DNA from: Crocinitomicaceae bacterium
GTDB taxonomy: Bacteria > Bacteroidota > Bacteroidia > Flavobacteriales_D > Crocinitomicaceae
Direction: 5' to 3'
DNA: 37,739 nucleotides
Assembly (NCBI GenBank): GCA_003247185.1
Contig: QKAV01000099.1
Location: 1-37,739 of the forward strand
A program made the position numbers and the translations under genes. Numbering within the stretch: the stretch's first letter is position 1; every line of letters starts with the position of its first letter. Under the pieces are notes generated by a model that saw nothing but the letters and a program-made list of their open reading frames with translations, was not told the DNA's origin and made no database searches. Shown piece by piece: positions 1 through 37,739 of the stretch.

Positions 1-1460
1 GCCTCAACATCCGGTGTTTTTTCAATATCAGAAAGTGTTTTGAAACCTTGATTCTGATTTCTCCATGTTAAGATTTTTTCGGCATCATTTCTATCAATCC
101 CTTTAAATGTCATCAAATCCATAGTATCAGCTACATTCAGGTTGAATGCATAGGCTGGTAAAGAAGGCCCGAATGGCCCCATCGCGTAAGGTCTGACGTT
201 AAATTCAGTATTAAGGACCCAAATTTCAGGCGATGGATTGCTTTTGAATTGATGTTCAGAGGACAATTCCCAACACGACTTAATGTAGGATGATTCAGTT
301 GGAAACATCTGGAGGTAAGTGTTCATAAATGCTGTAAACGGGCCTCCGGGATTGACATCTGTTTGTACTGAACCGGCAATAGCCATGAACATTTTAAGGT
401 ATTGGTTAGTTGTGACATCTATCTGTTGGGGAACTTTAACTGAAGTATCGGGAATAAAAGCACGATAGACTTCGGGTAGCATGAAGTTTTTGTTCATGTC
501 ATTCGTGACCACGGAACAAAAGAATGTTGCCAAAATTCCTTCAACGCTCATTGCTTCAGCATAACTGCGCAAACCAGCAGGATTTGGCCAAACTGCCGCA
601 TTCCTGTATTGGATATATTCGGTAGGATTGTTGATGCCGGTTGCCACACGGGCAGGCATCTTAGCCCAGTTGTTTCTTATAAAAGAATGACGCCGTATAT
701 TCTCAATTTTTTGATACCATACCGGCATTGTGGACGCATAAAATCCCATTCTCATTGGCCAGTTGTAATCACGCTCATAACCATACATCGTCCTGGATAA
801 CTCAATCTTCAGACGCCTGACTTTTGATTCAATTGTATCTTTGATTTTTTCATTTCTTTCAAATTCCAGGGTCATATATTGAAAATGTTCAGCAAATCCT
901 TCATCGAAAGCAGTATGATAATCAGTCAGGGTGGTAAAGTAGTGCAGAATTGGTGATCTGATTTCTTTGGTGTTGCCTGCTTTATTTGTCAGTATACCTA
1001 AAATAAGATGCCCCATTTCATGATTGAAAATTTGAGGGGGAGCTGCAATTTCATCACGTTGGCTATTTAGGTAGTTCTCATGTAAATCTACATAACCAGT
1101 ATTGGGTTTATGGAGAAGGCCTTGCGGTGTTTTGAGCCAAAATCCGGTGCAGGCAAAGCCTCCAGTATTTTTCGTGAAAGCCAGGTATGCCTCTTCGACT
1201 TCAGCTAAGTTCCCTTTAGTTACCTGATACTGTTGTGCCATTTTATAAAGAGTAACCACATGGTTTACAAATCCACGATCGAATAGTTGTCGTGCTTTCC
1301 TGAGTTGTGAATCTTTGGTAGTCATTAGCTTGAAAACAGGCTGCCCTTCTTTTTCTTCACCGGTTGGTAGAAGAAAAACAGGCGAAGATAAAGGTATCTG
1401 GCTGCGAACAATGATTGCAGATAAAAGGAAAATGATGATAATGAGGCTTTTGGATTTCAT
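1..1460 (-). CDS. Secreted zinc metallopeptidase (HExxH) with C-terminal helix-hairpin-helix, partial
   Basis: The reading frame starts at the ATG at 1460-1458 and is still open at the window edge, so 486 codons are visible and the C-terminus is missing. The N-terminus (MKSKSLIIIIFLLSAIIVRS, then Q) is a Sec signal peptide. Residues 147-151 are HEMGH, a zincin active site, and residues 186-192 are DEGFAEH, where E187 or E191 is the likely third zinc ligand as in gluzincins. The last roughly 40 visible residues (about 447-486) read LMTFKGIDRNDAEKIL followed by WRNQNQGF and SDIEKTPDV, which fits the ComEA/T2SK-type helix-hairpin-helix signature (L-GI---A--I---R---G-F----DL---P-V). I infer an exported peptidase that may also bind DNA or a protein through the HhH. 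Peptidase substrate and family are unknown to me. No upstream partner gene is visible. Confidence 0.75.
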   Translation of the reverse strand, partial: MKSKSLIIIIFLLSAIIVRSQIPLSSPVFLLPTGEEKEGQPVFKLMTTKDSQLRKARQLFDRGFVNHVVTLYKMAQQYQVTKGNLAEVEEAYLAFTKNTGGFACTGFWLKTPQGLLHKPNTGYVDLHENYLNSQRDEIAAPPQIFNHEMGHLILGILTNKAGNTKEIRSPILHYFTTLTDYHTAFDEGFAEHFQYMTLEFERNEKIKDTIESKVRRLKIELSRTMYGYERDYNWPMRMGFYASTMPVWYQKIENIRRHSFIRNNWAKMPARVATGINNPTEYIQYRNAAVWPNPAGLRSYAEAMSVEGILATFFCSVVTNDMNKNFMLPEVYRAFIPDTSVKVPQQIDVTTNQYLKMFMAIAGSVQTDVNPGGPFTAFMNTYLQMFPTESSYIKSCWELSSEHQFKSNPSPEIWVLNTEFNVRPYAMGPFGPSLPAYAFNLNVADTMDLMTFKGIDRNDAEKILTWRNQNQGFKTLSDIEKTPDVE

Positions 1461-1644
1461 GTGTCAAAATAACATTGATAGCTAATTTGGAATTCTAAAA
1501 CTGGTGCAAGTTAGCAAAATCCTCACTTCCATGGTGATCATACCATATTGGAATTATCCTTGATTGTTACTTCTGGTTTGTTTTTTTTGTCTAGACCTTG
1601 TTAATTCGGGTTGCGTTCGTATTTTTGACGTAAAACTTAATGTT

Positions 1645-2037
1645 ATGGATTATCAGGAATTTTTTATTGAAACAGGTCGTTTGTTTTATGCCATTGCTAT
1701 GGCTGACGGTGAGGTTCAACCCAGCGAACATAAACTTATCCTGGAAATGATTCGTCGAAATCTAAAAGAACTGGAGAGCAGTAGCGATGCATTTGGAACA
1801 GCTAATGCATATTATACCGAATTTGAGATTGAGCGGTTGATTGACTTCAAAGTAGAACCTCCTGAAGCATTCAACTCATTTATTGATTTTGCAACCGAGA
1901 ATCTGCCGGAGATATCACCTGAACTGAGGTTTCAATTGGTACAGATGGCTGAAAATGTAGCAGAATCATGGAATGGAGTTGTACATAGCGAGCATGATCT
2001 GCTTGTTCGTCTTAAAAAAACTTTAAAAGTTGAATAA
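1645..2037 (+). CDS. TerB-like helical protein
   Basis: This 130-residue soluble protein begins at the ATG at 1645 (MDYQEFFIETGRLFYAIAMA). The frame is open upstream to 1564, but the extra 27 residues are hydrophobic, Cys-rich and unlike the rest, so I chose the internal start. The segment AIAMADGEVQPSEHKLILEM (about residues 16-35) matches the core of the TerB/DjlA N-terminal all-helical fold, where an acidic ADG-(E/D)---E motif can bind a divalent cation. The rest is predicted helical and acidic. TerB-fold proteins occur in tellurite/stress and membrane-associated complexes, but no ter operon is present here, so the role is not established. It is convergent with the helicase gene and shares its terminator. 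Confidence 0.7.
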   Translation: MDYQEFFIETGRLFYAIAMADGEVQPSEHKLILEMIRRNLKELESSSDAFGTANAYYTEFEIERLIDFKVEPPEAFNSFIDFATENLPEISPELRFQLVQMAENVAESWNGVVHSEHDLLVRLKKTLKVE

Positions 2038-2136
2038 CCTGGTGAAATGTGAATAGGAGAGTGTTTTCAATACCATTGCAGTTAGATCGAATCGAATTAA
2101 TCCGGTTCATGAAGAAGTAATTAATTAGCTTTAATT

Positions 2137-2181
2137 AATAATAAAATGACCATCCTTTTAGGGGATGGTCATTTTATTATT
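2137..2181. terminator. Bidirectional terminator, perfect 19-bp stem
   Basis: Bases 2137-2155 and 2163-2181 are exact reverse complements around a 7-base loop. The outer part of the stem is A/T-rich on both sides, so each strand ends with U-rich RNA after a GC-containing core. It lies between the convergent TerB-like gene and the DEAD-box helicase gene and fits intrinsic termination in both directions. Confidence 0.85.
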
Positions 2182-2194
2182 ATGATTCATTAAC

Positions 2195-3991
2195 TTACCA
2201 GCTTTTCTTCTTGCCAGATTTTTTATGCCCTTTTCTTACTGGCTTATCCCAAACATCTTCGATTGAAGCTGCATCGACTGACTGTCTTTTCTTTTTGTAT
2301 GGTTGTTCCCAGAACGGTTCCTTCTTCTCTGCAGATGGTTTTTGATCTGTAGCCATTCCAGCCTCAAGTTTTATACCATCGAAACTTGATTCGTTCAAAG
2401 CAGATATGAGTCGTGAAGTGAATCTGCTGTCGATTTCAAAGAACGAAAATTTTCGGTCCAGATCAATGCGTCCTATTTCGATGCTGCGGTCGCGCAATGC
2501 TTCATTGATCATCCCGATAAGCACTTTGGGGTTTATGCCGTTTTTGAGGCCAATATTCAGGAAGATGCGACTGAATACTATGTTTCCTGATCCTTGCTTC
2601 CTTTTTTTTATATCAAAGGAATCACGAGACGATTCTTTTCCTTTGCGATCATATTTTCGGGGCATCTGCGCATTAATATCAGTAGCATCTCTGTAATAAT
2701 CGAGAAAACGATTGAACTCAACCGAGATGAATTTTTTTATAAGTTCATCACGATCCATCCAGCTCAGTTTCTTGATGATAACCGGAAGGAAGCTTTCAAT
2801 CTCTTCTTCATTAACAATGGTGTTTTCAACTTTATCAACCAGGTTAAAGATTTGTTTCTCGCATATAGACCGCCCATTGGGAATTGGCATATATGCAATC
2901 TGCTTCCCTGTAAGTTTTTCGAGTGTACGAATCCTTTCCATCTCACGGGAATGGATGATGCTGATGGCAACACCTGTTTTACCAGCTCTTCCTGTTCTTC
3001 CTGTTCTATGAATATAAACCTCACGATCATCAGGGAGGTTGTAGTTGATGATGTGAGTGAGATCGGTAACGTCGAGACCGCGTGCTGCAACGTCAGTAGC
3101 AACAAGTACCTGTAAATGACGAAGTCTGAATCTGTTCATTACATAGTCGCGCTGAGCCTGCGAAAGGTCACCATGAAGTGCATCGGCGTTGTAACCTTCC
3201 TGCATCAGGTGGTCAGCAACATCTTTTGTCTCAGTTCTGGTACGGCAGAATATAATGCTGTAAAGGTTTGGGTTTATGTCAATAATTCGCTTTAATGCTT
3301 CGAAACGGTCAGGTGCATGAACCATACAAAAGAAATGGTTTACATTTTCGGCACCACTGTTTTTCTTGCCAACGCTAATTTCTTCGGGATCATGCATGTA
3401 GTTCTTGGCAATGGCAATGATTTCGCGGGGCATTGTAGCACTGAAAAGCATAGTACGACGTTCCGAAGGGACAGTTTCAAGGATTGAATCGAGTTCATCC
3501 TTGAATCCCATATTTAGCATCTCGTCTGCTTCGTCGAGTACAAGCCATTTGATCTGAGAGATATCAAGACGTGAGCGGTGAATCAGGTCGAGCGTTCGTC
3601 CTGGAGTTCCAACAACAAAGGTTGCGCCACGGCGCAATAATACCATTTGACGTTCGATACTTTCACCACCATAGACAGGAACAATTTGAACTCCGGAAAG
3701 ATTTTTGCTGTAGTTGCTTAGGTCTTTGGCAATCTGAATACAGAGTTCTCTTGTGGGGCAAAGTATCAATCCCTGAGGAATTTTAGTGCCAATGGTCGCT
3801 CTTTCAAGCATAGGAAGGCCAAAAGCGGCTGTTTTACCTGTTCCGGTTTGGGCGAAGGCCAACAGATCGCGCGATTCATTAAGGATGAATGGGATGGTGA
3901 GTGCTTGAATGGGTGTGGGCGTTTCAAAGCCTATCTCTTTGATAGCTTCGTGGATTTCCGGTTTTAGAACGGAGAAGTCGAATGATGACAT
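2195..3991 (-). CDS. deaD: DEAD-box ATP-dependent RNA helicase (DeaD/CsdA type)
   Basis: The 598-residue protein carries the full DEAD-box set: Q motif region at 1-34 (FDFSVLK, TPTPIQ), motif I AQTGTGKT 47-54, Ia PTREL 79-83, Ib TPGR 129-132, II DEAD 153-156, III SAT 184-186, IV around 247-252, V ATDVAARGLD near 298-307, and VI HRTGRTGRAG from 328. Residues about 465-550 fit the DbpA/CsdA RNA-binding domain (GINPKVLIGMIN, IGRIDLDRKFSFFEI). The tail from about 555 is Lys-rich with repeated KK. Such helicases unwind structured RNA in ribosome assembly and mRNA turnover, often under cold or low-energy conditions. A TACCTTTG element about 110 bp upstream implies a long 5' leader. The gene is monocistronic and convergent with the TerB-like gene. 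Confidence 0.95.
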   Translation of the reverse strand: MSSFDFSVLKPEIHEAIKEIGFETPTPIQALTIPFILNESRDLLAFAQTGTGKTAAFGLPMLERATIGTKIPQGLILCPTRELCIQIAKDLSNYSKNLSGVQIVPVYGGESIERQMVLLRRGATFVVGTPGRTLDLIHRSRLDISQIKWLVLDEADEMLNMGFKDELDSILETVPSERRTMLFSATMPREIIAIAKNYMHDPEEISVGKKNSGAENVNHFFCMVHAPDRFEALKRIIDINPNLYSIIFCRTRTETKDVADHLMQEGYNADALHGDLSQAQRDYVMNRFRLRHLQVLVATDVAARGLDVTDLTHIINYNLPDDREVYIHRTGRTGRAGKTGVAISIIHSREMERIRTLEKLTGKQIAYMPIPNGRSICEKQIFNLVDKVENTIVNEEEIESFLPVIIKKLSWMDRDELIKKFISVEFNRFLDYYRDATDINAQMPRKYDRKGKESSRDSFDIKKRKQGSGNIVFSRIFLNIGLKNGINPKVLIGMINEALRDRSIEIGRIDLDRKFSFFEIDSRFTSRLISALNESSFDGIKLEAGMATDQKPSAEKKEPFWEQPYKKKRQSVDAASIEDVWDKPVRKGHKKSGKKKSW

Positions 3992-4475
3992 GTGAATTTT
4001 TCGGTTAAAAACATCCCAAACAATACATGGATAATGCCCGGAACATAATGAATTAAAGTGAATTAAGCTAAGTTGTAGATAACTTTAGCAAAAGGTTGCA
4101 AAGGTAAGCTTTTTTTTCATTTTGAGTGATTTACACTTTGAAATATGTTAAGAGATAAAAAGTAACCGTATCTGCTGAATTGATCTTTCAATAGGAGATA
4201 TGAAAATTTTTCAGGCTGTATATTAATATTCTCCAAACCTTTATTTACTGTTTCATCTTTTAATCACAATTTGAAATGTGTAAATATTGAATTGCCTTAA
4301 ATTTTGTTGAAGGATATCCTGCAACAGTTTGTGGTTTCTTGTATTGTCGGATTTCAATCTATTCGCTGATTTCTATTTGGTGTAAATCGAAAACCGCCTG
4401 CAGGTAATTTCTCCGGAGGTTGATTTTTCTGTATGAACAGTTTTTGGTAATATTGTAGTTAATTATTGTAGAATT
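3992..4475. other. Intergenic region with helicase leader, no gene seen
   Basis: This 484-bp divergent spacer separates the helicase (minus) from dgkA (plus). It is AT-rich. The helicase-proximal part holds the TACCTTTG element at 4099-4106 and the presumed leader. Only very short open frames occur, for example an 8-codon frame at about 4201 preceded by AGGAG, and I do not regard them as genes. No convincing -33/-7 pair for dgkA was found. Confidence 0.5.
4099..4106 (-). promoter_or_regulatory. Bacteroidota -7 element (TACCTTTG) for deaD
   Basis: The minus strand reads TACCTTTG, matching the Bacteroidota TAnnTTTG consensus. No clear TTTG box lies 19-21 bp upstream. It would give a helicase mRNA with about a 100-nt leader. 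Confidence 0.4.
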
Positions 4476-4853
4476 ATGCGGTACTGGCTTTCTGGACGTG
4501 TCAAAAGTTTTGGATACGCATTCCGGGGTATCGGGTTACTTTTTAAAGGGCAGATTAATATTCGCATCCAACTGGTTGCTGCAATACTAGCTGTTCTGCT
4601 TGGTATATTGTTCGGTTTGAACCGTATTGAATGGATGGCTGTGATCCTATCCATCGTTACTGTATTAGGAGCTGAAGTTATTAATACAAGTATTGAACGG
4701 CTGACTGATTTTGTCTCTCCTGAGTTCAACATAGAAGCTGGTAAAGTAAAGGATCTGGCTGCTGCTGCGGTTCTGATTGTATCTATTGGAGCGCTCGTTG
4801 TTGGAATCATTGTTTTTTTACCACCAATCATCAATTTATTTAAACATGTCTAA
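4476..4853 (+). CDS. dgkA: DgkA-family diacylglycerol/undecaprenol kinase
   Basis: The 125-residue integral membrane protein has three hydrophobic segments (about 30-48, 52-70 and 94-117), the usual size and topology of DgkA. The family signature GAEVINTSIERLTD lies at residues 65-78 and contains the catalytic Glu (E67) and the N-T-E residues. It is followed by the K92-D93-AAAAVL segment. In Gram-negative bacteria the enzyme phosphorylates diacylglycerol; some homologues phosphorylate undecaprenol to recycle the cell-wall lipid carrier. The sequence alone does not separate the two. The last 8 bases overlap the start of the next gene, suggesting translational coupling with the BadF-type kinase. 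Confidence 0.9.
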   Translation: MRYWLSGRVKSFGYAFRGIGLLFKGQINIRIQLVAAILAVLLGILFGLNRIEWMAVILSIVTVLGAEVINTSIERLTDFVSPEFNIEAGKVKDLAAAAVLIVSIGALVVGIIVFLPPIINLFKHV

Positions 4854-5706
4854 TGTTTTGCTGGCAGATAGCGGCTCCTCCAAAACCGATTGGGTATTAA
4901 TTACTGAAGGTGCTGTTGTCAATAAGTTTCAGTCGGCCGGGTTAAATCCATATTTTCTGAATCCCGACCGAATAGCCGAAGAGATTCGTAAATCACTTCC
5001 TGTTGGGTTCGATTGTTCTGTTCCTGATGAGGTTTACTTCTATGGATCGGGCTGTACTGCCCCGGAACGTATTAGTGAGGTGAGAGAAGCAATTCGTGCT
5101 GTATTCCCATATACCGAAGTAGGAGTAGAATCAGATTTATTAGGTGCTTCCAGAGCCCTGTTCAAGCATGAGGCAGGTCTTGCCTGTATTCTGGGTACAG
5201 GTTCAAATGTTTGTCTGTACGATGGTCATCGGATTACAAACACTATCAGGTCGTTGGGCTTTCTGTTTGGTGACTGGGGAAGCGGTGCTGTGATTGGTAA
5301 GGAGCTTATTACCAAATACCTTCGGAAAGATATGCCCGATGGCTTGCTTTGGGCTTTTGAACAATGGCATGGGCAATCATTTGAACAAATTCTTGAAAGG
5401 AGTTATCGGAATGAACGCCCTTCACGTTACCTGGCATCCTTTGTCCCTTTTTTAAGTTTGCATAAAGACGATTACTGGGTATCCGGATTAATCGGAAGTA
5501 GCTTTGATGACTTTTTCAGGTTTATGGTTTATAATTTACCTCAACCACGGCTGTACAGGATTGGTGCGATTGGTTCTGTAGCTTACTATTTTCAGGATCT
5601 CCTCCGGGCTTCAGCCCTGAATGCAGGATTTGATACTATTCATGTTCTGGCAGCCCCCATCGATGGGTTGGTTTCCTTTCATGGAAAGGAAATATTAGCA
5701 GGTTGA
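4846..5706 (+). CDS. BadF/BadG/BcrA/BcrD-type ATPase, N-acetylglucosamine-kinase-like
   Basis: The 286-residue protein is an ASKHA-fold kinase/ATPase. It has phosphate-1 motif DSGSSKTD at 8-15, an ESD at 95-97 where sugar kinases of this group place the catalytic Asp, phosphate-2 motif ILGTGSN at 115-121, and GDWGSGA at 142-148. The length and the GSSKTDW start fit the Bacteroidota N-acetylglucosamine/N-acetylmuramate kinase-like branch. I chose the ATG at 4846, which overlaps the dgkA stop by 8 bp; an upstream in-frame start at 4777 would run deep into dgkA. With DgkA next to it, a role in recycling cell-wall amino sugars is a reasonable inference, but the substrate is not proven by sequence. 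Confidence 0.85.
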   Translation: MSNVLLADSGSSKTDWVLITEGAVVNKFQSAGLNPYFLNPDRIAEEIRKSLPVGFDCSVPDEVYFYGSGCTAPERISEVREAIRAVFPYTEVGVESDLLGASRALFKHEAGLACILGTGSNVCLYDGHRITNTIRSLGFLFGDWGSGAVIGKELITKYLRKDMPDGLLWAFEQWHGQSFEQILERSYRNERPSRYLASFVPFLSLHKDDYWVSGLIGSSFDDFFRFMVYNLPQPRLYRIGAIGSVAYYFQDLLRASALNAGFDTIHVLAAPIDGLVSFHGKEILAG

Positions 5707-5717
5707 TATGATTTTAA

Positions 5718-6395
5718 TCAAAAGTCTTGCTCTGATATGAAATCCGAACCATTCCACTCATCCATGAAGCGTTTGATATAAGCTTCCATAAACTGATGAC
5801 GATCAGCAGCGATTCGTTTAGCAGTTACAGTATTTAACCGGTCGTGTAATAAAAAAAGTTTTTCGTAGAAATGGTTGATTGTTGGTGAGTTTTGTGATTT
5901 GTACTGTTCGAAAGTATTGACCATTACTGGTTTTGTTTCAGGATCGAAGAGAGTTCGGTTGTGATGTCCACCGAAAGCGAAGGTGCGGGCAATACCAATA
6001 GCACCCATTGCATCTAGCCGATCAGCATCCTGAACACATTGAGCCTCAATTGAACCTGGTTTATCAGGAACGCCTGCTCCTTTGAAGCTGATGTTTCTGA
6101 TACAACTAATTACCGGACGTGTATACTTCTCAAGTTTGTTAACAACCAACAGTCCTTTTACATTATCGAAACCAGCCTTCTCATCAACATTGAATTTCCA
6201 ATCCGAAACATCATGTAACAGAGCAGCTAATTCCACCACCAAAAGATCTGCATTTTCTTTGGAAGCAATGTAGGTGGCAAGATTGCGAACCCTCCAGGTA
6301 TGCCACCAGTCATGACCACTACTGTCGGTTGCCTGCATACGTCTGATAGAGTTCTCAAGTCGCCCTACTGCTTCCCTGAAGATAGGTTCTTTCAT
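5718..6395 (-). CDS. HD-domain phosphohydrolase (YedJ-like)
   Basis: The 225-residue protein starts at the ATG at 6395, whose first bases overlap the TGA of the upstream permease gene (ATGA). The extra 69 residues possible upstream are the permease gene read in another frame. Metal-binding HD motifs are visible: H28 in GHDWWHT, H32, H61-D62 in ALLHDVSD, and a late Asp in QDADRLDAMGAIGIART. This last signature is typical of the YedJ-like HD phosphohydrolases, which are metal-dependent and probably act on nucleotide or other small phosphoesters; the substrate is unknown. It is the last gene of a three-gene operon and ends 11 bp from the convergent BadF-type gene. Confidence 0.85.
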   Translation of the reverse strand: MKEPIFREAVGRLENSIRRMQATDSSGHDWWHTWRVRNLATYIASKENADLLVVELAALLHDVSDWKFNVDEKAGFDNVKGLLVVNKLEKYTRPVISCIRNISFKGAGVPDKPGSIEAQCVQDADRLDAMGAIGIARTFAFGGHHNRTLFDPETKPVMVNTFEQYKSQNSPTINHFYEKLFLLHDRLNTVTAKRIAADRHQFMEAYIKRFMDEWNGSDFISEQDF

Positions 6396-7645
6396 AATAC
6401 TTGAATGATTAGTTGACCGTACATTGCTAATAATGAAATGATAAAGGTAAGCAAGGTAATAACAATTCCCGGGAAAAAGAAATTTTTGAAACTTATATGT
6501 ATTCCTGATTTTCCAGCTGATTGAATTACTATAAGGTTTGCCATGGCTCCTAAGATGGTTGCATTTCCGGCCAGTGTAGAAGCAGAGGCTAATGCCAGCC
6601 ATAGTAGCTCGCTGTTTGCTGATTTCATCACGGGCAGCATGAGTACCGTAAAAGGAACATTACTAACGATTTGAGACAGCAGAAGCGAGATCCCGTGGAT
6701 GAAGGCAAGTCCTCCGGCTGTTTCATTCAACGTATAGCGATTTATTATCTGATCGACTATTCCGGTTGTTTCTAATCCATGAACTACAATAAACAGGGTT
6801 GCAAAAAACAAAAGGAGTACCCAATCAACCTGACGGATAATTTCAGAGGGCTTTTCTTTTGACAAAATCATCATAAATGTTGCACCAATAAGAGCAATCA
6901 TCGGAATAGATAATCCTGTAATATTTCCCGAAAAGAAAAGTACGATAACCAATAGAAAGACTGGTATTGAGAAATGCATCGCCTTCATATTGTAGCTGAA
7001 TTCGGTGGTGTCTATTTTAATAGGATCATTATGCCGAAATTCACTACGAAAAATATGCCTTATCACAGGTGAAATAATTGCCAGTCCTGCCGCAGATACT
7101 GGAAACAACCTTAAGAGGAATTCAGAATATGAAAACCCTGCATTTATTCCAATAAGCATATTTTGAGGATTTCCTGTGATAGTCATAACACTCCCGATAT
7201 TCGATGCCAAAATTTCGGCTATGAGGTATGGCAGTGGATTTAGTTTACCTTTTCTGCAAATGGTGATAATTATGGGAGTGAACAATAAGACAACAACATC
7301 ATTGACAAGGAAGGCACTTGAAATTCCTGTAATCCAAACGATACTCAGAAGTAATCTGTTTCTTGTAGCTGACCAGCTTATGGTATGACTGGCAATAAGT
7401 GCAAAAAATCCATCTATTTGAAGTGTTGTAATAATGATCATCATTCCCAGAAGCAATCCGATTGTGTTAAAATCGATGGATAAGACTGCTTCATCAAATC
7501 CCATAATTCCAGATGCAATCATAGCTACAGCCCCGAAGAATGCAGCAGAGGGTCTGTCGATATTCATGCCCGGTAATCGTGTAAAAATAATACCTGTGTA
7601 TGTGATCCCGAAAATAATAAGGGCTGCCAGTTTGTGGTATTCCAT
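6392..7645 (-). CDS. ArsB/NhaD/SLC13-like anion permease
   Basis: The 417-residue protein is strongly hydrophobic with about 10-12 membrane segments. Two features of the ion transporter superfamily are visible: N115-D116 in AFLVNDVVVLLFTP and TGNPQN at 157-162, the first of two re-entrant substrate-binding loops. A second-half counterpart is SNVPFTVLMLPV followed by AGNATILGA. These identify a sodium- or proton-coupled transporter of the ArsB/CitM/SLC13 type. The substrate could be a dicarboxylate, another anion or arsenite, and no ars gene is nearby. Translation is probably coupled on both sides: 2 bp separate it from the upstream PLP enzyme and it overlaps the downstream HD gene by 4 bp. 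Confidence 0.85.
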   Translation of the reverse strand: MEYHKLAALIIFGITYTGIIFTRLPGMNIDRPSAAFFGAVAMIASGIMGFDEAVLSIDFNTIGLLLGMMIIITTLQIDGFFALIASHTISWSATRNRLLLSIVWITGISSAFLVNDVVVLLFTPIIITICRKGKLNPLPYLIAEILASNIGSVMTITGNPQNMLIGINAGFSYSEFLLRLFPVSAAGLAIISPVIRHIFRSEFRHNDPIKIDTTEFSYNMKAMHFSIPVFLLVIVLFFSGNITGLSIPMIALIGATFMMILSKEKPSEIIRQVDWVLLLFFATLFIVVHGLETTGIVDQIINRYTLNETAGGLAFIHGISLLLSQIVSNVPFTVLMLPVMKSANSELLWLALASASTLAGNATILGAMANLIVIQSAGKSGIHISFKNFFFPGIVITLLTFIISLLAMYGQLIIQVL

Positions 7646-7647
7646 CG

Positions 7648-8808
7648 TTATACAATTCTTAGGATTGATTGCAGTGATTCAGCCAGGTAACTATATTGCT
7701 GAACGAAATTATATTGTTGTGCAGAAATTCTGAGAAGTAACTGAGGGGATTCTCCCCATTGAAAAAGAGGAGCTTCAATGTTGTATTGCTTATATAGTTG
7801 TTCCTGTATCAGATCAATTGAATTATAACCAAGGCGAATAGCACTGGGCTTTGCCGAGATAGGGATTACAGCCATGGAGGCCAGCATGGATGCGTCGCAT
7901 AAAGTATTAATCTTCAAGGAATTGGAGATAACCTCCCTGGCGTCAACAACCATTTGATGATTACATTTCATCCATTCGCTCCATCCTCCCGGTAATTGTT
8001 TTTCGATGAACTGAATTGTAAATGGCAGAGTAAGGGCTGCCGACCAATCTGCTGTCCCCTGCCAATGAAACCTCTTCTCAAAAGAGACTTCTTTACCCCA
8101 TGCATGACTTATTGCAAGGGGAACGATCCTGGATCTGGATTCTTCATTCACCCATAGAAAGCCACAGCTCTTAGGTGTGCACATCCATTTGTGGCAGTTC
8201 CCGGTATAATAGGTGGGTTTGATAGCGTTGATGCTTAGCGGAATGCTTCCTGGTGCATGGGCTCCGTCGATCAGGCTGTCGATACCGCGGTAATTAAGCT
8301 CTTTTACGATTTCGGTGACAGGAAAAATGATAGCCGTGGGGGAGGTGATATGGTCAAGCATAACAAGCCTTGTAGCAGGTGTTATAGCCTCAATTACGGA
8401 AGAGATTATTTTTTCAGGATGAATCCCTTCAAGAGGTATATTTACTTCATTAATCCTGATACCCCGGTTTTCCTGAATATAACTAAGAGTATTTCTACAA
8501 GCCGGATATATATGGTTCGTGATCAATACTTCATCTCCCTTGTTGAAATCATAGGACTTTAATACGGTATTTACTCCGTGAGTGGCATTGGGAACGAAAA
8601 CAAGGCCGCTGGAATCAGCCTCAACAAAACGACTGAGTGTATGTCTGCTTTGATACAGTTGCTCGTCTATTTCCCTCATAATAAACCGAAGGGGAGAAGA
8701 TTCGAGTCTGTCCTGCCAACGGCGTTGTTCTTCAATAATTTCTTTTGTACATGCACCAAATGCGCCATGATTGAGATAAGTGACAGATGGATCGAGCTTC
8801 CAGTTCAT
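7648..8808 (-). CDS. Class V aminotransferase-fold PLP enzyme, isopenicillin-N-epimerase (CefD)-like
   Basis: The 386-residue protein opens with the CefD-family signature YLNHGAFG (residues 11-18). It has DGAHA at 181-185, where the Asp contacts the PLP pyridine nitrogen, and HKW with Schiff-base Lys K207 in GNCHKWMCTPK. These mark fold-type I, class V aminotransferases of the CefD/cysteine-desulfurase-like group. Many such genes in non-producers of beta-lactams are annotated as epimerases by similarity only, so the reaction (epimerase, desulfurase or lyase) is open. It is the first gene of the operon with the permease and HD hydrolase. A TACCTTTG element lies 36 bp upstream of the ATG. Confidence 0.85.
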   Translation of the reverse strand: MNWKLDPSVTYLNHGAFGACTKEIIEEQRRWQDRLESSPLRFIMREIDEQLYQSRHTLSRFVEADSSGLVFVPNATHGVNTVLKSYDFNKGDEVLITNHIYPACRNTLSYIQENRGIRINEVNIPLEGIHPEKIISSVIEAITPATRLVMLDHITSPTAIIFPVTEIVKELNYRGIDSLIDGAHAPGSIPLSINAIKPTYYTGNCHKWMCTPKSCGFLWVNEESRSRIVPLAISHAWGKEVSFEKRFHWQGTADWSAALTLPFTIQFIEKQLPGGWSEWMKCNHQMVVDAREVISNSLKINTLCDASMLASMAVIPISAKPSAIRLGYNSIDLIQEQLYKQYNIEAPLFQWGESPQLLLRISAQQYNFVQQYSYLAESLQSILRIV

Positions 8809-8843
8809 TTTCAGGTTAAATAATTATAACTAATTTTTGTTTT

Positions 8844-8851
8844 CAAAGGTA
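8844..8851 (-). promoter_or_regulatory. -7 element (TACCTTTG) for the PLP-permease-HD operon
   Basis: The minus strand reads TACCTTTG 36 bp before the ATG at 8808. The expected -33 box is not obvious. The position fits a roughly 28-nt leader. Confidence 0.4.
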
Positions 8852-9064
8852 GGAAACCTCTCTTTATATGATTATGCCGATACCAACAGGTACGACTATA
8901 TTATGACATTTCACCTGAGTGATAATTGTTAAATTTAACTGGAAAATTATTGGATAAGAGCATTTCGTTAGTGTGAACAATATGCTTTCCGATCTTTTAT
9001 ATTGTTGTATTTTCGTTAGTATTTCTTTTTATTAGTTGATAATTTGGCAAGAAAATAATTTACT

Positions 9065-9769
9065 ATGACAAACATATTGATAACAGGGGCTTCGCAGGGT
9101 ATCGGGGCTGCTATTGTGAATCAGTTTTCGAAACAATCAGCCATTACTGTTTTTGCCTTAGCCCGAAATGAATACAAATTGAATGAACTTGCATCAACAT
9201 GTAATCGGTCTTCCAATGGTTCAAGAGTTGTTCCGGTTACTGTTGATCTTGATAATGTTGATTATCACCTTCTGGTAAAGCGCATTTTATTATATTCCGA
9301 GACAATTGATGTGGTGATCCATAATGCAGGCAGTATGGTTAATAAATCTTTTGAGTCGATTATACTGGAGGATTTTGAGAATGCTTTCTCGACGAATGTT
9401 AAAGTGCCGTTTTTTCTTACTCAGGCATTGCTCCCTTTGCTGAAGGTCGGGTCACATATCCTCGCGGTCAGTAGCATGGGGGGATTTCAGGGAAGTCAGA
9501 AGTATCCCGGACTATCGGTCTATAGTGCTGCAAAAGGGGCTTTGGCAGTGCTTATGGAGTCATTGGCTGCCGAATTATCAGATCGTAAGATTAGCTTTAA
9601 TGCCCTGGCGCTTGGATCAGTACAAACTGAGATGCTTCAGAAAGCTTTTCCGGGCTACCAGGCTCCTGTTGATCCTGCCGGGATGGCAGAATTCATTGCC
9701 TGGTTTGCTTTAAATGGTTGTAAAGTTATGAATGGAAAAATTCTACCTGTCGCTTTATCTAATCCTTGA
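9065..9769 (+). CDS. Short-chain dehydrogenase/reductase
   Basis: The 234-residue protein is a classical SDR. The Rossmann motif TGASQGIG is at 7-14, HNAG at 86-89 follows the fourth strand, the catalytic Ser is in AVSSMGG (S136/S137), and the Tyr-Lys pair is Y153-K157 in VYSAAKG. The size fits classical NAD(P)-dependent SDRs such as sepiapterin-reductase-like or FabG-like enzymes. The substrate cannot be told from sequence. No operon partner exists: the upstream gene is divergent and the downstream AsmA gene is convergent. The 256-bp upstream spacer contains a near-match to the -7 box (TAATTTGG, 9039-9046). Confidence 0.9.
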   Translation: MTNILITGASQGIGAAIVNQFSKQSAITVFALARNEYKLNELASTCNRSSNGSRVVPVTVDLDNVDYHLLVKRILLYSETIDVVIHNAGSMVNKSFESIILEDFENAFSTNVKVPFFLTQALLPLLKVGSHILAVSSMGGFQGSQKYPGLSVYSAAKGALAVLMESLAAELSDRKISFNALALGSVQTEMLQKAFPGYQAPVDPAGMAEFIAWFALNGCKVMNGKILPVALSNP

Positions 9770-9771
9770 TA

Positions 9772-9805
9772 ACAAAAGAACCGGTTTGTATACCGGCTCT
9801 TTTGT
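9772..9805. terminator. Bidirectional terminator between SDR and AsmA genes
   Basis: Bases 9772-9784 pair with 9793-9805 (13 bp, one mismatch) around an 8-base loop. The arms begin ACAAAAG and end CTTTTGT, so U-rich RNA follows the CCGG core on both strands. It sits between convergent genes. Confidence 0.8.
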
Positions 9806-9815
9806 CTATGCTTTA

Positions 9816-12491
9816 TCAGAAGAATTTTTTTAGCTTCTTTTTAGCTTCATCTTCCAGTTTTTTCTTTAATGAGTCAGCTTCCTTCCTGGCCTTATTTTCG
9901 AGTTCCTTCTTTTTCTTTTCAGCCTCAGCTTTTAGTTTCTCCTGTTCTTGTTTCAATTTAGCTTCAGCTGCAGCTTTCTGTTTTTCAACTTCTGCTTTTG
10001 CCTGGTTTTCCAGTTCTTGCTTCTTCCTGTTAAATTCTTCACTGGCTTTAGCTTTCAGATCCTCGGTTATACTTCCGCCAGAACTGCTTTTACCCAGGTT
10101 CATGCCAACAGTAGGATTTTTTGCTGTTCCACCAATTGAAAGATTGATCGCAACGTTTTTGTCTGGCTCATAAGCAATCCCTTTTTTGTTAATCTCGGCA
10201 ACCATTCCATCAACAACAGAATTGGCTGCGCTTCCAAAAGTAGTTCTTGGTATCTGCAATCCTAATACATAATCAAGAGCCTGGGTATTGATTTCTGTTG
10301 TCCCACCAAGCGTTCCTGTAATCTGGTTAACCTTTATGTCGAATGGCTTAACAAGAAGCTTCCCATTTTCAATGATGTATGATAAACTTGCTGGACTTAC
10401 TTTAATTCGCCTGAGGTTTTCCATCTTTAACATATCAGCAGCTTTGTTCATTACATCTATGTCGTTGGCGATTAATTCACCCGTATTAAGAGTTCCCTGC
10501 GATTGAACTGATGAAAGGTCAGGGGTAAAGTCCTTCTGTAATGAGGTGTTGAAATTCATACTCATACTTGTATTCCCTTTTATTTTCTTCAGGATCGGGG
10601 CAATGGAATCAATGCTTGAAAATGAAGATGAGAGCTGCTGAATGTCTATCTGGTTCAATTTTGCAGTAATGTTAAATTCAATTGGTGTATCTTTTACTGT
10701 CTGTATGTAGCCATTTGTCTGCACGGTACCGCCAAAGCCATTCATCGTCAGGTCGTCGAGGTTTAGTTTTTTATCGCGCAAGGTAACCTGCCCCTTGATA
10801 TTTGTCAGCTCCATTTTATCATACTTCATTTTCATAATAGTGCAAGAAGCAGTAAAGTCGATCCGTTCAGGTAGTTCAATGGGGGCATTGTCGCGAGCTA
10901 TTGTCGAATCGCTATTAGTTGTATTTGAGGTTTTTGGCATCAGTTCATCAACGTTCAGATAGGAAGATGAGATGCTCAAAACACCTTTGAGGGTACCATT
11001 TTTCAACAGATAGTCGAGGTATTGTGTTATTTTACCCGAAGCTTTAATATCAGAGCTTCCCATTCCGGCTTCGAAAGATGCAAGTTCAAGAAAAGCCGGT
11101 GAGAACTTGAAAAGCATCGATTTAATGTTAAGCTCAGTACTCGTTCCTTTCGCTCCTGTTGCCATATTTTCAATTTGAAGCGAGCCAATTGCTTTGAACC
11201 CATCGAAGTTCTTATTGTCAAGTGATGACATCTTTCCTGCCAATTCAAGGTTGGCAGTTAATATCCCTGTGAGTTTCTGATCCAGCGGATATATTTTTTC
11301 GATTGAATTCAGGTCAAGTTTTCCTAATGCTGTGAAAGTTATTTCGGGGTCGCTGACAGGAGTAGCCAGTCCGAGAGTGAAATCTAATGGATTTCCAGCG
11401 ATCTCTGTATGGAACTTCTCTACTTTCAGAAGGGTATTATCGGCACTTCCTCCTTTGTTTGTTATAGATACCTCAATATTAATGTTTTTAACCGATGCCG
11501 GTAATTGGGGGTATTGGAACATTGCATCTGAAACCTGCAACTCGAGACCAAAGGCTGGTAATTTATCGTTTTCATATACCCCTTTTGCAAAACCATCAAA
11601 TTTAAAATCGCCACTGGTTTTAACATCACTGAACTGTTTACTATAAATGGCAGGAATCATTGACAGTACTGATTTAAAATCTGTATCGGGGGTATTGAAT
11701 TTTACATCCAGTTCGTATGATTTTTCAAGCATCTTTACCCACCCATCAAAATTTATCTTCAGGTCATTTACCGATAAGGTGTTTTTTTCAAAGGTGAAAA
11801 GCTTGTTTTGCAGATCTGCGTTTATTGCTGCTTCGAATTTGACGGAAGCCTTGTTCATGTAACGTACATTTTCATAGTCCACAGTCAGCGAGTTAATCAC
11901 TGATTCAGTATTGAGGGTGGTTGTCCCGGCTGAAAGATCACCTGATAATGTAAATTCTAATCCGGCAATACTTGCAAACGTTTTGTTCGGTTTGTCTTCA
12001 TATACTATCGTGGCATTGTTAATCCTGAAATTATTCATTGCTATACTAAAGGCTGATGAAGTATCAGATGAGGTTTCGTCCTGCTTTGAAGGCTCCATTT
12101 TGACAATATCCCAGTTGGCAGTACTATCGCCCAGAACTTTCAGGTTGATAACCGGCTCATCAATTAAAATTTTCTTTATTACATATTGGTCACCTTTTAT
12201 AACACTCATAATGTCGAGAGTCAGGCTTATTTTTTTGACTGTTAACAGGGTATCCTCATTAAACCTGCCTTTTCCGGTAACAGAAAACTTGTCGAGGGTA
12301 ACATTCATGTTTGGGAAGTTCTTAATGAGTGATATACTGATGTCTGGGAATTCGATCCTGGCATCAACAGTTTTTCCAACCTCTTCTTTAACTACGTTTA
12401 TAATCTTTCCCTTGAAAATTAAAGGGATAACCAGTAACAGGATAAAGACAGACAAAATAGCTATGCCTGAGATTTTTAATGCTTTTTTCAT
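9816..12491 (-). CDS. AsmA-family envelope protein with charged coiled-coil tail
   Basis: The 891-residue protein has one N-terminal transmembrane anchor (residues about 5-29). It continues as AsmA-like sequence: DARIEFPDISISLIKNFPN near 43-61, repeated beta-rich segments, and the AsmA C-terminal domain around 560-800 with IDFTAS and LNIGGTAKNP-like strands. AsmA/YhdP/TamB relatives are large periplasmic proteins that bridge the membranes and have been linked to phospholipid transport. From about residue 815 to the end the sequence is almost only K, E, A, Q and L, predicting a long charged coiled coil ending in KKFF. It is the last gene of the amylase-aroC-asmA run, with a 39-bp gap after aroC. 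Confidence 0.85.
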   Translation of the reverse strand: MKKALKISGIAILSVFILLLVIPLIFKGKIINVVKEEVGKTVDARIEFPDISISLIKNFPNMNVTLDKFSVTGKGRFNEDTLLTVKKISLTLDIMSVIKGDQYVIKKILIDEPVINLKVLGDSTANWDIVKMEPSKQDETSSDTSSAFSIAMNNFRINNATIVYEDKPNKTFASIAGLEFTLSGDLSAGTTTLNTESVINSLTVDYENVRYMNKASVKFEAAINADLQNKLFTFEKNTLSVNDLKINFDGWVKMLEKSYELDVKFNTPDTDFKSVLSMIPAIYSKQFSDVKTSGDFKFDGFAKGVYENDKLPAFGLELQVSDAMFQYPQLPASVKNINIEVSITNKGGSADNTLLKVEKFHTEIAGNPLDFTLGLATPVSDPEITFTALGKLDLNSIEKIYPLDQKLTGILTANLELAGKMSSLDNKNFDGFKAIGSLQIENMATGAKGTSTELNIKSMLFKFSPAFLELASFEAGMGSSDIKASGKITQYLDYLLKNGTLKGVLSISSSYLNVDELMPKTSNTTNSDSTIARDNAPIELPERIDFTASCTIMKMKYDKMELTNIKGQVTLRDKKLNLDDLTMNGFGGTVQTNGYIQTVKDTPIEFNITAKLNQIDIQQLSSSFSSIDSIAPILKKIKGNTSMSMNFNTSLQKDFTPDLSSVQSQGTLNTGELIANDIDVMNKAADMLKMENLRRIKVSPASLSYIIENGKLLVKPFDIKVNQITGTLGGTTEINTQALDYVLGLQIPRTTFGSAANSVVDGMVAEINKKGIAYEPDKNVAINLSIGGTAKNPTVGMNLGKSSSGGSITEDLKAKASEEFNRKKQELENQAKAEVEKQKAAAEAKLKQEQEKLKAEAEKKKKELENKARKEADSLKKKLEDEAKKKLKKFF

Positions 12492-12530
12492 GATTAGACG
12501 GTCTTGTTTATTATTTTTTTATTCAAAATC

Positions 12531-13607
12531 TTATATGGTTGATGTTTTTGAAAGAATCATCATATCAGCCATTACCAGGGCAGCCATTGATTCAACAATA
12601 ACTCTGGCCCGGGGAACAACGCAAACATCGTGCCTGCCTGCCGGCTGAATAGTTATCCCAAGGCCGGTCTTATCAACCGACTGCTGTGGCTGCATCAAAG
12701 TACTAACGGGCTTAAATGCAACCTTGAAACGAATTGGCTCACCAGTCGAGATACCTCCAAGAATTCCTCCGGCATGATTACTTTTCGGGCGAATTCCGTT
12801 TTCGGTATAGGTGAAAGGATCATTATGATTACTACCTGTCATGGCTGCAGCCGCGAAGCCATCACCATACTCAAATCCTTTGACAGCATTGATGCTGAGC
12901 ATTGCATAGGCTAACCGGGCTTGTAATTTATCATAAATTGGTTCTCCAATTCCGGCTGGAACGTTTTTTATTATGCAAGTAATTATGCCCCCGCTTGTAT
13001 CGCCTCTCTCATTTAATTCACCTAAATAAGCCAGCATCTTCTTTTCTAGAACTTTATCCGGACAACCTAATGCGCTCTGGTAAATCTCTGCCGCACTATA
13101 TTCGGTATCTCCCTGTAAAATATGGGGGCCTATGGCACTAACATATGATTCTATGGATATTTGGCTGGTAGCAATGAACTGACGGGCAATTGAACCTGCT
13201 ACAACTCTTGCTACAGTTTCTCTGGCACTTTGGCGTCCTCCTCCGCTTTCCAGTTTTCGCCCATATTTAAGTTCCCATGAATAATCAGAATGCGATGGCC
13301 TGAATGCAGTGCTGTAATCATCGTAATCTTCTGGTCTGTGGTTTTGGTTCTTGACGATAAATCCTATTGGAGCACCATTTGTTACTCCTGTAGTTATACC
13401 ACTCAGGAATTCAACAATATCTTTTTCACTTCTCGAGGTTGCCCAGAATTTTCCGGACGGTTTACGGCGATCCAGTTGATTCTTAATCTGATCAGTGTTA
13501 ATTACCAGCCCTGAAGGACAGCCATCAATCACACCGCCTATAGCGGGTCCATGCGATTCTCCAAAAGTGGTTAATTTGAATATTTTTCCAATCGAATTTG
13601 ACGACAT
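12531..13607 (-). CDS. aroC: Chorismate synthase
   Basis: The 358-residue protein catalyses the last shikimate-pathway step, converting 5-enolpyruvylshikimate-3-phosphate to chorismate with reduced FMN. Signatures visible are TTFGESHGPAIGGVIDGCPSG from about residue 13 (active-site H19), GGGRQSARETVARVVAG in the middle, and RHDVCVVPRARVIVESMAA near the C-terminus. Length matches bacterial AroC. No other aro gene is nearby. It starts 11 bp after the stop of the GH13 gene and is followed after 39 bp by the AsmA gene, so it is likely co-transcribed with them. Confidence 0.97.
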   Translation of the reverse strand: MSSNSIGKIFKLTTFGESHGPAIGGVIDGCPSGLVINTDQIKNQLDRRKPSGKFWATSRSEKDIVEFLSGITTGVTNGAPIGFIVKNQNHRPEDYDDYSTAFRPSHSDYSWELKYGRKLESGGGRQSARETVARVVAGSIARQFIATSQISIESYVSAIGPHILQGDTEYSAAEIYQSALGCPDKVLEKKMLAYLGELNERGDTSGGIITCIIKNVPAGIGEPIYDKLQARLAYAMLSINAVKGFEYGDGFAAAAMTGSNHNDPFTYTENGIRPKSNHAGGILGGISTGEPIRFKVAFKPVSTLMQPQQSVDKTGLGITIQPAGRHDVCVVPRARVIVESMAALVMADMMILSKTSTI

Positions 13608-13618
13608 ATTATTGTGAT

Positions 13619-15301
13619 CTAACAGGTTGTAATATTGCCAATGAAATATCCATGGGCAGTCAGGTGGATTGTTACTTGAAGATCGCCCAGGGGGTTTTTG
13701 CTTCCCGTATAGCAGGTATTTGTATGCAAATCGATGATATTTATGTTTTCCTGAATTTCTGCCCCGATAAGTTTTAGTGCGTGGTCGGGAATGTTGATGG
13801 GTGCATCTGCAGGTTGGTTCGAAAAGTTTACAGCAACAAGCATCACCTCTGTATCATAATAACGCAGGAAAGTATATATTCTGTCACCTGAGAATTGGAT
13901 CAGTTGCTGATTTACCCACATCAGGTCGTAAAATCCACCCGATTGGAAAGAACGGTATTTATTAGGTAATCGTGTGATGAATCGATAAGAGTCTCTTAAT
14001 TTTATTTCATCTGACGTAAGAGCCAGACCATCATACCTCCCACCATTAACCCACCTTTGTAATGCAGGCATCGTTCCATAATCGAAGATGCTAGTTCGTC
14101 CGTCATCACCGCTGTATCCTGTGGGTAAGGCCCCTTCTTCACCGACTTCCTGTCCATTATAGAGCATGAATCCTCCACGATTAATGAGTGATGCCACAAC
14201 GGTAGCCGGAATTCCCGGAAGCGGTGATTGGCAGAAGAACCGGGATGCGATTCGTTGTTCGTCATGATTTTCAATGAAGTTCAACATCCGGTGTCCGAAC
14301 CCTTCTACTCCCTTCCAGCAATCACTGATCCGGCTTGCAGGTGCTTGTCCTGTCATTACATTTCTCAGCGTATCGTAGAAACCCACTTTGTCATATAAAT
14401 AATCAAATCCTCCCCGGTTTAAAAAGTCGTTGTACAGCCATGGCTCATATATTTCGGCAATAAACAACAGGTCGTTCCTCCTGCTTTTTATATTATTTAT
14501 GGCCTGAGTCCAAAATGCTACAGGAACCATTGCTGCCATGTCGCATCGAAATCCATCAACGCCTTTATCTGCCCAAAAGTTCAATACATGGTTCATCTTC
14601 CTCCATGTGTCGGGAACCGGGTCAAAATATTCAGATTTATTGTTTAAGTAATCTACACCATAATTAAGCTTAATAGTCTCGTACCAGTCATTCAGCGAAG
14701 GACTGGCTGTAAAACAATCGTTTCCGGTTACTCTGGCCGGCATTTCATTAAACTGGCTGCAATGGGAAGCAGTTGGAAGGTGAAGCGATTCCCAGGGAAG
14801 ATAGTAGAAATTATTTTGAGGATGAAATGCGATTGTTTTGTCGTCCCGTTGTCCAAAATCTTCTATATCGTCCGGACGATTGTCCGATTTATATGTTCTG
14901 GCCAGATGGTTGGGGACGAAATCTATAATCACTTTAAGCCCGGCTTCATGGGTTCTGTCTATCAGGGCTTCTAATTCTTTCATCCTCTCTGCCTGAATTA
15001 CAGACAGGTCGGCAGCAACATCATAGTAATCGCGGATTGCATAAGGCGAACCGGCTTTTCCCTTCACTACGCAGGATTCATCGCCATTAAAACCATCAGT
15101 TCCGGTCGTTGTGCTATGTTCAATGGCCCCGGTATACCATACATGGGTGAATCCCATGTCAGCTATTTCCCTCAGGGCTTTTAAGGTGATATGTTCAAAC
15201 TTCCCGCATCCATTGATTGTCAAATCTCCATTATGAGAATTGGTATTGTTTGTATTTGAGAAAAGCCTGACAAAAAGTTGATAGATGACCAGTCGGTTCA
15301 T
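13619..15301 (-). CDS. GH13 alpha-amylase-family glycoside hydrolase
   Basis: Starting at the ATG at 15301 (MNRLVIYQLFVRLF) the protein has 560 residues and no signal peptide, so it is probably cytoplasmic. GH13 regions are present: DFVPNH 127-132, the nucleophile D254 in DGFRCD, the acid/base E283 in IAEIYEP, and the transition-state Asp D347 in IENHDE. A C-terminal beta domain follows. An upstream in-frame ATG at 15385 would add 28 residues that do not look like the family and would leave only 11 bp to the divergent gene. A TAGATTTG box at 15319-15326 also supports the shorter form. The likely role is hydrolysis or transfer on internal or imported alpha-glucans. It heads an operon with aroC and the AsmA gene. 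Confidence 0.88.
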   Translation of the reverse strand: MNRLVIYQLFVRLFSNTNNTNSHNGDLTINGCGKFEHITLKALREIADMGFTHVWYTGAIEHSTTTGTDGFNGDESCVVKGKAGSPYAIRDYYDVAADLSVIQAERMKELEALIDRTHEAGLKVIIDFVPNHLARTYKSDNRPDDIEDFGQRDDKTIAFHPQNNFYYLPWESLHLPTASHCSQFNEMPARVTGNDCFTASPSLNDWYETIKLNYGVDYLNNKSEYFDPVPDTWRKMNHVLNFWADKGVDGFRCDMAAMVPVAFWTQAINNIKSRRNDLLFIAEIYEPWLYNDFLNRGGFDYLYDKVGFYDTLRNVMTGQAPASRISDCWKGVEGFGHRMLNFIENHDEQRIASRFFCQSPLPGIPATVVASLINRGGFMLYNGQEVGEEGALPTGYSGDDGRTSIFDYGTMPALQRWVNGGRYDGLALTSDEIKLRDSYRFITRLPNKYRSFQSGGFYDLMWVNQQLIQFSGDRIYTFLRYYDTEVMLVAVNFSNQPADAPINIPDHALKLIGAEIQENINIIDLHTNTCYTGSKNPLGDLQVTIHLTAHGYFIGNITTC

Positions 15302-15318
15302 GAACAGTAATTTTGATT

Positions 15319-15326
15319 CAAATCTA
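15319..15326 (-). promoter_or_regulatory. -7 element (TAGATTTG) for the amylase-aroC-asmA operon
   Basis: The minus strand reads TAGATTTG 17 bp before the ATG at 15301, implying a very short leader. It lies inside the longer possible reading frame and therefore bears on the choice of start. No clear -33 box is seen. Confidence 0.35.
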
Positions 15327-15369
15327 ATCATTTTCGCCTGATTCGTGAGATATAAAGGTTGTTTGGACT

Positions 15370-15377
15370 TATTTTTG
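15370..15377 (+). promoter_or_regulatory. -7 element (TATTTTTG) for the DUF1848 gene
   Basis: TATTTTTG matches TAnnTTTG and ends 19 bp before the ATG at 15397. No clear -33 TTTG at the usual spacing was found. Confidence 0.4.
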
Positions 15378-15396
15378 ACAGCCAAAGAAGCAATAG

Positions 15397-16266
15397 ATGA
15401 ACTTTAAATATCCATTTGTTTTAAGCGCATCGCGGATGACTGACATGCCGGCATTTTATCCCCGGCAGTTGATCTCTGCTGTAGAGCAACGGATACAAAA
15501 GGGACAACCGGTCCATTCAATTGTACTGTGGACCCGGCATCCGAAATCGCTTCTGAATCTTCCATTATACGAGGCAATTAATAGGTGGAAAGGGTTGGGA
15601 ATACAAATAGCTTTACAACTGACTGTTACCGGATATGGCGGGATATCTTTCATGAATAAATCTGGGGAGTCAGTAATGGTTGAGCCAAATGTTCCACCTG
15701 CGAGAGGAGTGGTTGATATGTTTGGTGATCTGGTTCAACTTACAGGAGTTCATGCGTTAATCACTGTTCGCTTTGATCCTGTAATGAAAATTGTCGGTTA
15801 CGGAGGAATGACCGAGTCGAACCTTTCCTTCCTGCCGGTAATACTGGAAGGTATGCATAAGGCCGCATTAAAGTCAATGGTATATAGTTTTCTGGAACCT
15901 GCAATTTATCGTAAAGTAGTCAGGCATTTCGGCAAAGCAGGGTTGGAGATCGAGGGCTTTACTGAAAATGCGAAAATCAAAACCAGAGAATTTATTGACA
16001 AGATGAGCGAACAATTCGATGTCGTTGCAAGCCCGTGTTGTGTCGGTTTGTTTGAGCAAACAGCCTGTCTTGATGGTAGAAAGCTGAATAAAATCAAGGG
16101 AGATACAATTGAGCCTGATTACAAAGAGCTGCATCGTCGGCCCAATTGCGGTTGTACCCGTTCAATCGATCTGGGAGGATGGCCCCCTAAGCCATGTTAT
16201 TCAGGATGTCTATATTGTTATGCAAATCCCGTTATTTCAGATAAGCTTGAAATAAATAAAGGTTAA
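15397..16266 (+). CDS. DUF1848 family protein with C-terminal radical-SAM-like Cys cluster
   Basis: The 289-residue protein starts with the DUF1848 pattern SASRMTDMPAFYP and has IVLWTRHPKSLL near residue 42. The C-terminus carries five conserved cysteines: C251 and C253 in NCGCTRSID, then C267-x3-C271-x2-C274 in CYSGCLYCYAN. The CxxxCxxC spacing is the [4Fe-4S] motif of radical SAM enzymes but sits at the end of the chain instead of the start. TRHPKSLL is reminiscent of the WTKNP segment in spore-photoproduct-lyase-like proteins. The function is not established. It is divergent from the amylase gene and ends 12 bp from the convergent P-loop kinase-like gene. Confidence 0.85.
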   Translation: MNFKYPFVLSASRMTDMPAFYPRQLISAVEQRIQKGQPVHSIVLWTRHPKSLLNLPLYEAINRWKGLGIQIALQLTVTGYGGISFMNKSGESVMVEPNVPPARGVVDMFGDLVQLTGVHALITVRFDPVMKIVGYGGMTESNLSFLPVILEGMHKAALKSMVYSFLEPAIYRKVVRHFGKAGLEIEGFTENAKIKTREFIDKMSEQFDVVASPCCVGLFEQTACLDGRKLNKIKGDTIEPDYKELHRRPNCGCTRSIDLGGWPPKPCYSGCLYCYANPVISDKLEINKG

Positions 16267-16278
16267 TGCCGGGATAGT

Positions 16279-16917
16279 TTAATATCTGAATTCTTCACCG
16301 CCCGGATTAAAATCGACAAAATAATTCGCTTGGTTTTTTATAGATTTTACCAGAGCGTGTTCCCGCTTGTATACCTGTTTCTTCCAGGCATCAGGAGATT
16401 CATCCTCAGGAAGGGGTTCATCAGAAATAATCTCTTTAAAAGTGTTTTCTATAAAAACTTTCAAATCACATTCCTCTATTTTAATAGCATAGAGTCCGTC
16501 GATTATCAGTACATCGATTCCGTTGAAATCGGTTGTCAGCTTGTCTATATGATTATTAAGCGCATCCCGCAGAGGGAGCGTGCTTGTTTTATTGTTTTTA
16601 AAGTCGTTGATGTTTTGACGGATCTGTTTCCAGTTGATTTCATCAAAGCCAATGGATTCAATTCCTAACCGTTTCCTTTGCTCTTCACGTTCGGCTGGTG
16701 GCAGGTAATAATAGTTGGCCATATGGATTATCTTCGCGATAATCCCCTTTTTTTTAAGTCTTACACCCAATGAGTGGGCTACAGCAGATTTTCCGGTCCT
16801 GTTTTCTCCGCTGATAGCTATAAGGTATTTTGGTTTAATCTCTTCAGTGATTTTATCGGCCAGAAGTTTAGCAGCCTTGCGATGTTTTTTGCCTATTCTT
16901 AGTTCAAATTCGTACAT
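16279..16917 (-). CDS. Uridine-kinase-like P-loop protein
   Basis: The 212-residue soluble protein has a Walker A motif GENRTGKS at 37-44 after a hydrophobic strand (YLIAIS), and a Walker-B-like strand VLIIDGLYAI near 136-145. The layout fits the uridine kinase/phosphoribulokinase/pantothenate kinase superfamily, whose members use the DGLYA(I/L) segment after the base-contact region. A tyrosine-rich stretch (ANYYYLPPAE) sits where Udk has its substrate loop. It is annotated as uridine kinase-like by family only; the phosphoacceptor is unknown. A TATCTTTG element lies 43 bp upstream. Confidence 0.75.
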   Translation of the reverse strand: MYEFELRIGKKHRKAAKLLADKITEEIKPKYLIAISGENRTGKSAVAHSLGVRLKKKGIIAKIIHMANYYYLPPAEREEQRKRLGIESIGFDEINWKQIRQNINDFKNNKTSTLPLRDALNNHIDKLTTDFNGIDVLIIDGLYAIKIEECDLKVFIENTFKEIISDEPLPEDESPDAWKKQVYKREHALVKSIKNQANYFVDFNPGGEEFRY

Positions 16918-16959
16918 ACTTATTTGGTTTATCCCGGATTAATCAGCCCGGTAATGATG

Positions 16960-16967
16960 CAAAGATA
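16960..16967 (-). promoter_or_regulatory. -7 element (TATCTTTG) for the uridine-kinase-like gene
   Basis: The minus strand reads TATCTTTG 43 bp before the ATG at 16917. No clear -33 box is seen. It is back to back with the plus-strand element at 16993-17000. Confidence 0.4.
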
Positions 16968-16992
16968 ATACTAACCCCGCCATGTTGCGTTG

Positions 16993-17000
16993 TATATTTG
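16993..17000 (+). promoter_or_regulatory. -7 element (TATATTTG) for the AlbA_2 gene
   Basis: TATATTTG matches the consensus. It overlaps the TTG codon at 16998 that could serve as an alternative start, which argues that translation begins further downstream at the GTG at 17022. Confidence 0.4.
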
Positions 17001-17021
17001 CATTTCATAACCCCGTCGTAT

Positions 17022-17684
17022 GTGGAAAGAATAAAAAAACATCATATTTTAAATTTAATAGAAAAAGGTGAAAGCCAGTATCTTGATTTTAAATTTGCGA
17101 TTAATGACTCTGTAAAGATTGCCCGGTCATTGGTGGCTTTCTCCAATTCGAATGGTGGTACCTTATTGATCGGTGTAAAAGACAATGGTGCAATTGCCGG
17201 TGTGAGAACCACTGAGGAGTATTATATGGTCGAAGCAGCCGCAAATATTTATACTGATCCGCCGGTTTCTTTTATCAGCAAAGAATGGAATGTTAACGGG
17301 AAAAAAGTACTTGAGGTTAAGGTTTCGAAAAGTGAAAATGGGCCTCATTCGGTGATTGAGTCTGATGGAGGCCGCAAGGTGTATCTGCGTATTGGCGATA
17401 GTAATGTAGTAGCCAACCGATTGATAAAAAGCTATTTGAAGCTGCGGAAAAGGCATAAAGGTGGTTTCCTGAGTTTTGGTGATCAGGAGAAACTGATTCT
17501 TTCTTTCCTTTCAGAAAATGAGTCAATTACCATCGACCAAATAAAGGTTTTGGTTGGTATTTCGCGAGAAAAGGTCGAGAAGATCCTGGTAAATCTGATG
17601 CTGATGGATGTGGTTATCTTTGCCTGGGATGGATTGCGGTTTGTATACCAGATAAAAGCTTTGCCGGTTGGTTCAGGGGCATAG
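17022..17684 (+). CDS. AlbA_2/Schlafen-type putative nucleic-acid/ATP-binding protein
   Basis: From the GTG at 17022 the protein has 220 residues (MERIKKHHILNLIEKGESQY). The N-terminal 120 residues fit the AlbA_2/Schlafen AAA_4 domain: GESQYLDFKF, then VAFSNSNGGTLLIGVKDNG, IYTDPP, and VYLRIGDSN. The C-terminal about 70 residues look like a winged helix (ITIDQIKVLVGISREKVEKI). The longer alternative begins at a TTG at 16998 that overlaps the promoter element and has no usual start context. Such proteins are often called transcriptional regulators or putative ATP-dependent helicases; the nucleic-acid role is inferred. The gene stands alone, divergent from the P-loop kinase gene. Confidence 0.75.
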   Translation: MERIKKHHILNLIEKGESQYLDFKFAINDSVKIARSLVAFSNSNGGTLLIGVKDNGAIAGVRTTEEYYMVEAAANIYTDPPVSFISKEWNVNGKKVLEVKVSKSENGPHSVIESDGGRKVYLRIGDSNVVANRLIKSYLKLRKRHKGGFLSFGDQEKLILSFLSENESITIDQIKVLVGISREKVEKILVNLMLMDVVIFAWDGLRFVYQIKALPVGSGA

Positions 17685-18509
17685 GTTTTTGAATTGCTTC
17701 TGAATTAGGTAGAGTACCACTTCAAAAAAAACTGATTTCATTTTACCAGACCATTGTTTTGTAGACATATTTGCCGGGGCTGGGAATGTGTCTCTTCTTA
17801 TTCTGGACTGCTCTCTCTTTTAACCTGATTGAAAGAATCCTCTTCAACTTCAATCCTGAATAATTCTTATCTGATCCGGAACTCCGCCGTTTGAATATCT
17901 TGTCTCCCGGAGATCAGCCCCTTCATTATAACCGAAGTAAAGGGAGGTATTTTCATAGCAGGGTTTTCTGTTTCCCCTCACATTAACCTCGTTGTGGCGC
18001 TTTTCACAGATCGGCTGTACGTACCAGTTGGTCTCCCGAAAGATTAGCCAGATATCCGCAATTGAAGATTTTGCCCACAGATTTGGGTTTGTTTAATAGG
18101 AAAGTAATCAGGTATTCATACGTATATCAACCGTGAACTGACCTTTCCGGCCCGATTGATCTACGATTGATCTACGATTGATCTACGATTGATCTACGGT
18201 TGACCTACGGTTGATCTACGGTTAAAAGTTAAAAATGGCACAGGTTCGGCAAGCTTGTTTTGATATAGCAAAGCTTCTATATACTGACCTATGTAAAAAT
18301 TTTCAGACAGGCTCGTGTTGCCTCCGGCAAATTGCATGCTGCTATTACCCGGTTGATTTCACAGTCAGACAGCAAACGGCTTCGAAGCCGGGAAAATATT
18401 GCCGGGAATTGTAATAAAGAGGTTGCTTAGAATGGGGGAAATCCGGGTCAAATGAATGGATGGAAGTTTGCAATGAATTGGTTATACGGAAAAACCAATA
18501 CCTGCCGGT
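17685..18509. other. 825-bp gene-free region with tandem repeats
   Basis: No complete gene was found. The stretch holds an 80-codon minus-strand open frame without a start codon (17850-18092), six copies of an 11-bp repeat (18154-18219), and a perfect 14-bp palindrome at 18377-18390 (CGGCTTCGAAGCCG). Its base composition looks less AT-rich than other spacers here. It may be decayed or repetitive DNA between the AlbA_2 gene and the lipoprotein/kinase operon. Confidence 0.6.
18154..18219. repeat. 11-bp tandem repeat, six copies
   Basis: Four exact copies of GATTGATCTAC are followed by GGTTGACCTAC and GGTTGATCTAC, then a partial GGTT. The repeat length of 11 bp is close to one helical turn, so equivalent bases face the same side of the DNA. 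The variation is at positions 2 and 7 only. It lies outside any gene. Confidence 0.95.
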
Positions 18510-18758
18510 TCATCGTTTCTGTGTCAGAGCTTTAAGCTGTTCTTCAGCCGAACGGATAATGTATTCAAGTTGGTTTAATCCCTGATCGGCCATCTGGTAT
18601 TTATGGTCTTTCAGGAAATCAATGGCCTCTATGATCTGCCGTAGCTCCTCTTTTGTGATGTTTTCTGTAGTTTTTTGCAGTAGTTTGTTAATACAACTGA
18701 TTTTTTCACCAATGATCGCGAACAACTCTGATTTATTGGTATAATAGTAGGTTGGCAT
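18510..18758 (-). CDS. Small helical protein, unknown
   Basis: The 82-residue protein starts at the ATG at 18758 (MPTYYYTNKSELFAIIGEKI). The frame is open to 18908, but the added residues are Cys-rich and overlap the kinase gene. It is predicted to be almost all helical, with charged heptad-like stretches (KELLRQIIEAIDFL-like and GLNQLEYIIRSAEEQLKAL). I do not recognise a family. It lies 85 bp downstream of the histidine kinase gene on the same strand. It could be a kinase partner such as a phosphotransfer or regulatory protein, but no phosphotransfer histidine motif is evident. Confidence 0.55.
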   Translation of the reverse strand: MPTYYYTNKSELFAIIGEKISCINKLLQKTTENITKEELRQIIEAIDFLKDHKYQMADQGLNQLEYIIRSAEEQLKALTQKR

Positions 18759-18843
18759 AAAAAGAGTTTCCGATTTAAGATTGCAATGATACTGAAAACA
18801 CATTAAAAGACAATGGAGAACAGCCCGGATTTGGAAACATATT

Positions 18844-20121
18844 TCAGCCGAAAACCGGAAGTGCTCCTGGCAGATCAATCGTGAATTCGGCCCATTTTCC
18901 CGGCTCACTCAATGTGGTTATAATTCCATTATGTTTGTCAACAATCCACCAGGTAAGGTAAAGACCAAGTCCGGTACCTTTTCTGTCTTCGCTTCCTGGT
19001 TGTTGTAAACGGCTGAAGCGCTTAAAGAGTTTTTGCGACTGCTCCTCGGTAAAACCAAAGCCTTCATTTCTGATTGTAAATATCAGGTGCCCTTTAATGA
19101 AGCTTGCGGTAACTTCTACCGGGGTGTTCTCATACCCGTATTTGGCTGCATTATCGAGCAGGTTTATGATTGCCATGCGCAAAAGCCCCACATCTGCGGT
19201 AATCGCTATATCGTTTGATGGACGTTTAAACGACAACTGATTGGACCTTTCGAGATACCGTGGTTGAACGGTATCCCACGCAATATCAAAAACCTCTGAA
19301 AGAAATTTTACATCTTCCGAGGGCTTATATCTCATTTCACCTGTTTCGAGCCTTGAAAGGCCAAGGTAATTATTGACCATGTTAACCAGATAGCCCGAAA
19401 CCCGCACCATTTTACCAATAGTATCTACTGCCAGAGGATCAGTTTCACCCATATAACCCTCCAGGTATGTATGACCTAGTGTCATAGCGGCAGCAAGCGG
19501 GCTTTTCATTTCATGGGCTACGAACCCGAGCAGTTGCATATAGTCGGTTCTGGCTTGCTGAAGGTTCCTGATTGTCCAGATTTTTTCTACTGCCTGTGCT
19601 ATTCGGTCAACGATGACTTGTACAAGGGCTGCATGGCTGTATTGATATGCACCTTTCAGTTTCGAAGAGATGAAAAGAAATCCGATCGCCCTTTCATCAA
19701 CGATGAGAGGGAGCGTAAGGCTAGAGCTGAGTCCTTCTTCTAAAAGGAGTTGGGTTGAATTCGAATCTGGATTTTCTTTAAGATGTTCTTCAAGGTCATC
19801 TATAATTCTGGCTTTTCGCTCATCAAGCAGAGGCTTTAGCGTTGAATTTCGTAACCCGGCAGTATAACCTTCATTCAGCCTGATATTGTCGTAATCGGTT
19901 TTGCACAACCTGGCAGTTACTCTGATTCCGTCGTTTTCTACAAAACTGATCCCGATTCTGTTGCAGGGAACAAGTTCTCTGCTTTGTTGCCATAACATTT
20001 CCATTAAGCAATCTATGGTCTGACAACCAAGCAGATGCTTGTCGATGTGAATCAGGATGGCTTTTTCTTTATCAGATAATACGATCTTAACATCATGAGC
20101 CGCGATATACTTGATGGACAT
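18844..20121 (-). CDS. Soluble GAF-domain sensor histidine kinase
   Basis: From the ATG at 20121 the protein has 425 residues. A start at 20169 would overlap the upstream gene. Residues about 25-180 form a GAF-like domain (LVPCNRIGISFVEN, SSSLTLPLIVDERAIGFLFI). HisKA follows with the phospho-acceptor H203 in FVAHEMKSPLAAAM. The ATPase domain shows the N box (INLLDNAAKYG, N324), G1 (IRNEGFGF) and G2 (GTGLGLYLTWW). No transmembrane segment or signal peptide is present, so sensing is cytoplasmic. No response regulator gene is in the window, making it an orphan kinase. It follows the LpxR-like lipoprotein gene by 14 bp, so the two are likely co-expressed. Confidence 0.92.
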   Translation of the reverse strand: MSIKYIAAHDVKIVLSDKEKAILIHIDKHLLGCQTIDCLMEMLWQQSRELVPCNRIGISFVENDGIRVTARLCKTDYDNIRLNEGYTAGLRNSTLKPLLDERKARIIDDLEEHLKENPDSNSTQLLLEEGLSSSLTLPLIVDERAIGFLFISSKLKGAYQYSHAALVQVIVDRIAQAVEKIWTIRNLQQARTDYMQLLGFVAHEMKSPLAAAMTLGHTYLEGYMGETDPLAVDTIGKMVRVSGYLVNMVNNYLGLSRLETGEMRYKPSEDVKFLSEVFDIAWDTVQPRYLERSNQLSFKRPSNDIAITADVGLLRMAIINLLDNAAKYGYENTPVEVTASFIKGHLIFTIRNEGFGFTEEQSQKLFKRFSRLQQPGSEDRKGTGLGLYLTWWIVDKHNGIITTLSEPGKWAEFTIDLPGALPVFG

Positions 20122-20135
20122 TGTCAGGGTATTAG

Positions 20136-21689
20136 TTAGAATGGGATAGTCACTTTTATTCGGCCCCATTTATGCCAGCGAGAATTTTTAAACTCCGGAC
20201 TATAAAGGTACTGAATAAATGAAGCAGAATATTTCTTATAGGATATACTGAGGCCGGCTTCACCCAGCCAGACGATTCTGTTAAGGTCTCCGTCGGGAAT
20301 TGTATAAGGACTGCTGAGATTAAACATCCCTCCCTGCATGGTGGCATCGTAACCCACTGCATTTATTTCACTCTGAAGGCTAAGCTGATAGGTAAAGTAG
20401 GTGTACCAGGGTTGTTTTGGGGAAAAGTGAAGTGGGATGTTGTAATATCCCGAAAAGTAAGGTTTTCTGTTTCCCCATTGGTAGCGAATACCGGCGCCTC
20501 CGTTTGTATACAGGGTTCCTGCCTTTAAATTGGAGGTCAGGATTATTTCATGTCCGTATGATTGTAAAATACCTTTTTCCAACTGTATGTTATAATTGGC
20601 AACAACATCATTTGCAATCTGATTCTTCCAGCCCTTCGGGCGTTTTTCTTCTCCATGCAGATAGCTTTGGATTGCTCCTCCAAGGGATGCAGGACCTATT
20701 ACCCCAAGATCTATTTCACTAACCAGTCTGTATCTCTTTTCAGGGTTGTTGTAGATGCTCATGTGACCCAGAAACAGGTAAGCAGCCAATGGCCTGTCAC
20801 CATATTGTATCTCCTCCCTGACAGGAAACAGGGGTGTATATAAGTTCTGTACAATTGAAATTCCATAATTCGTTTCACCTTTTTTTTGCGGTGAGATAAG
20901 CAGGCTGCTTACGGGAGATTTTTGCCAGACCGGGGCGATATGTTCAATTCTCACCCCGTTGGTATAATAGTAGTCAGTATTGTCGAAAATATCATTATCA
21001 AACTTTATCTGCAGGAGAGGAATCTGACCTATTCGGTTGATGTATTCAGAAAATGGCGGAAGTTCTCTTGATGAGTATATCTCACCAGTCAAAGAGTCGA
21101 CAGGCAGTTCCTTCTTGATTGCTTTAAGCTGATTGACAGATAGGTATTCTCTGGCTGGAATGGGTATCTCTTCCTTTACCAAAGGCAATTGAGGACGTAC
21201 TGATGCTTTGGGTTTTACTTTTGCATGTATGGGTTGTTCCGGTGTCAGAATATAGCCCGGAATTACAGTTCTCAACAAACGAAGATTTGATTTGTAATCG
21301 TGGGTAAGCATAAGCGGTGGCATTCCCTTTTCATAATAAATAACCCCCCAGGGAGCCTTCATTCCAGAGATCCCGATAACTGTCTTTCTGTTGTCAGATT
21401 CTATAAACTCCAGAATTGCCGCATCTGTATACCGATAGTTGATTTTTAAACTGTCAAATAACCTGATTAATTTATTGTTGGAAGCAGTAAGGCTGTCGCG
21501 AAGCCTGTAATAGTCTGAGCCGAGCGCAATTTTCAGTGAATCGTCAGTTTTAGGAGGAGGGTTGTAAAAGACAGCTTCTGTCTCCTTAACAGCTAATTTG
21601 GTTACACTCTCCTTTTTCTCCTCTTTTCTTGAACAGGCAAAAACACCGGCAAGAATCAGGAGCAGAAATAAATTGTAAAAGAATTTCAA
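20136..21689 (-). CDS. Putative lipoprotein with C-terminal LpxR-like (DUF2219) beta-barrel domain
   Basis: The 517-residue protein uses a TTG start at 21689; no in-frame ATG lies nearby and the frame begins with a good signal (MKFFYNLFLLLILAGVFACS). C19 is preceded by VFA, an acceptable though not ideal lipobox. Residues about 20-220 are soluble. From about 225 on there are features of the LpxR/DUF2219 family: LQIKFDNDIFDNTDYYYTNG (228-245) with the conserved N-D and YTNG, then alternating beta strands, ending in Phe like outer-membrane barrels. LpxR removes 3'-acyloxyacyl chains from lipid A. The fusion of a lipoprotein-like N-terminal domain to the barrel is unusual. It heads the operon with the GAF kinase. 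Confidence 0.7.
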   Translation of the reverse strand: MKFFYNLFLLLILAGVFACSRKEEKKESVTKLAVKETEAVFYNPPPKTDDSLKIALGSDYYRLRDSLTASNNKLIRLFDSLKINYRYTDAAILEFIESDNRKTVIGISGMKAPWGVIYYEKGMPPLMLTHDYKSNLRLLRTVIPGYILTPEQPIHAKVKPKASVRPQLPLVKEEIPIPAREYLSVNQLKAIKKELPVDSLTGEIYSSRELPPFSEYINRIGQIPLLQIKFDNDIFDNTDYYYTNGVRIEHIAPVWQKSPVSSLLISPQKKGETNYGISIVQNLYTPLFPVREEIQYGDRPLAAYLFLGHMSIYNNPEKRYRLVSEIDLGVIGPASLGGAIQSYLHGEEKRPKGWKNQIANDVVANYNIQLEKGILQSYGHEIILTSNLKAGTLYTNGGAGIRYQWGNRKPYFSGYYNIPLHFSPKQPWYTYFTYQLSLQSEINAVGYDATMQGGMFNLSSPYTIPDGDLNRIVWLGEAGLSISYKKYSASFIQYLYSPEFKNSRWHKWGRIKVTIPF

Positions 21690-22000
21690 TGATTTTACAT
21701 TTTTCGTTTTTACGCCGGATATTAAATAAAGTTCCTCAATCAGTTGGCAAAAGTACCCAAAAGCCCCAATCCGTCAAAACTGCATAAGCTGTAACGTTTC
21801 CTGAATCTATGACGTCCTATTATCAATACAATCAGGCAGGTGTTTGATTTCGAACATAGAGTGGATTATATCGGACATTTTCTGATTATTTGTGGATACT
21901 GATTGATTATATTATTGGTGTAAATATTTGGTAAACAATAATAAATGATATTTGGCATAGAATATGAAATCTAGCGGATGTCTGAATTAAATTAAAAGTT
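21690..22000. other. Divergent spacer with promoter, no gene seen
   Basis: This 311-bp stretch lies between the LpxR-like gene (minus) and the PH-like gene (plus). Besides the promoter at 21748-21779 it contains two ATATTTGG words upstream of the plus-strand gene, at 21924-21931 and 21949-21956. These could be weak -7-like elements. Nothing else was recognised. Confidence 0.45.
21748..21779 (-). promoter_or_regulatory. Bacteroidota promoter for the LpxR-like/kinase operon
   Basis: On the minus strand TTTTG (21775-21779) is followed after 19 bp by TACTTTTG (21748-21755), matching the -33 TTTG / -7 TAnnTTTG consensus at the right spacing. It lies 59 bp before the TTG start at 21689. Confidence 0.65.
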
Positions 22001-22309
22001 ATGGTAGCTAAACTTAAGCCTAATGAAGTAGTTATTAAAGCAGGTGATTCTGTTCATAAAGCTGAAAGTGCAGAATTTAAAGGTAAGTTGATTCTGACTA
22101 ACCAGCGTCTTTATTTTAAACAGGCAGAAAGCAATTCTGATGAATACCTTCTGGAAGTTCTTCCATCAGATATTCAGGATGTTATTTGTTGTAAATCAGG
22201 ATGGTTTTCGAATAATGGATTAAACATACTTACCCGTGATGGACGTGAGCTAAGATTTGTTCTTAAAAACCGTTCCGATTGGGGTGAAATGATTGCACAA
22301 ATGTGTTAG
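22001..22309 (+). CDS. Small PH/GRAM-like domain protein
   Basis: The 102-residue cytoplasmic protein has the pattern of a bacterial PH/GRAM domain: GKLILTNQRLYFKQ near residues 28-41 (the conserved LTNQRL strand), a hydrophobic strand with LPSDIQDVICCKSGWF, and a final helix KNRSDWGEMIAQ. Such minimal domains are thought to bind lipids or membranes, but specificity cannot be read from the sequence. It stands alone, followed by a strong terminator. Confidence 0.65.
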   Translation: MVAKLKPNEVVIKAGDSVHKAESAEFKGKLILTNQRLYFKQAESNSDEYLLEVLPSDIQDVICCKSGWFSNNGLNILTRDGRELRFVLKNRSDWGEMIAQMC

Positions 22310-22371
22310 TAAGATTTCTCAAAATAATTATTGGTTTTTGGTTATATCATTTGGTTACTTGTAAATGATCG

Positions 22372-22405
22372 TGAAAAGGGTCCCCGGGAGGGTCCCCTTT
22401 TTTTT
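22372..22405 (+). terminator. Intrinsic terminator after the PH-like gene
   Basis: AAAAGGG at 22374-22380 pairs with CCCCTTTT at 22394-22401 around a GC-rich inner hairpin, followed by a run of T up to 22405. This is a classical rho-independent terminator for the gene ending at 22309. Confidence 0.8.
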
Positions 22406-22699
22406 CTGGAAATAATATTACTCCTAATTCGTAGGTGTTTTTAATATTTTGCCTTCAAATCTCAATTATATTGAATTTTAGGGTATCCGTAATCGGATAA
22501 ATGTATTTTTTTCAGCTTAAATTGTTGATTTAAGTTAATTGGTTGATAGATAAATTTTTATGTTTAATTCTTATTGTTTCATGTGTTTTCCGAAATAAGA
22601 TCGGATAATTGCACATTCTAATTTAAACGTTTTAGTTTACTGTTAAGTTATTGTAAATATGGTATTAAATGTCTTTGGCACAGACATTGTAACTGAATA

Positions 22700-22840
22700 G
22701 TTGCTGTTGCAGGTAAAACCTGGTAATACCAAACTAAACTCTCTTTACCTACTTTTCATTAGTTGTTTTTGTTGTTTTAGAAGTTACTTTTTAGTACTTG
22801 AGAAGCCGGTTCGCAGTAGATGCGCATCGGCTTTCTTTAT
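22700..22840 (+). ncRNA. Possible small RNA ending at a strong terminator
   Basis: A strong terminator hairpin (22803-22833) has no coding gene upstream on its strand within 490 bp. About 120 bp before it lies TGGCAC-N5-TTGT (22676-22690), close to a sigma-54 -24/-12 site with the exact GG-N10 spacing but T for the conserved C. Between them are small hairpins (CAGGT-AAA-ACCTG at 22710-22722). Together these suggest an about 130-140 nt non-coding transcript. This is an inference; neither promoter strength nor conservation is known. Confidence 0.25.
22803..22840 (+). terminator. Intrinsic terminator hairpin without an upstream gene
   Basis: AAGCCGGT-T-CGC (22803-22814) pairs with GCG-C-ATCGGCTT (22822-22833) with one mismatch and a 7-base loop, followed by TCTTTATT. 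Stability looks high. The nearest upstream plus-strand gene already has its own terminator at 22372-22405. Confidence 0.6.
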
Positions 22841-22856
22841 TAATCCATGCCAGCAA

Positions 22857-23030
22857 ATGATAATTGCGTTTGCAGGTTTAGGAAATTGTATAGGTAGGAC
22901 TCAGGCATTGAATCCGGGGCTTTCTGTCATTTATCATCCGGGCAACAGGTTAAATGTTACGGATGTTTCCAGTTTTAGTAAAATTCAAGAGAATTTTCCG
23001 GGAGTATCCCTGGATGCAATAATTCAATGA
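22857..23030 (+). pseudogene. Possible truncated NAD-dependent epimerase/RmlD-like remnant
   Basis: From the ATG at 22857 a 57-codon frame reads MIIAFAGLGNCIGRTQALNP, then NRLNVTD, FSKIQENFPG and DAIIQ before its stop. The order of a glycine-bearing first strand, a leucine-rich helix, a L-(D/N)-(V/I)-TD step and a D-x-II strand is reminiscent of the first 60 residues of RmlD-type reductases. It is much too short for a working enzyme and the glycine motif is degenerate. It overlaps the end of the convergent DUF6051-like gene by 7 bp. The frame may equally be chance. Confidence 0.2.
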
Positions 23031-24205
23031 CCTCCTTTGCTGTCGTTAAGAAATTCTGAGGCCTGGTTAAAGATGTTATAGAAGGAAGTATTTACCTGTG
23101 CTGACATTTTATTATCTGAAAACACCGGAAATGGATTCTCGTGCATATACGGGTAAGGGAAATCATGCTCAATGACCTTTCCATCAGTATTTCTGAGAAG
23201 CAAGGCTGTGGGTGCTGATGGAATAACCGAATCATTTTTTAGCGTCATTACCATTATTTTATTCCTGGCTGAGCTGAATGCACTTTTAATCAGGGATGGA
23301 GCCCTGTCATAGTTTATCATTGCATTAAAAGCCTGCCCCATTGGGTGTTTTGACAGAAATTTTCCAAGTGGGCTTCCTGACTTCATCTCTCTGATGGTAT
23401 CCTCCAGGTAATACTTATATATTGACTGAAAAGCCGTTTTGTTCATGATAAGTTTCGATATTCCGTTCATTTTGGCGAATGGTGCCCCTCCGCAGAAAAT
23501 GGCCGTTTTATGGATTTCATTACCCGTTATGTGGTTGTATATTGTTAAAATCTGAGATAGGAATGCTCCTATTGAATAGGCAAAAAAATCAATACGATCA
23601 GTCTGCCCTAAATAGTCAACCTGTTTGCTTTTGAGCATATTGATTAATTGAATCAGGTCTAATGCACTTTGAAAACCAGATTTAAGAAATCGCAATGGAT
23701 TATCAGCCAGTCTCTGGCTTAGGATATAGTTTACGAAAGTAGTTGATTCTGCTTTGCTTTGCGATACGTCGCCTGATTTCATCAAACCGCTTACTGTTCT
23801 GGCATCGCTCCAGAATTGGGGTGCTCTGTTTATGTGAAAAGATATGGGAAACATCAATACCGGACATTTGAGGTTTTCGGCAAGAAAAGCCCCCCAACTC
23901 CAGTACTTGTTCCACGATCGTTCATTCAATCCGTGAAGTAAAACCAACACTCTTCCTTTTTCGCTACATTCGGAAGGTAATATGACTGGATATTTAAAAG
24001 CAAAGTTCTCTTCGATTTGAAAGTCTGGTGCATTGGGTTGCAAAACAGCTGCAATGTCCAAAGAACCCTGGCCGTTTTGAGATGAAAATGCCTGCGATTC
24101 AAAACAGAGCCATTTAAGGTTGAGAATTCCTGAGTCGGTAATAATCTGACGATCTTCTCCTGCCTGAATTCCTGCAAATCGTGAATTATACTCCTGGTAA
24201 TTCAT
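23024..24205 (-). CDS. DUF6051-like alpha/beta hydrolase
   Basis: I chose the ATG at 24205 (393 residues, MNYQEYNSRFAGIQAGEDRQ); the frame can be extended six codons only to a TTG. The protein shows an alpha/beta-hydrolase core: VLVLLHGLNERSW near 87-99 (oxyanion-hole HG), nucleophile-elbow-like FFAYSIGAFLSQ with S211, a later Asp in TLKNDSVIPS, and a His in YPYMHENPF near the C-terminus. Proteins of this type from Bacteroidota are grouped as DUF6051; that name is from memory. No signal peptide is present. The substrate is unknown. It is divergent from the LytTR gene. Confidence 0.75.
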   Translation of the reverse strand: MNYQEYNSRFAGIQAGEDRQIITDSGILNLKWLCFESQAFSSQNGQGSLDIAAVLQPNAPDFQIEENFAFKYPVILPSECSEKGRVLVLLHGLNERSWNKYWSWGAFLAENLKCPVLMFPISFHINRAPQFWSDARTVSGLMKSGDVSQSKAESTTFVNYILSQRLADNPLRFLKSGFQSALDLIQLINMLKSKQVDYLGQTDRIDFFAYSIGAFLSQILTIYNHITGNEIHKTAIFCGGAPFAKMNGISKLIMNKTAFQSIYKYYLEDTIREMKSGSPLGKFLSKHPMGQAFNAMINYDRAPSLIKSAFSSARNKIMVMTLKNDSVIPSAPTALLLRNTDGKVIEHDFPYPYMHENPFPVFSDNKMSAQVNTSFYNIFNQASEFLNDSKGGH

Positions 24206-24383
24206 GTTGAAAAGTTTTTGCAAAGGAACGTAGGATTTGATCTGACATTTGGTAAATGGTTTGGAGCCGTTCGCTATGGGACGAAAGGTTCAGTTTTGGG
24301 CTGGAATTCCTCCGGCAGGGACGAAATAATTTCCGATATTTGTAATTGAAATCCACTTGAATCTCATAACCGTCAAATATTTC

Positions 24384-25238
24384 ATGGTCGATTTGAAGCA
24401 GCCGTTGCCAGGGTATCTTACTTCCAGGCCAAATATTATAAGACATGTTGTATTTACTGCTGTCTTTGCTCTGGTATTTATTAATCTTTATGCTCCTTTT
24501 GGTGTTGAGAACTGGTATAATGTCACACGGCTGGAGTTGCTGTTTTACAGTAGTCTGGTAATTCTTACAGGGGTGATGGTTGTTGTACTCAGCCGGATTA
24601 TTATGTTTTATATTACCCGTAATTACCGAATTTCTGTTTTTCAGTATGTTCTATGGGTTCTCGCGGAGGTGTTGTTGATGGCCTTGTTTTATACTTTGTA
24701 TGAGAAGCAGATTCTGGATGATGTAAGACCACTTGAAGTATTACTGAAGAACTCTGTTCAGAACACAGCACTGGTTTTAATGATACCCTATTCCGTTTTA
24801 TGGTTGTATTTTTCTTACAATGAGAAAAAATTCCAATTACAGGAACTTACTGCTCATGGATTATCATCACAGGATTACTCTTCACAGTTGGTTGGTTTTC
24901 ATGATGAAAAAGATGTACTTCAGCTTTCTGTTAAAATTGGTGATCTGTTATATATTGAAGCTTCAAGTAATTACGTAACGATTGTTTATCTTAAGAAAGG
25001 TCATGCTGCCAGGTTTCTCCTTCGAAATACCATGAAAAAACTTGAACCTTATCTGGCTGATAGAGGTGTTGTCAGGTGTCATCGGTCGTTCATGGTTAAT
25101 TTTGAGAAGGTAAAGCTAATGCGAAAGGACAAAAATGGCCTTATGCTCGAATTGGATGTTGCCGAGAGTATTGAAGTCCCTGTATCAAAAACATATATCG
25201 ATACAATTATGTCCATCTTTGGCAGGTATGCAAATTAG
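24384..25238 (+). CDS. Membrane-anchored LytTR transcriptional regulator
   Basis: The 284-residue protein begins at the ATG at 24384 (MVDLKQPLPGYLTSR); a TTG at 24357 in the same frame is less likely. The N-terminal half has four hydrophobic segments (about 20-38, 50-70, 82-105 and 125-145), then a linker. Residues about 180-284 form a LytTR DNA-binding domain: DLLYIEASSNYVTIVYL, LRNTMKKLEPYL, VVRCHRSFMVNFEKV and a final VPVSKTYIDTI. This one-component membrane regulator layout is common in Bacteroidota, where the signal is presumably sensed at the membrane. Its targets are unknown; the adjacent multi-pass membrane protein and the divergent hydrolase are candidates. Confidence 0.9.
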   Translation: MVDLKQPLPGYLTSRPNIIRHVVFTAVFALVFINLYAPFGVENWYNVTRLELLFYSSLVILTGVMVVVLSRIIMFYITRNYRISVFQYVLWVLAEVLLMALFYTLYEKQILDDVRPLEVLLKNSVQNTALVLMIPYSVLWLYFSYNEKKFQLQELTAHGLSSQDYSSQLVGFHDEKDVLQLSVKIGDLLYIEASSNYVTIVYLKKGHAARFLLRNTMKKLEPYLADRGVVRCHRSFMVNFEKVKLMRKDKNGLMLELDVAESIEVPVSKTYIDTIMSIFGRYAN

Positions 25239-25439
25239 CTGTGTGTTCAGTTCTTCCTTCCATACCCCTGGATTTTTCGTATGCAGAAAGTCTGAAAACC
25301 ATGAATCTCTATATATTTGCTTTACTAATAAAGGAATGAGTAACACAATATATTATTTAAGGTTCTTTAGTGCAATACTGTTAGGTGTTTAGTCGTCAAA
25401 ATGCCGGATTCGAATATTTAGATAAGATAACACTGAAAT

Positions 25440-26369
25440 TTGAAAAGAAAAAGACATCGCAGGCCTGGTAACGTTTTTGGGAGGTTCCCTGAACTAAGCA
25501 GTTTGATTAGATCATTGTTTTCGGGTTTGACACCTCCTGGTTGTACAGAGGAACAAAAGTCGATGATTGAAGGAAGTGAGGCTTGGAACCATGTCATTTT
25601 TTCGGTCTTTAGCTTTGTCATTTCTTTCCTGCTGGTACATGTGGTAATAAACCTCTTTCAGGTTTTTTATATGCATGCATCAGGTATAAACTTTAACAGC
25701 TCTTTTATACATATCCATTTCCTTTCAGGCGATCAAAGTATCTGGGATGATTCCCTGATCTTAATGGTTTTTGGTCTTCCATATTTAATTAGTCTGACTA
25801 CAGGTGTTTTGTTATTAGGTTGGCTTGCCAATGGTAAAAAATTTGGGTGGCACCTGAGGCTTTTTCTGATTTGGGTTGCTGTCAATGCCATTATGAAGTT
25901 TGTTGGCGGGCTTGTTTATGCTGTCTTTTTCTATGACGGACTTGGTTTTGCCTTTCATTGGATGTTCTCTGCCTTGCCTGTAAGAATTGGAATCATGCTG
26001 TTATCAGTGACAGTGCTGATTTCAACCAGTGGGAGATGGACACGTCAGTTTTTTAAAGCCAGCCCGATGCGGCTGTTCTTTCAGGATATAATACTCCGAT
26101 ACAGATTAATCTGGTTTTCGGTTCTGATTCCATGGGCTGCAGGAAGTGTGATAATCATGTTTACATTTTATCCACCGTTACGCAGGGATGTCCTTGTGAC
26201 ACTATCTAGTTATATGTTGGCTTTTGTGCCTATGCTTAAATCCCTGCCATTGATAGAACCGGCCAGACTGATAAAATCAGAAAAGAAGGTTTTCCCTTCA
26301 CGTTTTGCCTGGATATTCCTGATAGTATTGTTGTTCTTCTTACGATTTGCCATGCGCGTAGAGTTGTAA
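25440..26369 (+). CDS. Multi-pass membrane protein, unknown function
   Basis: From a TTG at 25440 the protein would have 309 residues, and from the ATG at 25563 it would have 268. The TTG form adds a basic N-terminus (KRKRHRRPG) and a soluble segment; I kept it because the frame looks protein-like throughout, but the start is uncertain. About seven hydrophobic segments are visible (starting near 52, 105, 140, 172, 222, 248 and 285). No catalytic motif was recognised. It lies 201 bp downstream of the LytTR gene on the same strand and ends before a bidirectional terminator. Confidence 0.6.
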   Translation: MKRKRHRRPGNVFGRFPELSSLIRSLFSGLTPPGCTEEQKSMIEGSEAWNHVIFSVFSFVISFLLVHVVINLFQVFYMHASGINFNSSFIHIHFLSGDQSIWDDSLILMVFGLPYLISLTTGVLLLGWLANGKKFGWHLRLFLIWVAVNAIMKFVGGLVYAVFFYDGLGFAFHWMFSALPVRIGIMLLSVTVLISTSGRWTRQFFKASPMRLFFQDIILRYRLIWFSVLIPWAAGSVIIMFTFYPPLRRDVLVTLSSYMLAFVPMLKSLPLIEPARLIKSEKKVFPSRFAWIFLIVLLFFLRFAMRVEL

Positions 26370-26415
26370 TATCAACTGCCTGATTTATATGAAGATCTTA
26401 CTTGTGATACAATAA

Positions 26416-26447
26416 AAAACCCCGGAATCATTTGACCCCGGGGTTTT
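26416..26447. terminator. Bidirectional terminator, 10-bp stem
   Basis: AAAACCCCGG (26416-26425) pairs perfectly with CCGGGGTTTT (26438-26447), loop 12 bases, between the convergent membrane-protein and carbamoyltransferase genes. Confidence 0.85.
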
Positions 26448-26468
26448 ACATGTTTTGGTAATTACAGT

Positions 26469-27470
26469 TTATGCGCCTAAGGTGGCAACCATAACTGCCT
26501 TAATGGTGTGAAGTCTGTTTTCTGCCTCGTCGAAAACAATCGACATTGGTGATTCAAATACATCTTCACTTACCTCCATCGATTCAATGCCGAATTTCTG
26601 GTAGATTTCCTCCCCAACAACAGTTTCGCGGTTATGGAAGGCAGGGAGGCAATGCATGAATTTGACCCGTGGATTTCCTGTAGCTTTTACCACGTTCATA
26701 TTTACCTGATACGGGTGGAGTAGCTTGATCCGGTCGTTCCAAACCTCGGCTGGTTCGCCCATAGAAACCCAAACATCGGTATACAGAAAATCACAACCTT
26801 TAGCTCCTTCTTCAACATTCTCGGTAAGCGTTATTGTCGCACCAGTTTCTTTCGCAATTTCACGACATTTTGCAACCAGCGATTCTTCCGGCCACAGGGA
26901 TTTCGGAGCAACTGCCCTAAAATCCATACCCATTTTAGCAGCCCCTACCATCAGTGAGTTGCCCATATTATTACGGGCATCTCCAAAATAAGCAAAAGCA
27001 ACCTGGTGCAGCGGTTTATCGCAATGTTCCATCATTGTGAGGAAGTCGGCAAGAATCTGGGTAGGGTGAAATTCAGTGGTAAGACCGTTCCATACAGGAA
27101 CACCGGCATAAGCACCTAGTGTTTCGACGATTTCCTGAGAATAACCACGGTATTCGATCCCATCATACATACGGCCGAGTACACGGGCAGTATCTTTCAT
27201 CGATTCTTTCTTTCCCATCTGTGATCCGGCTGGTCCCAGGTAGGTTACATGTGCTCCCTGATCAAGTGCTGCAACTTCGAAGGCACAACGGGTACGGGTT
27301 GAGTCTTTTTCGAAGAGTAAAACGATATTCTTTCCTTTAAGACGAGGTTGCTCTATTCCGGCATATTTAGCCTTTTTAAGTTCTGCTGCCAGATCAAGCA
27401 TGTGGTGAATTTCTTTCGGTGTAAAGTCAAGTAACTTAAGGAAGTTTCTGTTTCTGAGATTGAAAGCCAT
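26469..27470 (-). CDS. argF: Ornithine carbamoyltransferase
   Basis: The 333-residue cytoplasmic enzyme transfers carbamoyl between carbamoyl phosphate and ornithine/citrulline. The carbamoyl-phosphate motif STRTR is at 57-61 (in [15 protein letters not shown]), the FHPTQ motif lies in [13 protein letters not shown], and the ornithine-side motif HCLPAFH begins at H273. Length and motifs fit true OTCases and not the acetyl/succinylornithine enzymes that some Bacteroidota use for arginine synthesis. It sits 40 bp behind carbamate kinase, so a catabolic role (ArcB: citrulline phosphorolysis to ornithine plus carbamoyl phosphate) is a fair inference. An anabolic role cannot be excluded, and no arcA or arcD is in the window. 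Confidence 0.93.
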
Positions 27471-27510
27471 GATTTAATTTTTTAAATTGGGTGAAATGTA
27501 ATAAGTGATT

Positions 27511-28455
27511 TTATACGGCAAAGATAACAGTTCCGGCGCCTTGTTTACCAAGTTCGGTGGCGGTAGTTATCATCGCTTCCCTGCCTCCGTTTTCTACAAA
27601 CTGTATACAGGCAGCTACCTTAGGAGCCATGCTACCCGCTGCGAAATGACCTTCTGCCATCAACCTGCGGGCTTCTGACAGAGAAATCCTGTCAAGTGCT
27701 TTCTCTCCCGGTTTACGGAAATTAATGTAAACCTTGGGAACATCGGTCAGGATAATGAATTCATCAGCATGAATCTGCGATGCCAGCTGGCTTGAAGCAA
27801 GGTCTTTGTCAATTACGGCATCTATACCCTGCAGTTTCTTCTCTTCGACATAGAACACTGGTATGCCACCACCTCCAACAGTTATGATAATCTGTCCATC
27901 ACGTGCAAGTTTCTCGATCGATTTAACATTATTAATGGAAATGGGTTTGGGAGAGGCTACAACTTTACGCCAACCTCTTCCCCGGGGATCTTCAGCAAAT
28001 ACACTGCCATTGGCTAATGCAATCCGGTCTGCGTCCTCTTTTGAATAAAAAGGGCCGACAGGCTTGGTCAGATTGCTGAAAGCGGGGTCATTCTTGTCTA
28101 CAACAACTTCGGTGATAATGGTCAGTATGTCTCTTTCGAGGCCTTCCTTGAGCAATACATTGCGAAGTTGCTGCTCAATCATGTAGCCAATAGAACCCTG
28201 TGTCTCTGCAACGCAGAAATCAATTGGCTGTGCAGGAATCCCGTGTATCTTTTCGCCGGCTTCATGCTGTAGAAGCACATTCCCTACCTGAGGACCGTTG
28301 CCATGTCCTATTACTACGTTATATCCCGATTGAATTAACTGTAATAGGTGTGTGCAGGTCTCATAAACATTGGCTTCCTGTTCGTCAATGGTGCCCTTCT
28401 GATCGCCGCGAAGGAGAGCATTACCACCAAAAGCCACAACTGCTAGTTTTGTCAT
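27511..28455 (-). CDS. arcC: Carbamate kinase
   Basis: The 314-residue enzyme makes ATP from carbamoyl phosphate and ADP. Family features: LAVVAFGGNALLRGDQKGT at the N-terminus, VIGHGNGPQVGNVLL near 47-61, PIDFCVAETQGSIGY, VVASPKPISINN, ITVGGGGIPV near 191-200, and AVIDKDLASSQLA near 214-226. These are the amino-acid-kinase-fold phosphate and nucleotide loops of ArcC. It is the first gene of the arcC-argF pair and probably supplies ATP from citrulline or carbamoyl-phosphate catabolism. A promoter with both boxes lies about 115 bp upstream. Confidence 0.96.
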   Translation of the reverse strand: MTKLAVVAFGGNALLRGDQKGTIDEQEANVYETCTHLLQLIQSGYNVVIGHGNGPQVGNVLLQHEAGEKIHGIPAQPIDFCVAETQGSIGYMIEQQLRNVLLKEGLERDILTIITEVVVDKNDPAFSNLTKPVGPFYSKEDADRIALANGSVFAEDPRGRGWRKVVASPKPISINNVKSIEKLARDGQIIITVGGGGIPVFYVEEKKLQGIDAVIDKDLASSQLASQIHADEFIILTDVPKVYINFRKPGEKALDRISLSEARRLMAEGHFAAGSMAPKVAACIQFVENGGREAMITTATELGKQGAGTVIFAV

Positions 28456-28569
28456 GTGAAATAACGGTTTCTGAGTGATTTAGTGATTTTTAATATTTCA
28501 TCAAAAACAAAAAAAAGGGTAAGAGCATCTGTTTGTCTTATCCTTAAATTTTTCTTTAGAAATACTTTG

Positions 28570-28599
28570 CAAAGCTATAAATTAAAATTGATTTTGCAA
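28570..28599 (-). promoter_or_regulatory. Promoter for arcC-argF
   Basis: On the minus strand TTG (28597-28599) is followed after 19 bp by TAGCTTTG (28570-28577). The -7 box overlaps the palindrome CTTTGCAAAG (28565-28574). It implies an approximately 105-nt leader for arcC, longer than most others here. Confidence 0.5.
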
Positions 28600-28640
28600 C
28601 TATCTTTCAATATACAGGAAGGTTATACCTGTCGATTGTT

Positions 28641-28648
28641 TATTTTTG
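28641..28648 (+). promoter_or_regulatory. -7 element (TATTTTTG) for the dipeptidase gene
   Basis: TATTTTTG ends 55 bp before the ATG at 28704. No clear -33 TTTG at the usual spacing. Confidence 0.4.
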
Positions 28649-28703
28649 CCACCCGGTTTGCTTTGTTTTAAGACCCGATTACCCTCGAATCATCCCCTCT
28701 CTT

Positions 28704-29906
28704 ATGATAAAACAATTTACTCTTTCCCTCGCTGCCCTATGTTTTTGCATGCAACTCTGTTCGCAGGTGGCTGATACAACTTACATGGTGACCCATAAAT
28801 CAGTTTTTACTGTTGACTCACATACTGATACCCCTTTACGCCTTATGGACGGGGCTCTTGATTTTGGATCTGATAACCGTGGTGCCGGCAATTGTGTTGA
28901 TCTGCCAAAAATGAAAACAGGTTCACTTGACGGGGTATTTTTTGCAGTTTTTTTGAGGCAGGACGACCGTACACCTGAGAAACATAAACTGGCTTACCTG
29001 ATGGCCAACAAGATCATTGATACTGTTGAACAGGTTGTCATGCGAAACTGGATTCGTAGCGAAATAGCAACAACTCCTGTGCAGGCTTTGGATATGAAAG
29101 TGAAAGGCAGAAAAGCTGTATTCCTGGGTATAGAAAATGGGTATGCTCTGGGCCATGATATCAGTGCTGTCAATCATTTCTATAAACGGGGTGTAAGATA
29201 TATTACCTTGTGCCATACAAAGAATAATGATCTGTGTGATTCTTCCAATGATACTATTGGTTATGGCGGCCTTTCCGGATTTGGCATGGAGGTTGTCAGG
29301 GAGATGAACAGGGTAGGGATGATGATTGATGTATCGCACATTAGTGATTCCAGTTTTTACCAGGTTATCAGGCTGTCGGCAGCCCCTGTCATTGCATCCC
29401 ACAGTTGTTCAAGGGCTGTTTGCAATAACCGGCGGAACCTTACAGATGATATGTTGTTGAAATTGAAGGAGAACGGAGGTGTTATTCAACTTTGTATTCT
29501 GAGCGATTATGTAAAGGATATACCACAGGATCCGGAGCGCGATAGTGCTTTTAAAGCTTTAAGTGTTAAATACAATGGTTTTTCGAACTTGTCGGATGAG
29601 GAGATGAAAATGGCCCGGAAAGAATGGTATGCCCTTCAGAAGCAATACCCGGCCCGACGTGCCACGGTTGCTGATGCCGTCGATCATATCGATCATATTG
29701 TGAAACTGATTGGAATTGACTATGTAGGAATAGGTACCGATTTCGACGGTGGAGGAGGTTTGGCCGATTGCAGTGATGCTTCGCAACTCCCGTCCATTAC
29801 GAAGGAACTTATCAAGCGTGGTTATTCAAAAGAGGATATTGGAAAAATATGGGGAGGAAATCTTTTCCGGGTAATGAATCGTGTAGCGGAACTTTCAGGT
29901 CATTGA
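28704..29906 (+). CDS. Secreted M19 (renal-type) membrane dipeptidase
   Basis: The 400-residue protein has a signal peptide (MIKQFTLSLAALCFCMQLCS, cleavage near residue 20). It has the M19 zinc site: H40-x-D42 in VDSHTDTP, bridging E144 in FLGIENG, H212 in DVSHISD, H233 in IASHSCSRAV, and the Asp-rich GIGTDFDGG with D346/D348. These enzymes hydrolyse dipeptides, including those with a D-residue at the C-terminus, in the periplasm. Length is normal. It has its own upstream element, and a weak GCCCC/GGGGC hairpin (29972-29989) follows. It is probably part of peptide scavenging. Confidence 0.95.
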   Translation: MIKQFTLSLAALCFCMQLCSQVADTTYMVTHKSVFTVDSHTDTPLRLMDGALDFGSDNRGAGNCVDLPKMKTGSLDGVFFAVFLRQDDRTPEKHKLAYLMANKIIDTVEQVVMRNWIRSEIATTPVQALDMKVKGRKAVFLGIENGYALGHDISAVNHFYKRGVRYITLCHTKNNDLCDSSNDTIGYGGLSGFGMEVVREMNRVGMMIDVSHISDSSFYQVIRLSAAPVIASHSCSRAVCNNRRNLTDDMLLKLKENGGVIQLCILSDYVKDIPQDPERDSAFKALSVKYNGFSNLSDEEMKMARKEWYALQKQYPARRATVADAVDHIDHIVKLIGIDYVGIGTDFDGGGGLADCSDASQLPSITKELIKRGYSKEDIGKIWGGNLFRVMNRVAELSGH

Positions 29907-30447
29907 TGCCGGAGTTATAATAATGGTTATATTAGCTACTCCAAACTCTTTTGTAAGTAGAATAACCCCAAGCCCCTATGTTCCGGGGCATGTTTCGAAA
30001 AAAATTGACAATTTGATGGCTGTTACTAATATCGTGCCAAAAATTGTATATAGTTATGGGTTGTATATATGTACTCTACTCCATAGTTACTGTAATCATA
30101 GGCCATTTATACTGATATTATATCTTTGCCCTATCTTTGGTATATATTTATTCCCTCCCGCCTTTAAAATTGACTTTCAAAAAACATTAAATCAACAGGT
30201 TAGAAAATGTTGTTTTGTGATACAATGTTACTAAAATAATTCAAAAATTATTGAAAATTTATTAAATATAAGACGGAAGCGAGTATAATTAATTGTCTAC
30301 TGGTTGGAAAGTAGTTTATGCTTTGGAATGAGTAGCGGAACTTGGTCTGTTTTTTTTTCTAGCGTATAATATGCCCCGGGGTACCGGAGATTGTGTTCAT
30401 GTATGATATCTGTCGCCGGTAAAATTGATAGTAATTGATATCCCTTG
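29907..30447. other. 541-bp spacer with tandem promoter-like boxes, no gene seen
   Basis: The spacer separates the dipeptidase (plus) from a minus-strand gene that ends at 30448. It contains a 5-bp-stem hairpin at 29972-29989, two tandem TATCTTTG words (30121-30128 and 30132-30139), a T-run at 30350-30358, and a CCCCGGGG palindrome near 30373-30380. A 103-codon frame starting at 29923 is low-complexity and Cys/Tyr/Leu-rich, so I do not call it a gene. Confidence 0.45.
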
Positions 30448-31515
30448 TTATTTCAGAGGAGCAGGGAACGGGAATACATCGTCGAGTTCACCTGAATAGT
30501 AATATTCCCAGGCAATACGTCCGAATGTATATTTTTTCCCTCCTACATCGATTGTAGCTCCACCAACCTGTGGCTTGGCTTTCGGAACAGAATTGGCAAA
30601 ACCAATATTATAGAGTGTTGCTATTATCTCTGGCCTGTTACCGATAGCATACCCTGCCAGATGCCATTGACGGAGTATTTGTTTTATATATAGCGCAGCG
30701 TAGAGATAAGCATAATAATGATTCCTGCTGTCGGTAATCCTGGTGAAACGTTCAGTGGTATGGTCGTCGCTCGTGAAACGAAGGAGGTTTCTATATTGGT
30801 TTCCCGGGTAGAAAACACTGGTGGAGTCCTGAAGGTTGTTTTCAATGGCTATTGCTGTAAAATCTTTGATTCCGGTTACCCCCCAAGAAAAGGATGTCTC
30901 TGAAGTAAGCATCTTAAGTGGTTGGATCCATTTTTTAAAAGCTTCACGACGTGAATCAAACAACCTGATTTGTTCGGCAATTAAAACGGAGGAGATGAGC
31001 CTGCTGTCTATTCCGGTAACTTCTGCCACGCTGTCGATGACAGGTTGATCTTTGCTGACGGCTTCTTTCAGTACGGGCCATTCCGGAAGGTTCATCCAGT
31101 AAAACACACTTGATGAACGCTGGCTGTTTGTTCCGGGAACTGCTTTTGCCATTTTGTTATCTTCAAGATTCAGTTCAATGGCTTGTAACATCTTTTCTAC
31201 CGTCAGGAAATCGTCTGTTACATTGAACTGCTTTAGTATTCTTTTAGTATCAGTGGGGTATTGGCTATATAATTCAGATATCCGCTCCAATAATTTGCCA
31301 CTTTTCAGATGATTCACGGGAAAATTGGGATTTGGTCTATCTGGTTGATTATTAGATGAGTTAACTTCCTGGAAGTAACGATCATTTTTATCTATTCCCC
31401 CAGGATCGTTGGTAATCTTTAGTTTAACTGCGGACCAGGCTACAACCATTCCTAATCCGAAGATCGCGAAACTGTATATTAAAATCTTTAAAGCCAGTTT
31501 GTTATAGCGTTTCAT
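30448..31515 (-). CDS. Membrane-anchored protein with lysozyme/SLT-like fold features
   Basis: The 355-residue protein has one N-terminal transmembrane anchor (about 9-30) and a periplasmic remainder. Residues about 155-310 follow the order seen in soluble lytic transglycosylases: DSRLISSVLIAEQ with E181 where the catalytic Glu sits, FSWGVTGIKDFTA (209-221) resembling the S-x-G-x-x-Q-I-x-P-x-TA stretch, a repeat helix LYAALYIKQIL, and TLYNIG (301-305) resembling the AYN-G motif. This suggests a lysozyme-like fold and a role on peptidoglycan, but the Gln and Pro of the usual motif are replaced, so activity is uncertain. A TACCTTTG element lies 23 bp upstream. Confidence 0.55.
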   Translation of the reverse strand: MKRYNKLALKILIYSFAIFGLGMVVAWSAVKLKITNDPGGIDKNDRYFQEVNSSNNQPDRPNPNFPVNHLKSGKLLERISELYSQYPTDTKRILKQFNVTDDFLTVEKMLQAIELNLEDNKMAKAVPGTNSQRSSSVFYWMNLPEWPVLKEAVSKDQPVIDSVAEVTGIDSRLISSVLIAEQIRLFDSRREAFKKWIQPLKMLTSETSFSWGVTGIKDFTAIAIENNLQDSTSVFYPGNQYRNLLRFTSDDHTTERFTRITDSRNHYYAYLYAALYIKQILRQWHLAGYAIGNRPEIIATLYNIGFANSVPKAKPQVGGATIDVGGKKYTFGRIAWEYYYSGELDDVFPFPAPLK

Positions 31516-31537
31516 GATTATTTTTCAAAAAATCGCG

Positions 31538-31545
31538 CAAAGGTA
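31538..31545 (-). promoter_or_regulatory. -7 element (TACCTTTG) for the SLT-like gene
   Basis: The minus strand reads TACCTTTG 22 bp before the ATG at 31515. A TTTG at 31570-31573 is 24 bp upstream, longer than the usual 19-21. Confidence 0.45.
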
Positions 31546-31688
31546 TATGTTTTTAATATGATATTACTCCAAATTCTATATATTTTTTTCTGTTGAAAGT
31601 GAGGTTTAAAATCCTTAAATTGAATGAAGAGGTCAAGATTTCAGTAGAGATTTCTATTGAAATAAGTAATCGGCCTGTCAGGTTAACT

Positions 31689-31732
31689 AATCGGATCCGG
31701 TGCCTTTGATAATCAATGGGCCGGATCCGATT
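31689..31732. terminator. Perfect 12-bp inverted repeat downstream of ssb
   Basis: AATCGGATCCGG (31689-31700) and CCGGATCCGATT (31721-31732) are exact reverse complements around a 20-base loop. The loop itself holds TTGAT-A-ATCAA. It begins 7 bp after the ssb stop codon. A U-run is weak on the ssb strand, so it may be a terminator, an mRNA-stabilising hairpin, or a protein-binding palindrome (each arm also contains CGGATCCG). Confidence 0.55.
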
Positions 31733-31739
31733 TATCGGA

Positions 31740-32090
31740 TTATTTATCAAGGGGATCGATTTTTAGCAGAAGGTGTATCTCGTTTGCCTGTATATTCACC
31801 ATCGGGTGTTTGTTCCCTTCTGCATCATTGTTTGAATACCAGGAGAGCTTGCCGATGACAGCTACTTTAGCCCCTTTCTTCAGCTTAGACTGGCATAATT
31901 CTGCAAGTTTTCCCCAGGCAACTACCTGATGCCATTCTGTCTGGGTGATTCGTTCACCTTTACTATCAGTATAATAATCATTGGTGGCCATTTGAAACCT
32001 GGCCATCAGACGACCGTTATCGAATTTTTTCACTTCGGGGTCGGCCCCCAGGAACCCGATGAGCTGTACATGGTTGTTCATGGTATTCAT
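31740..32090 (-). CDS. ssb: Short single-stranded DNA-binding protein without acidic tip
   Basis: The 116-residue protein is an OB-fold SSB: NHVQLIGFLGADPEVKKFDN at the start, RFQMATNDYY, TEWHQVVAWGKLAEL, LKKGAKVAVIGKLSWYS and IQANEIHLL. It ends in LLKIDPLDK a few residues after the OB fold, without the linker and DD-(I/L)-PF tip that replicative SSBs use to recruit partners. It is therefore more likely an accessory SSB (repair, recombination, competence or of mobile origin) than the main replication SSB. Two ATG codons (M1, M4) are possible starts. It is divergent from the zinc-ribbon gene. Confidence 0.9.
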   Translation of the reverse strand: MNTMNNHVQLIGFLGADPEVKKFDNGRLMARFQMATNDYYTDSKGERITQTEWHQVVAWGKLAELCQSKLKKGAKVAVIGKLSWYSNNDAEGNKHPMVNIQANEIHLLLKIDPLDK

Positions 32091-32244
32091 TAATTTAGAT
32101 TTTTGTGCCCGTGAGGGCGTGTTGGTTATTTAATAATTACCTCTGATCCTAACCTGAACGAGGTTGATCAGAAAGGATGATGTAAAATTATATGTTGATA
32201 CCCAGGTTATTCGGTTAAAAAATAATTATAATCGAATAAAAATG

Positions 32245-32276
32245 TTTGTAAACGACTAAAAACGGTTTTATCTTTG
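32245..32276 (+). promoter_or_regulatory. Bacteroidota promoter for the zinc-ribbon gene
   Basis: TTTG (32245-32248), a 20-bp spacer, then TATCTTTG (32269-32276) form a full consensus promoter 24 bp upstream of the ATG at 32301. Confidence 0.7.
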
Positions 32277-32300
32277 AGAATCAATCAAAACCAACTAACG

Positions 32301-32660
32301 ATGGAATTAAGAAAATGTCTTGATTGCGGTGAAGAGTTGCGGGGAAGGGCAGATAAGAAGTTTTGTTCAGATCAGTGCCGGAATAATTACAATAACCGGT
32401 TGAACCGCGATGATATAACAATCATCAGGCGTGTGAATCAGGTGCTGAAAAATAATTACAGGATATTGTGTTCATTCAATACTTCAGGTAAAACAACTCT
32501 TCATCGGGACAGGCTTACCAGTGCCGGGTTTAATTTTAAGTATTTCACGAGCATTCTTCAAACCCGGAAAAACAAGACTTATTTTTTTTGTTATGATCAG
32601 GGTTACATGGAGCTGGAGAATAGTTTCATGATGCTGGTAAAGAAAGGGAAAAGCGGATGA
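32301..32660 (+). CDS. Small zinc-ribbon protein
   Basis: The 119-residue protein starts at the ATG at 32301 (MELRKCLDCGEELRGRADKK). A TTG at 32274 in the same frame overlaps the promoter and is unlikely. The N-terminus has C6-x2-C9 and C22-x3-C26, a DUF2116-like zinc ribbon. The rest (about 35-119) is basic, predicted helical then beta, without a known motif to me (VNQVLKNNYRIL, RDRLTSAGFNFKYFTSIL). It may bind nucleic acid, given the divergent arrangement with an SSB gene. The function is unknown. Confidence 0.75.
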   Translation: MELRKCLDCGEELRGRADKKFCSDQCRNNYNNRLNRDDITIIRRVNQVLKNNYRILCSFNTSGKTTLHRDRLTSAGFNFKYFTSILQTRKNKTYFFCYDQGYMELENSFMMLVKKGKSG

Positions 32661-32679
32661 ATACCTTTCTGGGATAGCT

Positions 32680-33516
32680 TTATCGGGGATTCCAGCAGAG
32701 GGCAATTCTGTAATATCCATCACCAATGCATGGGGAGAATGTCAACGATCCTCTCTTTCTTGATTCAGAAGGTACCAACGTGCTTCCAATCCAATATCCT
32801 ACGGCAGCACCTGCCATCACATCCGAAAGCCAGTGTTGCCGGTCATGTATCCTGCTTAACCCGATCATGGTTGCAAGAGAGTAAGAGAGTACACCAACCC
32901 AGGGTTTATCGGCATAAATCCTTGCCCAAACGGTTGCTGTCGCGAATGCCGTACTGGTATGGCCTGACGGGAATGAAAGGTAGTCGTGAGATATACCTGG
33001 GCCATCAAAAATAAAAGGCTCATCAGGTGACTCATACGGGCGATGACGATGAAAGACTTGTTTGGCCACCTGAGTGGCTCCGGCAGCTAATAGCCAGGCT
33101 TCTGCCGATTTGTAGGCAGCAAACTGGAGCTTTTTGTCATGGCTGATCAGTCCGGTTGTAAAAGCAATTGCTATGGCTGGACCTAAATAAACACCGCTGC
33201 CCCAGGGCTCAAGTCCGTATTTACTCACATCGTTTAGTAACAGGTTGTTATTATTCGTGAAGAAACCGGCAACCGGCTTATCAGCAGTCATTGCCAATCC
33301 GGTAGAACCAAGAAGTGCACCAGTCATAAGCCAGTCTTTTTTATCCCATTTCAGAGGAGAGACAATGACCTTAACTATATCGGCAGGGACATCCGTTATT
33401 GAATACTGGTAAAGCGAATCAAACGAAGAAACGGTGGTCTGCCCCTGCACAGGATCGGATATAGCCGCCAAAACCAGCGAAAATATCAGGTATGATGTTC
33501 TGAACCATTTGTGCAT
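32680..33516 (-). CDS. Secreted PAP2-family phosphatase
   Basis: I chose the ATG at 33516 (278 residues, MHKWFRTSYLIFSLVLAAIS then signal cleavage near GQ). The ATG at 33540 is possible but almost on the transcription start. The three PAP2 motifs are complete: K152-x6-R159-P160 in KQVFHRHRP, PSGH at 183-186, and S221-R222-x5-H228-x3-D232 in SRIHDRQHWLSD. It is a type-2 phosphatidic-acid-phosphatase/undecaprenyl-pyrophosphatase/acid phosphatase-like enzyme facing the periplasm. The substrate could be lipid phosphates or soluble phosphate esters. A TAATTTTG element is at 33549-33556. Confidence 0.9.
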   Translation of the reverse strand: MHKWFRTSYLIFSLVLAAISDPVQGQTTVSSFDSLYQYSITDVPADIVKVIVSPLKWDKKDWLMTGALLGSTGLAMTADKPVAGFFTNNNNLLLNDVSKYGLEPWGSGVYLGPAIAIAFTTGLISHDKKLQFAAYKSAEAWLLAAGATQVAKQVFHRHRPYESPDEPFIFDGPGISHDYLSFPSGHTSTAFATATVWARIYADKPWVGVLSYSLATMIGLSRIHDRQHWLSDVMAGAAVGYWIGSTLVPSESRKRGSLTFSPCIGDGYYRIALCWNPR

Positions 33517-33548
33517 GAATCCTGTTTTACATACAGTCATTGTGCCGG

Positions 33549-33556
33549 CAAAATTA
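33549..33556 (-). promoter_or_regulatory. -7 element (TAATTTTG) for the PAP2 gene
   Basis: The minus strand reads TAATTTTG. The predicted transcription start near 33542 leaves about 26 nt to the ATG at 33516, favouring that start. No -33 box was found. Confidence 0.35.
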
Positions 33557-33598
33557 GCATTTTACAGGCAGATGTATTTATGGTTGGAAAGAAACAGG

Positions 33599-33606
33599 TA
33601 TTTTTG
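33599..33606 (+). promoter_or_regulatory. -7 element (TATTTTTG) for the M28 peptidase gene
   Basis: TATTTTTG ends 20 bp before the ATG at 33627. The -33 region reads ATTTA at the right spacing, a partial match. Confidence 0.4.
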
Positions 33607-33626
33607 TACCTAAAATTGAATATTAA

Positions 33627-35417
33627 ATGATGAAACGTATTCTTTCTCCGATGGTTCTATCGGGAATTATGCTTCTGGCTTCCATGGCGGGAGCCCAGAC
33701 AGAACGGAATTCACCTGAGATCAGGGCTGCTGATATCAGGCAATACATAACCCTGTTGGCCTCAGATGAATGGCAGGGGCGTAAGCCGGGAACCCCTGGC
33801 GGTAGTGCCGCGGCTCAGTATATACGTGACTATTTTGCAGCCCAGAATCTAGAATTATTATTTGATGATGGACTTCAGCCATTTAGTCTGATAACAGAAG
33901 CTACTGCCGGAGACATGAATAAAATTGCCATTAATGGCATCACAGGTGCTGAACCCCCGGTTCCCTATTCTTTTTCGGCCTCTTCTACACTGAATGCTCC
34001 TGTTGTTTTCGCAGGTTATGGATTTGATTTTTCTACTGATACTTTAAAATGGAACGACTTTGATGGTTTGAATGTAAAAGGAAACTGGGTACTTATCTTA
34101 CGGGGTGATCCTGATCCTGATAACAGCCAGAGTCCCTATGTTTCATCATCTGATGAGCGTTCAAAGGTGCTCGCGGCAAAAGACAGGGGTGCAGCAGGTG
34201 TGTTGTTTGTTTCAGGGTTTTCTTTTGATAAGGAAGATAAGCCGGCACGTGTTTTTTATGATAAGAGCAATGCAGATGCAGGATTGCCTGTTCTATGGAT
34301 CAGCCGTAGGACTGCCGATGCGCTTTTTTCCGAGAGTGGAACAACACTTAAAGCAGCGGAGAAGGCACTTATTGAGGGTCGTCAGCCGGTAAAGGTTGTA
34401 TTAAAGGCGGTTGTGGATGCGACTTCGGATGTCAGGCTGAAGAAAGCCGAGACAATGAATGTTGTTGCAATGCTTCGGGGCAGTGATCCCTTATTATCGG
34501 ATGAGTATGTTGTCGTAGGGGCTCATTATGATCATCTTGGCATGGGTGGCTATGGAAGTGGTTCGAGAATCCCTGATACCATTGCTGTACACAATGGTGC
34601 AGATGACAATGCTTCGGGTGTTGCCGCGATGATGGAACTTGCCGGATGGTTTGCTTCGGGGAAAGTATCGCCTGCAAGAAGTATAATCTTTGTTGCATTC
34701 GGTGCTGAAGAGTCTGGAATCATTGGCTCAGCATGGTTTGCAGAGCATCCTCCGGTAGATATCAGGAAGATTAAGTCAATGGTCAATTTCGATATGGTCG
34801 GCCGCCTTAATCCTGATACAAAGTCATTGAGTATTGGTGGTACAGGGACATCTGCTGAAGGAGAGGGTATCCTGAATGAGATTCTGGCCGGGTCTTCTTT
34901 AAAAGCCTCATATTCGCCTGAAGGTTATGGCCCATCCGATCATGCTTCTTTCTATGGCAAGAATATACCTGTATTTTATTTCAATACCGGTGTGCATACA
35001 GATTATCACACACCATTTGATGATGCTGACAAGATTAATTATGAAGGTGAGCAGCTTATTGTCGAATTGTCGTCAAAACTTATCAACAGGCTGACGCAAC
35101 CGTCCACTTCGCTTACCTTTAAGGAAGCCGGTGCTGCAAAACGAGGCAGCATGCGGGGCTTGAAAGTAACCTTTGGGATCATGCCTGATTTTACCTCCAC
35201 GGAAGGAAAAGGATTGGGCGTTAGTGGAGTAACTCCCGGAGGTCCTGCCGAAAAGGCAGGGCTGAAAAAGGGTGATCGTATTATGGCTATTGAAGGAAAA
35301 GAGGTGACTGATATATATGATTATATGAACCGGCTTAAAAAACTTGAGAAAGGAAGCCGTGTTTCGGTTGATATACTCCGGGCCGGAAAGACCGAAGTCT
35401 TTATTATTCAATTGTAG
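33627..35417 (+). CDS. Secreted M28 aminopeptidase with PA and PDZ domains
   Basis: The 596-residue protein has a signal peptide (MMKRILSPMVLSGIMLLASM, cleavage after AGAQ near 24). A PA-like insertion lies about 115-235 (VVFAGYGFD, VLAAKDRGAAGVLFVSG). The M28 di-zinc core follows: H300 in GAHYDH, D326/D327 in HNGADDNASG, E361/E362 in FGAEESG, D389 in NFDMVGR, and H461 in TDYHTPFDD. From about 505 a PDZ domain ends the chain (VSGVTPGGPAEKAGLKKGD). It removes N-terminal amino acids from peptides outside the cytoplasm, and the PDZ may guide substrate tails. It is divergent from the PAP2 gene and followed by copA on the same strand after 105 bp. Confidence 0.95.
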   Translation: MMKRILSPMVLSGIMLLASMAGAQTERNSPEIRAADIRQYITLLASDEWQGRKPGTPGGSAAAQYIRDYFAAQNLELLFDDGLQPFSLITEATAGDMNKIAINGITGAEPPVPYSFSASSTLNAPVVFAGYGFDFSTDTLKWNDFDGLNVKGNWVLILRGDPDPDNSQSPYVSSSDERSKVLAAKDRGAAGVLFVSGFSFDKEDKPARVFYDKSNADAGLPVLWISRRTADALFSESGTTLKAAEKALIEGRQPVKVVLKAVVDATSDVRLKKAETMNVVAMLRGSDPLLSDEYVVVGAHYDHLGMGGYGSGSRIPDTIAVHNGADDNASGVAAMMELAGWFASGKVSPARSIIFVAFGAEESGIIGSAWFAEHPPVDIRKIKSMVNFDMVGRLNPDTKSLSIGGTGTSAEGEGILNEILAGSSLKASYSPEGYGPSDHASFYGKNIPVFYFNTGVHTDYHTPFDDADKINYEGEQLIVELSSKLINRLTQPSTSLTFKEAGAAKRGSMRGLKVTFGIMPDFTSTEGKGLGVSGVTPGGPAEKAGLKKGDRIMAIEGKEVTDIYDYMNRLKKLEKGSRVSVDILRAGKTEVFIIQL

Positions 35418-35522
35418 ATATATTCAATTCCTTGCCCTGTTATCCTTATTTCCGGATTCAGCGTATTAAGCATTTAAGATTATGTAATCATGGGGTGATT
35501 TCATCCCGGTAGTTTATCCAAT

Positions 35523-37706
35523 ATGCATCAAACATTCCCAGTGACCGGAATAACCTGTGCTGCCTGTTCGGTCAGCATTGAATCATTCCTTGGAAAGACT
35601 GATGGGGTTGAACTGGTATCCGTTAATTCAGTCGATCACACGGTCACGATAACCTGGAATGAGGAAATTATTACAGCTGATGGTCTGGCTAATGCAGTTG
35701 CGCCACTGGGCTATGGTATAATTACCGCTTCGCCTGACACGGATCCTGAAGCTGATCCTGAAGTGGTTCGTCATGGTGAACTTATAAAGCTCCGCAACAG
35801 AACACGCCTTGCTGTTGTCCTGGCTACCCCTGTGTTTGTATTCGGAATGTTATTTCATCATTTCGTGACAGGACACTGGATATCGGCTCTTCTTACAACT
35901 ATTATCATCTTTGGCCCTGGAGCAGGTTTCTTTCGCAATGCATTGAAACAACTACGTTATCGTCAGACCGGAATGGATACCCTGGTAGCGTTAAGTACAG
36001 GTATTGCATGGAGTTATAGTGTGGTGGCATTATTAACAGGAAGCCATCAGGTGTGGTTTGAATCAGCTTCTGTCATTATCGCATTCGTATTGCTGGGAAA
36101 ATATGCCGAGGATCGTGCAAGAAGTAGTAGTGCCAGTGCCATTAAGAAACTCATTAGCCTGCAACCGACTGAAATCACAGTTATAAGAAATGGAGAAGAG
36201 GTGATTGTTGATCAAAAGGAGGTTCAGCCTTTTGATCGGGTGATTGTACAGCCTGCTGCCCGAATTCCTGTAGACGGTAAAGTAATTCGTGGAGTAAGCT
36301 TTGTCGACGAGAGTATGATTACAGGTGAGCCAATACCTGTGGAAAAGAAAAAGGGAGATTCTGTTAAGGCAGGTACTTTGAATCAGATGGGAAGCATGTT
36401 GATCCTGGCGGAAAAGACTGGTGACGGAACTTTCCTCGCGCAGATTATCCGGGTTGTAAGGCAGGCGCAAAATACAAAGGCTCCGGCACAGAAACTTGCT
36501 GACAGGATTTCTGCCATATTTGTTCCAATGGTAGCATTGATGGGAATAATCACTTTTGCATTATGGATTTTTATTGCCGGTTTGGACGCCTGGCCTCAGG
36601 CTCTACAGTCGATGATTAGTGTATTGATTATTGCCTGCCCGTGTGCCTTAGGATTAGCCACCCCAACTGCAATCATGGCAGGAATCGGGAGGGCAGCACA
36701 GACGGGAGTATTGGTCCGTGATGCGGAATCGCTTGAAAAACTAGCCTCTGCCGATGTTTTACTGGTCGATAAGACAGGTACCCTTACCAAAGGAAGACCC
36801 GAAGTGATTGGCCTGGAAATGGCAGGTGATAAAAATGAGGTAGCTTCTGCTTTTTTAGCGCTTGAGCAGACTTCAGGACATCCTTTGGCAGAAGCAGTTG
36901 TAGTGTATTTAAAAGGGTTTGGTTACATTCCTGCTGATTCAATCGAAAGTACCACGATACCCGGCATGGGGCTTCTTTACAAAGTAGATAGAAAATCATG
37001 GCATGCAGGGAATCTCAGGTTCATGGAATTGGAGAATATAACAATCTCTCAGTATTTTATCGAATTAGGTGAATCGTGGAGTAAAGCAGGACAAAGCCTC
37101 GTTTGGTTTGCTATGGAGGGAGAGGTAAAGGCATTGGCAGCCATTGCTGACCCGCTTCGTGAGGAAAGCCCTGAGGCTGTGAGTCAATTGCTGAGGTTGG
37201 GGATGAAAGTGGTTATGCTTACCGGAGATAATGAGGCATCGGCTTTGGTTACAGGTAGAGCGGCCGGAATAAATGAAGTGTATGCTTCCATGTTACCGTC
37301 TGATAAAAGTAGATTTGTGAGAGGCATGAAGCAACAGGGGCATATCGTGGCTATGGCTGGAGATGGTATAAATGATGCAGAGGCGCTGGCTATTGCCGAT
37401 GTAAGTATTGCAATGGGTACCGGTACAGATATAGCAATGGATGTTGCGGGGCTCACCCTCGTGCATTCTGATCTAACTGTGCTTTCATCTGCCATACATT
37501 TATCGCGATTAACCCGTATAACCATCCGGCAAAATCTCTTTTGGGCTTTCTTTTATAACCTGATTTGCATTCCCATAGCCGCAGGATTATTATTCCCATT
37601 TACTGGTTTTCTTCTTAGCCCGATGATTGCAGGTGCTGCCATGAGTCTGAGCTCTGTTACAGTGGTGAGTAACAGCCTTAGGCTGAAGTTCAGAAAGCTT
37701 AAATAA
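35523..37706 (+). CDS. copA: Cu+-exporting P1B-type ATPase
   Basis: The 727-residue P-type ATPase carries one N-terminal heavy-metal domain with C12-x2-C15 (ITCAACS). The membrane metal site CPC is at 372-374 (IACPCALGLATPT). The phosphorylation motif DKTGTLTKG begins at D416, the HP motif is at 453-454 (SGHPLAEA), and the hinge GDGIND is at 613-618. TM7 contains YN and TM8 MxxxSS, the set seen in Cu+ (P1B-1) pumps. The actuator loop has TGEP. It exports Cu+ (or Ag+) from the cytoplasm using ATP. No chaperone, CsoR or CueR gene is visible; the gene ends 33 bp before the window edge. Confidence 0.95.
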   Translation: MHQTFPVTGITCAACSVSIESFLGKTDGVELVSVNSVDHTVTITWNEEIITADGLANAVAPLGYGIITASPDTDPEADPEVVRHGELIKLRNRTRLAVVLATPVFVFGMLFHHFVTGHWISALLTTIIIFGPGAGFFRNALKQLRYRQTGMDTLVALSTGIAWSYSVVALLTGSHQVWFESASVIIAFVLLGKYAEDRARSSSASAIKKLISLQPTEITVIRNGEEVIVDQKEVQPFDRVIVQPAARIPVDGKVIRGVSFVDESMITGEPIPVEKKKGDSVKAGTLNQMGSMLILAEKTGDGTFLAQIIRVVRQAQNTKAPAQKLADRISAIFVPMVALMGIITFALWIFIAGLDAWPQALQSMISVLIIACPCALGLATPTAIMAGIGRAAQTGVLVRDAESLEKLASADVLLVDKTGTLTKGRPEVIGLEMAGDKNEVASAFLALEQTSGHPLAEAVVVYLKGFGYIPADSIESTTIPGMGLLYKVDRKSWHAGNLRFMELENITISQYFIELGESWSKAGQSLVWFAMEGEVKALAAIADPLREESPEAVSQLLRLGMKVVMLTGDNEASALVTGRAAGINEVYASMLPSDKSRFVRGMKQQGHIVAMAGDGINDAEALAIADVSIAMGTGTDIAMDVAGLTLVHSDLTVLSSAIHLSRLTRITIRQNLFWAFFYNLICIPIAAGLLFPFTGFLLSPMIAGAAMSLSSVTVVSNSLRLKFRKLK

Positions 37707-37739
37707 TAGCCAGATTGTATTTTTAATTGGTTATTGATC

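Follow-up and report, generated by a model that had tools for sequence, protein, structure and literature searches.

Gluzincins (clan MA(E); for example, Pfam Peptidase_MA_2) carry an HExxH motif followed by xEGxAx. ComEA, for which Bacillus and Geobacillus structures are available, presents a tandem helix-hairpin-helix (HhH) domain at the cell envelope, and a report on the Bacillus subtilis protein names the lysines K164, K193, K197, and K199 (PMC9747964). Transformation of Riemerella is reported to need a periplasmic protein with HhH domains (PMC8459023). A DNase that ends in a ComEA-type DNA-binding domain is also known (DNaseTA type); it is a nuclease and not a zincin, and a terminal membrane bundle goes unmentioned in the part of the publication that was accessible (PMC4777378).

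The protein described here resembles each of these systems in part. It shares the order of HExxH and xEGxAx with the gluzincins, and with the DNaseTA-type nuclease the arrangement of a hydrolase, here a putative one, followed by a ComEA-type HhH. With ComEA it shares a tandem HhH that would be exposed to the envelope; unlike in ComEA, this domain is joined to a putative zincin and to a C-terminal hydrophobic segment.

The analyzed window, 37,739 nucleotides in length, is an entire contig (G000:C91) of a Crocinitomicaceae assembly that consists of 265 contigs and is 76.56% complete. A sequence-only reading of the gene at its edge (Table 1) had proposed a putative zincin and a ComEA-type HhH within a single exported chain, and this proposal was upheld by the motifs, by an HHH_3 match above the cut-off, and by a signal-like start. 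The signal-like segment is likely cut before Q21, as judged by eye. A complete ortholog of 625 aa, L002 (L002:5001-6878), was found in the MAG Bacteroidetes bacterium GWE2_42_24; it is 81% identical to the window protein over residues 1 to 486, and its residues 1 to 25 are likewise signal-like, with a hydropathy maximum of 2.06. It is concluded that the encoded protein is real, conserved, and restricted in lineage and that its architecture is uncommon.

Table 1. Positions in the window of the zincin-HhH gene, its recognizable parts, and the adjoining gene
Feature	Position	Strand	Remarks
Truncated zincin-HhH gene	3..1460	minus	486 aa from ATG; 3' end cut by contig end
Signal-peptide-like hydrophobic segment, residues 1-20	1401..1460	minus	by eye
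HEMGH, residues 147-151, HExxH zinc-binding motif	1008..1022	minus	sequence, ortholog, shuffles
DEGFAEH at residues 186-192, with E187 as candidate third zinc ligand	885..905	minus	sequence, ortholog, shuffles
HHH_3 (PF12836) segment, residues 439-483	12..146	minus	second hairpin cut by contig end
TerB-domain neighbour, 130 aa from ATG	1645..2037	plus	PF05099, E 2.8e-6

The zincin half was recognized from two motifs, HEMGH and DEGFAEH, both of which are identical in L002. HExxH with a downstream Glu, the sequence pattern of gluzincins, is present at the motif level, and E187, which sits 35 residues past H151 in a gluzincin-like spacing, would presumably serve as the third zinc ligand. The lack of a profile match, together with the 35 residues that separate H151 from E187, sets this half apart from the gluzincin families. 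It could be argued that the HExxH arose by accident in an unrelated orphan membrane protein whose HhH match is real: this motif alone occurred in 2,356 of 200,000 shuffles of the 486-aa protein, and zincin profiles gave no match. However, HExxH with EGxA 10 to 90 residues downstream was obtained in only 34 of the 200,000 shuffles, so that a chance origin of the pair is unlikely; furthermore, the motifs are kept in the ortholog. We therefore regard an accidental motif as very unlikely.

The sequence-only reading had proposed to check both halves by profile search; the HhH matched HHH_3, whereas the zincin half matched no family. For the latter, no match was obtained in Pfam (window protein, and L002 at E values up to 10), among PDB sequences at E values up to 10, or in NCBIfam (window protein and L002), and a zincin fold is therefore predicted from the motifs. 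Peptidase_MA_2 was considered as the family and rejected (3 of 60 genomes matched, 1 of them over the cut-off, and none in the genome of the window). Analysis of the 486 codons shared by the window and L002 gave a dN of 0.111 and a dS of 1.65. The last 50 codons, which encode the HhH, gave values of 0.131 and 1.57, respectively; for residues 136 to 260, dN was 0.112 and the synonymous distance was saturated. Since dN lies far below dS in both parts, the zincin and HhH halves are both maintained by purifying selection. These data bear on a second alternative, namely, that the zincin half is dead or is not a peptidase and that the protein serves in the membrane in a structural or sensory role. 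The missing family match would fit this explanation, as would the failure to obtain a confident fold (AlphaFold mean pLDDT of 34.7 for the L002 protein); however, HEMGH and DEGFAEH have remained unchanged across two species whose synonymous sites are nearly saturated, and we consider a dead domain unlikely.

The full-length ortholog changes the picture of how the chain ends. The HhH had been described as C-terminal, which is correct for the visible end of the window reading frame; in L002, however, it is followed by a linker and then by a hydrophobic tail, which we estimate by eye from hydropathy to comprise about four membrane helices. Kyte-Doolittle windows exceeded 1.6 at residues 515 to 552, 553 to 599, and 603 to 624, and the low-confidence AlphaFold model placed helices at residues 514 to 549, 553 to 598, and 606 to 624, with its best part at residues 521 to 600 (ten-residue means of 54 to 75). 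From residue 502 onward, L002 has K or R at positions 502, 505, 509, 526, 548, 554, 562, 579, 600, 601, and 602, and E504 is the sole acidic residue. When the topology was assigned by hand using the positive-inside rule, K548/R554 and R600/R601/K602 fell in loops that should lie on the cytoplasmic side given a periplasmic N-terminal part, which suggests that the zincin and the HhH face the periplasm and that the inner membrane holds the tail. Two lysines, K526 and K562, lie within hydrophobic stretches, and K579 would be on the outer side. Because the full-length ortholog has a hydrophobic multihelix end, the earlier view of a free, secreted enzyme is not supported, and the protein is probably a periplasmic zincin tethered to the inner membrane. 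Neither Pfam nor NCBIfam recognized a type IX secretion sorting domain in L002, whose end consists of hydrophobic helices and shows nothing that resembles a type IX secretion tail. The evidence for the tail comes from one ortholog, and its presence in the window species is presumed; a query with the L002 tail did not find the counterpart in the 76.6% complete assembly of that species (best E value, 0.48).

The match of the HhH to a profile, on which the sequence-only reading had staked its interpretation, was found in both species. Residues 439 to 483 of the window protein matched PF12836 (HHH_3) with 29.3 bits (E value, 9.4e-7; Pfam cut-off, 27), and a six-frame search scored HHH_3 at this segment with 34.2 bits. 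In L002 the match is complete, with residues 439 to 494 covering profile positions 6 to 61 of 65 (30.3 bits; E value, 4.4e-7). The ComEA model TIGR01259 reached 20.6 bits with the truncated window protein and 16.9 bits with the complete L002 protein, below its cut-off of 152.35, and AlphaFold modeled a 96-aa HhH piece at low confidence (mean pLDDT, 43.8). Among PDB sequences, the L002 HhH was best matched by EEPD1 (9yi2_A; E value, 4.8e-5) and then by ComEA (8dfk_A; E value, 0.016; 58 residues aligned). The four ComEA lysines were placed on residues 108, 137, 141, and 143 of the 8dfk_A chain by matching their spacing, and the L002 residues at the positions of K164, K193, K197, and K199 are D459, D488, E492, and S494. 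At hairpin 1, L002 has KIS and the window protein has GID; at hairpin 2, they have DVD and DVE, respectively; none of these is the G-x-G that characterizes the ComEA hairpins. With G-x-G absent and all four lysine positions changed, DNA binding becomes less likely, and we consider it doubtful for this protein. Hairpin 1 of EEPD1 likewise departs from G-x-G, reading G-V-T. The net charge of the HhH was dropped as an argument against DNA binding, because the ComEA HhH, counted by hand, is slightly acidic as well.

Other HhH proteins of the order provide a measure of how much such changes mean. HHH_3 matches were present in 29 of 30 genomes, partly in the cytoplasmic Tex protein, and eight ComEA-like loci (approximately 285 to 395 aa) were picked from them by hand. 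At the position of K164, the key DNA-binding lysine of ComEA, K or R is found in none of their 17 HhH units, and G-x-G occurs in hairpin 1 of 6 of the 17 units and in hairpin 2 of none. Degenerate motifs are thus no proof of lost DNA binding in this order, and, by analogy with the Riemerella protein, its degenerate ComEA-like proteins may still bind DNA. A second group, L040 to L051, comprises 12 frames of 607 to 765 aa from 12 sampled genomes of the order; it was selected by length and a weak HHH_3 score, a choice that favors degenerate HhH domains, and leaves out two frames of similar length in G002 and G070. As in the zincin-HhH protein, a signal-like start (12/12) is combined with a degenerate HhH; unlike in that protein, the HhH lies near the N terminus, HExxH is absent (0/12), and the end is barrel-like in 11 of 12 (starts and ends judged by eye). 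All 12 lack G-x-G in either hairpin, and a Pfam scan of L045 recognized HHH_3 alone, under its cut-off. HExxH was found in none of the 20 frames of the two groups. These signal-like starts imply that an HhH outside the cytoplasm is ordinary in this order. Of the uncommon combination noted earlier, the architecture is indeed uncommon, whereas an extracytoplasmic location of the HhH (signal-like starts in 12/12 sampled proteins of the order) is not.

These observations can be brought to bear on the suggestion that the HhH binds DNA and that the protein acts in DNA uptake or on DNA-associated surface proteins. In its favor are the closest PDB sequences, EEPD1 and ComEA, the precedents of the Riemerella protein and the DNase (PMC8459023 and PMC4777378), and the degeneracy of the ComEA-like proteins of the order at the same positions, including the missing lysine. 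Several findings weaken it: the hairpin glycine pairs and all four lysine positions are altered; the genome, which also has a Tex protein of the cytoplasmic type, encodes a separate ComEA-like protein of 285 aa; and L002 is the sole full-length relative in the genomes searched. Furthermore, com genes, which had been considered as possible neighbors, did not appear, in that no com or competence family was recognized among the 23 window proteins scanned by Pfam, 20 of which were assigned to a family. The remaining frames were inspected by eye. No com gene was recognized on the known side of the zincin gene; on the other side, the contig ends. A role in DNA uptake or at DNA-associated proteins is, in our assessment, distinctly unlikely.

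With slightly more confidence than doubt, we favor the explanation that the protein is a zinc peptidase tethered to the inner membrane and facing the periplasm, in which the HhH would be mainly a structural or docking module and not a DNA receptor. It can be envisioned that the N-terminal signal exports the zincin-HhH chain and that H147, H151, and probably E187 coordinate zinc in a domain of approximately 415 residues. This putative zincin domain may then cleave a membrane-proximal peptide or protein, and the HhH, which would lie after the catalytic domain and ahead of a C-terminal bundle with approximately four membrane helices, may make protein-protein contacts. A more speculative version, to which we give little credence, is that the protein represents a new peptidase family in which a ComEA-type HhH lost the DNA-binding signature and came to serve as an exosite or hinge, presenting periplasmic substrates to the tethered zinc peptidase, which would possibly process a component of the envelope or of DNA uptake.

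The zincin-HhH protein has a narrow known distribution. A scan of genome contigs gave one relative, L002, and a query with the full protein gave a match in 1 of 99 genomes, that of the window itself. A profile of the full protein (A1) matched 2 of 395 genomes of the phylum at E values up to 1e-5 (self and G312) and 3 of 240 genomes of the family at E values up to 0.001 (self, G492, and G495); the matches in G312, G492, and G495 cover the HhH and the following part only and contain internal stops. A zincin-only profile (A2) matched 2 of 399 genomes of the order at E values up to 0.01 (self and G029) and 1 of 395 genomes of the class (self); the phylum, family, order, and class sets overlap. The G029 match to the zincin half (E value, 0.00165) was dropped, the 472-aa frame resembling a TonB-type receptor. 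Plasmid and phage records yielded nothing, and viral contigs, where two of the automatic patterns used were short, gave no second full-length relative. The same search tool found relatives of the neighboring TerB-domain protein at 20 to 32% identity, which roughly gauges its reach; its first step is loose, and distant zincins may escape it. Among the literature matches listed, no title or opening of an abstract describes a zincin-HhH fusion, which does not prove that none has been published. On balance, it appears probable that the zincin half belongs to a lineage-restricted family, known from two genomes, that is undescribed in the libraries searched.

The G492 match was also set aside as a relative; locus L006 in that genome reads as a phospholipase-D-type protein with a terminal HhH. 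This locus (L006:1-1704, from the same bacterial family) resembles a phospholipase-D-type enzyme that ends in an HhH with G-x-G in hairpin 2 and, by reading, is another hydrolase-HhH fusion.

If the explanation of a tethered zinc peptidase holds, the Bacteroidota envelope gains an orphan zincin family whose anchor is unusual, and the ComEA fold a further instance of use outside DNA uptake. The case also illustrates that neither "secreted" nor "DNA-binding" can be read from a contig-truncated sequence or from a bare HhH match. Since the known distribution is two genomes, any wider impact is limited.

In both species, the zincin gene is adjoined by a divergently transcribed gene that encodes a TerB-domain protein. 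This neighbor is 87% identical to its L002 counterpart over 125 aa, and for the neighboring DEAD-box helicase the two species share 94% identity; compared with the 81% identity of the zincin-HhH proteins, these values indicate that the zincin gene changes fastest of the three. Relatives of the TerB-domain protein were detected in 6 other genomes of 60, all distant, and this gene may therefore share the narrow distribution. Elsewhere in the window, the gene at positions 20136 to 21689 encodes a protein whose N terminus, on visual inspection, is lipoprotein-like and which continues into an LpxR outer-membrane domain (Pfam E value, 3.3e-53).
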